Source of the DNA: Pseudonocardia xinjiangensis
GTDB lineage: Bacteria > Actinomycetota > Actinomycetes > Mycobacteriales > Pseudonocardiaceae
Direction: 5' to 3'
Length of the DNA: 64,000 nt
NCBI RefSeq assembly: GCF_012911925.1
Contig: NZ_JAAXKY010000018.1
Location: 1 to 64,000 of the forward strand
The notes beneath the pieces are model-generated. The model saw only the letters and a list, made by a program, of their open reading frames with translations. It ran no database searches and was not told the DNA's origin. Each line of letters begins with the position of its first letter. Within the stretch, counting starts at the first letter, position 1. The position numbers and the translations under genes are program-made. Positions 1 to 64,000 of the stretch are shown piece after piece.

Positions 1-1127
1 GTGCTGGGGACGGTGGGGGCCGGCTCGTGGGCGGGCGAGCGGCCCTGCGTGTGGGCGAGCAGCGAGTCGACCACGTCGGTGAGCTCACCGCGGCGGCCGA
101 ACGCCCGGCGCTGCACGGCGGCGCCACTGCCGCGGGCCAGCGTGGCCTGCGACAGCTCCAGCACCTGCTCCCAGTCACCGAGCTCCTCCAGTTGCGGGCG
201 GAGCTGGTTGACGAGCTGGCCCACCAGCAGCGGCGGCGCCACCAGCGCCGGCCCGACGAGGTCGACGAGGTCGCCCTCCAGGCCCGAGCGGGCCGCTCGC
301 CAGGTGGCGGCCCTCAGCAGCTCGTGGCGCGACTCGGGCAGCGGCACCCCGGCCGCGAAGTCCTCCCTGGCCTTGCCGACCAGCGCGCGGAAGAGCCCGG
401 CGATGAGCACCACGTCGTCCACCTGGGGACAGGCGTCACAGACCCGCAGCTCGACCGTGGGCAGGTGGGCGCTGGGCCGGATGTCGAAGTAGACCATCCC
501 GGGGTCGCTGATCGTGCCGGACGCGATGAGGTCGGCGACCATGGCGTCGTACTCCGCCGCCGTGGACACCGTGGCAGGCGGGCCCGCGGTGGGCCAGCGC
601 GACCACACCATCGACCGGTAGCTGGCGTAGCCGGAGTCGTGACCTCGCCAGTACGGGGAGCTGGCCGAGATGGCGAGCAGCAGCGGCAGGTAGGGGGCGA
701 CGCGGCGGACCACCTGCACGGCCTCGTCGCGGTCGGGCACGTCGACGTGGACCTGGGCGCCGCAGATGTGCTGCTCCCGCACCAGCATCTGGTACTCGTG
801 CTGCATCTTCTCGTAGCGGGCGCCCGCCGAGATGGCGTCCCCGGCCAGCTCGGCGAGCGGGACGGTCCCCGCTGCCACCACGCCGAGACCGAGCGGCTCG
901 GCCACCGACTCCAGGGTGGAGCGCAGCCGGTGGAGATGGCCACGCAGCTCGTCGAGGGTGCCGCAGACGGGCGTGTTCGTCTCGACGAGGGAGCGCTGCA
1001 GCTCGGGCGCGAACTCGGCGCCGTCGAGCTGCGCGAGCAGCGCCTCGACCTCGGGCGCGGCGTGGCGCGTCTCCAGGTCGACGACGTGGAACTCCTCCTC
1101 GACGCCGAGCAGGGGGAGATCGCTCAT
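1..1127 (-). CDS. Carboxylate-amine ligase, GCS2/YbdK family (3' end outside window)
   Basis: This is an ATP-dependent glutamate-cysteine ligase-like enzyme of the GCS2 family, which joins a carboxylate to an amine; the true substrate is not predictable from sequence. Translation from the ATG at 1127 gives an N-terminus with the family motif GVEEEFHVVD, then ETNTPVCGTL near residue 50, CGAQVHVDV near 115, and YFDIRPSAHLPTVELRVCD near 220. These are the conserved metal- and ATP-binding blocks. The frame stays open to base 1, so the C-terminus is missing. The long plus-strand frames opposite it are antisense shadows. The family is clear; the YbdK versus EgtA-like role is open. Confidence 0.88.
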   Translation of the reverse strand, partial: MSDLPLLGVEEEFHVVDLETRHAAPEVEALLAQLDGAEFAPELQRSLVETNTPVCGTLDELRGHLHRLRSTLESVAEPLGLGVVAAGTVPLAELAGDAISAGARYEKMQHEYQMLVREQHICGAQVHVDVPDRDEAVQVVRRVAPYLPLLLAISASSPYWRGHDSGYASYRSMVWSRWPTAGPPATVSTAAEYDAMVADLIASGTISDPGMVYFDIRPSAHLPTVELRVCDACPQVDDVVLIAGLFRALVGKAREDFAAGVPLPESRHELLRAATWRAARSGLEGDLVDLVGPALVAPPLLVGQLVNQLRPQLEELGDWEQVLELSQATLARGSGAAVQRRAFGRRGELTDVVDSLLAHTQGRSPAHEPAPTVPS

Positions 1128-1263
1128 GACGGCGACGCTAGGAGACGCGTGTTACGGCCGTGCTGCTGTGGTGCTACTCCGAGGTGCCTGCACACGCTTG
1201 CACTGTGCCCGTTCGTGCGCGGGACGACACACAGCGACACCCGGTCATGCTCGTTTCGTGTGA

Positions 1264-1908
1264 TCAGCGGTAGGCGGCGTCGAAGAAGGCGAGCTCCAGA
1301 TCGACGGTGCGGGTGAACAGCTCCCGCACCCGCTCCCGGTCGGCCGGTTCGAGGCCGGTGGCCACACGGTCGAACTCGGACCGCAGGAACTCCACCCACG
1401 TCTCGAACGCGGAGCCCCGGTGCAGCTCGATCCACTCCCGCTGGAGCGGCTCGTCGGGTGCGGTGGCGTCGGGCCGGGTGGCCCAGTCCAGGTAGACCCA
1501 CTCGGCGACGAGCAGCACGGTGAGGCAGGAGGCGTAGTCGGCGCTGCGCCGGGCGGTGTCCATCAGCTCGATGAACCCCACCGTGGGCGCGAGCAGCACG
1601 GGCTCGGTGCGGTCGGGGAGGGGGACGTCGAGCACGTCGAGCGCCCTGGCGAAGAAGTCGTTCTCCGGGCCGGCCACCACCCCGAGCTGGCGGGCGTGCA
1701 CGATCCGGGCCTCCGGCCGGTCGGCGGTGGCGACGGCGGCCCCCATCAGCGCCACGAACGCGTCGACGAACTGGTGGTCCTGCACGAGGTACGTGGTGAG
1801 CACCGGGGGTGGGACCTGCCCACGCCAGATCTCGGTCACGAACCGGTGCCCCACGGCCGCGTCCCAGGTGGTGCCGGTCAGCTGCCGCAGCTCCGCACTG
1901 AACATCAC
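1264..1908 (-). CDS. TenA/THI-4 family protein (thiaminase II-like)
   Basis: A 214-residue all-helical protein of the TenA family, which hydrolyses thiamine-type pyrimidine amines in salvage. Visible family features are QDHQFVDAF near residue 45 and LLVAEWVYLDWA near 135, with the usual full length of about 215-220 residues. Translation probably begins at the GTG at 1908 or the adjacent ATG at 1905; GGGG lies just upstream. It starts 9 bases after the stop of the ComB-like gene on the same strand, so the two are probably cotranscribed. No other thiamine gene is nearby, so its substrate is uncertain. Confidence 0.8.
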   Translation of the reverse strand: MMFSAELRQLTGTTWDAAVGHRFVTEIWRGQVPPPVLTTYLVQDHQFVDAFVALMGAAVATADRPEARIVHARQLGVVAGPENDFFARALDVLDVPLPDRTEPVLLAPTVGFIELMDTARRSADYASCLTVLLVAEWVYLDWATRPDATAPDEPLQREWIELHRGSAFETWVEFLRSEFDRVATGLEPADRERVRELFTRTVDLELAFFDAAYR

Positions 1909-1917
1909 CCCACGACC

Positions 1918-2667
1918 CTAGGCCGTGCCCGCCCGCAGCAGGCCGTCGACCAGCCGGGGTGCGACGGCACTCGTGTCCAGAGCCGCGGCGAGCGTGACGT
2001 CGGCGCCGTAGCCGTCGGCGACCAGCTCCCGGCCCGAGCCGGTGGCGGCGAGCACGGTGGCGAGCCCGCGGGCGTGTGCCGTGGCGAACTGGGCGGCGGC
2101 GAGCTCGGCCTCGGGCGAGCACTCGGCTCCCGGCAGCGCCGCTGCGATCGCCCCGGCGCCGAGCGCGTCCTCCACGGCGACCCGCAGGGTGCCGCCGGGC
2201 CAGCGCTCCCCGGCCGGGACCAGCCCGATCGGCCCGCCCACCGCCAGCGCCGCTGCCGCCGTGGCCGAGGCGTTGCGCAGGCACCCGGCGATCAGCACCG
2301 CCCCGCTCCCGGCGACCGTGGCGCACAGCGTGGCCCCGTTGGGGGAGGGCAGCCCCAGCTGCGTGCCGGCAGGGAGGCCGACCAGCGAGGACGGCCGCAG
2401 TGACGGCCCGGTGCCCGACCGGGGGCCTGCGGGCTGCACGCCCAGGGAGCGGGCCTGGGCCTCGGCGGCGCCGGGGCCGGCGTAGCGCTGCGGGAGAACC
2501 GCGGCGCCCCGCCCGACCGCGACGTCGACCGAGGTGCAGAACGACAGCACGTCGACGACCACCACCACCGCGCACTCGGCGGCCAGCAGCTCGGCGCCCT
2601 CGAGACCCCACTCCAACCGCACCCCGTACTCGCGCTGGCGGTGCTCCGGGCGGGCGTCGACGGGCAT
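1918..2667 (-). CDS. 2-phosphosulfolactate phosphatase (ComB) family protein
   Basis: A 249-residue protein resembling ComB, a Mg-dependent phosphatase that acts on 2-phosphosulfolactate in coenzyme M synthesis. The family signatures are VVVVDVLSFCTSVD near residue 38, GLPSPNGATLC near 105, and an acidic C-terminal segment VADGYGADVTLA. Actinomycetes are not known to need coenzyme M generally, so the physiological substrate may be another phosphate ester. It lies immediately upstream of the TenA-like gene on the same strand. Confidence 0.72.
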   Translation of the reverse strand: MPVDARPEHRQREYGVRLEWGLEGAELLAAECAVVVVVDVLSFCTSVDVAVGRGAAVLPQRYAGPGAAEAQARSLGVQPAGPRSGTGPSLRPSSLVGLPAGTQLGLPSPNGATLCATVAGSGAVLIAGCLRNASATAAAALAVGGPIGLVPAGERWPGGTLRVAVEDALGAGAIAAALPGAECSPEAELAAAQFATAHARGLATVLAATGSGRELVADGYGADVTLAAALDTSAVAPRLVDGLLRAGTA

Positions 2668-2750
2668 CGCGCCACCCTAGGTCCCGATCTTGTGGCGAGC
2701 GACCGAGATCGACGTGGTGGGGGTGGCGAGCGGGGCGGCCGCAACCCCGC

Positions 2751-3959
2751 TCACGTCGATCTCGACGGATGCACCTGCCCCGGGTGAGGTGGCTGGTGAC
2801 CGAGGCGGGGTGCGACCACCCGCAGGAGCGGCAGGGCGATGAGCAGCGCGGCCGCAACCAGGAGAGCGCTGACCCAGACCGGTCCGAGGTCGCCGGCACC
2901 GCTTCCGAGAGCCACTGCCGCGACGACAGGGCCCCCCGCTGCGCCGATGTTGAGCGCCGCGGTCGCGTACGACCCGCCCATGGTCGGGGCGCCCGCCACC
3001 TCGTAGAGCACCCTGGCGATCACGGTGCTGCCCAGCGCGAAGGACAACGCGCCCTGCACGAGGACGAGGACCAGGAGCGCCACCGGGTGGCCGGCGAGGG
3101 TCGCCAGCGCGACCCAGCCCAGCAACAGCAACGGCCCGCCGACCACGATCACGATGCCGGGGCGCTGATCCGAGAGCCGACCCGCCGCGGTGACACCGAC
3201 GAAGGAGCCCACACCGAAGAGCACCAGCGCGACCGGGACCCAGAGCTCCGGCAGGCCGGCGGTCTCGGTCACGATCGGTGCCAGGAAGGTGAACGTGGCG
3301 AAGGTGGCGGCGTTGACCAGCGCGCCGATCAGCATGACCAGGACCGGTCGGGGCTTCGCGAGCTGGGCGATCTCGGAACGCAGGGAAGGGCCCGCCGGAG
3401 CCATCGGTGCGGTCGACCGCGCGGGGACGCCCCGCACGATGCCGACGGCAGCGGGAAGGCAGAGCAGGGCGACCGCCCAGAAGGTCGCCCGCCAGCCCAG
3501 CAGGGTGCCGAGCACCGCGCCGCCCGGAACCCCGGCGACGGTGGCCACCGTGGTTCCGGACAGCAGGACCGCCAGCGCACGTCCCTTCTCGTCCGCCGCG
3601 ACGAGCGTGGCCGCGGTGCTCAGTGCGACCGCCAGGAAGCCTGCGTTGGCCAGGGCGGCGATCGCCCGGGTGAGGAGGAGACCCGCGAAACTTGTCGTGA
3701 GTGCGCCCACGACATGGGCGGCGGCGAACACCAGCACGAAGCCCAGCAGGGCGGCCCGCGCAGGCCACCGGCGCGCCAGCGCCGCCATCAGCGGCGCGCC
3801 GACGATCATTCCGGCCGCGAACGCTGAGGTCAGAAGGCCGGCGGCGCCGACAGACACGCCAAGGCCGGTGGCGATGTCCGGCACCAGGCCGGCGAGCATG
3901 AACTCCGACGTGCCCATGGCGAAGACAGCCACGGCGAGCAGGTGGAGAGGAAGAGGCAT
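2751..3959 (-). CDS. MFS efflux transporter, Cmx/CmlR chloramphenicol-exporter type
   Basis: A 12-helix major facilitator exporter in the drug:H+ antiporter branch. The mature N-terminus MPLPLHLLAVAVFAMGTSEF and the following FMLAGLVPD match chloramphenicol/arabinose exporters. A charged loop with LARRWPARAALL follows helix 2, and successive hydrophobic segments run to the C-terminus. An upstream in-frame start at 4052 would add a non-hydrophobic 31-residue leader. The ATG at 3959 is preferred because GGAG lies about 8 bases upstream and the product then matches family length (about 400 residues). The substrate is inferred, not shown. Confidence 0.82.
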   Translation of the reverse strand: MPLPLHLLAVAVFAMGTSEFMLAGLVPDIATGLGVSVGAAGLLTSAFAAGMIVGAPLMAALARRWPARAALLGFVLVFAAAHVVGALTTSFAGLLLTRAIAALANAGFLAVALSTAATLVAADEKGRALAVLLSGTTVATVAGVPGGAVLGTLLGWRATFWAVALLCLPAAVGIVRGVPARSTAPMAPAGPSLRSEIAQLAKPRPVLVMLIGALVNAATFATFTFLAPIVTETAGLPELWVPVALVLFGVGSFVGVTAAGRLSDQRPGIVIVVGGPLLLLGWVALATLAGHPVALLVLVLVQGALSFALGSTVIARVLYEVAGAPTMGGSYATAALNIGAAGGPVVAAVALGSGAGDLGPVWVSALLVAAALLIALPLLRVVAPRLGHQPPHPGQVHPSRST

Positions 3960-4186
3960 CGAGGACTCCGGGGTGAGAGAACCAGAAGGAGGCGTCTCGT
4001 CACCGCGGCCAGCGCCCAGGAGGTACCCGCAGCAGCCACCCCCGTGCAGCACGGGCTGCCGGGGTGCGAACTAGGAATTCAGTGGGTTCAGGGGGCCGAC
4101 GGCGTGACCGGCAGCCCCACCCTGGATGCCTCAGGGCTCGACATGCCGCAGACCGTACTCACCGCGGCCGCTCGTCGCGCAACCGG

Positions 4187-6175
4187 TTACACGTCGATGG
4201 GCGAGCCCAGTGACACCACCTGGTGCGGGGGGAGGCCGAAGTACGCGGCGGGGCTCACCGCGTTGCGGCTCATGACGCAGAACAGCCGCTTGCGCCAGCG
4301 CGCCAGCCCGGGCTCCCTGGTGTAGGTGATCGTGATGCGGCTGAGGAAGTAGGTGGCGTGCTTGAAGTCGAGGTCGAGGCCCTTCTGGCGGGCGAGCCGC
4401 AGCGCGGCCGGCACGTAGGGCTTGTCCTGGTAGCCGAACCGCACGGTGAGGTGGAAGATCCCGTCGTCGGGGACGCAGGCGTCGTCGATCTCCAGGCGTT
4501 GGGACCGGGGCACGTGGGGGACCGCCACGTTCTGCACGTTGAGGACCAGGACGTGCTCGTGGAGGACGTGGTTGTAGCGGACGTTGTGGCGCAGCGCGAG
4601 CGGCGTGGTGCCGGCGTTCGCGTTGAGGAACACCGCGGTGCCCGGCACGCGGATCGGGGGGTCGTCGGAGGTGGCGACCCCGCGGACGAAGTCCTCGAGC
4701 GGGCCCTCCTGCTCGGTGCGCTTGCGCGTGACGATCTCGCGGCCGCGGTGCCACGTCATCAGGATGACGGCGACCGTGATGCCGATGATGAGCGGGAACC
4801 AGCCGCCCGAGAGCACCTTCGTCAGGTTCGCCGCCAGGAACGCGAGCTCGACGATGAGCAGGCCACCGGCGCCGATGACCACGAGCCACATGGGCGTGCC
4901 CCAGCGCCGCCGGGCGACCACGAAGAACATGACGGTGGTGATCGTGAGGGTGCCGGTGACGGCGATCCCGTAGGCCGAGGCCAGTGCGGTGGACGACCCG
5001 AAGCCGATCACCAGGCCGATGACGGCCACGAACAGCACCCAGTTCACGGCAGGCACGTAGACCTGCCCGGCCTCCTTCTCGGAGGTGTGCCGGATCGTGA
5101 GGAACGGAAGGTAGCCCAGCTGCACGGCCTGGCGGGCCATCGAGAACGTGCCCGTGACGACGGACTGGGAGGCGATCACGGCGGCCGCCGTGGCCAGTAT
5201 CAGCAGCGGGTACTGGCCCCACGATGGCGCCAGCCGGAAGAAGGGGTTGTCCGCGGCGCGGGGGTCGGAGAGCACGATCGCCCCCTGACCCAGGTAGTTG
5301 AGGATCAGCGCGGGGAACACCACCGCGAACCAGGCGTTGCGGATCGGACGGCGGCCGAAGTGCCCGATGTCGGCGTAGAGCGCCTCCGAGCCGGTGATCG
5401 CCAGCACGACCGACCCGAGCGACAGGAACGCCGTGGGGAAGTCGTGGAAGAAGAAGGCAACGGCATAGGTCGGCGACAGTGCCCGGAGGATCCCGGGCTG
5501 TGCGATCACGTGGACGAGCCCCAGCACGCCCATCACCACGAACCAGAGCAGCATGACCGGCCCGAACGCCTTCCCGACCGCGCCGGTGCCGAAGCGCTGG
5601 CAGTAGAACAGGGCGGTCAGCAGGACGATCGCGATCGGGACGACCCACATCTTCAGCCCCGGACTGGCCACCTCCAGGCCCTCCACGGCGCCGAGCACGG
5701 AGATGGCGGGCGTGATCATCCCGTCGCCGAAGAACAGCGCCGCTCCGAGGACGCCCAGCCCGATCAGCAGCCACCGCGTCCGGGCGGCGAGTCGCTTCAC
5801 CTGCTGGATGAGCGAGATCAGCGCCATCGTGCCGCCCTCGCCGTCGTTGTCGGCCCGCGTGACCAGGCTGACGTACTTGACGCTGACGATGATCGTGATC
5901 GTCCAGAACACGAGTGAGAGCACGCCGTAGACCGTGCCGGGGTCGGGTGTGAGCCCGCGGGTCTCGGTGAAGGTCTGCTTCAGCGCGTAGAGCGGGCTCG
6001 TGCCGATGTCGCCGTAGACTATTCCCAGCGCTCCGAGCGCCAGCACGCCCGCCCCGGTCTTCCGCGCCGCGGACGACGGTCCCTGCGGCGGAGCGGGGCC
6101 GGGCGAGTCCGGAGCGGTCTCCGGGGTCGAGACCATCAGGCGAGGTAGCGGGTCAGGTGGTCCATGTGCGCCCAT
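4187..6175 (-). CDS. kup: Kup-family potassium uptake protein
   Basis: An integral membrane K+:H+ symporter of the KUP/HAK family, 662 residues, close to the usual 620-660. The diagnostic N-terminal motif GIVYGDIGTSPLYALKQTF is present near residue 52, followed by LVFWTITIIVSVKYV. Twelve hydrophobic segments end around residue 450, and a cytoplasmic C-terminal domain follows. The first ATG (6175) has AGGGG 5 bases upstream; an internal ATG at 6136 is an alternative. It appears to be a single-gene unit transcribed away from the MoeA fusion gene. Confidence 0.93.
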   Translation of the reverse strand: MGAHGPPDPLPRLMVSTPETAPDSPGPAPPQGPSSAARKTGAGVLALGALGIVYGDIGTSPLYALKQTFTETRGLTPDPGTVYGVLSLVFWTITIIVSVKYVSLVTRADNDGEGGTMALISLIQQVKRLAARTRWLLIGLGVLGAALFFGDGMITPAISVLGAVEGLEVASPGLKMWVVPIAIVLLTALFYCQRFGTGAVGKAFGPVMLLWFVVMGVLGLVHVIAQPGILRALSPTYAVAFFFHDFPTAFLSLGSVVLAITGSEALYADIGHFGRRPIRNAWFAVVFPALILNYLGQGAIVLSDPRAADNPFFRLAPSWGQYPLLILATAAAVIASQSVVTGTFSMARQAVQLGYLPFLTIRHTSEKEAGQVYVPAVNWVLFVAVIGLVIGFGSSTALASAYGIAVTGTLTITTVMFFVVARRRWGTPMWLVVIGAGGLLIVELAFLAANLTKVLSGGWFPLIIGITVAVILMTWHRGREIVTRKRTEQEGPLEDFVRGVATSDDPPIRVPGTAVFLNANAGTTPLALRHNVRYNHVLHEHVLVLNVQNVAVPHVPRSQRLEIDDACVPDDGIFHLTVRFGYQDKPYVPAALRLARQKGLDLDFKHATYFLSRITITYTREPGLARWRKRLFCVMSRNAVSPAAYFGLPPHQVVSLGSPIDV

Positions 6176-6214
6176 TCTGCCCCTCTGACGTGCGCAAAGG
6201 GACTGAGCGATCCG

Positions 6215-8125
6215 TCACCGGATACGGTGACCGGTTTCCGCGCAGGAGTATCCGCCGAGCGCTTCCACCTCGGCGCGGAACGCGGGGCGCTCCAGCAGGG
6301 CCCACAGCGGCGCGAGCATCGCGTCGTCCAGACCCGACGTGCGCAGCACGAGGTCGTAGGGCTCCCGGGCGACGGGCACGAAGTCGAGGCCGAACGCCCG
6401 GGCGGCGGCCAGGATGCCGAGCCCGGTGTCGGCCCGGCCCGCTGCCACCGCGGCGGCCACGGCGAGGTGGGTGTGTTCCTCCCGGGAGTAGCCGGTGACG
6501 GCGGCGGGGTCGAGGCCGCGCTGGGCCAGTTCGTGGTCGAGCAGCGCGCGGGTGCCCGCCCCCCGTTGCCGGTTGACGTACCGCACGTCGGTCCGCACCA
6601 GGTCGTCCACGCCGGACAGGCCGAGCGGGTTGCCCGGGGCCACGATCAGCCCCTGGTCGCGGTGCACGAGCCGGATGACGGCGATCTTGTCGCCGTCGAG
6701 GATCTTTTCCACGTACGGCAGCGTGTACTCGCCGGTGGCCGGGTCCAGCAGGTGCGAGCCCGCGATGTGGCAGAGGCCGTCGCGCAGCGCCACGAGCCCG
6801 CCGAGCGACCCGACGTTGGACGAGGCCAGCGTGACCAGCGGGTCGTCGGCCCGCAGCGCTGACGCGGCCACGTCCAGCACCAGGTCGTGGGAGCCGATGG
6901 CCACGATCGTGCGGCCGATCTCGCCGAGGCCGCGCAGCAGTTCGACCCGCACGTGCTCCCCGGCGTGGTGGCCCTCCAGCCCGGCCGGGACGACCAGCAG
7001 CCCGTCGGCGCGGACCAGCGATGTGAGCACCCCGGCGCCGCGGGGCAGCGGGGTGGCCACCACCTCGCCGCCGACGCGCCCGAGCCGCACCCGCACCCAG
7101 TCGTCCATCCCGACGTTCGAGGCGAGCTTGCGGGCCAGCCGGGCCGTGGTCGAGGGCCGTTCGCGCGGTGCGGCCCCCTCGAGCGCGGCGAGCAGCGGGA
7201 CGGCGAAGATGTCGAACGTCAGCGAGGCGGACACCGGGTAGCCGGGCGCGCCGAGCACCGGCGTCGCGTCCACGGCGCCGAGCACGACCGGGTGCCCGGG
7301 CCGGACTGCCACGCCGTGCACCGCGAGCGTGCCCGCGCCCGCGACGACCCGTGCCGTGTAGTCGTCACGGCCCGCGCTGGAGCCGGCGACGAGCACCACC
7401 AGGTCGGCCTCGGCGGCGGCGGCCCGCAGCGCTTCGGTGATCACCGCGGGGTCGTCGCGGACGATCGGCGTCACCCGTGCCTCGCAGCCCAGCTCGCGCG
7501 CCTGCGCCGCGAGCATCAGCGAGTTGGTGTCGAGGATCTCGCCGGGGGCGGGCTCGGTGCCGATCGGGCGGATCTCGTCGCCGGTCGGGACGATCACCAC
7601 GACGGGCGCACGGCGCACGGTGAGCTCGACGGCTCCCGCGGCCGCGGCCGCGGCCACGTCGACCGGCCGCAGCCGGTGGCCTGCCGGGAGCAGCAGCTCA
7701 GTGGCGCTGATGTCCTCCCCGATCGAGCGCACGTGCTGGTACGGCGGCGTGGCCGCGCGCACCTCGGCGGTGCCGTCGGCGCCGCGGTGGACGTGCTCGC
7801 GCATGACGACGGCGTCGTAGCCCTCGGGCAGCGGGTCGCCCGTGTCGACGACGGCGAAGTCGGCGAGCAGCACCGGTGTGGTCTCCGCCGCGCCCACCGT
7901 GTCGGCGGCGTGGACCGCGATGCCGTCCATGCCGGCGGAGTCGAACGCGGGGGAGGAACGGTGGGCCCAGACCGGCTCCGCCGTCACGCGCCCGACGGCG
8001 TCGCCGACGGGCACCCGCACCACGTCGACGCGCGCCGGACAGCCCGCGGCGGCGCAGCCCTCACGCCAGGCGTCGAGCGCCGCGGCGGCGGGGACGTCGG
8101 ACACGAACGGCGAGTCGGCGACCAC
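6215..8125 (-). CDS. MoeA molybdopterin molybdotransferase fused to a periplasmic-binding-like domain
   Basis: The first ~400 residues are MoeA-like: SSPAFDSAGMDGIAV near residue 58 (substrate loop), VIVPTGDEIRPIG near 175 and VLVAGSSAGRDDYTARVV near 240 are the MoCF nucleotide/metal-binding blocks. The last ~220 residues are a PBP-like domain of the type often found fused to HTH or MoeA in molybdenum regulation. It contains the phrases SNVGSLGGLVAL, YVNRQRGAGTRALLDHEL and DTGLGILAAARAFG. MoeA inserts molybdate into adenylylated molybdopterin; the added domain may sense or deliver an oxyanion or cofactor. It is not adjacent to the fdh operon but belongs to the same Mo/W theme. A second, unfused MoeA lies at 14627-15862. 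Confidence 0.87.
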   Translation of the reverse strand: MVADSPFVSDVPAAAALDAWREGCAAAGCPARVDVVRVPVGDAVGRVTAEPVWAHRSSPAFDSAGMDGIAVHAADTVGAAETTPVLLADFAVVDTGDPLPEGYDAVVMREHVHRGADGTAEVRAATPPYQHVRSIGEDISATELLLPAGHRLRPVDVAAAAAAGAVELTVRRAPVVVIVPTGDEIRPIGTEPAPGEILDTNSLMLAAQARELGCEARVTPIVRDDPAVITEALRAAAAEADLVVLVAGSSAGRDDYTARVVAGAGTLAVHGVAVRPGHPVVLGAVDATPVLGAPGYPVSASLTFDIFAVPLLAALEGAAPRERPSTTARLARKLASNVGMDDWVRVRLGRVGGEVVATPLPRGAGVLTSLVRADGLLVVPAGLEGHHAGEHVRVELLRGLGEIGRTIVAIGSHDLVLDVAASALRADDPLVTLASSNVGSLGGLVALRDGLCHIAGSHLLDPATGEYTLPYVEKILDGDKIAVIRLVHRDQGLIVAPGNPLGLSGVDDLVRTDVRYVNRQRGAGTRALLDHELAQRGLDPAAVTGYSREEHTHLAVAAAVAAGRADTGLGILAAARAFGLDFVPVAREPYDLVLRTSGLDDAMLAPLWALLERPAFRAEVEALGGYSCAETGHRIR

Positions 8126-8193
8126 ATGAGCGACGGTACGACCCTGCGGGACGGCGCCGCAGGTCGGGGACCGCCCGGGAGGCGCGCGCCCCG

Positions 8194-8595
8194 TCAGGTC
8201 GCCGGGGCGACCGCCTCGGCGACCAGCTGGTCGAGCAGGACACGCAGCCGGGCCAGCGTGTCCTGGGCCTCGGTGAGGTCGTAGCCGGCGACCAGCGCCC
8301 GCGGATCCCGGAAGGCGACACGCGTGGCGTCCGCCCCGGCCCAGACCAGGATCCGCAGCGGAAGCTCGATCCCGACCCGCGGGTCGGCCTGCATGAGCCC
8401 GGTGCCGACCGCGGGGTTGCCGAAGATCAGGACGACCTCGTCGGCCAGCTCCAGGCCGGCGTCGCGCGCGGCCCCCGCATGGTCGACGACCGCGAACAGC
8501 GCCACCCCGCGGCGGTCCAGCCCCGCGCGGATCCGCTCGACGGTGGCCGGGACGTCATGCGGCGAGGTCTCGACGATCAACGCGTCCACCTGCAT
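8194..8595 (-). CDS. DUF302 domain protein
   Basis: A 133-residue small protein with the DUF302 fold. The start MQVDALIVETSPHDVPATVE is chosen because the open frame above it is arginine/serine-rich shadow sequence. The family pattern is visible as GVALFAVVDHAGAARDAGL, then LIFGNPAVGTGLMQADPR and GIELPLRILVW, followed by a C-terminal helix that ends the domain. Biochemical function is unknown; relatives are stand-alone or fused to enzymes and are suspected of redox or metal roles. It begins 4 bases after the stop of the DUF5709 gene, so the two form an operon. Confidence 0.8.
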   Translation of the reverse strand: MQVDALIVETSPHDVPATVERIRAGLDRRGVALFAVVDHAGAARDAGLELADEVVLIFGNPAVGTGLMQADPRVGIELPLRILVWAGADATRVAFRDPRALVAGYDLTEAQDTLARLRVLLDQLVAEAVAPAT

Positions 8596-8599
8596 GTCC

Positions 8600-9040
8600 T
8601 CAACGGTCCTCGGCGCTGGGCTCGGGCACGACGTGGACCGCTGCCTCCTCGGCCGAGGCCCCGGCCCCGTCGGGACCGACGTCGAGGGCGAACAGCTCGT
8701 CGTCCTCGTCGGTGGCCTCGCCCTCGTCCTCGGCAACGAGCCGGCCCGACCGGGAGTCCCCGACCTCGTCGTCGACCAGCTCACCGTCGGTGTCGCTGCT
8801 GTCGCCGAGACCGTCTCCCTGCAGCGGCTCGACGTCCGGCAGCTCCCTGGCCAGTCGCCCGCTCAGGCTCTCCCCGGTCTCCTCCTCGCTCGCGGTCGTC
8901 CCCCAGTCGTCGACGGCCCACGGGCGCTCCGGAGGCGAGTAGCCCTCGTCGAGCGGGTCCGCCGGGCCGGTGGTGTCGAGGGTGTCCTCGGCGTCCAGTT
9001 GCTCGAAGACGTCGTCGTCCAGTTCGTCCGGGTCAGCCAT
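8600..9040 (-). CDS. DUF5709 family acidic protein
   Basis: A 146-residue, strongly acidic, low-complexity protein. The N-terminus MADPDELDDDVFEQLDAED and the motif LDEGYSPPERPWAVDDWG near residue 30 are typical of the actinobacterial DUF5709 family; the rest is Asp/Glu/Gly-rich and probably disordered. Role unknown. It is the first gene of a two-gene unit with the DUF302 protein and is divergent from cydA, sharing a 190-base intergenic region with it. Confidence 0.78.
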   Translation of the reverse strand: MADPDELDDDVFEQLDAEDTLDTTGPADPLDEGYSPPERPWAVDDWGTTASEEETGESLSGRLARELPDVEPLQGDGLGDSSDTDGELVDDEVGDSRSGRLVAEDEGEATDEDDELFALDVGPDGAGASAEEAAVHVVPEPSAEDR

Positions 9041-9232
9041 CTCGTCTCAGTCCTCTCGTTCGCACCGTGGTCGGAGCCCATCGTCGCCCCGTGGGACCAC
9101 CGCCACATCGCCTGGCCCCGCGATATCCGGTGAATCGTCCGCATTCGGGGGAAGCAGGTCGCTTCTTCGGGGGATGTCGGTGGCAGCAGGACCGACGAGG
9201 CTCGGGGCATCGAGTGAGAGGAGGTCCGCGTG

Positions 9233-10597
9233 ATGTCGGGTTGGCTGAGTCAGGTCATCGACCAGGACTACCTGCTACAGGCACGGCAGATGCAGGCGTT
9301 GTCGTTCGCCGTGCACATTCCCCTGGTCTGTTTCGGCATGGCGCTGCCCACGCTGATCCTGTTCCTCGAGTGGCGGGCGATGCGCACCGGCCAGGAGGTG
9401 TACCGCACGCTGGCCCGGCGATGGAGCCGCATCCTGGTGGCGTTGTTCGCGGTCGGGGTGGTCACGGGCACGGTCCTGAGCTTCGAGATGGGGCTGCTGT
9501 GGCCGCAGTTCGTGGGCACGTTCGGATCCGTGTTCGGCCTGGGATTCGCGATCGAGGGGTTCTCGTTCTTCGTCGAGGCGATCTTCATCGGCGTCTACGT
9601 GTACGGCTGGGACCGGTTATCGCCGCGTTGGCACTTCGCGAGCGGGATCCCGATCGTGCTGACCGGCGTGACCGGCTCCTTCATGGTGATCACCGTCAAC
9701 GCGTGGATGAACAACCCGTCGGGTTTCCGGCTGCAGAACGGCCAGGTGGTCGATGTCGACCCGGTACGGGCCCTGTTCGCGAACCCCTTTCTGTGGCACG
9801 AGTTCGTCCACATGTACATCGCGGCGTTCATGGTGACCGGGTTCCTGATCGCCGGGTGCTACGCGGTGAGCATGTTGCGCGGCCGGACGACGCCCTACCA
9901 CCGGGTGGCGCTGGCCGTGCCGCTGACGGCCGCGTCGGTGGCCGCCCCGGCCCAGATCGTCGTCGGGGACTGGGCCGCCCGGACGGTCGGCGAGCAGCAA
10001 CCGGTCAAGCTCGCTGCGCTGGAGGGGCTCGGCGCCACCACCAGCGGAGCGCCGGTGCATCTGCTCGGCTGGTACGTCGACGGTGAGGTCCGGTACGGCA
10101 TCGAGATACCGAGGCTGCTGTCGTTGCTGGCCTACCACGACCCGGACTCGACCGTCCGCGGGCTGCTGTCGTTCCCGCCGGAGGACCTGCCGCCGGTCAA
10201 CGTGGTGCGGATCGCCTTCCAGACGATGGTGGGCATCGGTTCGGCGCTGGCACTGCTCGCCGTGATCTTCCTCTACATCCGGATCCGTGCGCACCGCTTG
10301 CCCGCCTCGCGCTGGTTCTACCGGGCGGTGGTCCTGGCAGGCCCGGCAGCGGTCGTGGCGCTGATCGCGGGCTGGGTCACCACTGAGGTGGGCCGCCAGC
10401 CATGGGTGGTCTACGGCGTCATGCGCACGAACGAGGCGGTCACGGCGGCGAGCGGGATCCCGATCGGGTATGCGGTCCTCGCCGCGATCTATCTCGGCGT
10501 GGTGGTGGGCGTCGGCTGGATCCTGCACCGGCTCGCCATCCGGCCGCTGCCTGCCGACCCGCCGCCGCGCGAGCTGGTGGAGGAGGGGGTCCCGTGA
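9233..10597 (+). CDS. cydA: Cytochrome bd ubiquinol oxidase subunit I
   Basis: Quinol-oxidising, heme-carrying subunit of cytochrome bd oxidase in the plasma membrane. Nine or so hydrophobic segments are seen. Heme-ligand regions are the His in FAVHIPLVCFG near residue 28, LWHEFVHMYIAAF near 190, and the GRQPWVVYG block near 385. The Q-loop is short (EQQPVKLAALEGLG), as in the CIO-like branch. AGGAGG at 9219-9224 lies 8 bases before the ATG at 9233; a GTG at 9230 is 5 bases from it. cydB overlaps by 4 bases. No cydC/cydD assembly exporter is next to the pair. Confidence 0.94.
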   Translation: MSGWLSQVIDQDYLLQARQMQALSFAVHIPLVCFGMALPTLILFLEWRAMRTGQEVYRTLARRWSRILVALFAVGVVTGTVLSFEMGLLWPQFVGTFGSVFGLGFAIEGFSFFVEAIFIGVYVYGWDRLSPRWHFASGIPIVLTGVTGSFMVITVNAWMNNPSGFRLQNGQVVDVDPVRALFANPFLWHEFVHMYIAAFMVTGFLIAGCYAVSMLRGRTTPYHRVALAVPLTAASVAAPAQIVVGDWAARTVGEQQPVKLAALEGLGATTSGAPVHLLGWYVDGEVRYGIEIPRLLSLLAYHDPDSTVRGLLSFPPEDLPPVNVVRIAFQTMVGIGSALALLAVIFLYIRIRAHRLPASRWFYRAVVLAGPAAVVALIAGWVTTEVGRQPWVVYGVMRTNEAVTAASGIPIGYAVLAAIYLGVVVGVGWILHRLAIRPLPADPPPRELVEEGVP

Positions 10598-11844
10598 CAG
10601 TCCTCCAGGTTTTGCCGATGGTCGCCGTCCTCGTCGGCCTGGTCCTCTACACCGTGCTGGCCAACGCCGACCTCGGAACCGGGGTGTGGCAGCTCACGGC
10701 GGGAAGCGGGGAACGGGCGCACCAGGTCCGCGCCCACATCTACCGCGCGATCGGGCCGATCTGGGAGGCCAACCACGTCTGGCTGATCTTTGTACTGACC
10801 GTGCTCTGGACCGCCTACCCGCAGGCGTTCGCCTCGCTCGCCTCGACGCTGGTGGTGCCGCTGTTCATCGCCGGAATCGGCATCGTGCTGCGCGGCACCG
10901 CGTATGCGCTGCACGGCGCCACGAACGGCCCCGGCGACCACCCCGAGGTCGACCTGGTGTTCGCGCTGTCCTCGCTGATCACGCCGTTCGCGCTCGGAGC
11001 AGCGGTCGGTGCGGTCGCGTCGGGACGGGTGCCGGCCGGTCCGGTTCCGGGAGACATCATCACGAGCTGGCTCGGCCCGACGTCGTTGCTCGTCGGGGTG
11101 CTGGCTGTGGCGGGCGGCGCCTTCCTCGCAGCGGTGCAACTGGCGGCTGAAGCGGCCCGCCTCGGGGAGGTGGAGATGGCCGAACGGTTCCGGTTGCGGG
11201 CCCTGCTGAGCGGGGTGGTGGCCGGGATCGTCGCGATCGCGGGAGCGTTCGTCGTGTCCGTGGACGCGCCGGCGCTCGCCCACGGTCTGCTCGACGGCGC
11301 CGGTCGGAGCGCCGTGGTCGTCTCCGCCGTCGCGGGCGTCGCGACGCTCGTGCTGGTGTGGACCAGGCGGGCGCATGCGGCCCGTTTCGTGGCCGCGGTG
11401 GCGGTGGCCGCGCTGGTCGCGGGCTGGGCGCTGGCGCAGGGGCCGACCCTGCTGCCCGGCCTGACCGTGCAGCAGGCGGCTGCGCCGTACAACACATTGC
11501 TGGCGGTCACGGTGTCCATCGTGGCGGGGGCGGTGATCGTCGGGCCGTCGCTGGCGTTGCTGTTCGGGCTCGTGCTCGGGGGCCGGATGGACCGGCCGGT
11601 CGACGTCCCCGAGACGGCCGTCCCGGCCCGTCCGCCGCGGGACCGGCGGATGCTCGGCCGGGGCGCCGTCGGGCTGTTCGTCGCCGGTGCCGTGCTGGTG
11701 GTGTTCGCGTCCGGAGCGGTCCTGATGACCGTCGGCCTGTTGCTCGTCCTCGTCGCGGTGGTGGCCGGTTTCGTGGCCGTCGGTCCCGCTGACCTCGGTC
11801 TCGACACCGATGACGGGACCGGTTCAGGGACGCTCTTTACCTGA
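10594..11844 (+). CDS. cydB: Cytochrome bd ubiquinol oxidase subunit II
   Basis: Partner subunit of CydA, about 416 residues with eight or nine hydrophobic segments. Family motifs are DLGTGVWQL near residue 25, GPIWEANHVWLIFVLTVLWT near 52, and LRGTAYALHG near 93. The GTG at 10594 overlaps the cydA stop as GTGA, giving translational coupling; GGAGGAGG lies just upstream inside cydA. Open frame further upstream is the cydA antiphase frame. The C-terminal 60 residues are more variable, with a final pair of hydrophobic helices. Confidence 0.92.
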   Translation: MTVLQVLPMVAVLVGLVLYTVLANADLGTGVWQLTAGSGERAHQVRAHIYRAIGPIWEANHVWLIFVLTVLWTAYPQAFASLASTLVVPLFIAGIGIVLRGTAYALHGATNGPGDHPEVDLVFALSSLITPFALGAAVGAVASGRVPAGPVPGDIITSWLGPTSLLVGVLAVAGGAFLAAVQLAAEAARLGEVEMAERFRLRALLSGVVAGIVAIAGAFVVSVDAPALAHGLLDGAGRSAVVVSAVAGVATLVLVWTRRAHAARFVAAVAVAALVAGWALAQGPTLLPGLTVQQAAAPYNTLLAVTVSIVAGAVIVGPSLALLFGLVLGGRMDRPVDVPETAVPARPPRDRRMLGRGAVGLFVAGAVLVVFASGAVLMTVGLLLVLVAVVAGFVAVGPADLGLDTDDGTGSGTLFT

Positions 11845-11867
11845 CCTCCCGGACGTACAGTGGGGAG

Positions 11868-12524
11868 ATGGCGGAGTTCCGCACGACGATCCACCTCCCC
11901 TCGATCACGTCGATGCTCGGGCAGGCCGGCCGGCCGCTGCTGGAGTTCACGCTGATCCCGCTGGCCCTGTTCTGGGTGCTGTTCACCCAGGTCGGGTTCG
12001 ACGGAGGGCTGTTCGCGGCCCTGGGCTGGTCGGCGCTGGCGATCGGCCGGCGGCTGGTGCAGCGGCAGAAGCTGCCCACCATCCTGCTGATCACCACGGG
12101 GTTGCTGGTGGTCCGCACCGCGGTGGGGCTGTGGACGGGGAGCGCGTTCCTGTACTTCCTCCAGCCGACCGTCCAGAACTTCGTCTTCGCGCTGGCGTTG
12201 CTGGTGACGATCGGCCTCGATCGGCCGCTGCTGGCGAAGCTCGCCGACGACTTCTGTGCCTTCCCGGAAGCGTTGAGCTCGCACCCGGGAATCCGGCGGT
12301 TCTTCAAGCGCGTGTCGCTGCTCTGGGCGGTGGTGTTCCTGGTCAACGGGGCCACCACGATCGTCGTGCTCGCCACGCAGACGGTGGGGAACTTCCTCGT
12401 GGTGTCCACCGCAGGCTCGTACTCGGTGGTCGCCATGGGCATCGTGCTGTCGCTGTGGTGGTTCCGCCGGTCGCTGGCAGGGCACGGCGTGCGGCTGCGC
12501 ATCGGGGCGCCCACGGCGGCCTGA
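11868..12524 (+). CDS. Multi-pass membrane protein of unknown function (VC0807/DUF3159-like)
   Basis: A 218-residue protein with about six hydrophobic helices and no soluble domain. The layout (LLEFTLIPLALFWVLF, ALGWSALAIGRRL, then PTVQNFVFALALLVTIGLDRP) resembles small actinobacterial VC0807-type membrane proteins. No catalytic motif is seen. The start at 11868 is 24 bases after cydB, so it may be read from the cyd operon. It converges on the AI-2E family gene 15 bases beyond its stop. Function unknown. Confidence 0.65.
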   Translation: MAEFRTTIHLPSITSMLGQAGRPLLEFTLIPLALFWVLFTQVGFDGGLFAALGWSALAIGRRLVQRQKLPTILLITTGLLVVRTAVGLWTGSAFLYFLQPTVQNFVFALALLVTIGLDRPLLAKLADDFCAFPEALSSHPGIRRFFKRVSLLWAVVFLVNGATTIVVLATQTVGNFLVVSTAGSYSVVAMGIVLSLWWFRRSLAGHGVRLRIGAPTAA

Positions 12525-12539
12525 GGCCCCGCTCGCCGG

Positions 12540-13661
12540 TCATTCCTCCGGAGCCGACTTCCCCGCCAGCGCGGGCCACGCGCGGTGGACGATCGCCGCG
12601 ACCGGAACGGCGACCACGGCGCCGACGAGGCCGCCCAGCACGGTCCCGGTGGCGAGCACGAGACCGATCGCCAACGGGTGCAGCCGCACGTACCTGCCGA
12701 CGATCAGCGGCTGCAGCAGGTGCGCCTCGAGCTGGCCCTCGGCGATCAGGACCGCGATCAGGATCAGCCCCGCCAGCAGGCCCTGGGTGCCCAGCGTGAC
12801 CACCACGGCCACGCTGCCGGCGATCAGCTCGCCCACGATGGGGATGAAGCTGCCGAGGAACACCAGCACGCCCAGCGGGATCGCCAGTGGCACGTGCAGC
12901 AGGGAGACCACGAGCCCGATCACGACGCCGTGGATGGTGGCGATGATCGCGGTGCCGTGGACGTACCCGGTGAGTGTCGTCCAGGCGATGTGCCCGGCCC
13001 GGTCCGCCCGGGCGGCGGCACGGGGCCGTAGCGGCCCGAGCAGCCAGCGCCACACCCGTTCACCGTCGTAGAGCAGGAAGAACGTGATGAAGACCGTCAG
13101 GACGAGAGCGGTGGCGATCTCCACGGCGAAGCCGGTGCCGGTGGTCAGGTAGGCGAGCAGCTGGCTGCGGTTCTCCTGCACCCACCGCACCAGGTCCCCC
13201 TGGAGCTCGGCCAGCTGGGGTTCGCCGACGCCGAGACGCGCCAGGGTGGCCCCGAGCTCGCGGATCGTGTGGAGGAACTCCCCGGTCAGCGACGGCAGCT
13301 CCTGGGTGAAGCGCAGGTCGATCAGCCACCCGAGACCGGCGAGGCCCAGTAGCGCCACGAGGAGGGTCAGCAGGGCCGAGAACGGCCCGGGGAGGCGACG
13401 TTGCAGGAGCACGGCCAGCGGGCGCACCAGCGCGGTCACGAGGAGCGCCACGACGATCGGCACGAGCACCAGCCAGAGCAACGCGAGCACCCGCACGACC
13501 AGGTAGGCCACGACACCCAGTACGAGCAGCCGCCACGACCAGCCGGCCGCCAGCACGAGGCTGCGCGGGACCCCTCGACCAGGTACCGGCCGAGACGACG
13601 CCGCTCCGCTGCTCCCAGCCGTTCGCGGAGATCGGAGCCGGGCCGCCCTGCGGTCGTTCAT
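12540..13661 (-). CDS. AI-2E family (PerM-type) membrane permease
   Basis: A 373-residue protein with the AI-2E/DUF20 layout: an N-terminal pair of hydrophobic helices, a long amphipathic middle region, and the conserved C-terminal block [20 protein letters not shown] near residue 272. Members export small solutes or ions; the AI-2 assignment holds only for a few. Its ATG overlaps the stop of the acetoacetate decarboxylase-like gene (ATGA), so the two are coupled. A paralogue with the same architecture lies at 31355-32635. Confidence 0.85.
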
Positions 13662-14248
13662 GCAGCCAGTTCACGCACCTCGGTCACGGTGTAGACCATC
13701 GATGAGCGGAAGCCCGCGCCGGTGCGCACCGGCGCGAGATCAGCCAGTTCCTCACCCCGGGCCGGGAACAGCTCGATCTCGCCGGTGCCTGCCCACACGT
13801 CGGCGACCTGCTGCCCGCTGGACACCATCATCACCAGCTCGTGCACGGCGGGCTTGTCGTACTGGCCTGCGGCCAGCTTCTTCGGGAAGCCCTGCACCCA
13901 CCCGCGGGCCAGTGCCAGGTCGTTGTCGACGTAGATGTACGGGCACCAGGAGACCGGCTGGTCCTTCCACCCGGCGTCGACCAGCACGAAGAACTCGCGG
14001 TACTGGCTGCGCACCGGGTCGAGGTACTCCTCGTTCTCCCCGGAGAACTGCCAGTCGACGAACAGCGCCACGACGTGCCCGGAGGAGTCCAGGTCCGGGC
14101 TCAGCCCGTCCGGGAGTGTCGCCTCGGCCGCCGCCGGATCGGTCCAGAACTCCACCGCGACGATGTCACCCGCATAGTGCCACGGCGGAGCGGAAGCCAG
14201 GTTCGCGTCCCCGCGCGGCGACAGCGGAACCGTGTAGCCCTTCACCAT
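13658..14248 (-). CDS. Acetoacetate decarboxylase-like protein
   Basis: A 196-residue protein of the ADC superfamily. The motif [13 protein letters not shown] near residue 120 carries the Lys pair that forms the Schiff base in true decarboxylases; [12 protein letters not shown] and [10 protein letters not shown] upstream are the matching strands. It is shorter than classical ADC (about 245), ending soon after the [12 protein letters not shown] strand, so activity may differ. GGAGG sits 6 bases before the ATG at 14248; the open frame above it (to 14326) lacks family similarity. Its stop overlaps the start of the AI-2E family permease by 4 bases. Confidence 0.78.
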
Positions 14249-14626
14249 GTGCACCTCCGGCGCAATGAATCGGCCTTTCCGGGCCGCCCAAGCCTGCCCA
14301 CCGATCAGCCGCAGGACATCCCACATGCGGGGTATGGCCGGTCAGCCACGCCACTGACGAGGGCGTGGCCGACCGGCGATGAAGGGTCGAATCTCCCGCT
14401 CCCCAGTGGAAGGTCCGACCGTGGCTCAGGCACCCCGGAGGCCCAGTTGCCATTGAATCTGCCTGCGTAGCAACTCTCCGACATCACCCATGCGTGGTAT
14501 TCGCCCGAGCCCAGGTCGGACGCACATATACGGTCGCCGGCATTGGTGCAGGAATGGCAATAGCGACGCAAAGGGCCGACCATGAATGTGCGGAACGGGC
14601 CCGAAGGCGCTCGGGAATGGTCGCGG
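14249..14626. other. Gene-free stretch between moeA and the ADC-like gene
   Basis: About 380 bases without a convincing coding frame. It is less GC-biased than its neighbours and carries one strong inverted repeat (14337-14377, listed separately). It probably contains the moeA transcript end and the promoter and leader of the ADC-like gene. I see no RNA-family signature that I can name. Confidence 0.5.
14337..14377 (-). terminator. 16-bp-arm hairpin in the gap between moeA and the ADC-like gene
   Basis: GCCGGTCAGCCACGCC at 14337-14352 and GGCGTGGCCGACCGGC at 14362-14377 are inverted repeats with one G-U pair on the minus-strand RNA and a 9-base loop. There is no T-run. It lies 250 bases beyond the moeA stop and about 90 bases before the ADC-like start, so it may be a U-less actinobacterial terminator or a leader structure. 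Confidence 0.5.
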
Positions 14627-15862
14627 TCAGCGGTAGAGCGTGACCTGAACCGGCGAGCCCGCGGCCAGACCCGTGGCCGCCTCCGGCACCACGAGGCAAC
14701 CGTCGGCGCGGGTGAGCACCGACAGGAGTGCTGACGGGCCGAAGATCGGGGTGGCTGTGCCGTCCTGCACGGCGACCTGCACCACGTCGAGCCGGCCCGC
14801 GGCCGATGGCAGGTCCCGGGAGAGGCGGGCGGGGGTCGACGGCTCGGGCGGCGGCACCGGGCAGCCCGCGAGCCGCCACACCAGCGGCACGCCGACCAGC
14901 CGGAACACCACCAGCGCGGAGAGCGGGTTGCCCGGGAGCCCGATGAGGGGAACCCCGCTGCCGCACTCGGCCTTGCACTCCGCGAGCAGCGTGGGCTTGC
15001 CGGGCTTGATGGCGAGCCCGTGGCACCAGATTTCGCCCAGCGCGGCCACCGCACCTGCCGTCTCGTCGCGGGCTCCCACCGACGACCCGGCCGAGACCAC
15101 CACGAGGTCCGCCTCGCGCAGCGTGTCGCGCAGCGTCGCCTCCAGCGCGCCGGCGTCGTCTGGCACGATCCCGGCGAGCACCGGCTCACCTCCGGCGTCC
15201 CGCACGAGCCCGGCCAGCGCCGACGCCGTGGCGTCGCGGACCTGGCCGGGACGCAGCTGTGCCGTGGACGGGGGCACCACCTCGTCGCCGGTCGAGATGA
15301 TCGCCACGCGCGGGCGGGCGTGCACCCTGACCGTGGTGACGCCGGCCGCGGCCAGCAACCCCAGGTCGGGGGACCGCAGGGGTCTTCCGCCCGGCACCAG
15401 CGGCGCCCCGGCGGCCACGTCCTCGTCGGCACGCACGATCCCGTCGAGCGGCGCCACCGGCCGGGTCACCTCGATCGTGCCGGGCATCGTCTCGGCGGTG
15501 TGCTCCACCATGACCACGGCGTCGGCGCCGTCGGGCAGCACCCCGCCGGTCGGCATCGCGACACAGCCGCCCGGCCGCACGGCCACGGTGGGAGCCATGC
15601 CCATGCGGACCGCCCCCACCAGGTCCAGGTACGACGGCAGCCCCTCGGACGCGCCGTAGGTGTCGGCGGCGCGCACCGCGAAGCCGTCGACGGTGGACCG
15701 GGCGAAGCCCGGCAGCGCCGCGGCGGCGGCCACGTCCGCCGCCGGGACCCGGTGCAGGGCCTCGGCGAGCGGGACGTCCTCGAGCGCGGTGCGGCGGGCG
15801 GGCCGGAACCCCGCCAGCGCCTCCGCGACCGTGCGGGTGGTGAAGAACTCGCGGCCACTCAC
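14627..15862 (-). CDS. moeA: Molybdopterin molybdotransferase MoeA
   Basis: A 411-residue MoeA, inserting Mo (or W) into adenylylated molybdopterin. Visible blocks: LPGFARSTVDGFAVRAADTYG near residue 50, MPTGGVLPDGADAVVMVEHT near 100, AIISTGDEVV near 190, VVSAGSSVGARDETAG near 250, and IGLPGNPLSALV near 300. The GTG at 15862 overlaps the fdhB stop (GTGA), so it is the third gene of a fully coupled fdhA-fdhB-moeA unit. This placement suggests it matures the cofactor of that formate dehydrogenase. The open frame above 15862 is fdhB antiphase sequence. Confidence 0.92.
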   Translation of the reverse strand: MSGREFFTTRTVAEALAGFRPARRTALEDVPLAEALHRVPAADVAAAAALPGFARSTVDGFAVRAADTYGASEGLPSYLDLVGAVRMGMAPTVAVRPGGCVAMPTGGVLPDGADAVVMVEHTAETMPGTIEVTRPVAPLDGIVRADEDVAAGAPLVPGGRPLRSPDLGLLAAAGVTTVRVHARPRVAIISTGDEVVPPSTAQLRPGQVRDATASALAGLVRDAGGEPVLAGIVPDDAGALEATLRDTLREADLVVVSAGSSVGARDETAGAVAALGEIWCHGLAIKPGKPTLLAECKAECGSGVPLIGLPGNPLSALVVFRLVGVPLVWRLAGCPVPPPEPSTPARLSRDLPSAAGRLDVVQVAVQDGTATPIFGPSALLSVLTRADGCLVVPEAATGLAAGSPVQVTLYR

Positions 15863-17616
15863 CTGTCTGGCTGAGCCGCCGAGCCGTTCGGCCTGGGCTG
15901 GTCGCGCGCCGCCGCCCCACCCTTGTCGATGCCGAGCACGCTCACGACCGGACCGAGGGCCACCTGCCCGAGCCCACAGATCGACGTCTTGCGCATGGCC
16001 TCCTCGAGCTGCAGGATCCGGCCGCGCTGCGTCTCGTCGAGCGTGGAGCTCCCCGACTCGATGACGCCCCGGAGCAGCTCGTGCGCCTTCGTCGACCCCA
16101 CGCGGCACGGCACGCACTTGCCGCACGACTCGTTGCGGAAGAACCGCAGCACGTTGGTGGACGCCGCGAGCAGGTCGGTGCCCTCGGCCAGGACGACGAG
16201 CGCCCCGGAACCGAGCATGGTGCCCGCCTCCGCCGCGGTGCCGAAGTCGAGCCGCAGGTCGAGCTGGTCGGGGCCGATGAAGTTGGACGACGCCCCGCCC
16301 GGCTGCACGGCGCCGACCTCCGCTCCGCCCGTGACCCCGCCTGCGAGGTCGATCAGCTCGCGGACCGTGGTGCCCATCGGCACGCAGTAGACGTCGGGCC
16401 GCTCGACATGGCCCGACACGGCGAAGAACTTCCAGCCCACCGAGTCGCCGACGCCCTGGTCCTTCCACCACTGGGCGCCGCGCTGCACGATCACCGGCAC
16501 GTCGGCGAACGTCTCCACGGAGTTGATCAGCGTGGGCCGGCCGTGCAGGCCGTAGTTGCCGGGGAACGGGGGCTTGTTGCGCGGCTCGCCGCGGTGGCCC
16601 TCCATGCACTCCAGCAGCGCGGTCTCCTCACCGAGGATGTAGCCGCCGGGGGAGACGAAGATGTCGATGTTCAGCCGGCGCCCGCTCCCACACGCGTCCG
16701 GCCCGACCACACCGGCGGCCCGCAGCGCGTCGATCTCCTCGCGGAGCACGTGCTCCTCGGGGCCGTACTCGTGCCGGATGAAGACCCAGCCCTCCTCGGC
16801 CCCGACCACGGCCATCCCGAGCAGCAGGCCCTCCAGCACGAGGTGGGGCTGCTGGGCCAGGATCTGGCGGTCCTTGAACGTGCCGGGCTCGGACTCGTCG
16901 GCGTTCACGATGGCGTACTTGGTGGTGCCGGGCTGGGCACCGCGGACCAGGCTCCACTTCTGCCCGGTGGGGAACCCGGCGCCACCCATCCCGCGCAGCC
17001 CGGAGTCCTTCAGCGTGGCCACGATGTCGTCGGCGTCGAGCTCGCCCGCGAGCAGCGCCCGCAGGGTGGCGTAGCGGCCGTCGACGCCCGACCCGGCCGG
17101 GTAGGGGTCGTTGGGCCACGGCTCGACACGGGTGGCCGCGGCGGCGTCACCCACCCCCGAACCGCGGGCGGCGTCGACGAGCTCGTCCACCTCGGCGACG
17201 GGAGCCGGCCGCTCGTTCACCGCCACCGCGGGCGCACTGTCGCAGCGCCCCAGGCAGGACACCTCGACGAGCTCGACGTCCGCGTCGGCGCCGTAGCGCT
17301 CGCGCAGCTCGGCCGTGCGCGCCTCGCCGTCGCGCAGCCAGCACGGCAGGTCGTGGCAGACGTGCAACGCCACCTTCACCGGCGGCTCGGTGCGGAAGTG
17401 CGGGTAGAACGAGATCAGGCCCTCGATCTCGTACCGGGGCCTGCGGGCGTCCCGGGCGAGCTCCTCCAGCTCCTCACGGGGCAGCCAGCCCAGCCGGGCC
17501 TGGATCGCGTTGAGCGCCGGGATGAGCGACGGTCCGGGGAACTTCCCGGCCCGTGCCTCCACACCGGGGACCCGCTGGGAGCGGACCTCGGCCGCGCGGT
17601 CGGACAGCTCGGTCAT
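15859..17616 (-). CDS. fdhB: NAD-dependent formate dehydrogenase, NuoE-NuoF fused electron-transfer subunit
   Basis: A 585-residue diaphorase subunit passing electrons from FdhA to NAD+. Residues ~20-160 form a NuoE-like thioredoxin [2Fe-2S] domain with Cys87, Cys92, Cys121 and Cys125 (CHDLPCW ... SCLGRC). Residues ~200-580 are NuoF-like: GMGGAGFPTGQKW (FMN/NAD site), NADESEPGTFKDR, GAYILGEE-type loop (here GGYILGEETALL), and the [4Fe-4S] motif ESCGKCVPCRVGS followed by SICGLG. The gene overlaps fdhA by 4 bases (ATGA) and moeA by 4 bases. The symbol follows the role; FdsB/FdhB naming varies. Confidence 0.92.
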   Translation of the reverse strand: MTELSDRAAEVRSQRVPGVEARAGKFPGPSLIPALNAIQARLGWLPREELEELARDARRPRYEIEGLISFYPHFRTEPPVKVALHVCHDLPCWLRDGEARTAELRERYGADADVELVEVSCLGRCDSAPAVAVNERPAPVAEVDELVDAARGSGVGDAAAATRVEPWPNDPYPAGSGVDGRYATLRALLAGELDADDIVATLKDSGLRGMGGAGFPTGQKWSLVRGAQPGTTKYAIVNADESEPGTFKDRQILAQQPHLVLEGLLLGMAVVGAEEGWVFIRHEYGPEEHVLREEIDALRAAGVVGPDACGSGRRLNIDIFVSPGGYILGEETALLECMEGHRGEPRNKPPFPGNYGLHGRPTLINSVETFADVPVIVQRGAQWWKDQGVGDSVGWKFFAVSGHVERPDVYCVPMGTTVRELIDLAGGVTGGAEVGAVQPGGASSNFIGPDQLDLRLDFGTAAEAGTMLGSGALVVLAEGTDLLAASTNVLRFFRNESCGKCVPCRVGSTKAHELLRGVIESGSSTLDETQRGRILQLEEAMRKTSICGLGQVALGPVVSVLGIDKGGAAARDQPRPNGSAAQPDR

Positions 17617-20594
17617 GCACGTGCTCCTGCGGTCGACGGGGTCTCAACGTGCGCTGCGCCGAGGGCCTCGACCTGCACCGCGCAGAACTTGAACTCGGGG
17701 ATCTTGCCGGTGGGGTCGACCTCGTCGATCGTCAGGAGGTTGGCCGCCGCCTCGCGGAAGTGGAACGGGATGAAGCAGTTGCCCAGCTGCTCGCGGTGCG
17801 AGATGCGCACGAGCAGCTCGATCGCGCCGCGCCGCGACCGCGCCCGGACCATCTCCCCGTGGGCGAGCCCGCGGTCGGCGGCGTCCTTCGGGTGCATGTA
17901 CACCTCGGCGACCGGGGAGATCGCGTCGAGGGCGTAGGACCGCCGCGTCATCGAGCCGGTGTGCCAGTGCTCCAGCAGCCTGCCGGTGTTGAGCACGAGC
18001 GGGAACTCGCTGTCGGGCAGCTCCCGGGGCGGCAGCCACTGCGCAGGCACCAGGTGGGCCAGTCCGTCGTCGGTGTTGAACTTCTCGTCGAACATGACGA
18101 CGGTGCCGTCGGTGTGCTCCGGGTCGTCGTTCGGGTAGAGCTTCCCGGACAGACCGAGGTTGTCGTACGCGAGGTTCTTGTACGACGGCATCAGCGCCAC
18201 CATCTCGTCGAACACCTCGCTGGGGCTCTCGTAGTTCCAGTCGAGCCCGATGCCGCGCGCGATGTCCTGCACGATCTCCCAGTCCGGCCGGGCCTGGCCG
18301 GGAGGGTCCATCACCTTGCGGCCGAGCTGCACCCGCCGGTCGGTGTTGGTGTACGTACCGTCCTTCTCCAGGTAGGAGGTGGCGGGCAGGATCACGTCGG
18401 CGAACTCGGCCGTCTCGGTCAGGAAGATGTCCTGGACGACGAGGAAGTCCAGCGCGGAGAGCGCCTTGCGCACCTTGTTGATGTTGGGGTCGGACAGGAA
18501 CGGGTTCTCCCCGAGCATGTACATGCCGCGGACGCCGCCGGGCTGCAGTACCGACTTGATGATCTCGGTGACCGTCAGGCCGCGGTTCGGGTCGAGCGTG
18601 GTGCCCCACGCCTCCTCGAAGTGCCGCCGGGTGGCCTCGCGGTCGACGCCCTGGTAGTCGGGGTAGAACATCGGGACCAGCCCGGCGTCGGACGCGCCCT
18701 GCACGTTGTTCTGGCCGCGGAGCGGGTGCAGGCCGGTGCCCGGCCGCCCGACGTTGCCGGTGATCGAGCACAGCGCGATCAGGCAGCGGGCGTTGTCGGT
18801 GCCGGTGGTGTGCTGGGAGATCCCCATCCCCCAGTAGACGACGCCGGCGTTCGCCTCGCCCCACGTCCGCGCGACCTCGCGGATGAGGTCGGCGTCGACG
18901 CCGGTGATCTGCGCGGCGCGCTCCGGCGGGTAGTCGGCCACGGTGCGCGCGAGCTCGTCGTAGTTGGACGTGCGGCCCGCGATGAACTCGCGGTCGATCA
19001 GCCCGAGGCGGATCACCTCGTGCATCACCGAGTTGTAGAACGCCACGTCAGTGCCCGGCTTGAGCTGGACGAAGATGTCGGCGTGCTCCGCCACGGTGGA
19101 CGCGCGCGGGTCGACGTAGATGATCTTCGTGCCGCGCCGGCGGGCCTGCTTGAAGAACGAGCTGGCCACGGGGTGGTTGGCCGTCGGGTTGGAGCCCGTG
19201 ATGATCACGACGTCGGCGTTGGCGACGTCCCCGTAGGTGGTGGACACCGCGCCGGAGCCGACGCCCTCGAACAGCGCCGCCACCGAGGAGGCGTGGCACA
19301 GCCGCGTGCAGTGGTCGACGTTGTTGGTGCCGAACCCGGTGCGGATCAGCTTCTGGAAGAGGTAGGCCTCCTCGTTGGAGCACTTCGCCGACCCGAACCC
19401 GGCGATCGCGCCGGGGCCGCCCTCGGCGTGGATCTCCTTCAGGCGCCGGGCGATGAGGTCGAGCGCCTCCTCCCAGGTGGCCTCCCGGAAGTAGGGCAGC
19501 ACCTCGTCGTAGTCGACGAGCCCGCCCGGCTTGCGGCCACCGCCGCGCTTCCCGCCCGGGTCGTCCTTGCGGCCGCCGCCGCTGCGGTTGCCGCCGTCGC
19601 CGCCGCGGCCCCGGTCGTTGGTCGCCCCGGTGGCCGAGCCCTTGCCCTCGCCGCGCACGTCGGCCGACAGCGCGCTCTTCGGGTAGGCGGAGTCGATGCG
19701 GATCAGCGGCATCGTGAGCCGCTGCGGGGAGGCGGCGTAGTCCCAGCCGTAGCGGCCCTTGACGCACAGCCTGCTCTGCGAACCGGGCTGGTCGCGGCCC
19801 TCGGCGAAGGCGATGGCGCCCCGCTCGCGGTCGACGTAGTAGGTGAGCGCGCAGCCCACGCCGCAGTAGGGGCACACCGAGTCGACCGCGTCGAGCTTCT
19901 CGCGCGGCTGGATCGGGATGTTGCGGATCGACTTGTTGGTGAGCGCGCCGGTCGGGCAGGCCTGCACGCACTCGCCGCACGTGACGCAGGAGCTCGCGCC
20001 CATCGGGTCGTTCAGGTCGAACGCGATGCGCGTGGAGTAGCCCTTGCCGGAGCGGCCGATCACGTCGTTGCCCTGGATGTCGTCACAGGCACGCACGCAC
20101 CGGTCGCAGAGGATGCAGGCGTCGTGGTTGACGTCGATCACGGGGTTGGACGAGTCGACCCCGCGTCCCGACCCGCACGGCAGGTCGGTGGTCTCGCGGG
20201 CGACGCCGAACCCGTCGGCCAGCGAGAGCAGCAGGTTGTCGCCCGTGGTGGTCTGCTTGGGGTCCTCGGCGCGCGGCGGCTGGTCGGACACCAGCAGCTC
20301 GGTGAGCGTGGCGCGGTTGCGCTCCAGCTCCGGGGTGGAGGTCTTGACCTCCATGCCGTCCTCGCAGGGGCGCACGCAGGCCGCCGCGAACACGCGCCCG
20401 CCGGTGTCCACCACGCACATGCGGCAGACACCGACGGGGTCGTAGCGCTCGTTGTGGCAGAGCACCGGGATGTCGACGCCGACCTGCTTCGCCGCGTCGT
20501 AGATCGAGGTGCCCTCCTCGACGGTGACCTCCCGGCCATCGATCGAAGTGGTGACCGTGCGTAAGCTGGTTGCCGGTTCCTGCACCGCTGTCAT
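17613..20594 (-). CDS. fdhA: NAD-dependent formate dehydrogenase catalytic (molybdopterin) subunit
   Basis: A 993-residue Mo/W-bis-PGD enzyme oxidising formate to CO2, cytoplasmic (no Tat signal). Domains in order: [2Fe-2S] ferredoxin with Cys46, 57, 60 and 73; two [4Fe-4S] ferredoxin motifs with Cys160/163/166/170 and Cys203/206/209/213; a molybdopterin-enzyme cluster with Cys241/244/248/277; then the bis-PGD domains. The active-site ligand is Cys433 in VDHCTRLCHASS, not selenocysteine. An unusual Gly/Arg/Lys-rich insertion (about residues 308-358) sits between the Fe-S domain and EVLPYFREATWEEAL. The gene is first in the fdhA-fdhB-moeA operon, overlapping fdhB by 4 bases. Confidence 0.95.
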   Translation of the reverse strand: MTAVQEPATSLRTVTTSIDGREVTVEEGTSIYDAAKQVGVDIPVLCHNERYDPVGVCRMCVVDTGGRVFAAACVRPCEDGMEVKTSTPELERNRATLTELLVSDQPPRAEDPKQTTTGDNLLLSLADGFGVARETTDLPCGSGRGVDSSNPVIDVNHDACILCDRCVRACDDIQGNDVIGRSGKGYSTRIAFDLNDPMGASSCVTCGECVQACPTGALTNKSIRNIPIQPREKLDAVDSVCPYCGVGCALTYYVDRERGAIAFAEGRDQPGSQSRLCVKGRYGWDYAASPQRLTMPLIRIDSAYPKSALSADVRGEGKGSATGATNDRGRGGDGGNRSGGGRKDDPGGKRGGGRKPGGLVDYDEVLPYFREATWEEALDLIARRLKEIHAEGGPGAIAGFGSAKCSNEEAYLFQKLIRTGFGTNNVDHCTRLCHASSVAALFEGVGSGAVSTTYGDVANADVVIITGSNPTANHPVASSFFKQARRRGTKIIYVDPRASTVAEHADIFVQLKPGTDVAFYNSVMHEVIRLGLIDREFIAGRTSNYDELARTVADYPPERAAQITGVDADLIREVARTWGEANAGVVYWGMGISQHTTGTDNARCLIALCSITGNVGRPGTGLHPLRGQNNVQGASDAGLVPMFYPDYQGVDREATRRHFEEAWGTTLDPNRGLTVTEIIKSVLQPGGVRGMYMLGENPFLSDPNINKVRKALSALDFLVVQDIFLTETAEFADVILPATSYLEKDGTYTNTDRRVQLGRKVMDPPGQARPDWEIVQDIARGIGLDWNYESPSEVFDEMVALMPSYKNLAYDNLGLSGKLYPNDDPEHTDGTVVMFDEKFNTDDGLAHLVPAQWLPPRELPDSEFPLVLNTGRLLEHWHTGSMTRRSYALDAISPVAEVYMHPKDAADRGLAHGEMVRARSRRGAIELLVRISHREQLGNCFIPFHFREAAANLLTIDEVDPTGKIPEFKFCAVQVEALGAAHVETPSTAGARA

Positions 20595-20636
20595 CCTGGG
20601 CCTCCATCGGTCAGGTACGTGACACCGACCTTAGTC

Positions 20637-20646
20637 GACTGTATGC
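20637..20646 (-). promoter_or_regulatory. Likely -10 region of the fdhA-fdhB-moeA operon
   Basis: On the minus strand this reads GCATACAGTC, containing a TANNNT hexamer (TACAGT) about 45 bases before the fdhA ATG. The identical ten bases occur just before the aldehyde oxidoreductase start (30298-30307), suggesting a shared promoter class or regulator. No clear -35 could be fixed. Confidence 0.4.
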
Positions 20647-20735
20647 AATCCGCGCATCCCCGGCCTAAACCGACCGGGTTGCCACAATCGAGACTAGTTG
20701 CACCGGCACCGGACGGCTCCCCGCGAGGCCGGAAA

Positions 20736-22160
20736 TCATGGCAGGAGCAGGCCCCAGTACGCCGCCCACGGCACGAAGGCCGCACCTGCCGCGAGCAGCA
20801 CGCCGAGCCGTGCCCGGTCCCCGCCGATCCCGGCCCGTCGCCGCTTCGCCACCACGGCGCCCGTGGCGATCCCGGCCCCGACCGCGACGACGGCGAGTAG
20901 CTGAAGAGCCAGCCACGCGACAGGTCGCCCGACGAGCAGTGGACCCGGATCCACGGTCCGGCCCGCGGTCACCTGGAGGAAGCCGAGGTAGCCGAACATG
21001 CCCACCACGGCGGTGAGCCCGGCACCGGCCAGCACCCGGGCCGGCCAGGCCGCACGGGGCCCGGGCCTGCCGCGCAGCCGCCGCCAGCCCGCGGTCAGGC
21101 CGAACCCCGCGAAGCCGGCCAGCATCAGGGCCACCACACTCAGCTGCACCCCAACTGACTCGTACCAGGCCAGTGGTGCGACCTCCACCGTCGGCCGGGT
21201 CTGCTCACCGGTGCCCGCCACGGAGGTCGGGGGCGGCCTGCCGTCGGCGACGTCCGCGATCCAGGACGACACCAGGTCCACATAGCCCGGAGCGAACTGG
21301 CCGCCCTTGTCGAACCCGGTGGACGTCGTGCGCAGCGAGTGCTCGGCGCCCTCCACCGTGCGGAGCGTGTAGTGCCGGTTGCCGGCCTGGTCGAGCGCCG
21401 CCCGGTACGCCTGCACGCTCTCGACGGGCGGGGTGAGCCGGTCCTGCGCGCCCCAGATGCCGAGCACGGGCAGCGTGCAGCTGCGCAGCGGAGGGCCGGG
21501 GTCGTAGTAGGGCTCGGGGAACATGCCCATGCCCGTGATCAGCCGGTAGGGCGTGCGGGCGTGGGCGTCGACGAGCGACCCCCGCACACCGGCGTGCTCG
21601 ATCTTGATGGTGTCGGCCCAGCTCTGCTGGCGCAGCGGCGCCACCCCGTTGGCGCCCACCACCACGAGGAACGCGATCTCGGGCGAACGCGACGCGGCCA
21701 GCGGTGCGACCCAGCCGCCCTCGCTGAACCCCATGACGCCGACCTGGGCCGGGTTCACCTCCGGGCGCCGTCGCAGCTCGGCGGCGGCGGCCACGGTGTC
21801 CTCGGCCAGCCGGGTGTACGAGCGCTGCAGGAGCGAGTAGCCCTGCGTGCGCTTGTCGTAGGTCAGGGTGGCGACGCCGGCACGGGTCAGCGCCTCCGCC
21901 TCGGCGCGGTACTTCTCCCTCGGGCCGGGTCCGGCGCCGTGCACCAGCACCACGCCGGGCAGGCCGGGCCGGGCGGCCGTGGGCACGCGCAGGGTGGCCG
22001 GGAGGACCAGGCCGTCGCTGGTGGGGATGCGCAGTTCGGTCTCCTGGACGCCGGCCGGCGCCGGCGGTGGTGGTGGCGGGGAGGGGAGGGTCGGCGCCCC
22101 GGGCAGCACGATGGCTGCCGCGGCAGCCAGTGCGGCGAGTGCGCGTCGATAGGGCGGCAT
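20736..22160 (-). CDS. Exported/membrane-anchored alpha/beta hydrolase
   Basis: A 474-residue protein starting MPPYRRALAALAAAAAIVLP (signal peptide or anchor), followed by a proline-rich linker and an alpha/beta-hydrolase domain (about residues 45-310). The oxyanion segment is VVLVHGAGPGPREKY; the nucleophile elbow is GVMGFSEGGW (Ser); the acid is in WGAQDRLTP and the His in EGAEHSLR. Three or four hydrophobic helices make the C-terminal 120 residues, so the enzyme domain is held at the membrane, probably outside. GAGGAG precedes the ATG at 22160; the frame above it is shadow. It is divergent from an ArsR-like regulator that may control it. Confidence 0.85.
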   Translation of the reverse strand: MPPYRRALAALAAAAAIVLPGAPTLPSPPPPPPAPAGVQETELRIPTSDGLVLPATLRVPTAARPGLPGVVLVHGAGPGPREKYRAEAEALTRAGVATLTYDKRTQGYSLLQRSYTRLAEDTVAAAAELRRRPEVNPAQVGVMGFSEGGWVAPLAASRSPEIAFLVVVGANGVAPLRQQSWADTIKIEHAGVRGSLVDAHARTPYRLITGMGMFPEPYYDPGPPLRSCTLPVLGIWGAQDRLTPPVESVQAYRAALDQAGNRHYTLRTVEGAEHSLRTTSTGFDKGGQFAPGYVDLVSSWIADVADGRPPPTSVAGTGEQTRPTVEVAPLAWYESVGVQLSVVALMLAGFAGFGLTAGWRRLRGRPGPRAAWPARVLAGAGLTAVVGMFGYLGFLQVTAGRTVDPGPLLVGRPVAWLALQLLAVVAVGAGIATGAVVAKRRRAGIGGDRARLGVLLAAGAAFVPWAAYWGLLLP

Positions 22161-22235
22161 GGTCGGGCTCCTCGGCTTGCAGCGGATAGTGTGCAAAGAA
22201 ATCTGTGCACATGGAACTCTGCTAGCTTCGGCGCC
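22161..22235. promoter_or_regulatory. Divergent promoter region between hydrolase and ArsR-like regulator
   Basis: A 75-base divergent gap, AT-richer than its surroundings. It carries the direct repeat TGTGCA (22190-22195 and 22204-22209) flanking AAAGAAATC, a plausible operator for the regulator. A TAGCTT hexamer at 22223-22228 lies 7 bases before the GTG at 22236, which would fit leaderless transcription of the regulator. Confidence 0.4.
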
Positions 22236-22802
22236 GTGGTGGATCAGGGAGAACCCCGAGAACTCACCGATCCAGCGGCCCTGAGAGCGTTGGGGCATCC
22301 GCTGCGGCAGGCGATCCTGCGCCGGCTGCGCCGCACCGGCCCGGCGACCTCGACGTCGCTGGCCCGCGAGCTGGGCGAGAACACCGGTGCCACCAGCTAC
22401 CACCTGCGGCGGCTCGCCGAGCACGGGTTCGTGGAGGAGGTCCCCGAGCGCGGGCGCGGCCGGGAGCGCTGGTGGCAGGCGCGCTCCGAGGACCTGCGGT
22501 TCCCGCCGCGCAGCCGGATGTCCGAGGAGGTGCGGGCGGCGTTCGACGAGCTCGGCCGGCTGAACGTGGCCGACGACGTGGCGGCGTTCGCCCGCTTCCA
22601 GCGCCGGCGCGACGACCTGGGCGAGTGGGGCGACGCCCTGCTGTTCGCCCGCGGTGCCCTGCGCCTCACCGCGCCGGAGCTGCGCCGGTTCTGGGAGGAC
22701 TACATGGCTCTCTACGAGCGATACGCCCGTGCCACCGACCCGCCGGGCGAGGACGCCCGCCGCGTCCTGGTGCGGTTCGTGGCCTTCCCCGACGTGGAAT
22801 GA
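22236..22802 (+). CDS. ArsR-like winged-helix transcriptional regulator
   Basis: A 188-residue regulator with an N-terminal winged HTH: LRALGHPLRQAILRRLRRTG at about residues 16-35, the recognition region ENTGATSYHLRRLAEHGFVEE, and the wing PERGRGRERWW. The C-terminal helical part (LNVADDVAAFARFQRRRDD ...) may bind ligand or dimerise. Two in-frame GTG codons (22236 and 22239) can start it; the frame open further upstream is shadow. Divergent orientation to the hydrolase gene 75 bases away suggests local control. Confidence 0.83.
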   Translation: MVDQGEPRELTDPAALRALGHPLRQAILRRLRRTGPATSTSLARELGENTGATSYHLRRLAEHGFVEEVPERGRGRERWWQARSEDLRFPPRSRMSEEVRAAFDELGRLNVADDVAAFARFQRRRDDLGEWGDALLFARGALRLTAPELRRFWEDYMALYERYARATDPPGEDARRVLVRFVAFPDVE

Positions 22803-22832
22803 GCGGTCCTCGCCGGCGGGGCCGGTCGGTCG

Positions 22833-24497
22833 TCAGCGCAGGCGGTACCAGGTCCCCTCCGCGCTCGTGCGGTACCGCACGTAGTCGCGCGCGAGGACCT
22901 GCTGCAGGTCCTGGCCGCGGTCGGCGACCCACTCCCTGGCGTCTGCGTCGACCATGACGACGGCGGGCTCGACGGCGCCGACCTCCGTGGCGACCTCCCG
23001 CCACTGGCCGTCCGTCATCAGGTCGTAGGTCCAGCCGTCGAACCGCACGACGAGCGGGGCTCCGGCGAGCATGTTGTAGAGCGGGTCGCCGACGACGTAC
23101 AGGCTGCCCCCGGCCCTCACCCCGGCCGCGGCGAGCTCGGTGCGGATCGTGTCGTACCCGGCCACCCGCTCGTCGATCCGGTCCCGGCTCGCCGCGGTGA
23201 ACCCGCCGCCGTCGAGCACGGTCGGGAGTGCCCAGCTCGCGGCGTGGGCGAGCATGGGCAGGCAGAGCGCGGCCAGGAGCACGGCCCACCGGCCCCACAA
23301 CCGCGGGGCGAGCACGTCGAGCCTGCGCAGCGCGAGCACCACGAGCGGGGCGCTGACGAAGTACCACTGGTACCACCAGGCGAACTGGGTGGCGATCGCC
23401 AGCACGTCGAGCAGCACGAACGCGCCCATGGCGAGGTCGAGCGGATCCCGGCGGCGCCAGGCCGTGGCCGCCTGCCAGGCGGCGAGCACCACGACCGGGA
23501 ACATCCACAGGACGTACCGGCCAAGGCCTTCGAGCACGCGCGCCGGGTCGCGGGATCCCGGGGCCGATCCCATCTCGAGGGCCTCGACGAGCCAGACGTG
23601 CAGGGCCGCGCCGAACGCGCCCTGCGTGGCGAGCCAGGCCAGCGTCAGACCCACCGGGACGAGCGCCGCCGCGACGACCACGGGCACCGCGGCGAACCGC
23701 CTGCGGCCACCGAGATGCAGCACGAGGTACACGAGCAGGGCCAGCCCGACCACGCCTGCGAGCAGCAGCTTGAACACGCCGACGACGCCGACGCACAGCC
23801 CGGCGAGCACGATCCGCCGCCAGGTGGGGGCCCGCCGCGGCTCGGCCGCGACCAGGGCGAACGCCCCGGTCGCAGGCACCAGGCAGAGCATCTCCAGCTG
23901 GCCGAAGTCGCCCGGGCCCGCGGCGAGCAGCAGCACCGCCGTGGCGAGCGCGGTCAGCATCCGCCGCACCCACGGGGTGGTGAGCCTCCCGCGCAGCAGC
24001 ACGTGGACGCACGCCCCGAACGCGAAGGCCGCGACGACGTCGAGGGCCCGGGTACCGATCTCGCCCAGCCCGGTGAGGTCGGCCAGCCCGTACCAGAGGA
24101 ACACGCCGGGCTGCTTGATGTCCCAGATGTCGGTGTAGAGCGCCTGCCCGTGCAGGATCTGCCGGCCGATCAGCGCGTACACCGCCTGGTCGCCGCGGAA
24201 CGGCCAGGTCACGACGATCCAGCTCAGTGCGCCGAGAACGATGAGGGTGAGGGTGACCTCGGCTCGCCGCCGCTCCGCCCGCCGGTGGCGCCCGCGCCCC
24301 GGTCGCGTCCTGGGGGACGTGCTGCGGATCGGCCCACCGGCCGGTTCCATGGCCGGCACCCGGATCGGGCCCGTGACGGGGTCGAGGCCCCGCTGCAGCG
24401 GTATGTGGGAGCCCGGGCGTGCTGCCTGCCGGAGCGCCACCGCCGCGCCCTGGCCCGCGGACGCCCGTTCCACAACCGTGGATCTGTCCTGCTCCAT
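22833..24497 (-). CDS. PMT/ArnT-like polytopic glycosyltransferase
   Basis: A ~554-residue membrane protein of the GT-C type. After a basic cytoplasmic N-terminus comes LIVLGALSWIVVTWPFRGDQ, with the acidic first-loop motif (RGDQAVYALIGRQILHG, then YTDIWDIKQPGVFLWYG) typical of lipid-phosphate-sugar transferases. About ten further hydrophobic helices follow, then a soluble C-terminal domain. The ATG at 24497 (GGGAGA close upstream) is preferred to the open frame reaching 24695, which is not family-like. The sugar donor and acceptor are unknown. It lies downstream of the ABC exporter, separated by a terminator-like hairpin. Confidence 0.8.
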   Translation of the reverse strand: MEQDRSTVVERASAGQGAAVALRQAARPGSHIPLQRGLDPVTGPIRVPAMEPAGGPIRSTSPRTRPGRGRHRRAERRRAEVTLTLIVLGALSWIVVTWPFRGDQAVYALIGRQILHGQALYTDIWDIKQPGVFLWYGLADLTGLGEIGTRALDVVAAFAFGACVHVLLRGRLTTPWVRRMLTALATAVLLLAAGPGDFGQLEMLCLVPATGAFALVAAEPRRAPTWRRIVLAGLCVGVVGVFKLLLAGVVGLALLVYLVLHLGGRRRFAAVPVVVAAALVPVGLTLAWLATQGAFGAALHVWLVEALEMGSAPGSRDPARVLEGLGRYVLWMFPVVVLAAWQAATAWRRRDPLDLAMGAFVLLDVLAIATQFAWWYQWYFVSAPLVVLALRRLDVLAPRLWGRWAVLLAALCLPMLAHAASWALPTVLDGGGFTAASRDRIDERVAGYDTIRTELAAAGVRAGGSLYVVGDPLYNMLAGAPLVVRFDGWTYDLMTDGQWREVATEVGAVEPAVVMVDADAREWVADRGQDLQQVLARDYVRYRTSAEGTWYRLR

Positions 24498-24801
24498 GGG
24501 TCTCCCGATCTCGCCGGCGGTGCCTCTCCCGGGATCGGTGCCTGAGAATCCACCGTTTCGAAGATCGGTCCGAATGACCGAGGGATCACCTGACCGTACG
24601 AGCGCGGCGCCCGTCTCCTTTGTCCGGATGGAGACCTGCGGACCTGGTGGGCGGGGTGCGGGCGCAAAACGGACACGATCACGCATCGGCGACAACCTGA
24701 GAGCGGACGCACCGATCGCCGAGCCGCTGTGCTCGTCGCAGGATCCGGGGACCCTGCGACGAGCACACCCCTCGGCGCGAACGGCCTTGCGGCCGCTCCT
24801 C
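24498..24801. other. Intergenic stretch with one hairpin
   Basis: A 304-base stretch between the ABC exporter and the glycosyltransferase. Apart from the perfect hairpin at 24729-24766 (terminator entry) and the ribosome-binding region before 24497, I see no gene or repeat in it. Confidence 0.5.
24729..24766 (-). terminator. Hairpin terminator after the ABC exporter
   Basis: GTGCTCGTCGCAGG (24729-24742) and CCTGCGACGAGCAC (24753-24766) form a perfect 14-bp stem with a 10-base loop, 35 bases after the ABC transporter stop. There is no T-run; this is the common actinobacterial form. Confidence 0.7.
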
Positions 24802-26694
24802 TCAGCCCGCGGCCAGCGCCACCGGGACGGCTCCCGGCTGGTCGAACTGCGTGCTGTGCAGCTCGGCGTAGCGGCCGTTGCGGGCTATGAGCTCGGTGTG
24901 AGTGCCCCGCTCCACGACCTGACCGGCCTCCAGCACGAGGATCTGGTCGGCGGCGCGGATCGTGGACAGCCGGTGGGCGATCACGAGTGCGGTGCGGCCC
25001 TGGAGCGCCTCGCCCAGCGCCTCCTGCACCGCCGCCTCAGAGGTGGAGTCGAGGTGGGCGGTGGCCTCGTCGAGCACCACGACCCGGGGCCTGGCCAGCA
25101 GCAGCCGGGCGATGGTGAGCCGTTGGCGCTCCCCGCCGGAGAGCCGGTAGCCGCGCTCACCCACGACGGTGGCGAGGCCGTCGGGCAGCGACGCCACCAG
25201 GTCGGCGAGGCGGGCCCGGCGCAGCACGTCCCACAGCTCCTCGTCGTCGGCCTCGGGGCGGGCGAGCAGCAGGTTGGCGCGGATCGACTCGTGGAACAGG
25301 TGGCCGTCCTGGGTGACCAGGCCCAGTGCACCCCGGATCGTGTCGAAGGAGAGGTTGCGGACGTCGACGCCGCCCAGCCGGACCGCTCCGGCGTCGACGT
25401 CGTAGAGCCGGGGGAGCAGCTGCGCGATCGTGGACTTGCCGGCGCCGGACGAGCCCACCAGCGCGATCATCTGCCCGGCCTCGGCGGTGAACGACACGTC
25501 GTGCAGAACCTCCTCGCCGCCCCGGCGGTCGAGCTGGGCGACGTCCTCCAGCGACGCGAGCGACACCTTGTCGGCGGCCGGGTAGGAGAAGCGCACGCTG
25601 TCGAACTCCACCGACAGCGGGCCGTCGGGCAGCGGCAGCGGGCGGGCGGGCTCCGCGATGAGCGGCGGCAGGTCGAGCACCTCGAACACCCGCTCGAAGC
25701 TCACCAGCGCACTCATCACCTCGACCCGGGCGCTGGCCAGCGCCGTGAGGGGTGCGTAGAGGCCGGTGAGCAGCAGGGCGAGCGCGACGACGTCGCCGGC
25801 AGCCATCCCGCCGGTGATCGCGAAGTAGCCACCGAGCCCGTAGACCAGCGCGAGCGCCAGCGCGGAGACGAGCGTGAGCGCCGTGACGAAGACCCACTGC
25901 ACCATCGCGGTGCGCACGCCGATGTCACGCACCCGGGCGGCCCGGGCGACGAACTCCCGCGTCTCCTCGGCGGGACGGCCGAACAGCTTGATCAGGGTGG
26001 CGCCCGGCGCGGAGAACCGCTCGGTCATCTGGGTGCCCATGGACGCGTTGTGGTCGGCGGCCTCCCGCTCGAGGTGGGCGAGCCTGCGCCCCATGTGCCG
26101 GGCCGGGAGGACGAACACCGGCAGCAGCACGAGCGCCAGCAGCGTGACCTGCCACGACAGCGTGAGCATCACGATCAGCGTGAGCGCGAGCGTGACGAGG
26201 TTGCCGACCACCCCGGACAGGGTGTCGCTGAACGCCCGCTGGGCACCGATCACGTCGTTGTTGAGCCGGCTGACCAGTGCACCGGTGCGGGTGCGCGTGA
26301 AGAACGCGATCGGCTGGCGCTGCACGTGGTCGAACACCGCGGCCCGCAGGTCGAGGATCAGCCCTTCACCCAGCGACGCGGAGAGCCAGCGCTGGATGAT
26401 CCCGCTGATGGCCACGGCCACCGCGATGACCGCGATGAGCCCGGCCAGACCGACCACCGTGCCCAGCGGGCCCCGGTTGACGATGGTGTCGACGACCCGG
26501 CCGGCGAGCACCGGCGTGGCGACCGCGAGCACCGCGCCGACGATGCTGACCAGGAGGAACGCCCCCATCCGACGGCGGTGTGGCCGCACGAACGCGACGA
26601 TCCGGCGCAGGGTGGCCATGGAGAACGGCCGTTTCTCCTCCTGCGCGTGTGCTGCGTGGTACATCGACTGCCACGCGACCATCTCCATGCTCAT
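24802..26694 (-). CDS. ABC exporter, fused permease and ATPase (multidrug type)
   Basis: A 630-residue half-transporter: six-helix permease domain (about residues 40-340) followed by a nucleotide-binding domain. Walker A is GSSGAGKST, the signature is LSGGERQRL, Walker B is RVVVLDEATAHLD, and the H-loop is ALVIAHRLSTI. The start MSMEMVAWQSMYHAAHAQEE is chosen at 26694, where GAGGAG lies 6 bases upstream; the open frame to 26733 has no similar support. Substrate unknown; homodimer expected because no partner half-transporter is adjacent. The promoter region contains a direct repeat (26852-26870). Confidence 0.92.
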   Translation of the reverse strand: MSMEMVAWQSMYHAAHAQEEKRPFSMATLRRIVAFVRPHRRRMGAFLLVSIVGAVLAVATPVLAGRVVDTIVNRGPLGTVVGLAGLIAVIAVAVAISGIIQRWLSASLGEGLILDLRAAVFDHVQRQPIAFFTRTRTGALVSRLNNDVIGAQRAFSDTLSGVVGNLVTLALTLIVMLTLSWQVTLLALVLLPVFVLPARHMGRRLAHLEREAADHNASMGTQMTERFSAPGATLIKLFGRPAEETREFVARAARVRDIGVRTAMVQWVFVTALTLVSALALALVYGLGGYFAITGGMAAGDVVALALLLTGLYAPLTALASARVEVMSALVSFERVFEVLDLPPLIAEPARPLPLPDGPLSVEFDSVRFSYPAADKVSLASLEDVAQLDRRGGEEVLHDVSFTAEAGQMIALVGSSGAGKSTIAQLLPRLYDVDAGAVRLGGVDVRNLSFDTIRGALGLVTQDGHLFHESIRANLLLARPEADDEELWDVLRRARLADLVASLPDGLATVVGERGYRLSGGERQRLTIARLLLARPRVVVLDEATAHLDSTSEAAVQEALGEALQGRTALVIAHRLSTIRAADQILVLEAGQVVERGTHTELIARNGRYAELHSTQFDQPGAVPVALAAG

Positions 26695-26840
26695 GAACTG
26701 CTCCTCGCTCCGGTCGCGGCACCCGCTGTGCACACGTAGGACATGGGGAACCGCCGGAACTCATCGGTGCGGCACCACTTCGCGTCGTGAGTGTGGCGAA
26801 CCGGTCCGACAGTTTCGTCCGGTTTCCCGTGTCCTGACCG

Positions 26841-26871
26841 ACACTAGAAGCTGAAGTCAGGTTGAAGTCAA
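26841..26871 (-). promoter_or_regulatory. Putative promoter/operator of the ABC exporter
   Basis: On the minus strand TTGACT (26866-26871) and TAGTGT (26841-26846) form a -35/-10 pair with a long 19-base spacer. Two copies of TGAAGTCA (plus strand 26852-26859 and 26863-26870), spaced 11 bases apart, overlap the spacer and -35, as expected for an operator. The regulator is not next to the gene. Confidence 0.45.
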
Positions 26872-26949
26872 CTGCCCCGCCACCCTTGACCGGCACGGCC
26901 CCGAGCGGGACGATTGTGATCTGCGTTACAGAACACTCGGGGAGTTGTC

Positions 26950-28455
26950 ATGACCGAGGTGGAGCGCACGGCCAATACCCGCCCGCTGGGCGTCAGCAGA
27001 CCCGATCTCGCCGTGGTGGACCTCCCCACCCCGGAGGAGGTGTTCCGGGTCCCGCGGATCGGTGCCCGCCAGCTGGTGATGTACGTGGTGGGCCCGAGCC
27101 TCATCGTGCTCGGGATCTCGATCGGCAGCGGGGAATGGCTGCTCGGACCGCAGGCGGTGGGGCAGTACGGGTTCGTCGGCGTCGGCTGGGTGATCGTGGT
27201 GTCCGCGGTGCTGCAGACCTTCTACAACGTGGAGTGCGCCCGCTACGTGGTGGCCACCGGGGAGGCACCCGTGGTCGGCTGGGGTCGGGTGCCGCCCGGC
27301 AAGGCGCTGTGGATCCCGCTGTCCGTCTTCGTGGTGATCTTCGCGTTCATCGCGGGCGGCTGGGCCGCATCTGCGGGCCAGGGCCTCTTCGCGCTCGTCA
27401 ACGGGCGGGTCGCGACCGCTGCCGAGGTGCAGCAGACCCGCTGGTACGCCATCGGGCTGCTGGTCGTGGTCTTCCTCATCACCGCGGCGGCCCGCCGGAT
27501 CAGCAGGGCGTTGGAGCTGTCCAACTGGGCGATGGTGGGCTTCATCCTGGTCGCGCTGGTCGTCATCGATCTGGTCGTCGTTCCGTGGAGCGTGTGGTGG
27601 GAGGGCATCCGCGGGTTCGTCACGCCGGCGGCCCCACCGGCGGGAATCACCGCCACTCAGCTCGGCGCGCTGGCCGGGTTCACCGCGCTGGCGTCGGGAC
27701 TGAACTGGTACGTCATGGGCCACTACCGCGACAAGGGCTACGGCATGGGCCATCGCACCGGCTACATCGCCGGGATGCGCGGTGGGCAGCGCGAAGTGCT
27801 GTCGGTGGGCGTCACCTTCCCCGACGACGAGCGCAACACGAGCCTGTGGCGGCGCTGGTACCGGCTCCTGATGGTGGACATGTGGGGCGTGTTCTTCGTC
27901 GGGGCGATGCTGGGAATGCTGCTCCCGACGGTGCTGATGTCGCAGGCGGTGGCGTTGTCGGGCGAGCAGCCCACCACGGCCAACGTACCGACGTTCGTGG
28001 CGAGCGCGCTGCAGCCCGAGTACGGCTCGGGCATGTTCTACCTGCTGCTCCTGCTGGGCGTGCTCATCCTGTTCTCCACCCAGCTGGGGATCTTCGAGGC
28101 CATGGTGCGGGTGGTCACCGATGCCGCGCCCGCGGTGAGCCCGCGCATGCGCGCGCTGATCGAGGGCGACCCACGGCGCTTCTACTACCCGTTCATGATC
28201 GTGCTGCTGGTGGCGATATCGGCGATCCTGCACCTCGCGGTGCCGGTGACGCTGGTCCAGTTCTCCGCGAACATGTCGAACCTCGGTGCGCTGATCTACC
28301 CGTTCCTGCTGATCTACCTGAACAGCAGGCTCCCGAAGGCGGCCAGGCCGCGGCCGTGGCACTACGTGATCCTGCTGCTCAACTTCCTGTTCTTCGGGTT
28401 CTTCTTCGTCAACTTCGTCGCCGACGCCTTCGGCGACCCGCTGATCACGTTCTGA
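26950..28455 (+). CDS. NRAMP-related membrane transporter lacking the canonical metal motif
   Basis: A 501-residue protein with about eleven hydrophobic helices and the NRAMP-like order of segments. In place of the metal-binding DPGN motif, helix 1 reads PSLIVLGISIGSGEWLLGP, and helix 6 (TALASGLNWYVMGHYRD) lacks the usual MPHN. Substrate is therefore unlikely to be the usual divalent metals without change. The gene is monocistronic and starts at an ATG 26950 after GGGGAG. It converges on the aldehyde oxidoreductase gene, 33 bases apart. Confidence 0.75.
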   Translation: MTEVERTANTRPLGVSRPDLAVVDLPTPEEVFRVPRIGARQLVMYVVGPSLIVLGISIGSGEWLLGPQAVGQYGFVGVGWVIVVSAVLQTFYNVECARYVVATGEAPVVGWGRVPPGKALWIPLSVFVVIFAFIAGGWAASAGQGLFALVNGRVATAAEVQQTRWYAIGLLVVVFLITAAARRISRALELSNWAMVGFILVALVVIDLVVVPWSVWWEGIRGFVTPAAPPAGITATQLGALAGFTALASGLNWYVMGHYRDKGYGMGHRTGYIAGMRGGQREVLSVGVTFPDDERNTSLWRRWYRLLMVDMWGVFFVGAMLGMLLPTVLMSQAVALSGEQPTTANVPTFVASALQPEYGSGMFYLLLLLGVLILFSTQLGIFEAMVRVVTDAAPAVSPRMRALIEGDPRRFYYPFMIVLLVAISAILHLAVPVTLVQFSANMSNLGALIYPFLLIYLNSRLPKAARPRPWHYVILLLNFLFFGFFFVNFVADAFGDPLITF

Positions 28456-28488
28456 CGGCAGGCAGTACCGAGGTGGCCGTCCCTGTCG

Positions 28489-30291
28489 TCAGGGGGTGAG
28501 CAGCAGGTCCGCCACGTCGGAGGGGTCGGGGCGGCCCTCGACGTCGAGGCCGCGGCCGGTGTAGTAGCCCTCGACCATCGAGCGCAGGCGTTCCGCCGTG
28601 AGCGTCGCGGTGCGGCCGGAGCCCAGCTCGAGCGGCGTGTCGAGCATGCGCCGGGGGAGCGTGTCGTCGTCGGTCGTGGCGCCCTCCCGCAGGTTGAACA
28701 CCCGCTTGGCCAGCACGATCCGGCGGGCCACCGCCCGCAGCTCGTCGGCGGTGACGTCCCATCCGGTGACGGACCGCAGGAGCGTCGCCCACTCGTCGAA
28801 CGGCTCGGTGAACACCCCGCGCAGGAACTTGCAGAGGATCATCGAGTCCATCACGGCGGCGCGGTCCTCGGTGCCGATCGCGGCGGCGACGTGCGCGGAG
28901 CCGCCGGTCAGCCGGTCCAGGTCACCCGACAGGTCGGCCTCGTAGGCGCCGGAGCGGTTGTGGTCGGCCCCTCGCGCGTTGACCGCGAGCCCCAGCGCCA
29001 TCGACTGCAGCGACCGCGGCTCGTACCCCGGCAGCTCCAGGCCCTTGACCTGGGGTGCGAAGTCGATCGACCCCTGCCCGACGACCGATGCGGCCGCGCG
29101 CGAGCCGAGGGACAGCAGCTCGCCGAGCCCGTCGGACCGGGAGCCGATCAGGTCGAGCGCCCGCAGCAGCGCGGGGCCGTCGCCGAACCTCAGCCACGGC
29201 GCGTCGATCAGGCCGCGCTCCACGCACTCCATGGCCCACGCGATCGTGCCGCCCGCCGAGATCGTGTCGATGCCGAGCTCGTCGCAGCGGGCGCTGGCGG
29301 CGAACACGTCGTCGGGGTCCGACACCCCGCACAGGGGGCCGAGCGCGAACACGTTCTCGTACTCCATGCGCTGGCTGCCCCCGCCCTTGCGGGAGTAGAT
29401 GTGCTCGCAGCCGATGGAGCACGACGCGCAGCTGTTGCGGGCCACCCCGCGCATCTCGTGCAGCTCCTCGGCGGCCAGCCGGGGCGCCTCGGCGAAGGTG
29501 GCGGCGGTGAAGTTGCGGGTCGGGAGCGTGGACACGGCGTTGAACGCCAGCAGGTTGGCCAGCGTGCCCAGCTCGCGGTACTTGGCGGTGGCCGGGCCGA
29601 AGCTGCGCTCGCGCAGGCTCTTGGCTGCGGCGAGCACCGCAGCGGGATCGGCGACGTCCACCCTCGTACCGGCCTTGACCAGCACCGCCTTGATGTTCTT
29701 CGCGCCCAGCACGGCACCGAGGCCGCCGCGCCCGGCGTGCCGCCCGTCGTGGCTGATCGTGGCGTACCGGACGCCGCGCTCCCCGGCGGATCCGATCGCC
29801 GCCGTGCGCCACCCGCGGCCGAACCGCTCGCGCACCGCCGACTCGGCCTCCGCCGCCGGCATCCCGGCGAGCTCGGGCGCCGCCTCGAGACGAGCGCCCG
29901 ACGCGTCGACCAGCACCACCGACAGCTCGTCGGCCCGCCCGCGCACGACGATGGCGTCGTTGCCGGTGAGCTTGCCGGAGATCGCGAACTGGGACGACGC
30001 CAGCGCGTCGGTGATCATCCCGGTCAGCGGCGACTTGGCGAGCACCGCGAACTTGGCGCTCGTGGTCAGCGGGGTGCCCACCAGCGGTGAGAACACGAAC
30101 GCGAGCGGGGCCTCGGGAGCCAGCGGGTCGACGCCGGGGGGAGCGAGCCGGTGCAGCAGCCAGGTGCCCAGCCCGACCCCACCGAGGTACGCGCGGAGGA
30201 CCTGGTCGTCCAGCTCGAGTGGTGTGCCTGTGGCGCCGGCGCCGCTCACGTCGACGACCATGGCCCGTCCGAAATATCCGCCTGCCGTCAT
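28489..30291 (-). CDS. Aldehyde:ferredoxin oxidoreductase (tungsten/molybdopterin enzyme)
   Basis: A 600-residue AOR-family enzyme that oxidises aldehydes to acids with a bis-molybdopterin W or Mo cofactor and one [4Fe-4S] cluster. The cluster ligands are Cys288, Cys291 and Cys295 (NSCASCSIGCEH) and probably Cys487 (MILCKFLRG). The N-terminal cofactor domain begins YFGRAMVVDVSG, and KFAVLAKSPLTGMITDALAS near residue 80 and GRHAGRGGLGAVLGAKNIKAV near 183 are strong AOR motifs. It follows the MobA-MoaD fusion on the same strand (60 bases). A -10-like TACAGT 7 bases before the ATG would give leaderless mRNA. The substrate is not predictable. Confidence 0.93.
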   Translation of the reverse strand: MTAGGYFGRAMVVDVSGAGATGTPLELDDQVLRAYLGGVGLGTWLLHRLAPPGVDPLAPEAPLAFVFSPLVGTPLTTSAKFAVLAKSPLTGMITDALASSQFAISGKLTGNDAIVVRGRADELSVVLVDASGARLEAAPELAGMPAAEAESAVRERFGRGWRTAAIGSAGERGVRYATISHDGRHAGRGGLGAVLGAKNIKAVLVKAGTRVDVADPAAVLAAAKSLRERSFGPATAKYRELGTLANLLAFNAVSTLPTRNFTAATFAEAPRLAAEELHEMRGVARNSCASCSIGCEHIYSRKGGGSQRMEYENVFALGPLCGVSDPDDVFAASARCDELGIDTISAGGTIAWAMECVERGLIDAPWLRFGDGPALLRALDLIGSRSDGLGELLSLGSRAAASVVGQGSIDFAPQVKGLELPGYEPRSLQSMALGLAVNARGADHNRSGAYEADLSGDLDRLTGGSAHVAAAIGTEDRAAVMDSMILCKFLRGVFTEPFDEWATLLRSVTGWDVTADELRAVARRIVLAKRVFNLREGATTDDDTLPRRMLDTPLELGSGRTATLTAERLRSMVEGYYTGRGLDVEGRPDPSDVADLLLTP

Positions 30292-30297
30292 GGTGAA

Positions 30298-30307
30298 GAC
30301 TGTATGC
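30298..30307 (-). promoter_or_regulatory. Likely -10 of the aldehyde oxidoreductase gene
   Basis: Minus-strand GCATACAGTC, the same ten bases as before fdhA. TACAGT ends 7 bases upstream of the ATG at 30291, so transcription would start at or next to the start codon. No -35 could be fixed. Confidence 0.4.
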
Positions 30308-30351
30308 CGATGTTGGCGCCGCTGCTCGCGCGTTCGGTGCCGGGGGACGGG

Positions 30352-31230
30352 TCAGCCGCCCGCGTCGGCGGACAGGAAGGCGACCGTGTCGCCTGCCACC
30401 AGCGGCATCTCCGCGTCGCGGGTGATCTGGTCGCCGTTCAGGGCGGCGACGACGTGCCGGTCCAGCGGTAGCCCGACGGCGGCCGCCGCGGCGCCGAGAG
30501 TGGCCGCCTCCACCACGGTGGGGCCGCGCTTGCCACCGGACGCGAGCGCCCCGAAACGCTGGACGGTGATCTCCGGGGCGGGCCGGGCCCGCGCGACGCG
30601 GTAGTCGTCGGGCTCGTTGACGTTCAGCACCGAGTCCAGCTCCGGGTCCAGCGCGCGCAGCCGGGGGTCGGCGAGCAGGCCGGCGTCGTCGATGCGGCGC
30701 ACCCGGCAGTGGTCGAACAGCATCGCGAGCTTGAGCTGCCCGTGCGTCACCATCCCGGCGACGACCGGCGCGAGCGCCGTGCGGTACGCGGCCGCCAGCG
30801 GCTGGCGGTGCCCGCCTGCGTGCGGCAGCACGACGTCGACCTCGGCGTCGAGCGCGGACAGCACCCGCCGCACGTATGCGGGGTGCAGGAACGGCAGGTC
30901 GGTGGAGCAGACGAACGCGATGCGCGCGCGGTCCGACAACGCGGCGAGCCCGATGGCGATGCCCTGCATCGGCCCGCGGCCCTCCACGGGGTCGTCCACC
31001 GTCTCGACACCCGCCGGCAGTGCGGGAAGGGCCTGGCCCGGCGCCCGGACCACGACGACCGGCCCGTCGACGGTGCGCGCCAGCAACCCGGTGGTGCGGC
31101 GCAGCAGGGTGGAGCCGTGCCATTCGAGCGCGGCCTTGGACTCACCCATCCTCGAGGAGCGGCCGCCGGCGAGCACGATCCCCGCGGCCGACCCGTCGTC
31201 GGGTGCAACGCTGTGGCTGCTCACCCCCAC
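30352..31230 (-). CDS. MobA-like nucleotidyltransferase fused to a MoaD/ThiS-type sulfur carrier
   Basis: A 292-residue two-domain protein. Residues ~15-200 are MobA-like: IVLAGGRSSRMGESKAALEW is the nucleotide-binding signature, and FVCSTDLPFLHP and SVLNVNEPDDY are the later family motifs. Residues ~212-292 are a ubiquitin-like beta-grasp domain ending FLSADAGG; the C-terminal Gly-Gly is exposed at the very end of the protein, as needed for adenylylation and thiocarboxylation in MoaD. The protein thus joins an early (sulfur donation) and a late (guanylyl transfer) step of cofactor synthesis. It is directly upstream of the AOR gene and probably serves it. Confidence 0.88.
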   Translation of the reverse strand: MGVSSHSVAPDDGSAAGIVLAGGRSSRMGESKAALEWHGSTLLRRTTGLLARTVDGPVVVVRAPGQALPALPAGVETVDDPVEGRGPMQGIAIGLAALSDRARIAFVCSTDLPFLHPAYVRRVLSALDAEVDVVLPHAGGHRQPLAAAYRTALAPVVAGMVTHGQLKLAMLFDHCRVRRIDDAGLLADPRLRALDPELDSVLNVNEPDDYRVARARPAPEITVQRFGALASGGKRGPTVVEAATLGAAAAAVGLPLDRHVVAALNGDQITRDAEMPLVAGDTVAFLSADAGG

Positions 31231-31354
31231 GATCGTAGGCGGTGCGACGTCCGGTGGAGATCACCGATGTCTGAGAGCCTTGTCCGCGGGTACGGCTGCA
31301 CTGCCCGGCACCCACCCCCGTGCGGCATCGGCAGAACGAGACAGAGGAGTTGGC

Positions 31355-32635
31355 GTGACGACGACCGAGCACCCCCGCCGTGGTCGCGGCACCGCGATCG
31401 GCGAGGGTGTCACCTGGGCAGCGCGATGGAGCCTGCGGCTGCTCCTGGTGTCCGCGGGCGCCTGGCTGATCTGGATGGTGATCGGGCTCCTGTGGTCCGT
31501 CATCTTCCCCGTGATCCTCGCCGTGATCGTCTCGACGGTGCTGTGGCCCCCTGTCGGGTGGCTGCGCAAGCACCACTTCCCCCCGGCGCTCGCGGCGGCC
31601 ACGGTGCTGCTCGCCGGGCTGGTCGTGCTCGCCGGGCTCATCGCATTGATCACCACGTCGGTGGCGGGCAGCATCCCGGAGATCACGCAGAGCGCCAGCA
31701 GCGGCATCCAGTCGATCCAGCAGTGGCTGTCCGGGCCGCCGCTCAACCTCGCCCAGGGCCAGCTCGACGAGGTGCTGCGGACCGCGACCACCGAGCTGCA
31801 GCAGAGCATCTCGGCGATCACCACGAGCGTGCTCACCGGGATCGGGAGCGTGGCCTCCGGTGTGATCACCGCGGTGCTGACCGTGGTGCTCGTGTTCCTC
31901 TTCCTCAAGGACGGGCCCCGCTTCCTGCCGTGGCTGCGGGCCGTGGCGGGCGAGGGCGCGGGCGGTCACATGGCCGAGGTGCTGCGCCGGGTCTGGAAGA
32001 CCGTTGCCGACTTCATCCGCGTGCAGGCGATCGTCGCGCTGGTGGACGGTGTCCTGATCGGACTGGGCCTGCTGATCCTCGGGGTGCCCCTGGCGATCCC
32101 GCTGGCCGTGCTCACGTTCCTCGGCGCGTTCGTCCCGATCGTCGGCGCGATCGTGGCCGCCGCGCTCGGCGTGCTGGTGGCGCTGGTGAGCAACGGGTTC
32201 ACCACGGCGCTGATCGTCCTGGCGATCATCGTGGTCGTGCAGCAGCTGGAGGGGAACGTGATGCAGCCGATCCTGCAGGGGCGCAGCCTCCGGCTGCACG
32301 CCGCGGTCGTGCTGCTCGCCGTCACCGCGGGCGGCACCCTGTTCGGCATCGCGGGGGCGTTCCTGTCCGTGCCGGTGGCCGCCACGGGCGCGGTGGTGCT
32401 GCGCTATCTGAGCGAGCGGATCGACGCGCGGGCATCGGGTGCGTCACCGCCGCCACGGGTGGATCCGCCGTTGGAGACCGTGCAGACCGTCCTCGCGATG
32501 CCGGGTGGCCTGATGCCGGACGGGTCGGCGCCCGACCCGGACGCTCCCGTCCCCACCGCTCCCGCCACCCACACCGAGGACGTCGCCCCCGAGGACGAGG
32601 CCGAGGCCTCGAAGAAGGACGAGCAGCGCAGCTGA
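31355..32635 (+). CDS. AI-2E family (PerM-type) membrane permease, second copy
   Basis: A 426-residue paralogue of the protein at 12540-13661. It has a hydrophobic N-terminal pair (LLLVSAGAWLIWMVIGLLW), an amphipathic middle region, and the conserved block IPLAVLTFLGAFVPIVGAIV near residue 250. The C-terminal 80 residues are acidic, Pro/Ala-rich and probably disordered. The GTG at 31355 has AGAGGAG 5-10 bases upstream; the frame open from 30617 is antisense shadow of mobA-moaD. Substrate unknown. Confidence 0.85.
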   Translation: MTTTEHPRRGRGTAIGEGVTWAARWSLRLLLVSAGAWLIWMVIGLLWSVIFPVILAVIVSTVLWPPVGWLRKHHFPPALAAATVLLAGLVVLAGLIALITTSVAGSIPEITQSASSGIQSIQQWLSGPPLNLAQGQLDEVLRTATTELQQSISAITTSVLTGIGSVASGVITAVLTVVLVFLFLKDGPRFLPWLRAVAGEGAGGHMAEVLRRVWKTVADFIRVQAIVALVDGVLIGLGLLILGVPLAIPLAVLTFLGAFVPIVGAIVAAALGVLVALVSNGFTTALIVLAIIVVVQQLEGNVMQPILQGRSLRLHAAVVLLAVTAGGTLFGIAGAFLSVPVAATGAVVLRYLSERIDARASGASPPPRVDPPLETVQTVLAMPGGLMPDGSAPDPDAPVPTAPATHTEDVAPEDEAEASKKDEQRS

Positions 32636-32645
32636 CGCCGCCCCG

Positions 32646-32700
32646 TTGCAGCAAAGCCACTTTCACGCAACGAGGTTGCCGCAACGTGGCTTTGCTGCAA
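32646..32700. repeat. Perfect 15-bp inverted repeat with nested hairpin
   Basis: TTGCAGCAAAGCCAC (32646-32660) and GTGGCTTTGCTGCAA (32686-32700) are exact reverse complements. The 25-base middle holds a second small stem, GCAAC-gag-GTTGC (32667-32679). It lies 11 bases after the AI-2E gene stop and upstream of rpiB on the same strand. It may act as a terminator; its symmetry also fits a dispersed palindromic repeat family. Confidence 0.7.
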
Positions 32701-32761
32701 TCCCCCGGGCGCGCAACCCCGTCGACGGCGGCTGTTGCCGGCATGGGGCAGTATTTCTCGT

Positions 32762-33253
32762 GTGCGCGTCTACCTCGGTTCCGACCATGCAGGCTTCGAG
32801 CTCAAGGCCCATCTGGTCGCGCACCTGACCAGCCTGGGCCATGAGGCGATCGACGTGGGGCCGGCCACCTACGATCCCGAGGACGACTACCCGCCGTTCT
32901 GCGTGGAGGCGGCCCGGCGGACCCTCGCCGACCCGGGCACGCTCGGCGTCGTCGTCGGCGGTTCGGGCAACGGCGAGCAGATCGCGGCCAACAAGGTGCC
33001 CGGCATCCGGGCCGCGCTCGCCTGGAGCGTCGAGACCGCGACACTGGGCCGTCAGCACAACGACGCCCAGGTCGTCGCCGTGGGCGCGCGGATGCACACC
33101 CTCGACGAGGCGGCGGAGTTCGTGGCCGCGTTCGTGGCCACCCCGTTCTCCGGGGAGCCCCGCCACCAGCGGCGCATCGACCTGCTCGCCGACTACGAGC
33201 GCACCGGCACCCCGCCCCCGCTGCCGCCCGGTCAGGTCCCGGCTGCCCCGTAG
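32762..33253 (+). CDS. rpiB: Ribose-5-phosphate isomerase B
   Basis: A 163-residue RpiB/LacAB-family isomerase interconverting ribose-5-phosphate and ribulose-5-phosphate. The N-terminus RVYLGSDHAGFELKAHL has the substrate His/Asp loop; GTLGVVVGGSGNGEQIAANK near residue 58 is the anion-hole region, with the Ser-Gly-Asn-Gly of the actinobacterial type in place of the catalytic Cys form. The GTG at 32762 gives the family start; a TTG at 32735 would add a non-conserved leader. It is followed after 2 bases by the DNA glycosylase gene. Confidence 0.92.
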   Translation: MRVYLGSDHAGFELKAHLVAHLTSLGHEAIDVGPATYDPEDDYPPFCVEAARRTLADPGTLGVVVGGSGNGEQIAANKVPGIRAALAWSVETATLGRQHNDAQVVAVGARMHTLDEAAEFVAAFVATPFSGEPRHQRRIDLLADYERTGTPPPLPPGQVPAAP

Positions 33254-33255
33254 CA

Positions 33256-34074
33256 ATGCCCGAAGGCCACACGCTCCACCGGCTCGCCCGCCTGCACCGT
33301 CGCCGCTTCGCCGGCCTGCCCGTGGCCGTGTCGAGCCCGCAGGGCCGCTTCACGGCGAGCGCCGCCGTTCTCGACGGCCGGGTGCTGGTGCGCGCCGAGG
33401 CGCACGGCAAGCACCTGTTCCACCACTACGGTCCGGATCTGGTCGTGCACGTCCACCTCGGCCTGTACGGGCAGTTCAGCGACGAGCCGCTGCCGGCGCA
33501 GGCCCCGCGTGGCCTCGTCCGGATGCGGATGGTCGGAGCCACGCACTACGCCGACCTGCGCGGACCCACGGCGTGTGAGCTGATCACCGCGGCCGAGGCG
33601 AGGGCGATCCGCGCCCGGCTCGGTGCCGACCCGCTGCGTCGCGACGCCGACCCGGACCGCGCCTGGGAGCGGATCTCCCGCTCCCGCGCCCCGCTGGCCA
33701 CCCTGCTCATGGACCAGTCCGTGATCGCCGGGGTGGGCAACGTCTACCGCGCCGAGGTGCTGTTCCGCCACGGGCTCGACCCCCAGTTGCCCGGCCGCGC
33801 GCTGGACAGGACGCAGTGGGACGCACTGTGGGCCGACCTGGTCGCCCTGATGCGCGCGGGCGTGCGCCGGGGCCGGATCGACACCGTCGCCCCCGAGCAC
33901 GACCCGCGCCGCACCGGCCGCGCGCCCCGCCAGGACCGGCACGGCGGGGAGGTCTACGCCTACCGCCGCGCGGGCAGCCCCTGCCTGGTGTGCGGCACGC
34001 CGATCGCGCACGTCGAGCACGCGGCCCGGAACCTGTTCTGGTGTCCCACCTGCCAGCCCGCGGTGAGCGCCTGA
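33256..34074 (+). CDS. nei: Fpg/Nei-family DNA glycosylase (endonuclease VIII type)
   Basis: A 272-residue bifunctional base-excision enzyme removing oxidised bases and cutting the AP site. The mature N-terminus PEGHTLHRLAR supplies catalytic Pro2 and Glu3; the beta-hairpin Lys is in AEAHGKHLF; the H2TH segment is LLMDQSVIAGVGNVYRAEVL. A C-terminal zinc finger is seen as CLVCG ... FWCPTCQ. PEGHT places it with Nei rather than MutM. It begins 2 bases after the rpiB stop, so it is cotranscribed. Confidence 0.92.
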   Translation: MPEGHTLHRLARLHRRRFAGLPVAVSSPQGRFTASAAVLDGRVLVRAEAHGKHLFHHYGPDLVVHVHLGLYGQFSDEPLPAQAPRGLVRMRMVGATHYADLRGPTACELITAAEARAIRARLGADPLRRDADPDRAWERISRSRAPLATLLMDQSVIAGVGNVYRAEVLFRHGLDPQLPGRALDRTQWDALWADLVALMRAGVRRGRIDTVAPEHDPRRTGRAPRQDRHGGEVYAYRRAGSPCLVCGTPIAHVEHAARNLFWCPTCQPAVSA

Positions 34075-34082
34075 CCCGCAGG

Positions 34083-34784
34083 TCAGTCCGCGAGCAGGGC
34101 CGTGAGCTCGGCGGGCGCGGTGATCATCGCGTCGTGGCCTGCGGCGATCTCGTCGAGCCGCCAGGACGGGTCCGCGCCCGCGGCGGCGGCGAACCCGGCG
34201 AAGCTGTCGTGGCCGGGCTTCACCGTGCAGTGGACGAAACGGCGCGGCACCTCAGGCACCGGGCCGGACGGCAGCGGGTCGGCCAGTGCGCGCAGGGGGT
34301 GCGGGCGCAGCCGGGGTCGCACCCAGTCGCGGTCGGCGGGATCGGTGACGGCCCAGCCGTCCATCCCCGTGTCCGGGTCCAGGACGATCCGGTCCAGCGC
34401 GTCCACGACGGAGGTGAAGAACTGGCGGCGTTGCGGGGCGAGCGTGTCCAGGATCGACTGCCCGGGCTTCGGCACGAACGCGTCGAGGTACACGAGCTCG
34501 CGGAGCCGGTGGGCGCAGCGCTGGGCCACCCCGGTGATCACCGCGCCGCCGGCGCTGTGCCCGACGAGCACCACGTCCTGCAGGTCGTCGATCTCCAGCA
34601 CCGCCACGACGTCCTCGACGTGGGTCTGGAGGCCCGTGTCGGGGCCGTGGAGGTGAGCGCGGTCGCCCACTCCGGTCAGGGTCGGGGCATGGACCTCGTG
34701 CCCCTTCTCCACCAGCAACGGTGTGACCCGCCGCCAGCACCAGCTGCCGTGCCACCCGCCGTGGACCAGGACGAACGTGGTCAT
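34083..34784 (-). CDS. Alpha/beta hydrolase (esterase-like)
   Basis: A 233-residue hydrolase starting MTTFVLVHGGWHGSWCWRRV, with the oxyanion HGGWHG motif. The nucleophile elbow is VLVGHSAGGAV (Ser near residue 92) and the catalytic His is in AAGHDAMITAP. It resembles plant-type salicylate/methyl-ester esterases and bacterial homologues. Substrate unknown. It converges with the nei gene 8 bases away and is divergent from the phosphatase gene at 34854. Confidence 0.85.
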   Translation of the reverse strand: MTTFVLVHGGWHGSWCWRRVTPLLVEKGHEVHAPTLTGVGDRAHLHGPDTGLQTHVEDVVAVLEIDDLQDVVLVGHSAGGAVITGVAQRCAHRLRELVYLDAFVPKPGQSILDTLAPQRRQFFTSVVDALDRIVLDPDTGMDGWAVTDPADRDWVRPRLRPHPLRALADPLPSGPVPEVPRRFVHCTVKPGHDSFAGFAAAAGADPSWRLDEIAAGHDAMITAPAELTALLAD

Positions 34785-34853
34785 GAGCGCCGACCGATCA
34801 TGGCGACCATTGTGCGCTCGTCACCACTTCGGGGGCCCTGGCAGGCTTCAGCG

Positions 34854-35495
34854 GTGCCGACGGAAGCCCGGACCACGGACAGAGTCGCCCGCTATCTCTA
34901 TCTCGCCCGGCACGGTGAGGCCTCGGCCGACGAGACCGCGCTGACCGAGAAAGGCCGCCGCCAGGCCGTCCTGCTCGGCGAACGGCTCAGGAGCACACCG
35001 CTGTCCGCCATCCATCACGGGCCGCTGCCCCGAGCGGAACAGACTGCCCGGCTGATCGGCGAGCAGTGTGCCGACGTCCCGCTGCGCTCGTCGGAGCTCG
35101 CGGGGGACTACCTGCCCTACCTGCCGCAGACACAGGAGCTGCCCGAGGACGCGGCCGGCTCCCTGCTCGGCTTCCTCGCCGGCTTCACGGAAGCAGAACG
35201 CGAGCACGGCCCCGCGCTGGCCACGCAAGCGCTTGCGGCGTTCACCGGACCGGTCGAGGGCGACCGGCCCCGTCACGAGCTGGTCGTCACCCACAACTTC
35301 CTCGTCGGATGGCTGGTACGAGCCGCCCTCGACGCGCCCGAGTGGCGCTGGATGGGCCTCAACCACGGCAACGCCGCTCTGACGGTGATCCGCTACGCGC
35401 CCGGCAGGCCGTCCTCCGTGCTCGTTCACAACGACATGCGGCACCTGCCCGCCCACCTGCGCTGGACCGGATTTCCCCCCGAGATCCAGGTGTGA
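34854..35495 (+). CDS. Histidine phosphatase (phosphoglycerate mutase-like)
   Basis: A ~213-residue enzyme of the histidine phosphatase superfamily. The catalytic motif YLARHGEAS contains the phosphorylated His; IHHGPLPRAEQTA and the second His in HELVVTHNFLVGWLV complete the site. No strong ribosome-binding sequence precedes the GTG at 34854; an ATG at 34800 is possible and would place its start 15 bases from the divergent hydrolase. The long open frame above is shadow of the nei and hydrolase genes. Substrate unknown. Confidence 0.8.
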   Translation: MPTEARTTDRVARYLYLARHGEASADETALTEKGRRQAVLLGERLRSTPLSAIHHGPLPRAEQTARLIGEQCADVPLRSSELAGDYLPYLPQTQELPEDAAGSLLGFLAGFTEAEREHGPALATQALAAFTGPVEGDRPRHELVVTHNFLVGWLVRAALDAPEWRWMGLNHGNAALTVIRYAPGRPSSVLVHNDMRHLPAHLRWTGFPPEIQV

Positions 35496-35504
35496 CGGCG
35501 TTCG

Positions 35505-36737
35505 TCACCCCTGCTGGTGGACCCTCGATCGGCTGGTTCTGACGGGCAGCTCGGCCATCGCGTTCACCAGCAGGGAGGGATGGCGGGCGGGGTCGGCCGC
35601 CCCGTCGGCCAGGTGCAGGTCGGGGAAGCGGGCGAGCAGCGAGCCGATCGCGATGCGGCCCTCGAGCCGCGCGAGAGGTGCACCGAGGCAGTGGTGGATG
35701 CCGTGGCCGAACGCGAGGTGCTGGGCGGCTTCGGCGCGGGCGATGTCGAACCCGCCGGGGTCCTCGAACCGGGCCGGGTCGCGACCGGCCGTGAAGAGCA
35801 CCGGGACCACCACCTCGCCTGCGGGGATCGTGACGCCGCCGACGTCGACGGGTGTGGTGGTGACCGACGGGATGGCCACCTGCAGCGGCGGGTCGTACCG
35901 GAGCATCTCCTCGATCGCCACGGGCAGCCGATCCGGCTCCGCGCGCAGCAGTTGCCGTTGCTCGGGATGCGAGAGCAGCGCGTGCGTACCGAGGACGATC
36001 AGGCTGGCCGTCGTCTCGTACCCGGCCACCAGCAGCAGCTTCACCATCGACGTGAGCTCGTCCTCGGAGAGCCGATCGGTCCCGTCGCGCACGGCGATGA
36101 GGTCGGAGAGCAGGTCGTCGGCGGGAGCGGCCCGCTTCTCCGCGATGAGCCCGCGGACGTACCCGACCAGCTGCTCCACCGCGTCGACGTAGGTGTCCGC
36201 GGGATACACCGAGCCGTTGATGACGATCGTGGTCCAGTCCCGGAACGCCTCCCGGCGCTGCTCGGGCACCCCGAGGAGCTCGGTGATCACGGCGATCGGC
36301 AGGGGGTAGCCGAACACCGCGGCGAGGTCGACCGGCTCACCGGCGCGTCCGGCGGTGGCGACGTCGTCGAGGAGCGCGTCGGTGATCGCCTGGATCCGGG
36401 GCGCCATCGTGTCGATCCGCCGACGCGTGAACGCGGCCGACACCAGCCGCCGCAGCCGGGTGTGGTCCGGGGGATTGCTGGTGAGCATGTGCGTGTTCTG
36501 CGCCGCGTTGAGCTCCGCGGGGGTCTGGTCGAAATGCGGACCGCCGGGACGCTTCGCGATGCCGGGGTGGGCCAGCAGCGCCCGGGCCTCGGCGTACCCG
36601 GAGACCAGCCACACCCGGACACCGGTGAACAGCACGGTCTCCTGCACCGGACCGGACGCCGTCAGCTGCTCGTAGGCGGCGCGGCGGGCAGAGGTGGTGG
36701 TCTCGGTGAAGGGCGATGGGCCCGTTCCGACCGTCAT
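35505..36737 (-). CDS. Cytochrome P450
   Basis: A 410-residue soluble bacterial P450. Motifs: I-helix LLLVAGYETTASLI, K-helix EEMLRYDPP (ExxR), and heme ligand FGHGIHHCLGAPLARLE with the Cys proximal ligand. The start MTVGTGPSPFTETT at 36737 is used; the open frame above is the neighbouring Gly-rich protein read in another frame. No ferredoxin or reductase gene is adjacent, so electron partners must come from elsewhere. Its stop is 10 bases from that of the convergent phosphatase gene. Confidence 0.92.
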   Translation of the reverse strand: MTVGTGPSPFTETTTSARRAAYEQLTASGPVQETVLFTGVRVWLVSGYAEARALLAHPGIAKRPGGPHFDQTPAELNAAQNTHMLTSNPPDHTRLRRLVSAAFTRRRIDTMAPRIQAITDALLDDVATAGRAGEPVDLAAVFGYPLPIAVITELLGVPEQRREAFRDWTTIVINGSVYPADTYVDAVEQLVGYVRGLIAEKRAAPADDLLSDLIAVRDGTDRLSEDELTSMVKLLLVAGYETTASLIVLGTHALLSHPEQRQLLRAEPDRLPVAIEEMLRYDPPLQVAIPSVTTTPVDVGGVTIPAGEVVVPVLFTAGRDPARFEDPGGFDIARAEAAQHLAFGHGIHHCLGAPLARLEGRIAIGSLLARFPDLHLADGAADPARHPSLLVNAMAELPVRTSRSRVHQQG

Positions 36738-36789
36738 GATCGCCGACGCTACCGCCCCGCGCGGCGCCGGAGCGACCATCTCGCCCTGG

Positions 36790-37563
36790 TCAGAAGTCGC
36801 CGAACCCGCCGCCGCCGAAGTCGCCTCCGCCGTCGAAGCCGCCGAAGTCGCCGCCCCCCGGATCGCCCCCGTCGATGCCGCCGCCGTCGTCGCCCCCGAC
36901 GTCACCCTGGGCGTCGTCGTAGCCGGCGCCGTCGGAGAACCCATCGGCGTACGCCACGCCTGCCATGCCCGAGAACATCGCGCTGAACAGCAGTGCCGAG
37001 CCGATCCCCCAGGCGCCGGCGACCAGGGCCGGGCGCCACCACGGCTCGGAGTACCAGCCGCGCGGCACCGGCCGACCGGCGACGTCCCCGCCGGGGTAGT
37101 AGTGCCGGTTGCGCTCGGACGGTGCGGGGGAGGCGCTGTAGGAGTGGCCCTCGAGCTCCACGTCGCGCTCCTCGGTGACGGCGCCCGCGCGCTGCTGCCC
37201 GGGCAGCGGGGGCAGCTCGGGTCCGGGATCGAGGTCCATCGCGGTGCGGGCCGCGCGCACGTAGTAGAGGCCCTCGTAGGCGGTCTCGGTGACCTGCCTG
37301 GTCTGGGTGGTGCTGCGCGCCTGCTCCATCTGGGAGCCTGCCGCGGTGTAGCGCTCGGCGGCGTCGGCCAGCGCCTGCTTCGCCGCCTCGTTGGTGCCGA
37401 CGAGGTTGAGCACCTGCCCACCCAGCCGTTCCACCCAGCGTCGTGCCTCGGACTTCGCGTCCTCGAGCTCCCGCTCCCGGGCGGCCGCGCGCTGCCGGAT
37501 GAGCCAGGCGGCGCCCGCCACGATCAGCACGAGGACGACCACGGTGAGGATCGTTCCCGCCAT
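36790..37563 (-). CDS. Membrane-anchored protein with Gly/Asp-rich tail
   Basis: A 257-residue protein with an N-terminal hydrophobic helix (MAGTILTVVVLVLIVAGAAWL), then a helical, charged region (about residues 25-110), a second hydrophobic segment (ALVAGAWGIGSALLFSAMFSG near 195), and a Gly/Asp/Phe-rich tail ending FGGGGFGDF. AGGGAG lies 9 bases before the ATG at 37563; the ATG at 37581 is a weaker choice. The tail resembles TPM/DUF-type membrane proteins, but I recognise no family with confidence. Confidence 0.65.
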   Translation of the reverse strand: MAGTILTVVVLVLIVAGAAWLIRQRAAARERELEDAKSEARRWVERLGGQVLNLVGTNEAAKQALADAAERYTAAGSQMEQARSTTQTRQVTETAYEGLYYVRAARTAMDLDPGPELPPLPGQQRAGAVTEERDVELEGHSYSASPAPSERNRHYYPGGDVAGRPVPRGWYSEPWWRPALVAGAWGIGSALLFSAMFSGMAGVAYADGFSDGAGYDDAQGDVGGDDGGGIDGGDPGGGDFGGFDGGGDFGGGGFGDF

Positions 37564-37638
37564 GCCAACCAACTCCCTCATAACGCCTCAAGCTGGACAA
37601 CGCCGGTAGGAAAGGCATCGTTCCCCTAGGCTCCCATC

Positions 37639-38418
37639 GTGGGAGACCCCAAGGCGATCGACTGCTGGATGACCGACATGGACGGCGTGCTCGTGCACGA
37701 GGGCAGGCTCATCCCTGGAGCCGACGCGTTCGTCTCGCGGCTCCGCGAGGTCGGCAAGCCGTTCCTGGTGCTCACCAACAACTCCATCTACACCCCACGT
37801 GACCTGCAGTTCCGGCTGCGCACGAGCGGTATCGACCTGCCGGTGGAGTCGATCTGGACCTCCGCGCTGGCCACCGCCACGTTCCTCGACGACCAGCGGC
37901 CGCAGGGCAGCGCGTACGTGGTGGGCGAGGCCGGCCTCACCACGGCGCTGCACGAGATCGGCTACGTGCTCACCGACAACTCGCCCGACTACGTGGTGCT
38001 CGGGGAGACCCGCACGTACAGCTTCGAGGCGGTGACCACGGCGATCCGGCTGATCGCGGCAGGCGCCCGCTTCGTCGCCACCAACCCCGACGCGACCGGC
38101 CCGTCCAAGGACGGGGTGCTGCCGGCCACCGGTGCGGTGGCCGCGCTGATCAGCCGCGCCACCGGCGTCAGCCCCTACTTCGTCGGGAAGCCCAACCCGC
38201 TGATGATGCGGGCGGCTCTCAACCGGGTGCAGGCCCACTCCGAGACCACCGTGATGGTCGGTGACCGCATGGACACCGACATCGTCGCGGGACTGGAGGC
38301 CGGGATGCGCACGATCCTGGTGCTGACCGGGATCATGCAGGCCGACGAGATCGACCGCTTCCCCTACCGACCGTTCCGCGTCGTGCCCTCGATCGCCGAC
38401 CTGGTGGACGAGATCTGA
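37639..38418 (+). CDS. HAD-IIA family phosphatase (NagD-like)
   Basis: A 259-residue hydrolase of the NagD/PNPase branch. Motif I is [13 protein letters not shown] (nucleophile Asp), motif II is FLVLTNNS, motif III lies in [10 protein letters not shown], and motif IV is [14 protein letters not shown]. Such enzymes remove phosphate from nucleotides or small sugar phosphates; the substrate is unknown. It starts with GTG at 37639, 75 bases from the divergent membrane protein. Confidence 0.88.
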
Positions 38419-38507
38419 GTCATCGTCACGCTGCAAACCCCCCGGTCACAGCGGTACGGCTACTTGCGGCCCGGAAAATGACAGGCTTGTGATTTAGCAT
38501 CGGTCGC

Positions 38508-38660
38508 ATGGACACGTCGAACACAACCGGCTGGTGGAACTGCCTGGGCTGCAGCGTCGAGGTGGAGCTGCCGGTCACTGCAACCTCCGGGTTCCAGGTG
38601 CCCTGCCCCGACTGCGGCGAGGCCATGACCGAGCAGTGGCAGTGGGACGCCGCCGCCTGA
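38508..38660 (+). CDS. Small zinc-ribbon protein (50 residues)
   Basis: A 50-residue frame starting MDTSNTTGWWNCLGCSVEVE and ending AMTEQWQWDAAA. Two CxxC knuckles, CLGC (12-15) and CPDC (33-36), are set about 20 residues apart, as in a rubredoxin-like zinc ribbon. Codon choice is biased as in the neighbours (mostly G or C in third position). A TAGCAT hexamer at 38495-38500 lies 7 bases upstream, which would fit leaderless transcription. It is too short for many gene finders. Function unknown; a DNA- or RNA-binding or assembly role is only a guess. Confidence 0.7.
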   Translation: MDTSNTTGWWNCLGCSVEVELPVTATSGFQVPCPDCGEAMTEQWQWDAAA

Positions 38661-38682
38661 GGCGGCACGAGTGGCCCGGCCG

Positions 38683-39180
38683 TCAGGCCGGGCACAGCTC
38701 GAGCTCGTAGTCCTGCTCCACCACGTCCACGCCGAAGCTGCGGTTCGGCTTCTCGGCCACCATGCGGAAACCCGCCGCCAGGTAGATGTGCCGGGCGCCG
38801 GTGAGCACGTCGTTGGTCCAGAGTCGCAGCCGCCGGTATCCGGCGTCACGGGCGAACGTCACGCAGGTGTCGACCAGCCGGGAGCCCAGCCCGTGGCCGC
38901 GAGCGTCGGGATGCACGAGCAGTACCCGCAGCTTGGCCGTGCCCGGTTCGTCGTCCGCCACGCAGAGCACGCAGCCCACCCGCTGGCCGTCAAGCTCGGC
39001 GATCCACCCGCGCTCGCACCTCTCGTCGTTGGCGAGCGCGAAGTCGGCGACGATCTCCGACACGAGTGCCTCGAGGGAGGTGTCCCAGCCGAACTCCTGT
39101 GCGTACAGCTCGCCGTGCGTCTGCACCACCCAACCCAGGTCGCCCGGCTCACCGAGCGGCCGGATCCGTACGTCTCTCAT
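38683..39180 (-). CDS. GNAT-family N-acetyltransferase
   Basis: A 165-residue acetyl-CoA-dependent acyltransferase. The acetyl-CoA loop is HPDARGHGLGSRLVDTCV (motif A, Q/RxxGxG/A), followed by RRLRLWTNDVLTGARHIYLAAGF (motif B) near the C-terminus. It is similar to MarR-linked GNATs, though the partner here is a TetR regulator, divergent and 46 bases away, with a palindrome between them. Substrate unknown. Confidence 0.85.
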   Translation of the reverse strand: MRDVRIRPLGEPGDLGWVVQTHGELYAQEFGWDTSLEALVSEIVADFALANDERCERGWIAELDGQRVGCVLCVADDEPGTAKLRVLLVHPDARGHGLGSRLVDTCVTFARDAGYRRLRLWTNDVLTGARHIYLAAGFRMVAEKPNRSFGVDVVEQDYELELCPA

Positions 39181-39192
39181 TGGATCCCTCTC

Positions 39193-39212
39193 ACTGAAAC
39201 GAGTGTTTCAGT
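39193..39212. promoter_or_regulatory. TetR-type operator between GNAT and TetR genes
   Basis: ACTGAAAC-gagt-GTTTCAGT is a perfect 8-bp-arm palindrome in the 46-base gap between the divergent GNAT (start 39180) and TetR (start 39227) genes. Position and symmetry fit binding by the TetR protein to repress both genes. Confidence 0.75.
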
Positions 39213-39226
39213 ACAAGACTGAGCCA

Positions 39227-39775
39227 ATGACCGCCGATCCGCAACCCCCCTCCGCTCGACGTGAGGAGCTTCTCGAACTCACCTACCGCTACGCGCTGCG
39301 CCACGGCCTGACGGGGATGTCGCTCCGGCCGCTCTCGGAGGCCATCGGGTCCAGCCCGCGCGTCCTGCTCTACCTGTTCGGCTCGAAGGACGGACTGGTG
39401 CAGGCGCTGCTCGCACGGTCCCGCAGTGAGGAGCTCGACCTGCTGGCCTCGGCCTCTCCGACGGGTCGCCCTGTCGAGGTGATCGGCAGGCTGTGGGACT
39501 GGCTGGCCGATCCTGCCCACCGCGACCTGCTGCGGCTCTGGATGGAGGGCTACATACGCTCGCTCGTGGAGCCGGACGGCCCGTGGAGCGGGTTCGCGGC
39601 CCGCAGCGTCGAGGACTGGCTCGACGTCCTGCGTACCGTGCTGGGCCCGGACCGGACGGCCGCCACCGCAGTGCTCGCCGTGCTGCGGGGAGCGCTGCTG
39701 GACCTGCTGGCCTCCGGGGACGTGGATCGCACCACCGCCGCCGTCCACCGGCAGTTGGCGCTGCTCAGCTCCTGA
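39227..39775 (+). CDS. TetR-family transcriptional regulator
   Basis: A 182-residue regulator. The N-terminal HTH reads REELLELTYRYALRHGLTG, then SLRPLSEAIGSSPRVLLYLF (turn and recognition helices, ending LYLFGSKDGLV). The C-terminal helical domain binds an unknown ligand. The ATG at 39227 begins right after the palindrome it probably binds, consistent with autoregulation. The upstream open frame is antisense to the GNAT gene. Confidence 0.87.
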   Translation: MTADPQPPSARREELLELTYRYALRHGLTGMSLRPLSEAIGSSPRVLLYLFGSKDGLVQALLARSRSEELDLLASASPTGRPVEVIGRLWDWLADPAHRDLLRLWMEGYIRSLVEPDGPWSGFAARSVEDWLDVLRTVLGPDRTAATAVLAVLRGALLDLLASGDVDRTTAAVHRQLALLSS

Positions 39776-39812
39776 CGGGTGACCACCGTCGACCACCACC
39801 TCGACCGGCTGT

Positions 39813-41180
39813 TCAGGCCGTCGGGAAGTGCGACTTCGAGATCGCCCCGTGCACCCCGACCGTCCGGTCCACCACCTGCGAGACCGTGAAGTTCGCCGCC
39901 GCGGACAGGTATGCGTAGGCGGTGGGCCGGTCCATGCCCTGGTCGTGTTCGAGGAAGTCGAGGGCGTTCACCACGGCACGGCGCATGGCGACGTTCAGGT
40001 CGGTGCCCTGCCCGTTCGCCGAGCCGTCCGGGTCGGACAGGCCGATCGGCACCCACACGTCGGGCGTCTCCGCGAACGGGTAGCGGTAGGCGACCGAGGG
40101 AGCGTCCCCGGAGCCGGGCTTGCAGACGGTGAGCCGGAAGGTCGCCCGCAACGACCCCTCCAGCGCGGTGAGGGCCACCTCGCCGTCCCCCATCGCCAGG
40201 TGCGGGTCGCCGACGTAGAACAGCGCGCCCTCCCCGTGGACGGGCAGGTAGAACGCCGAGTCCGGGCCCAGCAGCCGGATGTCGATGTTGCCGCCACCGA
40301 GCGTGGGCGGGATCGAGTTGAGCTCGGGCGCGGTCTCGCCTGCCGCAGTCGTGTGCGCCACGCCCATCGTCCCCATGAACGGTTGCAGGGGGAACACGAC
40401 CTCGGCCCGGCCCGACCCGAACGGCATCACGCCGACGGCTCCGCCCCCCTTTCCCGTCCGGACGCTGGTGAAGGTCGAGACGTTGCCGTAGCGCAGGGGG
40501 TCCTTCGTCGCCCGAGCGTCCGTGGCGACGGGCGGCATCACCTCCTCGACGGTGATGCCGGCGGGGGCGCCCCCGTCGGCGGTGCGGGCCAGCGCGCCCT
40601 TGCCGTGCCGGCTGGAGACCACGCCGTAGGGCACGCGCGGGACGGCCGACAGCGTCTCGACCTTGAGCACGTCGCCCGGTTCCGCCCCCTCGACGAAGAT
40701 CGGCCCGGTGATCACGTGCGGGCCGTCGACGTCGAAGTTGCGCGGCGTGCGGTTGTAGTCGCGGGCGATCGCGACGGCATCGGTGAGCACGCCCTCCGGC
40801 GCCACCTGGTGGCGCCCGAAGTACGCGATCGGGTCGCGGCCCTGGTCCTCCAGGATGCCCTCGTGCGAGACCGTGTCGATGGTCACGGTCTCGCCCGACG
40901 CGATGCGCAGGGCCGGGGTGGCGCCGATCGCCGGGACGTACCCCCAGCGCACGGCCTCGGGCGTGGAGGGCAGGTAGTGGTCGCCGTCGATCGGGCCGGT
41001 GCCCGGCTGCAGCGGGGCGGCCGGCACCGATGACCGGGTGCCTGCTGCGGCGGGCGAGGCTCCGAGCAGGGAAGATCCCATCGTTGCGGCGGTGACGGCG
41101 GTGGCGGCCCGCAGGAACCCCCTCCTCCCGATGCCTTCGACGATGAGTGCGCGTGCGACGATCGGATCGGGCGAGATCAT
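39813..41180 (-). CDS. Acetamidase/formamidase-family protein with Tat signal
   Basis: A 455-residue protein. Residues ~18-46 form a twin-arginine signal (GIGRRGFLRAATAV, then a hydrophobic stretch and ASPAAAG), so it should be exported folded. The catalytic region resembles FmdA_AmdA amidases: VTIDTVSHEGILED, GPIFVEGAEPGDVLKVE, and LNSIPPTLGGGNIDIRLLGP, which carries the metal/substrate residues, and FYVGDPHLAMGDGEV. It probably hydrolyses a short-chain amide outside the membrane; the substrate is inferred from family only. Confidence 0.87.
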   Translation of the reverse strand: MISPDPIVARALIVEGIGRRGFLRAATAVTAATMGSSLLGASPAAAGTRSSVPAAPLQPGTGPIDGDHYLPSTPEAVRWGYVPAIGATPALRIASGETVTIDTVSHEGILEDQGRDPIAYFGRHQVAPEGVLTDAVAIARDYNRTPRNFDVDGPHVITGPIFVEGAEPGDVLKVETLSAVPRVPYGVVSSRHGKGALARTADGGAPAGITVEEVMPPVATDARATKDPLRYGNVSTFTSVRTGKGGGAVGVMPFGSGRAEVVFPLQPFMGTMGVAHTTAAGETAPELNSIPPTLGGGNIDIRLLGPDSAFYLPVHGEGALFYVGDPHLAMGDGEVALTALEGSLRATFRLTVCKPGSGDAPSVAYRYPFAETPDVWVPIGLSDPDGSANGQGTDLNVAMRRAVVNALDFLEHDQGMDRPTAYAYLSAAANFTVSQVVDRTVGVHGAISKSHFPTA

Positions 41181-41475
41181 CGGGTGATCGTCATGTGGTC
41201 CCGTATCGGTGGAGTTACCCGAGGTGTCGGCGATGTGAAGTGTCCCGATCGCCCCACGTCACCCGACGGAACGCGGCGTGTCGCGGGGGCGCGGGACAGA
41301 ACCGCCTGCGACGTGGTTGGATGGGTGCAGGTCGTTCAGTTTCGGTGTTCGTGTGATGCACGCTCGCGGGAACAGGTTGGTGGGGGAGTCGGCGTCGACG
41401 TGACGTTGATCAGCCCATCAGGGTCGGCCGGGACGCGCACGGTGCGGGTCCCACCGTCTGCTAGGAGCACATCGC
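41181..41475 (+). promoter_or_regulatory. Intergenic region and long leader of the cold-shock gene
   Basis: About 295 bases without a gene between the acetamidase-like start and csp. Cold-shock genes often have long structured leaders; here AGGAG sits 8 bases before the ATG at 41476. I could not fix the promoter, and no named RNA element was recognised. Confidence 0.4.
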
Positions 41476-41679
41476 ATGGCGCAGGGAACTGTGAAGTGGT
41501 TCAACGGCGAGAAGGGCTTCGGCTTCATCTCGGTCGACGGGGGCGGCGCTGACGTCTTCGTTCACTACTCCGAGATCGACGCCTCGGGCTTCCGTAGCCT
41601 CGACGAGGGGCAGCGCGTGGAGTTCGAGATCGGCCAGGGCACCAAGGGCCCGCAGGCCACCGGCGTTCGCGTCGTCTGA
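41476..41679 (+). CDS. Cold-shock protein (CspA family)
   Basis: A 67-residue single cold-shock domain that binds single-stranded RNA/DNA. It begins [20 protein letters not shown], with RNP1 KGFGFI and RNP2 VFVHYSEI, and ends with the usual GPQATGV strand. It is monocistronic, with a strong hairpin terminator after it (41696-41727). Confidence 0.97.
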
Positions 41680-41695
41680 TCCACCTCGCTCACCA

Positions 41696-41727
41696 GGAGC
41701 CCGTCTTCCCCAGGGGAGGCGGGCTCC
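41696..41727 (+). terminator. Hairpin terminator of csp
   Basis: GGAGCCCGTCTTCCCC (41696-41711) pairs with GGGGAGGCGGGCTCC (41713-41727) as a long, slightly imperfect stem 17 bases after the csp stop. There is no T-run. Confidence 0.75.
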
Positions 41728-41905
41728 CGGCGTTGCGGGGCTAGGGGGGTGTCCCGCGGATCTTCGATCGCGATAGCCGCGCCCAGGCGGCCCCTGGCGA
41801 CACCGCAGAACCGCCCGAATACGCCCGGTATGAGGGCGATCCAGCGGCGCCGCCAGGAACCACCTGGATCACGGCTCTCATCGACCAAGATCCACAGGAC
41901 ACCCC

Positions 41906-42550
41906 CTAGGGGCCGATGTCCTCGGCGGTGATGGGCTGCCCGGGCAGGGGTGCGCCGGAGGACGGCGCGCGTAGGCCGTCGAGTATCAGCGCCATGCAGC
42001 GCTCTGCCGCCAGTCCGGCGACCGTGTCGTGGGTCTTGGGCACCTGCCGCACCAGCAGCGCGAACACCATTGCGACATCACCGGTGTCGATGTCGCCGCG
42101 CAGGGTGCCTTCCGCCTGTGCGGCGTGCACCACGGTGTCGAGCACCTCGATCAGCGCCCGGCGGAGCTCATTGCGCTCCTCGTCGTCGCGCAGCACGATC
42201 CTCGGCGGCGACGTCATGGCGAGCTGCATGGTCAACCGGAGCTCCTGGGACTGGTGCAGGAAGCGGACCAGCGCTTCCCACGCCGTGGGTTCCTCCGCCA
42301 CCGCCGCACGTGCCTCGGCCAGCGCCTTCTCGAAGCTGTCCCGGGCCACGGCCTGGATCAGCGCCTCCCGGTCGGGGAAGCGGCGGTAGAGCGTGCCGAT
42401 GCCGACGCCGGCGGCACGCGCGATCTCCTCCATCGGCACATCCGGCCCCTGCACGGCGAACCACTGCTTGGCCGCGGCCAGTATCTGGTCACGGTTGCGG
42501 CGTGCGTCGGCCCTCAGGCCCGTCACCGGATCCGCGGTCATGCAGATCAC
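41906..42550 (-). CDS. TetR-family transcriptional regulator
   Basis: A 214-residue regulator: ADARRNRDQILAAAKQWFAV, PMEEIARAAGVGIGTLYRRF and PDREALIQAV make the N-terminal HTH; the C-terminal domain is the AcrR-like type. It is divergent from the P450-SDR pair (153 bases apart), whose expression it probably controls. An in-frame upstream start is not better supported than the ATG at 42550. Confidence 0.88.
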   Translation of the reverse strand: MICMTADPVTGLRADARRNRDQILAAAKQWFAVQGPDVPMEEIARAAGVGIGTLYRRFPDREALIQAVARDSFEKALAEARAAVAEEPTAWEALVRFLHQSQELRLTMQLAMTSPPRIVLRDDEERNELRRALIEVLDTVVHAAQAEGTLRGDIDTGDVAMVFALLVRQVPKTHDTVAGLAAERCMALILDGLRAPSSGAPLPGQPITAEDIGP

Positions 42551-42657
42551 CCCCCGTAATTCGCCCGGATTGTTGCACGGGGTCCGGTTGGCTCCGTGGA
42601 CGTGCTCCGACTAGGTGGACGAAAATCCTCCGCTTGCGTACCGTGGACAGCGTAACC

Positions 42658-42672
42658 GGAGGTCAATCCTCC
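42658..42672. promoter_or_regulatory. Candidate TetR operator before the P450-SDR pair
   Basis: GGAGG-tcaat-CCTCC is a 5-bp-arm palindrome in the TetR/P450 intergenic region. A second copy of AATCCTCC lies at 42634-42641 and fits a degenerate neighbouring site. The symmetry is modest. Confidence 0.4.
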
Positions 42673-42703
42673 ACATGGTAGGCGTTCCGATGGGGGTACC
42701 GCG

Positions 42704-43912
42704 ATGACCGAACTGGTCGACCAGCAGGTTCCGACGTTCCCGATGCAGCGCACGTGCCCCTTCTCCCCGCCTGCGGCGTACGAGGAGCTGCGCGAGCAGT
42801 CGCCGATCGCCCGCGTCCTGCTGCCCACCGGGCGCCACGCCTGGTTGGTGACCAAGCACGAGGACGTGCGGACGGTCCTGGCCGACACCCGGTTCAGCTC
42901 CGACCGCAACCACCCCGACTTCCCGCGGTTGATCGAGCTGCCGCCGGACAGGCCGATGTTCTCGCCCTCCCTGATCTCCATGGACCCGCCCGAGCACGGT
43001 CCGGCCCGCCGCGCCGTGGTGGGCGAGTTCACCGTCAGGCGCACCCGGGCGTTGCAGCCGCGGATCCAGCAGATCGTGGACGAGAGCATCGACGCGATGG
43101 TCGCCGGCCCCCGGCCGGCGGACTTCGTGCAGGCGTTCTCGTTGCCCGTGCCGTCACTGGTGATCTGCGAGCTGCTCGGTGTGCCCTATGCCGACCACGA
43201 GTTCTTCCAGTCCCGGTCGAAGCTGCTGATCACCCGCACCACGAGTGCCGAGGATCGGTTCCGTGCGGTGGAGGAGGTGCGCAACTACCTGGACGAGCTG
43301 GTCACCTCGAAGGAGCACGAGCCCACCGACGACCTCCTCGGCCGGCAGGTGTTGAAGCAGCGCGAGAACGGCACGGTGGACCATGCGGGACTGGTGGGGA
43401 TGGCCTTCCTGCTCCTGATCGCCGGGCACGAGACCACGGCGAACATGATCTCGCTCGGCACCATCGCGCTGCTGCAGAACCCGGACCAGCTCGCGATCAT
43501 CAAGGCCGACCCGTCCAGGACCCCGGACGCCGTCGAGGAGCTGCTGCGGTACTTCAGCATCGCCGACACCGCGACGGCCCGGGTCGCCACCGCCGACATC
43601 GAGCTCGACGGAGTCCGGATCAAGGCTGGTGACGGCGTGTTCGCGCTCAGCTACGCCGCCAACACCGACCCGGAGGTGTTCGACGACCCGGACAGCCTGG
43701 ACGTCGCGCGCGGAGCCCGTCACCACGTGGCCTTCGGCTTCGGCCCCCACCAGTGCCTCGGGCAGAACCTGGCGCGGGCCGAGCTGCAGATCGTGTTCGA
43801 CACGCTGTTCCGCCGGCTCCCCGACCTGCAGCTGGCCACCCCCATCGAGAAGCTGACGTACAAGGACGACGCCGTCGTCTACGGCGTCGAGCAACTGCCG
43901 GTGACCTGGTAG
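42704..43912 (+). CDS. Cytochrome P450 (CYP105-like)
   Basis: A 402-residue soluble P450. N-terminal FPMQRTCPFSPPAAYEEL and the I-helix LLLIAGHETTANMI are typical of the CYP105-like branch; ExxR is EELLRYFSI; heme ligand region FGFGPHQCLGQNLARAEL holds the Cys. It is translated with the SDR gene 6 bases downstream. No ferredoxin is encoded nearby. Confidence 0.93.
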   Translation: MTELVDQQVPTFPMQRTCPFSPPAAYEELREQSPIARVLLPTGRHAWLVTKHEDVRTVLADTRFSSDRNHPDFPRLIELPPDRPMFSPSLISMDPPEHGPARRAVVGEFTVRRTRALQPRIQQIVDESIDAMVAGPRPADFVQAFSLPVPSLVICELLGVPYADHEFFQSRSKLLITRTTSAEDRFRAVEEVRNYLDELVTSKEHEPTDDLLGRQVLKQRENGTVDHAGLVGMAFLLLIAGHETTANMISLGTIALLQNPDQLAIIKADPSRTPDAVEELLRYFSIADTATARVATADIELDGVRIKAGDGVFALSYAANTDPEVFDDPDSLDVARGARHHVAFGFGPHQCLGQNLARAELQIVFDTLFRRLPDLQLATPIEKLTYKDDAVVYGVEQLPVTW

Positions 43913-43917
43913 TCGTC

Positions 43918-44757
43918 ATGACCGACATCGCCGTGGTCACCGGAGCCAGCCGGGGGGCGGGCAAGGGGATCGCCGTGGCGCTCGGCTGCACCGGTGCGAC
44001 CGTCTACGTGACCGGCCGGAGCCGGTCGTCCACCGACTCGGCCTACGGCGGCACGATCGGGGAGACGGCGGCGCTCGTGGACGAGGCCGGTGGCACGGGC
44101 GTCCCTGTGCCCGTCGACCATTCCGATGACGAGGCCGTGGCAGCGCTGTTCGCCCGCATAGGGCGGGAGCACGGGCGCCTCGACATCCTCGTCAACAACG
44201 CGGCGAAGGTGTCGGGCATGTTCGCCGGGGGGTTCTGGGAGAAGCCGCTCGACGCCGCCGACCTGATCACGGTCGGCCTCCGTTCGCACTACGTGGCCGC
44301 CTACTACGCCGCGCCCCTGCTGATCGCCAACGGGCGCGGCCTGATCGTAAACACCGGGCACTACGGCGCCGTGGCCTACCACCACGGTCCCGCGTACGGG
44401 GCACAGAAGGCCGGAAGCGACAAGATGGCCGCCGACATGGCGAAGGAACTGCGCCCCTACGACGTCGCTGCCGTCTCGATCTGGATGGGCGGGCTCGACA
44501 CCGAGCGCGCCCGCGCCGACATCGCCGCTCTGCCTCCCGAGGCACGACCGGCGGGCCGGCGGGAGTCCCCGCAGTTCACCGGCCGGGTGATCGCGGCCCT
44601 CTACACGGCCGAGGACCTCATGCGCTACTCGGGCAGGGCGCTGATCGGCGCCGAACTGGGCGCCCGGCTCGGCGTCACCGACGTCGACGGCAGCGCGCCG
44701 CTCTCCCTCCGCTACGAGAAGGGTGGCCCACCGGAGCTCCACCCCAGCCTCTGGTGA
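43918..44757 (+). CDS. Short-chain dehydrogenase/reductase
   Basis: A 279-residue NAD(P)-dependent oxidoreductase. The nucleotide motif is VVTGASRGAGKGIA near residue 6, the structural motif LVNNAAK near 88, and the catalytic YxxxK is YGAQK near 160. The usual catalytic Ser position reads VNTGHYGAVAY, so Ser may be replaced, and activity should not be assumed. It sits 5 bases after the P450 stop; the pair may act on the same substrate. Confidence 0.87.
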   Translation: MTDIAVVTGASRGAGKGIAVALGCTGATVYVTGRSRSSTDSAYGGTIGETAALVDEAGGTGVPVPVDHSDDEAVAALFARIGREHGRLDILVNNAAKVSGMFAGGFWEKPLDAADLITVGLRSHYVAAYYAAPLLIANGRGLIVNTGHYGAVAYHHGPAYGAQKAGSDKMAADMAKELRPYDVAAVSIWMGGLDTERARADIAALPPEARPAGRRESPQFTGRVIAALYTAEDLMRYSGRALIGAELGARLGVTDVDGSAPLSLRYEKGGPPELHPSLW

Positions 44758-44764
44758 GGCCGCA

Positions 44765-45670
44765 TCAGCGGCCCTCGCCGTGGAACCGGCGCAGGGCCGC
44801 CAGCGTCTCGGCCGGCTTCTCCTCCGCGAGGAAGTGTCCGCTGTCGAGCGCATCACCGGTGACGTCGTCCGCCCAGCCGCGCCAGATCGTCAGGGGGTCG
44901 TAGCCGCCGCCCAGCCGGCCCTTCGCGCCCCACAGGACCTGGATCGGACAGGCGATCCTCCGGCCCGCGCTGTGGTCCTGCTCGTCGAGCAGCCGGTCGT
45001 ACGTGGCGCCGGCGCGGTAGTCCTCGCAGATCGCATGCACGACCGCGGGGTTCCGGGCACATCTGACGTAGTCGGCGCGGGCCTCGGGCCGGAAGTTCGG
45101 CGCGTCGGCGCCGAACTGGGAGTCGAAGAAGAACCATTCCGGGTCGTGCCCGATCAGGGTCTCGGGAAACGGATACGGCCGGGCCAGGAACGGCCAGTGC
45201 CAGTAGTCGAGCGCGAAGTTCCGGTCGGCGTGGGCCCACGCCTCGCTCGTGGGGACGATGTCCAGGACGGTGAGCCGGCGAACGGCCTGCGGGTGGTCGA
45301 GGGCCAGACGGTAGGTGACCCGGCCGCCGCGGTCGTGGCCTGCCACGTCGAAACTCTCGAACCCGAACTGGTGCATCAGGCCTGCGACGTCGCGGGCCAT
45401 GGCGCGCTTGCCGTAGCTCGCGTGGTCGGGGACGGACTCGGGCTTGCTGCTGTCGCCGTAGCCGCGCAGGTCGGGCGCCACGACCGTGAAGTCCTCGGCC
45501 AGCCCGCCCGCGACCTGGCCCCACATCATGTGTGTCTGCGGGTACCCGTGCAGCAGCAGGAGGGGAGGGCCGGAACCACCGTGGCGCACCCGCAGGGACA
45601 CCTCGCCCACGGTGATCTGCGACAGCTCGAAGCCCGCGAAGGCTCCGTCCTCTTCGGACGCCAACGTCAT
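44765..45670 (-). CDS. Alpha/beta hydrolase, fluoroacetate-dehalogenase-like
   Basis: A 301-residue hydrolase close in motif order to fluoroacetate and haloacetate dehalogenases: LLLLHGYPQTHMMWG (oxyanion), DLRGYGDSSKP, nucleophile elbow VAGHDRGGRVTY with Asp instead of Ser, ALDYWHWPFLARP, and the catalytic His in DSGHFLAEEKP. Asp as nucleophile argues for carbon-halogen or epoxide cleavage rather than an esterase. It converges with the SDR gene 7 bases away. Substrate inferred only. Confidence 0.85.
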   Translation of the reverse strand: MTLASEEDGAFAGFELSQITVGEVSLRVRHGGSGPPLLLLHGYPQTHMMWGQVAGGLAEDFTVVAPDLRGYGDSSKPESVPDHASYGKRAMARDVAGLMHQFGFESFDVAGHDRGGRVTYRLALDHPQAVRRLTVLDIVPTSEAWAHADRNFALDYWHWPFLARPYPFPETLIGHDPEWFFFDSQFGADAPNFRPEARADYVRCARNPAVVHAICEDYRAGATYDRLLDEQDHSAGRRIACPIQVLWGAKGRLGGGYDPLTIWRGWADDVTGDALDSGHFLAEEKPAETLAALRRFHGEGR

Positions 45671-45769
45671 GCGTGCTCCCTGGAATTCGTCATGCGCGAT
45701 GCCGACGCAATTCTACGCGGGAATACATGGGGCCATTCGCGACAATAGTGGGAACTGTCACGTGCGCCG

Positions 45770-46348
45770 TCAGGTGCTGCCTTTCGCGCCCGTTGCCCGG
45801 TAGCGGCCGTCGAGAAGCTCGGCGAAGACGGCTGCCGCCGCGTCGACGCGAGCGGGGTCGGTGGCCACGAGCCGGTCGAGCGCCAGCCCGTCGAGGGTGT
45901 CCAGGATCAGGTCGGCCACCGGTGCCGCCCGCTCCGGCGCGATGCCGAACGCGACCAGGCCGGACTGCAGGGGCGCCCGCCAGGGTCCGCGCAGCCGCTC
46001 GGGGGCTGCGCGGAAGCGTTCCGGCTCCTGCACGGCGAGCACGCAGATCTCGAGATACAGCCGCGTGACCCGGGCCGCCGCCGGGGTGCTGAGCGCGGCC
46101 CACAGGTGGTGCACCAGGTCGGCGAGACCGCGCACGTCCGGCCCCGGTGGCTCCAGCGACGCGGCGAGGCGCCGTTGTGCGAGGGCCAGGACCTCGCCGA
46201 CCAGGCGCTCCTTGCTGCCGAAGTGGTAGATGAGCATCCGGTCGCTGGTGCCGAGCGCTGCCGCGAGGGGCCGCAGCGACAACCCGACGAGCCCGTGGAC
46301 CAGCACGTAGTCCAGGGCACCCTCGGCGAGCTCGGCGCGACGATCCAC
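45770..46348 (-). CDS. TetR-family transcriptional regulator
   Basis: A 192-residue regulator: MDRRAELAEGALDYVLVHGL, SLRPLAAALGTSDRMLIYHF and GSKERLVGEVLALAQ form the HTH and following helix; the rest is the ligand-binding helical domain. It starts 10 bases from the first of three operator-like palindromes (46358-46418) and is divergent from the frameshifted hydrolase gene, which it probably controlled. Confidence 0.87.
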   Translation of the reverse strand: MDRRAELAEGALDYVLVHGLVGLSLRPLAAALGTSDRMLIYHFGSKERLVGEVLALAQRRLAASLEPPGPDVRGLADLVHHLWAALSTPAAARVTRLYLEICVLAVQEPERFRAAPERLRGPWRAPLQSGLVAFGIAPERAAPVADLILDTLDGLALDRLVATDPARVDAAAAVFAELLDGRYRATGAKGST

Positions 46349-46357
46349 CGCTGAACC

Positions 46358-46418
46358 GTAGCAACCGCTTCACCCGTCGGCGTAGCGTCTGCTACGTTTC
46401 GGCTGTAGCGACCGCTAC
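46358..46418. promoter_or_regulatory. Three GTAGC-N4-GCTAC operators
   Basis: Two perfect palindromes, GTAGC-gtct-GCTAC (46382-46395) and GTAGC-gacc-GCTAC (46405-46418), and one degenerate copy, GTAGC-aacc-GCTT (46358-46370), fill the gap between the divergent TetR gene and the hydrolase gene. Centres are 23-24 bases apart, about two turns, allowing cooperative binding on one face. Confidence 0.75.
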
Positions 46419-46446
46419 GTCGGGCGAGTCGATCGGCGGGGCCGCG

Positions 46447-47854
46447 ATGACGTACAGCTGGTGGGGCGCCGCTCTGGCCCCGGTGACGTGGGGCGTGATC
46501 GCCGGCCTGACCACCCCACGGGGCCCACTGACCCCGACCGAGGCCCTGATCAGCGTCGGCGTCAGCCTCGTGGTCGGCGGCGTGGCCGGCCGGTGGAGCC
46601 GGTCGCGGTGGGCGATGCTGGTCGCACCGGCCCTGTTCGTGATCACGGTCGAGATCGTCCGAACCGGTGCCGTCGGGCCGACCGTCGACGCCCCGCACGC
46701 CAGCATGCTGGGTGCGGTCGCGCTGGCCGCCGGGCGAGGGGTGCACGGGCTCCTGACCGTGCTGCCGATGGTCGTCGCCGCCGCCTACGGCGCCGGACCG
46801 GCCCGCCGCGGCCGCCTGGGCCGCTACCTCGGTCGGGCCATGATCGGCGGGCTCGCCGCCGTCGTCGTACTGGTGACGGGCGCGGTGGCGCTGCCGGCAC
46901 GAACGGACCCGATCCCCGGCGACCGCGGCATCGCCGAACTCGCGAGCGTCGACGCCGGCTCTCATCAGCTCGGCCTGATGATCCGCGGCGCCGACACGAC
47001 CGGGCCGGTCCTGCTGTTCGTGCCCGGTGCGCCGGGGGCAGCAGAACCGGGTGCGGTCCGCGCGCACCTCTCCGGACTGGAGCAGCACGTCGTCGTCGCC
47101 ACCCTGGACCGGCGCGGCGGCGGCAGTTCCTACCCGGCGATCGAACCCACGCCGACCATGACGCTGGACGACGAGATCGACAACGTCGTCGCCGCCACGC
47201 ACCACCTCAGGCGGCGGTTCGACACCGACCGGATCTACCTGCTGGCCCATTCCGGAGGGTCGATCCCGGCCGCTTTCGCGGTGCAGTGCCACCCCGAACT
47301 GTTCAGCGCCTACATCGGCGTCGGCCAGGCCGTCGACACCACCGAGGCCGACCAGGCGCAGTACGCCGCGACGCTCGACTGGGCTCGCCACCACTACACC
47401 GATCTCGCCGCGGCCCTCACCGCGGTGGGCCCACCCCCGTACGCCCGGATCTACGACTACGAACCGCTGATCCTCGCCGAGAGCAGGGTCTTCCCCCACG
47501 CCGGTGGGCAAGGCGGACTCGACGAGAGCCTCGCGGCGTCGGAGTACACGGTTCTCGACAAGGTCCATCTCTTCGCGGGCCTCGTCGACGCCCACGACGT
47601 CTACTACCCGCGGATCCGGGACGTCGACCTGCGTACCGACATCCCGCGGCCTCGAGGTGCCCGTGTACTTCGTGGACGGCGTCGACGAGGTGCCCGGCCG
47701 CGTGCCGCCGATGCGGCAGTGGTTCGCGGGACTCCAGGCGCCGCACAAGGAACATGTCCTCATCAGCAGCAGCGGGCACCGGTCGTTGTACGAAAGACCC
47801 GCGGAGTTCACTGACATCCTCGTCAGCCGCGTGCTCGGCGGCCCGGCGACATAG
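46447..47854 (+). pseudogene. Alpha/beta hydrolase with N-terminal membrane helices, frameshifted
   Basis: From the ATG at 46447 the frame encodes four hydrophobic helices (about residues 5-150) and then a hydrolase domain: VLLFVPGAPGAAEPG, VVVATLDRRGGGSSYP, and the Ser nucleophile elbow LLAHSGGSIPAA near residue 280. Near base 47650 the C-terminus jumps frame: the expected PRLEVPVYFVDGVDEVPGR, AGLQAPHKEHV and His block SSSGHRSLYE continue in the next frame to 47854. A single extra C in the CGGCCTC stretch would restore it. Either the gene is inactive or the base is a sequencing error. A TetR regulator and three operators lie upstream. Confidence 0.85.
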
Positions 47855-47864
47855 GGCGCCGGTG

Positions 47865-48395
47865 CTACCTCAGCTCGCCTTCGAGCAGGCCCATGACGAC
47901 CATGTCGTACCAGGTGCCGTCCCGCCGGAACGCCTCGCGCAATCTGCCTTCCTCGACGAACCCCACCTTCTCGTAGACATGGCGGGCGGCGTGATTCTCG
48001 GCCACGACACTCAAGAAGATCCTGTGCAGGCGCATCTTGTCGAAGCCGTACCGGCACATGGCACGCATGGCCTCGGTGGCGTAGCCCTGGCCCCAGTAGG
48101 ACTTCTCGCCGAGGTAGATGTCGAGCTCAGCGCAACCGAGTTCGGGTTCGGCGTCGCGCAGCCGGACGATCCCGATGAGCTTCCTGTCGGCAACCACCTC
48201 GACGCCGAAGAGTACGTCGCGATAGGAGTTCGGCTCCCGGCTTTCCATCCGTCGTCTGGTCTGCGCGAGTGACGAGCCGTATCCGTCGTTCATCCACCGC
48301 ATGACGTCCGGGTCGTGGTTCCACCGCCACAGGTCGTCGGCGTCACCAGGCTCCATCGCCCTCAGCCGGATCCGAGCTTCCTGTCGTGCTCCCAT
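47865..48395 (-). CDS. GNAT acetyltransferase (RimJ/RimL type)
   Basis: A 176-residue acetyltransferase. It starts MGARQEARIRLRAMEPGDAD, with strand GVEVVADRKLIGIVRLRD, the acetyl-CoA motif EKSYWGQGYATEAMRAMCR, and LHRIFLSVVAENHAARHVY, which closes motif B as in RimJ/RimL. The ATG at 48395 is chosen because the open frame above overlaps another conserved-looking frame (48362-48478) and lacks domain similarity. Substrate unknown. Confidence 0.85.
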   Translation of the reverse strand: MGARQEARIRLRAMEPGDADDLWRWNHDPDVMRWMNDGYGSSLAQTRRRMESREPNSYRDVLFGVEVVADRKLIGIVRLRDAEPELGCAELDIYLGEKSYWGQGYATEAMRAMCRYGFDKMRLHRIFLSVVAENHAARHVYEKVGFVEEGRLREAFRRDGTWYDMVVMGLLEGELR

Positions 48396-48478
48396 GCCCT
48401 GCCTTTCAAGGTGTCGCCCAAGCTGAAGGCCACGGTCAGCAGCAACGTGAGGATTCCCCATCCGGTCCAGACGATCAC
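48362..48478 (-). pseudogene. Possible remnant of a small membrane protein
   Basis: A 38-codon frame from GTG 48478 reads VIVWTGWGILTLLLTVAFSL and then a short charged tail. The hydrophobic start is like the first helix of small two-helix actinobacterial membrane proteins, but the second helix is missing. It overlaps the start of the GNAT gene in another frame. Most likely a decayed 5' fragment. Confidence 0.25.
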
Positions 48479-48795
48479 TTGTGCTCTTTGCGTCGGCAAG
48501 AGTGATCGAGGAGGGTATAGACCGCATCCACCAACCTTCGCACCGGGTGATCAACTCGGGCGAGGAAAATCGTTCGACTTCTCAACGGCTGCGAACTCGA
48601 CCTCGATTCGTATTGATGTCTGAGGACACGCCCGCCACCACGCCAGGCGTGCACGCGTCCGTGTCATTGCTGGCGACCATCGGAGGAGGCGGCGGTAGCG
48701 CACTGTCCGAGTGCTGCAACGGGAACCGGGGCTGCTCGACTGCTACCTACCGCTGGTCCGAGCGGCCCACCTGCCTATCGGACCACGTCTGACCA
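48479..48795. other. Gene-poor stretch before the tRNA genes
   Basis: About 317 bases, AT-richer than the surroundings, with no frame I can support. No terminator-grade hairpin or repeat was recognised. It may hold the promoter of the GNAT gene. Confidence 0.4.
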
Positions 48796-48872
48796 TGGTC
48801 GGGGTGGCGGGATTTGAACCCACGGCCCCTCGCTCCCAAAGCGAGTGCGCTACCAAGCTGCGCCACACCCCG
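48796..48872 (-). tRNA. tRNA-Pro (anticodon TGG)
   Basis: Minus-strand cloverleaf: acceptor CGGGGTG pairs with CACCCCG, D arm GCGCAGCTTGGTAGCGC, anticodon stem CTCGC/GCGAG with loop TTTGGGA (anticodon TGG), and T arm GTGGG-TTCAAAT-CCCGC. Discriminator A is followed by an encoded CCA (48796-48798). Confidence 0.95.
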
Positions 48873-49123
48873 TCGGGTGAAGTCTAGGCGGTCGTCCCGG
48901 GACTCGTGACGCGGAGTCCTCGGACCTGCCCCAGCCGACCGTCCTGTTCGGAATCCGTTCCGAGCGGCGGGCTCAGGACCGACCGTGGATCCCAGAACGG
49001 GGGCGGCCGGCGGGCCGCACGACGGCGCCGCTGGTCGGCGGTGACTGGTGACCATCGAGGCGCGGGACGGGGGCGTTGCGGAGTCCGCTACGCTGGGCAG
49101 GTCCCCGAGTCGATGGGGGACAC

Positions 49124-49194
49124 GCGGGCGTAGCTCAATGGTAGAGCCCCAGTCTTCCAAACTGGCTACGCGGGTTCGATTCCCGTCGCCCGCT
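49124..49194 (+). tRNA. tRNA-Gly (anticodon TCC)
   Basis: Cloverleaf: acceptor GCGGGCG/CGCCCGC, D arm GCTCAATGGTAGAGC, anticodon stem CCAGT/ACTGG with loop CTTCCAA (anticodon TCC), T arm CGGG-TTCGATT-CCCG, and no encoded CCA. It is intact. Its 3' half from the anticodon loop onward is repeated at 56964-57005, so it is the integration site of the element that follows. Confidence 0.96.
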
Positions 49195-49195
49195 C
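49154..49195 (+). repeat. Left attachment site (att repeat, 42 bp)
   Basis: Begins CTTCCAAACTGG in the anticodon loop of tRNA-Gly and ends one base past the gene. It is identical over 42 bases to 56964-57005; the flanking bases differ on both sides. Confidence 0.92.
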
Positions 49196-49257
49196 AGCGT
49201 CTCTACCAGCAAGAACAGCCGCCCTTCCCGATCTTGGGAGAGGCGGCTGTCTGCTTG

Positions 49258-49279
49258 CGTGCAATTAGCGTGCAATTAG
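49258..49279. repeat. Tandem 11-bp arm-type repeats, left end
   Basis: CGTGCAATTAG occurs twice head to tail, overlapping the 3' end of int and about 60 bases inside the left att repeat. A near-identical pair lies near the right end (56859-56880). Such pairs are typical integrase arm-binding sites. Confidence 0.65.
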
Positions 49280-50426
49280 TTCGCGTCGGACCGGGCGGCT
49301 GTCGGGGGCGCGGACGACGTGACGATGGTGCTCAACCGATCGGCGATCTGGCGGTCTCGCTCGCGTGTGGCGTGCTGGTAGATCAACGCGGCGCGCATCG
49401 AGCCGTGGCCCATCCGGTGCATGAGTTCGCGTGTGCTGGCTCCGGCAGCGGCGGCGAGCTGGTTACCGGTATGGCGCAGGTCGTGGAAGTGGAACCCGCG
49501 TGGCAGTCCCGCCCTGACCACCGTCTGCGTCCACGCCGTGCTGCGGTGGAAGTTGCCTCGACGCAGTGGGCCGTCCCGGTCGCCGAGGAACACCAGACCC
49601 TCGGCTCCTGACTCGGCGAACGAGTCCAGGTGCTGGCGAAGCTCGTCGACGAGTACGTCCGGCAGGGCGATCGACCGGGCGCCGGCCACGGACTTCGTGG
49701 GGCCGGGCACCATCTGACCGCGTCGGGTCTGCGCGATGCGGCGGTACACGTGCACGACGCGTCCCTCCAAATCGAGGTCACAGCGCCGGATCGCGATCAG
49801 CTCTCCCCAGCGGAGCCCGGTCAAGGCGGCGGCGAGGACGAGCACGCGGTACCGGGCAGGGACGAGATCGGCGAGGCGGTAGACCTGCGCGACGGTCGCC
49901 GTCGGGCGCTCCGGCGTCCGGTGCTGGCCCGCGCCCTTGATCCGGCACGGGTTCCGCTTGATCCGGCCGTCATCGGCCGCAGTGTTCAAGATCGCGCGGA
50001 GTAGCCGGTAGGCCTTCGCGGTCCGGTCCTCCGAGCGCCCGTCACGGAGCAATGCCGCCGCCAGGACCGCACCTGATCAGTGGTGAGCTGCCCGATCTCC
50101 ACAGCACCGAGGTAGGGCTCGACATGATGCCGGAACAGGCTGTCGTACTCCTCTCGCGTGCGCAGACTGATCTTGTGCTCGCTGATCCACTGCTCGCCGA
50201 ACTCCTGGACGGTCCCCGTGCTGAGGTCCGGGTCGGTCCACTCGCCCTGCACGAGTTCGGACTCCGCCATCGACAGCCACCGTTCGGCATCCTTCTTCCG
50301 CCCGAAGGTCTCCGGCGCTGGTCGACGGCGCCCATCGGGTGCCAGGTAGGAGGCCTGGAACCGGCCGGACGGGAGCTTGCGGATCAGCCCGAAGCGTCGG
50401 TGCCTGGGCTTGTTACCCCGTGCCAT
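49276..50426 (-). pseudogene. int: Tyrosine site-specific integrase, frameshifted
   Basis: From ATG 50426 the product starts MARGNKPRHRRFGLIRKLPS, with an arm-binding AP2-like part and the SAM-like core-binding part (VQEFGEQWISEHKISLRTRE) to LTTDQVRSWRR. Near base 50058 the frame shifts; the catalytic domain continues as RTAKAYRLLRAILNTAADDG, TGLRWGEL (Arg I), HDLRHTGNQL (His-x-x-Arg), GHGSMRAALIYQHAT (nucleophile Tyr). Restoring one G in the CGGCGGCATTG stretch repairs the frame. With one base missing, the enzyme lacks its C-terminal half, unless the base is a sequencing error. It overlaps xis by one base. Confidence 0.88.
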
Positions 50427-50653
50427 CAGACGACCCCCCGCACGTGCCGCCGGACCGACTGCGCAGTGATCGGCTCGACGCATCCTTGGGCCACGAATGC
50501 CCGAAGGTCGGCGACGGAGAACCGGATGTGGCGACCGACCCGGTAGAACCGGATGCGCCGTTCGGCGATCAACCGCCTGACGAAGCGTTCGGATGTCGAC
50601 AGGTACGCAGCAGCGCCCCGCACCGTCAGATACTCGCCGCCGTCGTTCCTCAT
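50426..50653 (-). CDS. xis: Excisionase-like HTH protein
   Basis: A 75-residue winged-HTH protein of the MerR/AlpA-like excisionase type: EYLTVRGAAAYLSTSERFVR then RIRFYRVGRHIRFSVADLRAF. It binds DNA and helps the integrase excise. Its ATG overlaps the rep stop (ATGA), and its TGA overlaps the int ATG by one base, a typical rep-xis-int coupling. Confidence 0.88.
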   Translation of the reverse strand: MRNDGGEYLTVRGAAAYLSTSERFVRRLIAERRIRFYRVGRHIRFSVADLRAFVAQGCVEPITAQSVRRHVRGVV

Positions 50654-50909
50654 GCCGCCCTCCTGGTTCGGGTGCTGCGTCGCTGCTGTCGGTTCCGTTC
50701 GGCGATGGCCACGGCGAGCTCGCGTTCGGCGTGGGTGTGGTGTCCGATGTGGACGAGACGCCAGTCGTTGACGACGGTGACGGTGGACAGATCGAGCGGG
50801 ATGGTGTTGGGGTCGTCGGTGTCGCGGTCGAGCTGGGCCAGGTCATCGGCCAGCCGCCACGTCCTCCGGTCGGCTCGGAGCGCGCCGAAGGTGGTCGAGT
50901 ACCGCTGGC
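50650..50909 (-). pseudogene. 3' fragment of a RepSA-type replication initiator
   Basis: A minus-strand frame with no start reads RYSTTFGALRADRRTWRLAD, then ends VNDWRLVHIGHHTHAERELA and RSTRTRRAA. The first block matches the C-terminus of RepSA-like initiators of pSAM2-type elements. It runs back to the left end of the IS at 50910, where the 5' part is lost; no more of the gene is found beyond the IS. Its stop overlaps xis. Confidence 0.75.
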
Positions 50910-50961
50910 TGTCTAGTCCCAGTTGATGCTTGACGTTTCGGTCCCAGCTGATGCTTGTCAG
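50910..50961 (+). repeat. Left terminal inverted repeat of the IS
   Basis: Starts TGTCTAGTCCCAGTTGATGC and contains two copies of the ATGCTTG motif 25 bases apart. It aligns with the reverse complement of 52887-52938 at most positions, including CGGTCCCA and CTGATGCTTG. Confidence 0.8.
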
Positions 50962-50966
50962 TGGAT

Positions 50967-52826
50967 CTAGGAAACGTGGGTGGTGGTGCGGGGCCGGTAG
51001 GCCTTGATGCTGCGGACGGGTTGGTCGGTGGCGCGCCGGTAGGTGCGCTGCTGTCCGTCGGGGGTGTCGACGGTCAGGGTGGTGTCGCTGACGTGGACGG
51101 TGACCACGGCCCCGGCCTGGGCTCGGCCCAGGCTGATCGGTTGGCTGGCCACGGTGATCACGCCCGAGGCGGAGACGCGGCGTTGGACGGTGACCGGTTC
51201 GGTGCGGGGGCGTGGTGGTGGCTCGGCGGGGCGGACGCTCTGGACGCGGTGGGCCTGGTCCCAGGTCAGCGGGTTGGGGCGGGTGCGCAGAAGCTCGCGG
51301 GTCTGGGGGTCGAACACCAGCAGCACGGTGGGTTCGATCCGGACGCCGACCCGGCGCCCGGCGAGGATCTCGGCGATGAACACGCTGTGCTGGCCCAGGG
51401 TGATGTTGCCGTTGCGGTTGACGGTGCGGTCGACCTCGAGCGCGGTGGCGGCTGGGTCGAGGGGCGGCAGTGGAGAGGGGCCGGCGGGGCGGCCGCCGCG
51501 GGCGGCGAGCGCGGTCAGGTCCGCCGACGACAGGTGCGAGCGGACGGTCTTGATCCGGGTCCCGGCGGCGAGCAGGTGGATCAACTGGTGGTCGGCCCAG
51601 AAGGTGATCGTCTGCCCGACCCGGGCTGGTCCGAGCCAGAATTGTTTGCCGCGGACTCCAAGGTTGCCCCCGGTCGGCACGACGCGTTCGAACTCCACCG
51701 GCCCACCCCGATAGAGCAGGTCGGTTCGTGGGGCGGTGGCGTTCTCGCGAACCGCGCCATCCTCCTGCGCGACTGCCAGCTCAGCTACCGATTCGGCTGC
51801 CGGTTCAGCTGCCAGGTCGAGTGTTGGTTCGAGGGCTGGGGTGAGGATGGCTGGGACGCGCAGCGGCAACCCCGCGTGCACCGCAGCTGTTGCTGCAGCG
51901 CGTTCGGTCTGGCCGGTAGCGAACCGGGTGGCGGGGTAGGCGTCGCCGATGCCCTGGTGGGGGCGGTCGCAGTTGTAGTCGGTGACCCAGGTGTCGATCG
52001 CGGCCTGGACCGCCAGGACGTTCTCGAACGGTGGGCGGTCGTTGAGCAACTCCGGGCGCAGGCTCTGGTGGAACCGCTCGACCTTTCCCGTCGTGGTCGG
52101 GGAGGCGGGTTGGGTCAGGCGGTGGGTGATGCCGTTCTCCCGGCAGATCCGGTCGAACAACACCTCCCCACCGCGGCCGAACCGGTCGGTGAACTGCTTG
52201 CCGTTATCAGTAAGGATCTCCTCGGGCATCCCGTAACGGCGCAGCGCCTCGATCAGAGCCAGACACACCGCCCGCCCCGTCGCCCGCGCCACCACCGCGG
52301 CGATCACGCAGAACCGGGAGTGGTCATCCACACCGGTCACGACTTTGACCTCGGTGCCGTCGACCAGCAGGATCCCGCCGACGATGTCGATCTGCCACAA
52401 CGCCATCGGCGCCGACCGTTCCCACCGCACATAGTCCGCACGCTTCTTGCGGCGTGACCGCGGCTCGATCAGACCGTGACGGACCAGGATCCGGTGCACC
52501 GTCATCCGCGACGGCACCGGATCCACCCGCCCGCCACGACTCAGCTCGTGGACCAGCCGTCGTGGCCCCCACCGCGGGTGCTCCCGGCGCAGCTCACACA
52601 CCACCGCCTCCACCTGCGGCGGCGCCTGATGCGGACACGAGGCCGGCCGCCGGGACCGGTCGGCCAACCCGCTCAGACCATCAGCGCGATACCGCGCCAA
52701 CCAGGTGTGCACGCTCTGGCGCGACACCCGGTGATGCGCGGCGACATCCACGACGGCTTCTCCTGCCAGCACCGCCAACACCGCGCGATACCGCTGCTCA
52801 ACGACCGACAACTCGACCAGGGCCAA
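50967..52826 (-). CDS. IS481-family transposase
   Basis: A 619-residue DDE transposase. N-terminal HTH: VVDVAAHHRVSRQSVHTWLA. Catalytic triad Asp147 (WQIDIVGG), Asp207 (ILTDNGKQF) and Glu250 (TGKVERFHQSL). The C-terminal ~250 residues are beta-rich, with two similar SH3-like parts (GKQFWLGPARVGQTITFW and TVASQPISLGRAQAGAVVTV), making it longer than the simplest IS481 enzymes. It is intact, so the IS may still be active. Confidence 0.93.
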   Translation of the reverse strand: MALVELSVVEQRYRAVLAVLAGEAVVDVAAHHRVSRQSVHTWLARYRADGLSGLADRSRRPASCPHQAPPQVEAVVCELRREHPRWGPRRLVHELSRGGRVDPVPSRMTVHRILVRHGLIEPRSRRKKRADYVRWERSAPMALWQIDIVGGILLVDGTEVKVVTGVDDHSRFCVIAAVVARATGRAVCLALIEALRRYGMPEEILTDNGKQFTDRFGRGGEVLFDRICRENGITHRLTQPASPTTTGKVERFHQSLRPELLNDRPPFENVLAVQAAIDTWVTDYNCDRPHQGIGDAYPATRFATGQTERAAATAAVHAGLPLRVPAILTPALEPTLDLAAEPAAESVAELAVAQEDGAVRENATAPRTDLLYRGGPVEFERVVPTGGNLGVRGKQFWLGPARVGQTITFWADHQLIHLLAAGTRIKTVRSHLSSADLTALAARGGRPAGPSPLPPLDPAATALEVDRTVNRNGNITLGQHSVFIAEILAGRRVGVRIEPTVLLVFDPQTRELLRTRPNPLTWDQAHRVQSVRPAEPPPRPRTEPVTVQRRVSASGVITVASQPISLGRAQAGAVVTVHVSDTTLTVDTPDGQQRTYRRATDQPVRSIKAYRPRTTTHVS

Positions 52827-52886
52827 TCCCGGCCTCCCCGCACCCCGACATCACACGACAGGGCACAGCGAAGCCGATCACGACCA

Positions 52887-52938
52887 CCGTCAAGCATCAG
52901 GTGGGACCGGAGTGTCAAGCATGTCCCGGGACTACACA
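52887..52938 (-). repeat. Right terminal inverted repeat of the IS
   Basis: Reverse complement begins TGTGTAGTCCCGGGACATGC, matching the left end (50910-50961) with about a dozen differences over 52 bases. Confidence 0.8.
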
Positions 52939-53151
52939 GTCAGTCATCGAGCGTGCGTGTTCAGACTCTCCATACCTGTTCAAGGCGGCGCCTCCGGCGC
53001 CGCACGGCGCTGTCCCGTTGCAGCCGCAAGCGCTCGCCCGGGGCGTGCGGCCTCCGGCCGGTCCCCGCGCGGCGCGCGGCTGGCGGGACGTCCGGCCGAC
53101 GCCGAAGGCGTGCCACGACGCCATGTTGAGTGCATCCACTACGCTTGGATC

Positions 53152-54072
53152 GTGGCTTATAGCGCGACCGTTCGACGACTTCTCATCTCATGTCCGGGAG
53201 ATGTTCCTCCGGAGGATTTGCGGACGGTGCAGAAGGCGATCAATCGATGGAACGGCATCTACGGCCCCAGCTTCGGAAGCGCTGTGATACCTATTTCGTG
53301 GGGCAGCCACGCGGCCGCAGAATTTGGCCGTGCGCCACAAGCCGTACTGAATGATCAACTAGTCGACGGATGCGATATCTGCGTCGCACTCTTTGCTAAT
53401 CGGATGGGAACTCCGACCGCTGTCGCAGAATCGGGCACGGCGGAAGAGATTCAACGTCTGCATCAGTCTGGCCGCTATGTCGGCATTCTCCGCTCGCGGC
53501 GCTTCGTTGATCCAGCAACCGTGGACCACACGCAGGCACAATTGCTGGATAACTACCTTCTTGGCATCCAGCAACAAGCATTGGTCTTAGAATACCGAAC
53601 GGATGCCGAGCTCGAGAATCATATTGACGCAATTCTTGTCGCCGCGATCACGCGCGATCGCACGCGCTCCGATGATCAGGTAGACGCAACCTTTGATGTA
53701 GCTGCAGGCGATTCCAATTACGCTGCCGAGGTATGGCCACGAGTAGAGTCGGCGGACCGGGTAAGCACGTCAAGTAACGGCCGGGTCCGCACCCGGCGCA
53801 ATTGGTATCTCGTCTTATCAAACACGGGCAAGCGTCCTGCTCGTGAGGTCCGATTCTCTCTTGAGAGCGATAGCGCGGACGGCGAGATTTGGCACGTGCA
53901 CACAGATAATGCCGAGGGAGTGCCGAACATCGAGGTCCTTGCTCCCCATGGCCATGACGCGCGATTTCCAATCCTTGCAACTATGGGAAGTGCTTCACAA
54001 GTTCGATGCAGAGTTACCTGGATTGACGACCGAGGCGAGCAGGAAAACATTGCAACTTTGCGCCTCAGTTAG
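53152..54072 (+). CDS. DUF4062-like Rossmann protein with a beta-rich C-terminal domain
   Basis: A 306-residue protein. Residues 8-115 resemble DUF4062: LLISCPGDVPPEDLRTVQKA, then VDGCDICVALFANRMGTPT and VAESGTAEEIQRLHQSGR (residues 71-108), the fold found in defence-linked and NLR-like proteins. Residues ~215-306 are beta-sandwich-like (NWYLVLSNTGKRPAREVRFS, then TWIDDRGEQENIATLRL). The GTG at 53152 begins the similar region; open frame above it lies partly in the IS. A TACGCT hexamer 7 bases before the GTG would give leaderless mRNA. The coding style is less GC-biased. The SLATT-like gene follows on the same strand. Function inferred only. Confidence 0.72.
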   Translation: MAYSATVRRLLISCPGDVPPEDLRTVQKAINRWNGIYGPSFGSAVIPISWGSHAAAEFGRAPQAVLNDQLVDGCDICVALFANRMGTPTAVAESGTAEEIQRLHQSGRYVGILRSRRFVDPATVDHTQAQLLDNYLLGIQQQALVLEYRTDAELENHIDAILVAAITRDRTRSDDQVDATFDVAAGDSNYAAEVWPRVESADRVSTSSNGRVRTRRNWYLVLSNTGKRPAREVRFSLESDSADGEIWHVHTDNAEGVPNIEVLAPHGHDARFPILATMGSASQVRCRVTWIDDRGEQENIATLRLS

Positions 54073-54210
54073 CTCCATGCATTCACCTTTACTTAGTCAC
54101 CCGTGCGACCGCCAATGATCGCGTCCGCGGGGCCATCTCCCTTGATGCGCCATCCCAGCCGCCAAAAACGACAGGTCGTCGGTGGGTGCCGAAGCTTAGA
54201 AAGGGCGTGC

Positions 54211-55089
54211 ATGCAGCTCTCAGATGCCGGGCTACCAGGGCTATTTCATGCCGCAGACCAGGTATCACTTTCCGCGCAGCGCCAGTTCCTGTTGGCATCC
54301 CGCCTCAGACTGTTCTTTCTGATCGCCGCCGCCGCAACCGGTGCAATGTCGATACAGGGCGCACGCGGCGTTGACTATGCAGCCGTTGGTACTGTAGCAG
54401 CGTTGGTGGGCGCGATACTTGTCGAAGTTTGGCTGCTTGCAGAACGCCCGGAGCGGCGTTGGTATGACGGTCGCGCTTTGGCTGAGTCAGCAAAGACTCT
54501 CGCGTGGCGCTTTGCAGTGCACGGTGCACCTTTCGATTCGTCCATCGACAGCTCGACGGCAGAGCGACTACTCGTCGAGCAGCTGAGCGCCTTGGTGCGC
54601 GATGCACCCACCACAGCAATCGCTCCGGGTGACGGACCTCCCGTAACTACTCTCATGAGGACGCTTCGCGCGGCCGACTTCGACCAACGACGCGAAATTT
54701 ACATCCGCGAGCGCGTCGTCGGTCAACGCTACTGGTACAGCAATAAGGCACAGCAAAACGCCAGTCAGGCTAGTCGGTGGCGGGTAGGCCTGCTCGTTAT
54801 CGAGTGCATGGGCGTACTTGCCGCGCTCTTTCGCGCAGTCGGCTTGCTCGCGATCGATCTCGCCGGCATTGTCGCCGCACTTGGTGCCGCAGGCATCGCC
54901 TGGCTGTCGATCAGGCAGCACGAGTCGTTGGGTCGCGCCTACTCATACGCAGAAAATGAGCTAGCGATCGCCGCCATACGCCTGCAAGAGATAAGTGACG
55001 ACGCACTGTGGCCCGTCGAGGTTGATAACGCTGAGGAGGCAATAAGTCGCGAACACACCATGTGGCGAGCATCCCGATCGACGATATGA
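54211..55089 (+). CDS. SLATT/DUF4231-like four-helix membrane protein
   Basis: A 292-residue protein with two pairs of transmembrane helices, about residues 33-49 and 57-75, and 191-207 and 211-234. Before the second pair is RYWYSNKAQQNASQASRWRV (residues 173-192), very like the R-x-x-YS-x-KA-x-x-N motif of SLATT membrane modules, which are predicted pore-forming effectors in CD-NTase and SLOG systems. A charged stretch follows (SLGRAYSYAENELAIAAIRL). AGAAAGGG lies 5 bases before the ATG at 54211; an open frame to 54103 is possible. It is 138 bases after the DUF4062-like gene. The cargo role is inferred. Confidence 0.75.
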   Translation: MQLSDAGLPGLFHAADQVSLSAQRQFLLASRLRLFFLIAAAATGAMSIQGARGVDYAAVGTVAALVGAILVEVWLLAERPERRWYDGRALAESAKTLAWRFAVHGAPFDSSIDSSTAERLLVEQLSALVRDAPTTAIAPGDGPPVTTLMRTLRAADFDQRREIYIRERVVGQRYWYSNKAQQNASQASRWRVGLLVIECMGVLAALFRAVGLLAIDLAGIVAALGAAGIAWLSIRQHESLGRAYSYAENELAIAAIRLQEISDDALWPVEVDNAEEAISREHTMWRASRSTI

Positions 55090-55169
55090 TCCGAATTAGG
55101 ACGCGCAAGAACCCTTCTGAGGACGCAAGGCCTCGCTATCGCGACTGACTCACTGCCGTCCGGAGGCGA

Positions 55170-55958
55170 TTAGAACGGCGGCTCATCGGGCCCGTAATAC
55201 TTCGGAATGATAGCGCTTATCCATTCACTCAAATTCTTTGAGCCTTTATGTCTGTACATGAGTTCGCGGAGATCGTCGGCGGTAATCTTGCCACTTTTTG
55301 CGAGGCTCTGGATGAAGTTGCGCAGCGCCATTACGTCAGTCCGCGCCAAGCTACTATGCCGGACAGGCCCAGCATCTGGGTCATTGGTCCGCAGAAGTTG
55401 CTTGAGTCCCTGTATCTCGGAGATAATATCCGCGATGCCGCGCGCTTCGGAGTCGTCCGACTGCGATAGAGTTTGAAGATTCAGCGTGTAGGTGAGGGGA
55501 GTCTCGACGGGCTTCCCGTTTCGCATGCTCCCGACCATCCCCACCAATGTCTCCTTGGCTTCATGAACAGAGTCCAGGTCGCGGTGATCCAAGAAAATAG
55601 TACGAAGTCCTTGGATGTCGAAGGGTAGCGTCTGCCCCTCGGCTATCAATTGAATGAATGGCTTAGCGACTGCATGACGAATGGCGAGCTCATAGAAGAC
55701 GTTAGGGTTATGGTCAGTCAAGTCTGCGATAACAAGGTCGCTTTGTAGTAGACCGTCGATTATCTGCGACGTGATCGTGCCTGATTGATCCATCTGATCC
55801 GCTCGCTCAATTGAGAAACCAAGCGGCTCAAGGGTGGAGCTGACGACGTGCTGATAAATCTGGTTACTTCGCCTACGAATAGCAGACTCGGGCGGTCCAA
55901 TAGGGCAAATATAGAAGCACGATTCAGGCCGGTCGCTCGTCTGGCCTCGACTATCCAC
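55170..55958 (-). CDS. Nucleoside-deoxyribosyltransferase/TIR-like protein
   Basis: A 262-residue protein convergent to the SLATT-like gene, 80 bases apart. Residues ~13-130 form a Rossmann-like domain: CFYICPIGPPESAIRRRSNQ, then ITSQIIDGLLQSDLVIADLT and NPNVFYELAIRHAVAKPF. Glu90 in NVFYE is in the position of the catalytic Glu of nucleoside 2-deoxyribosyltransferases and NADase-type TIR domains. Residues ~150-262 are helical and charged (ITADDLRELMYRHKGSKNLS). The GTG at 55958 is chosen; open frame beyond it reads into Arg/Pro-rich shadow. It may consume NAD or a nucleoside, or sense a nucleotide; not proven. Confidence 0.75.
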   Translation of the reverse strand: MDSRGQTSDRPESCFYICPIGPPESAIRRRSNQIYQHVVSSTLEPLGFSIERADQMDQSGTITSQIIDGLLQSDLVIADLTDHNPNVFYELAIRHAVAKPFIQLIAEGQTLPFDIQGLRTIFLDHRDLDSVHEAKETLVGMVGSMRNGKPVETPLTYTLNLQTLSQSDDSEARGIADIISEIQGLKQLLRTNDPDAGPVRHSSLARTDVMALRNFIQSLAKSGKITADDLRELMYRHKGSKNLSEWISAIIPKYYGPDEPPF

Positions 55959-56166
55959 CCCCAGATTGTGCACCACCGCTCGCCGAGAAGTTCTCGGTGC
56001 CCACCGTGCGACGACGGGGCAGAGATCACGACGTGGCGGCGAGGACGGGGCAGGTGTGCGATTGGCGTGCAACCGTCGGGCGTAGAACAAGCACGCCCTC
56101 GCCGGGCGGCAGGTCTCCGGGATAGCCGGTCGAGCAGACGCGCGGGGCAGTGCGGCGAAGGCGGGG

Positions 56167-56307
56167 TGCGGTATCCCGTCGACCTCCCGAAGGGCTACCA
56201 CACGACGGCCCGGGGGCAGAGCTGCACCGCGTCGGCCACCGGTTGCGACGAGGGTTGCCCCCGGGCCGCCGCGCGGTCGGGCTGCGCCAGGTCGACGGGA
56301 TGCCGCA
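56167..56307. repeat. 141-bp nested inverted repeat
   Basis: Outer arms 56167-56185 (TGCGGTATCCCGTCGACCT) and 56289-56307 match at 18 of 19 bases. Inner arms GGCCCGGGGGCA (56207-56218) and TGCCCCCGGGCC (56256-56267) match exactly. Both pairs share one centre (56237), and the sequence between pairs partially. One long hairpin or cruciform is implied, in gene-free DNA of the element. It may be an origin or transfer site. Confidence 0.7.
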
Positions 56308-56963
56308 CGAGTCTCAGCGCGGAAGGTCAAGTGCCGGGCCGGATGCACCTAGAGAGGCACCGCCGCACCCGGCACCAGACCCCGAGGGCTGACACGGACC
56401 GTCACGACGACCAGCAGGAACACGCCCGCTGGCTACCGGCTGAGCGGAGACGGGCCGCATTGACACGGACGTCCTCACCCGCGGGGTCACCCGGTACAAA
56501 TCCGGTACAGAAGGCAGCTGACATGCCGCGGTATTCCGCGACACCGGCCGGTATTCAGGGACAGGTCACGGCATGATCAGCAAGGAAACGCCTGGCCAGA
56601 CGCAGTTCACCAGCTATCGCTGAAACAGGCGAGCGACCGGTGATTGAGCCTGGGAACGAGCTCCGCAGTGCAGCAGATCTCCGGTATCGCGGAGCTTTGC
56701 AGCGGTGCGGTCAGCTCGTGGGGGCACAGCTCTAAGCGGGACACGCCATCGGCCCAGTGCACCTGGGCCGTCGAGAGTTCTGGGACTGGACGGACTACGC
56801 GGGCCATCCCGAGAACGTCATCTCGCACGAGCGGCTGCTCGACAACGCCGATGCCGACCGTGCAACTAGCGTGCAACTAACCAGGGCGCAAGCCGGTCAA
56901 CGGGTTCAGCCCACGACACGTTCGAACGCAGGTCAGCCCCGAAGTAGCCGCACCCCGCGCAAC
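56308..56963. other. Gene-poor right part of the element
   Basis: About 650 bases with no intact gene. CCGGTAC is repeated closely at about 56490-56515. At 56757-56880 the plus strand can read HLGRREFWDWTDYAGHPENV and on to NADADRA before the arm repeats, with protein-like codon use, but it has no start signal and no known family; it may be the 3' end of a lost gene. Confidence 0.4.
56859..56880. repeat. Tandem 11-bp arm-type repeats, right end
   Basis: CGTGCAACTAG followed directly by CGTGCAACTAA, about 84 bases inside the right att repeat and in the same orientation as the left pair (CGTGCAATTAG twice at 49258-49279). Confidence 0.65.
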
Positions 56964-57005
56964 CTTCCAAACTGGCTACGCGGGTTCGATTCCCGTCGCC
57001 CGCTC
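56964..57005 (+). repeat. Right attachment site (att repeat, 42 bp)
   Basis: Exact copy of the 3' half of tRNA-Gly from the anticodon loop, ending CGCCCGCTC. The bases before it (GCGCAAC) do not form the 5' half of a tRNA, so it is not a second functional tRNA gene. Confidence 0.92.
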
Positions 57006-57042
57006 CAGGCCTTCTACCAGGCGCAACGGTGGTCGCGGCCGA

Positions 57043-57589
57043 TCATCGGAACCCGCGTGAGCGGTGTACGTGTCCCCCCGTGTGCCCCTTGGGTGCGTCC
57101 AGCTCCGCCGAGACGAGCCGATCGAGCCCGACGGCGATCTCCCGGTCACGGTGATCGCCGCGCATGCAGGTGGATCAGGGTTGCCGGCGTCGAGCGGTGC
57201 CCCATCCGGTTCATGAGGTCGCGCAGGGTCGCCCCCATCTCCGCGGCCAGCGTGTTCCCGGTGTGCCGCAGATCGTGCAGGTGCAGGTCCGGGCCCCCGA
57301 CCTTCACCCGCGCCTTGTCCCAGATGCGGTGGAAGTTCGAGCGGGTCGGGCGACCTCCCTTGGGGCTGAGGAAGACGTTAGGCGTTGGGCGATCGGCCGA
57401 CATAGGTGCGGAGATGGTGCTCGACTTCCGCGGCGACCTGTCGCGCTTCCGGCTCGTAGGGTCCGCGCCCTTGATCTTGCAAAGTTGGTGCAAATGTTGA
57501 CGTCTTCCACCGCGGTGTTCAGGATCGCGTGCAGCAATCGGTAGGCCTTGGCCATGGTCCCGACCGACGCGCCCTCGTCTGGGCCTCGG
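57043..57589 (-). pseudogene. Decayed tyrosine integrase of a second element
   Basis: Pieces of an integrase are spread over three frames on the minus strand. MAKAYRLLHAILNTAVED (about 57510-57555) matches the core; then a gap where the first catalytic Arg (TGLRWGEL) should be; then GGRPTRSNFHRIWDKARVKV, HLHDLRHTGNTLAAEMGATL and MGHRSTPATLIHLHA; and last DREIAVGLDRLVSAELDAPK ending at 57043. The 5' end is cut at the stop of the DUF1330 gene. It faces the right att repeat as int1 faces the left, so it is a remnant of another element that used the same tRNA. Confidence 0.8.
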
Positions 57590-57883
57590 TCAGTCGATGC
57601 CTTCGACGATGCGGAAGTCGCGCTCGACGCCGTCGGAGAGGGCGACCAGCGCCTCCTGGTAGGCCGCACTCTCGCGCGCCGCGATGGCCTGCTCGAAGCT
57701 GTCGAACTCGATCAGGACGGTGCGCTCGGCGATTCCGGCGTCATGCGCCACGACCCGACCGCCACGGGCGAGGATCCGACCGCCCCCGGCCTTGACGGCC
57801 GAAGGGGCCAGCTTGTTGTAAGCGGCCAGCTTCTCAGGGTCTGTAATGGTGCGGTAGGCGCTGACCCAGTAGCCCTTGGGCAT
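57590..57883 (-). CDS. DUF1330 family protein
   Basis: A 97-residue dimeric alpha/beta (ferredoxin-like) protein: MPKGYWVSAYRTITDPEKLA, then AGGGRILARGGRVVAHDAG and RTVLIEFDSFEQAIAARES. No catalytic motif is established for the family. GGAGG precedes the ATG at 57883. It is downstream of the MarR-MFS pair on the same strand and 32 bases from the MFS stop, so it is probably part of that operon. Its stop marks the boundary of the decayed integrase. Confidence 0.85.
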   Translation of the reverse strand: MPKGYWVSAYRTITDPEKLAAYNKLAPSAVKAGGGRILARGGRVVAHDAGIAERTVLIEFDSFEQAIAARESAAYQEALVALSDGVERDFRIVEGID

Positions 57884-57915
57884 GGAACCTCCAGTGTTGG
57901 GATGAAGCATCTGAC

Positions 57916-59349
57916 TTACGGGTTGGTCTCGGACGAGCGTCGGCGGGCGAGAGCGAGGCTTGTCAGCGTCGTGATCGCCATAGCGCCGATGCCGACCAGC
58001 GCCGCGGTGGTGTAGGCGGTGTCGTCGGGGAAGAGGTGGCCGGGGCCGGTGCCCGCGGCGAGGATCAGGCCGCCGATGGCGCTGCCCAGGGAGTACCCGA
58101 CGCTGCGGACGACGTAGTTGAAGCTCATGGCGCTCGACGTCTCGCTCTTGGGGGTGACGGCCAGGATGACGCCGGGCATCGCGGCCGAGAAACCGCCGAC
58201 GCCGAAGCCGAGCACGCCCATCGCCGCGAACAGTTCGGCCGGGTCCGACCGGGCCGCCGCGAACAGGGCGAACCCGCCGCCGACCACGACGGCGCTGCCG
58301 GCCAGGAGCAGGGGGTCGGCGATCCGCGTCCGGACCCGCGGCGTGAGCTTGCCGGCGACGAACCCCAGCACCGAGAACGGAATGAGGACCAGCCCGGCGA
58401 CGAAGGTCGTCAGCCCGAAGCCGTAGCCGGCGCCGTGCGGCGTCTGCGCGTACCGGGTGATGAGCGTGAGCAGGAGGTACATGCCGATCCCGCCGACGAA
58501 CATGGCGAGGTTCGCCCCGGCGACCGCCGGGTGCCGCACCGCCCGCACATCGACCAGGGGCGTCGTGCTGCGCAGCTCGATGACGGCCCAGACACAGAGC
58601 AGCATCACCGCGACGACGGCGAGGCCCGCCGCCACGGCGAGGTGCCGGCTCCACAGATTCCGTTCGCCGGCGAGGAACAGCACCAGGAGCAGCGCAGCGG
58701 CCAGGACGACCGCGCCTGCCACGTCCACGTGGGCGGAGCGGCCTTCGGGGGCTTCGGGCATGGAGCGCCACGCGGTCAGGAGGGCGGCGGCGGTGACGAC
58801 CAGGCCGAGGCCGTAGGCGGCCCGTACCCCGCCGAGCTCGGCGAGCAGTGCGGCCAGCGGGTAGCCGACGCCGGCCCCGATGATCGAGACCACCGAGATC
58901 AGGGCGATCACGGCCGCGCTGCGCTCCTCGGGGAGGTGGTCCCGGGCCACGCCCATCATCAGCGCCGTCAGCCCGAGCCCGACGCCCTGGGCCGCCCTGC
59001 CGGCCAGCAGCCACGCGAACGGCAGCGGCAGCACGGTGAGCGCGCTGCCGGCGACGACGACCGCCAGCGTGGCGAGGATCGTGGCCCGCCGGTGCGGGCC
59101 GGCTCCGAGCCGGCCCAGGACCGGCGTGGCGACGGCGCCGCTGAGCAGCGCGACGGTCAGCGTCCACTGCGCGCTGCCGAGCGAGACGTGGAACGAGGTC
59201 GCCACGCTGGTGATGAGCGGCGTCCCGAGGCTGGCGACCGCCGCCACGACCAGAGCGATGAACATCAGGGCGGGGACCAGCAGCCGCGCCTCGGAACGCG
59301 CCATCGGGAACGCCTTCACCGCGACCCTGCCGACCGGCTGGCCGGTCAC
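57916..59349 (-). CDS. MFS transporter (multidrug type)
   Basis: A 462- to 477-residue transporter with about 14 hydrophobic helices. Helix 2-3 region SAQWTLTVALLSGAVATPVL, motif C-like ALISVVSIIGAGVGYPLAAL and the C-terminal VVRSVGYSLGSAIGGLI are typical of the 14-helix DHA2 drug exporters. The GTG at 59349 overlaps the MarR stop (GTGA) and would couple the two; an ATG at 59304 gives a shorter N-terminus that begins at the first helix. Substrate unknown; control by MarR is likely. Confidence 0.87.
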   Translation of the reverse strand: MTGQPVGRVAVKAFPMARSEARLLVPALMFIALVVAAVASLGTPLITSVATSFHVSLGSAQWTLTVALLSGAVATPVLGRLGAGPHRRATILATLAVVVAGSALTVLPLPFAWLLAGRAAQGVGLGLTALMMGVARDHLPEERSAAVIALISVVSIIGAGVGYPLAALLAELGGVRAAYGLGLVVTAAALLTAWRSMPEAPEGRSAHVDVAGAVVLAAALLLVLFLAGERNLWSRHLAVAAGLAVVAVMLLCVWAVIELRSTTPLVDVRAVRHPAVAGANLAMFVGGIGMYLLLTLITRYAQTPHGAGYGFGLTTFVAGLVLIPFSVLGFVAGKLTPRVRTRIADPLLLAGSAVVVGGGFALFAAARSDPAELFAAMGVLGFGVGGFSAAMPGVILAVTPKSETSSAMSFNYVVRSVGYSLGSAIGGLILAAGTGPGHLFPDDTAYTTAALVGIGAMAITTLTSLALARRRSSETNP

Positions 59350-59804
59350 TGCTTCGGGCCTTCGCGGTCCTGGCTTTCGAGCTCTGCCAGATGCTTGAGC
59401 GCCGGAAGGGCCGCCACCAGCGCCTCGACCTCGTCGCCGGTGAGCTCGCCGATCAACCGCTCGAACGCGTGGACGCCCGCCTGGCGCCGCGTCCGGACAT
59501 AGGAGGCGCCGGCCTCGGTCAGGCACACCAGCGTGACCCGCTTGTCGGACGCGTCGCCCCGCCGCTCGACCAGGCCGGACTCCTCCATCACCCGGACCAG
59601 GGTGGTCATCGCGGGCTGGGTGACGCCCTCGACCGCGGCCAGATCGGTGATGCGCCGCGGGCCGGTCCGGTCCAGGGTGGCCAGGGTGGCGGCGGACGTC
59701 AGGCTCATGTCCCGGGGCAGGCGTCTGGCGGCCCTGGTGGCCAGGCCGTAGAGGGCTGCCCCGATGGCGGCGGACGCGCCAGGAGCGGCGCCTTGACGAC
59801 TCAT
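59346..59804 (-). CDS. MarR-family transcriptional regulator
   Basis: A 152-residue winged-helix repressor: LTSAATLATLDRTGPRRITD, then VTQPAMTTLVRVMEESGLVE (recognition helix) and RRGDASDKRVTLVCLTEAG (wing). It is divergent from nothing close, and its own promoter holds an AT-rich palindrome (59813-59840). Its stop overlaps the MFS gene. A TATGCT hexamer 6 bases before the ATG fits leaderless mRNA. Confidence 0.9.
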   Translation of the reverse strand: MSRQGAAPGASAAIGAALYGLATRAARRLPRDMSLTSAATLATLDRTGPRRITDLAAVEGVTQPAMTTLVRVMEESGLVERRGDASDKRVTLVCLTEAGASYVRTRRQAGVHAFERLIGELTGDEVEALVAALPALKHLAELESQDREGPKQ

Positions 59805-59812
59805 GCCCGGAG

Positions 59813-59840
59813 CATAACATCCTTATATTCATAGGTTATG
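59813..59840 (-). promoter_or_regulatory. MarR operator overlapping the promoter
   Basis: CATAAC (59813-59818) and GTTATG (59835-59840) are inverted around an AT-rich centre that itself has CCTTAT...ATAGG symmetry. In such GC-rich DNA this AT-rich palindrome just before marR is a likely autoregulatory site. Confidence 0.6.
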
Positions 59841-59953
59841 TAACTGGTCGACTGGCGCAGGCGGAGCACGTCTTGCGGCACGGTCTGCCAGACCGCCTTG
59901 CTTCTTCCAGTCGTCGGTATGGGCACAACCACGCCAGGACCAGGCGTTCCCGG

Positions 59954-61861
59954 TCAGGGCTGGAGCCAGCGGTCGAACCAGGCACGGGTGCGGCGCAGGA
60001 CGTCGAGTTGGTGGTTGCGTTCCCGCATCGAGTGGCCCTCTCTGGGGTAGATCACGAACTCGTGCTCGGCGCCGAAGTGGCGCAGTGCCCGGTGGAAGTA
60101 CACGGCCTGGCCGAGGGGGACGTTGGTGTCCTCGGCGCCGTGCAGGATCAGCACCGGAGTGCGGACGCGGCTGGCGAAGGAGATCGGGCTGACCGCGTCA
60201 TGCGGGTGCGGACCGATCCCATCCCACCCGGTGCTGCCGCTGAGCGCAACGTCGAACTGGCCGTACTCCCCGGTCGCAACGAGCATCCCCCAGTCGGCGA
60301 TACCCGCGTTGACCAGCGCGGCGCGAAACCGGTCGGTCTGCCCAACGGCCCAGGCGGCCATGAATCCGCCGTGGCTCCCGCCGGCGATGCCCAGTCGGTC
60401 GGGGTCGGCGATGCCCTCGGCGATGAGCAGGTCGATGCCCGTCAGGATGTCGGTCCATTCCTCCCGGCCGACCCTGCCCGCGACGCCGGCCGCGAACTCG
60501 TGACCGTGGCCCTGGCCGCCGCGCGGGTTGGGCAGGAACACCGCGTATCCAGCGGTGGCCAGCCACTGTGCCTGTGCGCCGTGGAACGAGAACAACTGGA
60601 GGCGATCGGCGTAACGGTCGTAGGGGCCTCCGTGCACGATCGTGACGAGCGGGAACGGGCCGTCCGAAGCGGATCTCCCGACCGGCAGTACGAGCAGACC
60701 GTCCAGATCGAGGCCGTCGGCGGCTCGATAGGCCAGCGGTCGCTGGGCGCCGAATGCGATGCCGTCCAGTTCGGGGCGGGTGTCCGTGATCTTCCGTAGC
60801 GGCCCGGTCGGTGGCCCGACGTGAACGTTCGTGGGTTGGTGACGGGTTCCGGTCAGTGCCGCGATCGTCTTCCCTGCGGGGGTGGTGGTGAGGGCGTCGA
60901 GGTGGCCGGGGTGCTGCGACAGTGGCGTGGGGCCGTCGGGGTCGAGCCGGGCCAGGGTCGTGTTCAGGCCGTCGGCGAACACCACCAGAGGGGCGGCGTC
61001 GGTCTGGCACAGTTCGGTGGGGCACATCGGAAGGTCGGCGGTGCGGTTGCGTCGGACGCGGCTGCCCATGGCCAGGTCGAACACGGCGGTGCCGGCGTGG
61101 AGGACCGGTGGCGTGAGGGCGATGTAACCGAGGTGCCAACCGTCTTCGGCCGGCCACCAGGCCAGAGAGTGTGCGTCGGCCTCGACCGGTCCGAGGTCCT
61201 CCGCGGTCCCCGTCGTGGGGTCGAACAGGTGCAGTCGGCCGGTGCGGGGGCCGTAGTCCTTGTCGGCGCCGGCCTGGGTGAGTACGGCGAGTGGGCCACC
61301 GTCGGGTCGTTGCCGCAGTTCCACGACGTGCCGGTCGCCGAACACGCTCGGGGTGGTGACCTGGCCGGTGCGCAGGTCGAGCAGGCGCAGCCGGGCACGC
61401 GGTTCGCGCTCACCGACGACAATGGCGTCGTCGCGGTCCTGGGCGCGGCGCGTGTCCTGCTCGGTGGGCTCGTCCTCGGCGAGCAGAGCGACCAGGTTGG
61501 GATCGGCGAGCGGCAGGTGGTCGGTGATGCCGGCGCGCCAACTGGTCACCGCGGTCACCCCGTCGTCGGCAAGGGTGAACCGGTGCACCTGCGGAGTACC
61601 ACGCTCGGCGTGGTCGGACAGGAAGTACAGCGTGCGCGAGTCCGCGGACCAGCGAGGCCGGGACTCCGTTGCGGTGTCGGCGGTCGCCCGACGCCACACA
61701 CCGTCGCCTTCGATGTCGGCGAGCCAGAGTGCGGTGTCGAGATGGTCATCGATTCGGCTGATGGGGGCGAGAACGTAGCAGAGCAGATGCCCGTTCGGAG
61801 CGAGAGCCGGGCTCTGCGGGACGCGACCCTCGACCACGAGTTCGGCGGTCAAACCTTTCAT
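59954..61861 (-). CDS. S9-family (prolyl oligopeptidase/acylaminoacyl-type) peptidase
   Basis: A 635-residue two-domain serine peptidase: an N-terminal WD/beta-propeller domain (about residues 1-390) and a C-terminal alpha/beta-hydrolase. The nucleophile is in RLGIAGGSHGGFMAAW (His instead of Tyr before Gly-Gly, as in many homologues), Asp is in LILHGAEDTNVP, and the catalytic His in YPREGHSMRERN. No signal peptide; cytoplasmic. It trims peptides or acylated residues; the substrate is not known. Confidence 0.9.
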   Translation of the reverse strand: MKGLTAELVVEGRVPQSPALAPNGHLLCYVLAPISRIDDHLDTALWLADIEGDGVWRRATADTATESRPRWSADSRTLYFLSDHAERGTPQVHRFTLADDGVTAVTSWRAGITDHLPLADPNLVALLAEDEPTEQDTRRAQDRDDAIVVGEREPRARLRLLDLRTGQVTTPSVFGDRHVVELRQRPDGGPLAVLTQAGADKDYGPRTGRLHLFDPTTGTAEDLGPVEADAHSLAWWPAEDGWHLGYIALTPPVLHAGTAVFDLAMGSRVRRNRTADLPMCPTELCQTDAAPLVVFADGLNTTLARLDPDGPTPLSQHPGHLDALTTTPAGKTIAALTGTRHQPTNVHVGPPTGPLRKITDTRPELDGIAFGAQRPLAYRAADGLDLDGLLVLPVGRSASDGPFPLVTIVHGGPYDRYADRLQLFSFHGAQAQWLATAGYAVFLPNPRGGQGHGHEFAAGVAGRVGREEWTDILTGIDLLIAEGIADPDRLGIAGGSHGGFMAAWAVGQTDRFRAALVNAGIADWGMLVATGEYGQFDVALSGSTGWDGIGPHPHDAVSPISFASRVRTPVLILHGAEDTNVPLGQAVYFHRALRHFGAEHEFVIYPREGHSMRERNHQLDVLRRTRAWFDRWLQP

Positions 61862-62052
61862 GCGATCAGTGTGTCAACGTCAACAGCGCACCACATGGGC
61901 GGTGGCGAACTGAGGGGGTTCTTGCCACTACGCGGATGCGCAGGTAGCGGACCCCCAACTGCAGTCGTAACTTCTTGGTGCGCTGACGTCACGTTGATTG
62001 TGACCGTGCGATGATGGGTGTCGTGTCATCAAGGCGACAATGTGTACCTCGC

Positions 62053-62580
62053 TCATACCGCGATGTCGAATTGCACCCTCCCACTGGGAATCTCGATGAC
62101 GCCCACCGATGCAATGGTCGCGCTAATGGGCAACGGCGCGGTTGTGACCGCGTCGATCGTGGCGGCGAAGTCGCAGACGTTCGACGCGAGCGTACAGTGT
62201 GGGACGAAGGTGCCCGGTCGGTAGTAGTTCCAGTATCCGACTGCAATTGATTGCACTTCGGTCGCTACCGTGCGCTGCACTCGCAGCAGCCGTTCGGTGG
62301 GAGTAACGCCGAGGAACGCAACGGACTCCGCTGTCTTGAAGAATCCGAGCGAGCTCAGCACGATGGACAGGTTCTGCAGTTCGCTCGCCGGCGCGGATAC
62401 GACGCGCTCGACGGAGTCCATCGGCGCCGAGTCGAACACGCACAGCGTGACATGCGGCCGTGCGTTGGCAACCGGACCGCTGCCTGCTGAGGCCACCCCG
62501 CGCGACTCAAGCAGCGCCCAAATCCTCCGTACGGCGGCATCGGCGCCGCCGTCGAAGTACATCTCTAACGCGAAGGCCAT
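62053..62580 (-). CDS. 2'-5' RNA ligase superfamily (2H phosphoesterase) protein
   Basis: A 175-residue protein with the two HxT motifs of the 2H phosphoesterase fold: RPHVTLCVF near residue 43 and VPHCTLASN near 127. It begins MAFALEMYFDGGADAAVRRI at ATG 62580 with GGTGGGG upstream; the 15-residue extension to 62625 lacks similarity. Such proteins cleave 2',3'-cyclic phosphates or 2'-5' linkages. The substrate is unknown. It uses more mixed codons than the neighbours. Confidence 0.78.
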   Translation of the reverse strand: MAFALEMYFDGGADAAVRRIWALLESRGVASAGSGPVANARPHVTLCVFDSAPMDSVERVVSAPASELQNLSIVLSSLGFFKTAESVAFLGVTPTERLLRVQRTVATEVQSIAVGYWNYYRPGTFVPHCTLASNVCDFAATIDAVTTAPLPISATIASVGVIEIPSGRVQFDIAV

Positions 62581-62706
62581 AAGAATCCCCACCGCGGACG
62601 CCGAGTCTCTTCGGCGAGACGGCACCTGATGGCCTCACGAGGCCGTTGCAGGTCGACCAGTCGGCAGGTACGCGCCGGCAGGTCACTCACTGCGATCTCA
62701 CAGCAT

Positions 62707-63942
62707 CTACCGCCGGCGCAGGTAGGCGACGAGATCGTCGTAGTCGCCGGAGGCGTTGCTGAACTGCGCGACGTTCCGCGCCTCCTGCAGCCATGCGCCC
62801 GTACTGGGCTGAACCTCCTTGAGCGCGCGGTCGATGTCGCGCTGATCGATCATCCGTATCTCGCCGCTGCGAACACTGTCCAGAAGCGCCTTCTCGGCAG
62901 CGCTCTCGCACAGGTGTGCCAAGTCGGCACCGCTGAACCCGTCGGTGCGCCTGACGATCTTGGCGAGGTCGATGCCGGACAGCGGACGGTCACGCAGGTG
63001 GTACCGGAGGATGGCTTCGCGCGCTGAGGCGTCCGGCGGCAGCACGAGCAGCATCCGATCGAGTCGGCCAGGCCGGCGCACCGCCGGGTCGACGTCCCAA
63101 GGAGCGTTCGTCGCTGCCAGCACGAACACGCCGTCGTTGCTGCCGAGTACGTCGTCCAGCTCGGTAAGGAGCTGGTTGACGGTGCCGCGCATGGCCGAGC
63201 CGCGCACCTGGCTGCGCTTCTGCGCCAGCGCGTCGACCTCGTCGAGGAACAACACGCACGGCGTGTTGGCGCGCACCGTACGGAAGATATCGGCGAGGTT
63301 GCGCTCACTTGCGCCGATGTAGATGTCGAGGACGTCCGCCAAACTCACCGTGAAGAACGCCGCTCCCAACTCGCCGGCCACTGCTCGAGCCAGGAACGTC
63401 TTCCCGCACCCGGGCGGCCCATACAGCAGCAGCCCACCACGCAGGCTCTTGCCGTACAGCCGCCGCAGCTCGGGATTCCGCATGGGCGCCAGGAAGGCGG
63501 CCTCGAGCCGGTCCTTGACCTGCTGCATCCCACCCACGTCGGCCAGCCGGACCTGGGGGCGCTCGACGACGTCCGGCTCGTCCGGGCCGTCTGAACTCCC
63601 GTCGATGAACATCGGCGGCGCGAGGTCCCGGACCTCTGCCTCCGCAGCCGACCAGTCGAAGGCGTCGACGCCCGGTGACCGCTCCGCCGGGCCGGGCGAC
63701 GCTGCTTCCGTTTTTGCCGCAGGTGCCGTGCCGACCAGCAGATTCGTCACGCGCGCGAGCAGCGCGAGCGCGTGCTGGTCGGCAGGGTCCGCGCCGAGCA
63801 GATGAGTGATGTGCGGGAGAGCGTCATGAGGCCGATTGCCCTCGACGAGAAGCTCCGCCAGGTGCAGGCGCAGGGACCGGTCCTGCGGCATCGCGGCGAC
63901 CGCGCCCTGCAAGCTGATGATCAGCGGTTCGGCGTCGCTCAT
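62707..63942 (-). CDS. TPR-AAA+ ATPase (CDC48/FtsH-like)
   Basis: A 411-residue ATPase. Residues ~1-60 are a TPR-like helical repeat (RLHLAELLVEGNRPHDALPH); a linker follows; residues ~130-380 are the AAA+ module: DVGGMQQVKDRLEAAFLAP, Walker A YGPPGCGKTFLAR, Walker B CVLFLDEVDAL, pore loop LADVLDIYIGASERN, sensor 1 AATNAPWD, arginine finger RRPGRLDRM, and the C-terminal helices DGFSGADLAHLCESAAEKAL. It should form a hexameric unfoldase or remodeller. The ATG overlaps the preceding gene's stop, so a partner is encoded just beyond the window. Confidence 0.9.
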   Translation of the reverse strand: MSDAEPLIISLQGAVAAMPQDRSLRLHLAELLVEGNRPHDALPHITHLLGADPADQHALALLARVTNLLVGTAPAAKTEAASPGPAERSPGVDAFDWSAAEAEVRDLAPPMFIDGSSDGPDEPDVVERPQVRLADVGGMQQVKDRLEAAFLAPMRNPELRRLYGKSLRGGLLLYGPPGCGKTFLARAVAGELGAAFFTVSLADVLDIYIGASERNLADIFRTVRANTPCVLFLDEVDALAQKRSQVRGSAMRGTVNQLLTELDDVLGSNDGVFVLAATNAPWDVDPAVRRPGRLDRMLLVLPPDASAREAILRYHLRDRPLSGIDLAKIVRRTDGFSGADLAHLCESAAEKALLDSVRSGEIRMIDQRDIDRALKEVQPSTGAWLQEARNVAQFSNASGDYDDLVAYLRRR

Positions 63943-64000
63943 CGAGCGAGTGCTCCTGTCTGGTCGGTCAAGTCGGGCAGGCGCACGACGGTGGCACCGG
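63939..64000 (-). CDS. 3' end of an upstream gene (partial)
   Basis: Only the last 19 residues are visible, TVVRLPDLTDQTGALAR at the end, then TGA overlapping the AAA+ ATPase start (ATGA). Product unknown; it must be cotranscribed with the ATPase. Confidence 0.6.
   Translation of the reverse strand, partial: GATVVRLPDLTDQTGALAR

Follow-up and report, generated by a model that had tools for sequence, protein, structure and literature searches.

In soil actinobacteria, the MoaD-like tail of a MobA-MoaD fusion protein looks dedicated to a tungsten-type aldehyde:ferredoxin oxidoreductase (AOR), as judged from how its sequence fares among relatives: the terminal Gly-Gly is kept where AOR adjoins and usually lost where AOR is gone. 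The fusion lies in a 64,000-nucleotide stretch of Pseudonocardia xinjiangensis DNA (GCF_012911925.1, contig NZ_JAAXKY010000018.1, positions 1-64,000, forward strand; hereafter the window), directly upstream of the AOR gene (Table 1).

Table 1 Features of the fusion locus and its surroundings in the window.
Feature	Position	Strand	Size, basis and remarks
MobA-MoaD fusion gene	30352..31230	-	292 aa, GTG start; ORF list, Pfam, NCBIfam, structure model
MobA-like domain, residues 16-214	30589..31185	-	Pfam NTP_transf_3; Foldseek 1h4d; residue counts
MoaD/ThiS-like beta-grasp tail, residues 219-292	30355..30576	-	PF02597; AF2 model, Foldseek 1fm0_D; AOR-dependent conservation
Terminal Gly291-Gly292 codons	30355..30360	-	Translation; invariant in AOR+ alignment
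Aldehyde:ferredoxin oxidoreductase (AOR)	28489..30291	-	600 aa; separated by 60 nt from the stop codon of the fusion
NRAMP-like transporter	26950..28455	+	Convergent with AOR, in the stretch separating AOR from formate dehydrogenase; context, outside the operon
MeFDH1-like formate dehydrogenase alpha	17613..20594	-	993 aa; NuoG-like front; PDB matches
Formate dehydrogenase beta, fused NuoE/NuoF type	15859..17616	-	585 aa; PDB matches

A MobA-like domain and a MoaD-type beta-grasp domain ending in Gly-Gly are carried on one chain, whose C-terminus reads ...FLSADAGG in the ORF translation, and the original prediction of such a fusion just upstream of AOR proved correct in the ORFs, the Pfam matches, the structure models and the 60-nt gap. 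The start codon is uncertain, since homology begins near residue 14. Structure prediction for the whole fusion (pLDDT 90.3, pTM 0.89) gave MobA 1h4d as the best PDB match by Foldseek. The ThiS family (PF02597) matched residues 241-292 with an E of 2.5e-4 and 22.0 bits, just short of the 22.5-bit cut-off, and with 24.1 bits, above the cut-off, when the whole genome was searched. This weak Pfam call is backed by structure prediction of both the fusion and the tail alone (pLDDT 88.9, pTM 0.79), for which E. coli MoaD 1fm0_D ranked first among PDB entries at E 2.5e-4; the predicted fold of the C-terminal domain is that of MoaD, its Gly-Gly end being free. Both terminal glycines are invariant in the alignment of 58 AOR+ fusions, the window's among them, and the Gly-Gly end is therefore not a product of chance. 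No Rfam RNA reached the gathering score within positions 12000-36000 of the window.

The N-terminal half has a MobA-like Rossmann fold according to Pfam (NTP_transf_3 on residues 17-161, E 2.1e-31), the structure model and Foldseek. It carries the nucleotide motif GGxxxRMGxxK, the conserved Asp residues and the late NxN motif of MobA. Ten of its residues (G22, G23, R27, M28, G29, K32, D80, D111, P113 and N205) were present in 57/57 AOR+ rows and 33/33 other rows of the alignment, and N203 in 53/57 versus 33/33. Because the fusion scores below the cut-offs of the curated MobA models (NF001855, 108 bits against 205; TIGR02665, 74 against 152), we label this half MobA-like, with GTP-dependent guanylylation of Moco as its probable activity. 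The TIGR02665 cut-off is narrow, given that it was reached by 0/32 genomes and 1/14 control genomes. Across the whole TIGR02665 model the fusion is the sole match in the window's genome, a uniqueness that refers to this model; of the PF12804 matches in the genome (at least nine), the fusion and C260 were looked at singly. Another Moco-type NTP transferase, C260, was considered as a second MobA and rejected, as it matches positions 2-133 of the MobA model only; its best NCBIfam scores (NicBOxredNboR, 120 of 260 bits; MocA, 71.5 of 186) were all below cut-off. The mean identity of the MobA half to the window was 0.68 in 57 AOR+ rows and 0.65 in the 33 rows without AOR beside them. Being kept with or without AOR, and being the only full-length TIGR02665 match in the genome, this half looks like the housekeeping MobA. 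The original prediction had proposed a factor dedicated to the AOR cofactor, and for the chain as a whole we reject this, since the MobA half is kept without AOR.

For the tail, the same proposal stands. The terminal Gly-Gly was found in 59/59 fusion copies from AOR+ genomes (the window's among them; as L060 and L111 share one contig position, 58 are distinct), was missing from 28 of the 33 copies in genomes without a PF01314 match (kept in 5/33), and was seen in 0/2 second copies lying away from AOR in AOR+ genomes. Fusions irrespective of AOR, or homologues without a conserved Gly-Gly, had been named beforehand as observations that would speak against dedication: fusion relatives do occur in AOR-less genomes, but the tail there is usually decayed or gone, and AOR+ homologues conserve the Gly-Gly. 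Within the genus, the Gly-Gly was kept in 17/17 AOR+ versus 1/16 AOR- genomes (Fisher p 1.5e-8). Mean tail identity to the window was 0.71 in 57 AOR+ rows versus 0.41 in 33 rows without adjoining AOR, and the median dN(tail)/dN(MobA) was 0.99 for AOR+ pairs and 2.01 for other pairs. In parts of the tree the AOR+ rows group together, as would be expected if the tail were a general backup MoaD and its AOR link mere phylogenetic inertia, and the MobA tree is poorly resolved, with 36/90 inner branches open. This reading is nevertheless hardly credible in view of 13 independent pairs, all on branches with good support, of which about 10.5 were concordant, 0 opposite and 2.5 without difference (median p about 0.002), and of one genome (G008; pair L036/L045) in which the copy without AOR has lost its terminal Gly and the AOR copy has not.

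The five AOR- copies with Gly-Gly (L052, L055, L077, L084 and L094) are all from MAGs, and many other rows are MAGs too, where absence of AOR or of formate dehydrogenase may be an assembly gap. Twelve tail residues are invariant in AOR+ rows; L052 and L055 keep 12/12 of them and the other three 9-11/12. At the L055 locus, a short weak AOR-like match is followed by a piece of the MeFDH1-type formate dehydrogenase (FDH1), so AOR may have been lost there recently.

The wider sample was assembled partly via a tail-derived peptide pattern, and the genus sample, obtained without such a pattern, agrees with it. The genus count covers 34/36 genomes, with G006 and G020 outside it; G018 was dropped as a fragment, whose end also lacks Gly-Gly. 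The Gly-Gly count comprises the 94 rows in which AOR presence was decided and the C-terminus could be read, leaving out L096 and L105-L109 (cut, remote or fragments) and the Nonomuraea row L142. The identity, contrast, dN and residue tallies omit L079 and L127 (odd frames), L103 (contig end) and L005 (the window as a locus), and their 33 rows without AOR consist of 31 AOR- copies and the 2 second copies; the window served as reference for identity and residue counts and as an AOR+ row in the tree contrasts. In eight AOR+ rows (L046, L053, L054, L059, L066, L067, L073 and L085) AOR was judged from their own locus only, and two further rows were scored AOR+ despite a truncated AOR (L047) or one pieced together from several reading stretches (L104).

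The AOR of the window has both expected domains (AFOR_N and AFOR_C; PF02730, E 9.2e-55, and PF01314, E 1.8e-99), is the only PF01314 match in its genome and, aligned to P. furiosus AOR 1aor, has cysteines at four aligned places, which we take to be the cluster ligands. In most relatives its operon runs on into a MeFDH1-like formate dehydrogenase, which in the window (15859-20594) stands 7.9 kb beyond AOR; both enzymes are probably tungsten-containing. The tail might accordingly serve the formate dehydrogenase, with AOR merely a proxy for the operon: an FDH1 alpha relative follows AOR within 1.5 kb in 32/40 AOR+ loci with enough flank (from a layout survey of 49 of the 59 AOR+ rows, ten with short flanks or parts being left out), and, the local fragment at L055 apart, FDH1 was found in none of the 33 AOR- genomes searched (best identity about 41%). 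We regard this as improbable, because 8 of the 38 AOR+ genomes searched (G011, G057, G069, G084, G089, G091, G098 and G100) showed no FDH1 at E 1e-100, a limit that misses short pieces and in a set where several FDH1-less genomes are MAGs, and all eight keep the Gly-Gly; the tail thus follows AOR and not formate dehydrogenase.

We therefore favour, as the probable explanation, a housekeeping MobA with an AOR-dedicated MoaD sulfur carrier fused to its C-terminus. The MobA half would complete the cofactor of bis-MGD enzymes, formate dehydrogenase among them, by adding GMP. A MoeB/E1-type enzyme would adenylate the terminal glycine of the tail, thiocarboxylation would follow, and the thiocarboxylated tail would then supply the AOR pterin with its dithiolene sulfurs, alongside a separate canonical MoaD. 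The fusion might let the first and last parts of cofactor synthesis be expressed together within the operon of a tungsten enzyme, or it might allow channelling. A canonical moaA-moaD pair is indeed found elsewhere in the window's genome.

Unlikely as it seems to us, the tail could instead act on or with AOR itself, as a docking, conjugation or delivery tag, the MobA scaffold bringing cofactor to apo-AOR; the original prediction had likewise named a protein-binding tag as its alternative, for or against which the sequence data do not decide. Tail conservation is tied to AOR rather than to a general cofactor need, and a ThiS-family match of MoaD length was found in 29/32 genomes and one MoaE in 31/32, both regardless of AOR; a second MoaE that might partner the tail was found in none of the 32. 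The tail also has no Pro-Pro ahead of its AGG, the genome's own MoaD ending in ...PPFAGG, so that it need not bind the single MoaE. Conjugates are formed by archaeal ubiquitin-like proteins (Ubls), and according to PMC11323500 it has yet to be established how a given sulfur carrier of this kind is linked to its apo-enzyme. Against this, PMC1779556 reads AOR-linked stand-alone MoaDs as helping to make the molybdopterin of the AOR cofactor. In a doubtful but specific form, the tail would be a ubiquitin-like adaptor whose Gly-Gly end physically couples MobA to one client, AOR, one polypeptide making bis-MGD for formate dehydrogenase and routing nucleotide-free tungstopterin to AOR; if so, one particular Ubl would be tied directly and physically to one particular apo-enzyme. 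On the preferred sulfur-carrier reading, too, the dedication need not be strict, as any of three Ubls can activate the AOR of T. kodakarensis (PMC11323500).

Evolution appears to have repeated the same deletion many times, the Gly-Gly end usually going with AOR and the MobA half remaining, which makes the dedication testable via two residues. An actinobacterial operon in which AOR and a MeFDH1-like formate dehydrogenase are paired also comes to light here. AOR-linked stand-alone MoaD genes are already known; in the literature searched, with most subscription journals outside its scope and some sources available in part, we found no report of a MobA-MoaD fusion or of a tail lost with AOR.

E. 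coli MobA (1h4d, 1e5k) shares the fold and nucleotide motifs of the fusion at about 22% identity; it is not known to carry a MoaD tail, and its solved chains comprise 188 residues. The best PDB match for both formate dehydrogenase subunits is MeFDH1 of Methylorubrum extorquens (7vw6, 7e5z), whose maturation requires moeA1, mobB and fdhD; unlike the window's operon, that account, in its available sections, names no MobA-MoaD fusion (PMC13197769). Iyer, Burroughs and Aravind (2006; PMC1779556) described distinct MoaDs coded beside AOR, in some organisms apart from the Moco operon, suggested that they serve the tungsten cofactor of AOR, and stated that in Azoarcus MoaD is fused to AOR. The window's tail likewise adjoins AOR apart from the Moco operon, but it is the C-terminal domain of what is apparently the only MobA, a name with no occurrence in the main text of that paper. 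Aromatoleum aorD/aorE (PMC6365974) and T. kodakarensis tk1065 (PMC11323500) are likewise MoaD-like and coded with AOR, but as separate genes. By annotation, a stand-alone MoaD stands beside AOR in 5/6 hand-picked non-actinobacterial bacteria, and one lies within 1.5 kb of AOR in 12/31 other actinobacterial AOR+ genomes. Among six MoaDs scored with a profile of the tail, that of Thermomicrobium was best (17.3 bits). The genome's own MoaD scored 7.2, above the AOR-linked MoaDs of Azospirillum (1.1) and Peptoclostridium (-0.1). The Thermomicrobium roseum MoaD/ThiS (TRD_RS14745) occupies the same site, directly upstream of an AOR 49% identical to the window's, but it is a stand-alone protein of 93 aa without a MobA domain, whereas the window's tail is fused to MobA.

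Conservation of the C-terminal Gly-Gly (GG) of the MobA-MoaD fusion depends on aldehyde:ferredoxin oxidoreductase (AOR, PF01314). All 59 fusion copies from AOR-containing (AOR+) genomes, the window included, end in GG (58 distinct, L060 and L111 being one genome; for eight copies the AOR was seen at the locus only), as against five of the 33 copies from genomes without a PF01314 match and neither of two extra copies lying away from AOR in AOR+ genomes. For Pseudonocardia alone, GG was present in 17/17 AOR+ vs. 1/16 AOR-less copies (p 1.5e-8). With the window as reference, 57 AOR+ rows were compared with 33 rows lacking an adjoining AOR (31 from AOR-less genomes plus the two extra copies), and mean identities were 0.68 vs. 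0.65 in the MobA part, 0.71 vs. 0.41 in the C-terminal domain (the tail) and 0.80 vs. 0.43 over the last 34 residues. The median ratio of tail to MobA amino-acid change was 0.99 for 1595 AOR+ pairs vs. 2.01 for 406 other pairs, the pairs being non-independent, and four AOR-less rows (L123, L126, L132 and L133) hold a near-tailless MobA of 204–223 residues. Since most tails without AOR retain a P-L-x-x-G-D core (P, L, G and D each 0.85–0.88), we infer that the tail is ancestral and was later lost rather than gained.

A carefully built 91-row tree of the MobA part implies 18 changes of state for AOR and 14 for GG; of its 13 independent contrasts on starred branches, 10.5 were concordant and 2.5 showed no difference, with none opposite (median p 0.002). 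Seven contrasts came from a quick tree made before it, 5.9 vs. 0 (median p of 0.031, with values up to 0.0625). P. alaniniphila (G008) carries two copies: L045, which adjoins AOR and FDH, ends in AGG, while L036 ends in AGD; about 50 nt after L036, with no AOR between, comes an NRAMP gene that shares 91% identity with the window's NRAMP gene beyond AOR. The five AOR-less copies that keep GG (L052, L055, L077, L084 and L094) all come from MAGs. L055 has a 29-residue weak AOR-like match (E 0.027) at the expected AOR site plus a piece of FDH1 (MeFDH1-like formate dehydrogenase), which fits a recent AOR loss. In L052 no AOR was found, yet all tail residues invariant in AOR+ copies are retained, and 1–3 of these 12 residues are gone in L077, L084 and L094.

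Two frames extend unusually far. The MobA frame of L127 (G028:C1058) continues without a stop for 412 residues from the match start, into what may be a TenA/PqqC-type domain, and is either a fusion or a sequencing error; that of L079 spans 518 residues from its match start and runs beyond the usual tail end, which points to a frameshift past the MobA domain.

When 38 AOR+ genomes were searched with the window's FDH, FDH1 was present (at least 74% identity) in 30, and no match at a limit of E 1e-100 was obtained in eight (G011, G057, G069, G084, G089, G091, G098 and G100); nor was FDH1 found in any of 33 AOR-less genomes searched. Because GG is retained in all eight AOR+ genomes without an FDH1 match, AOR is the better partner for the tail than FDH, although several of these eight genomes are MAGs. 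Separately, seven AOR-less Pseudonocardia (G001, G009, G014, G016, G022, G026 and G035) carry a different FDH (38–40% identity) within about 4 kb of a MobA whose tail is decayed or lost. The reading frame of this FDH contains a TGA codon, or two such codons in G026, that may encode selenocysteine.

The AOR start was measurable in 46 loci; there the gap from the fusion stop had a median of 20.5 nt, and in 41 it was ≤120 nt. Sequence reached ≥1.5 kb beyond AOR in 40 AOR+ loci, and in 32 of them FDH alpha (>70% identity) lay ≤1.5 kb past AOR, usually followed, where the flank was long enough, by a fused NuoE/NuoF-type beta; in Nonomuraea gerenzanensis, left out of the GG counts, the fusion is followed in a compact array by AOR, FDH alpha and NuoEF. 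The closest solved relative of the window's alpha and beta is Methylorubrum MeFDH1 (E about 1e-300 and 5e-104, respectively), a W-bis-MGD enzyme according to PMC13197769, and the window's AOR and FDH together probably represent a tungsten-enzyme operon in an actinobacterium. At L104 (G029:C78), where GG is retained, AOR and FDH are each in pieces in the assembly, perhaps through sequencing errors.

Features of the fusion locus in the window
Feature	Coordinates	Strand	Remarks
MeFDH1-like FDH alpha + fused NuoE/NuoF beta	15859-20594	minus	about 8 kb from AOR, several other genes between
NRAMP-like transporter	26950-28455	plus	convergent with AOR; above an NCBIfam model's threshold, no Pfam match
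AOR	28489-30291	minus	start 60 nt past fusion
MobA-MoaD fusion	30352-31230	minus	292 aa; MobA-like domain + C-terminal MoaD/ThiS-like domain, end ADAGG

The nearest named relatives of the fusion are from Pseudonocardia. Its tail scored weakly against the ThiS family (22.0 bits vs. a cut-off of 22.5; 24.1 bits in a second search), and an AF2 model of the tail alone (pLDDT 88.9) had E. coli MoaD as top PDB match, the full-length model (pLDDT 90.3, pTM 0.89) matching MobA. With this predicted fold, a free GG and the dependence on AOR, the tail most likely carries sulfur for the pterin of AOR: its C-terminus would be thiocarboxylated and would work with MoaE, the metal presumably being tungsten.

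The P. xinjiangensis genome also encodes a canonical moaA-moaD pair, whose MoaD ends in PPFAGG, as well as ThiS and a further carrier, CysO-like judging by its neighbour genes; another contig carries moaC and moaE together with a moaB/mog-like gene and one for a MocA-like transferase. The fusion is the genome's sole full-model match to TIGR02665 (MobA; positions 2–184), the MocA-like gene covering positions 2–133 (E 2.7e-7), and neither reaches the curated cut-off, which was reached in only one of 14 control genomes. In a set of 32 genomes (Pseudonocardia plus three others from its order), a ThiS-family match as long as MoaD occurs besides the fusion in 29, as judged from length and score with closer examination for the window genome's gene only, but not in G014, G035 or G057; 31 encode one MoaE each. 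The AOR+ genome G057 holds just two ThiS-family matches, neither as long as a MoaD would be expected to be, and in it the MobA model is matched twice over nearly its full length; canonical MoaD is possibly absent from this genome.

PF01314 was present in 90 of 396 genomes of a phylum sample, the window's counted. Of the 89 other AOR+ genomes 80 were searched, and a full fusion relative (E <1e-100) was detected in five (G143, G293, G363, G445 and G450), each adjoining its AOR, and in none of the remaining 75; the MobA fusion was met only in Actinomycetota, the group mostly searched. A ThiS-family scan of 36 of these AOR+ genomes, 31 of them fusion-less, placed a match within 1.5 kb of AOR in at least 12 of the 31. 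Ten hand-picked plasmid-borne AORs outside Actinomycetota comprised six from bacteria, five of them beside an annotated MoaD-like gene (Thermus HB27 being the exception), and four from haloarchaea, none with such a neighbour. MoaD genes linked to AOR are thus an established theme (PMC1779556). A less likely reading, in which the GG tail is an adaptor that acts on or with AOR itself (docking, conjugation or delivery) and not as sulfur donor, gains one point from the tail's end, SADAGG rather than PPxAGG. The AOR-linked MoaD of Thermomicrobium ends in AAQAGG, like the fusion tail without PP, whereas those of Azospirillum and Peptoclostridium, unlike the fusion tail, retain PP.
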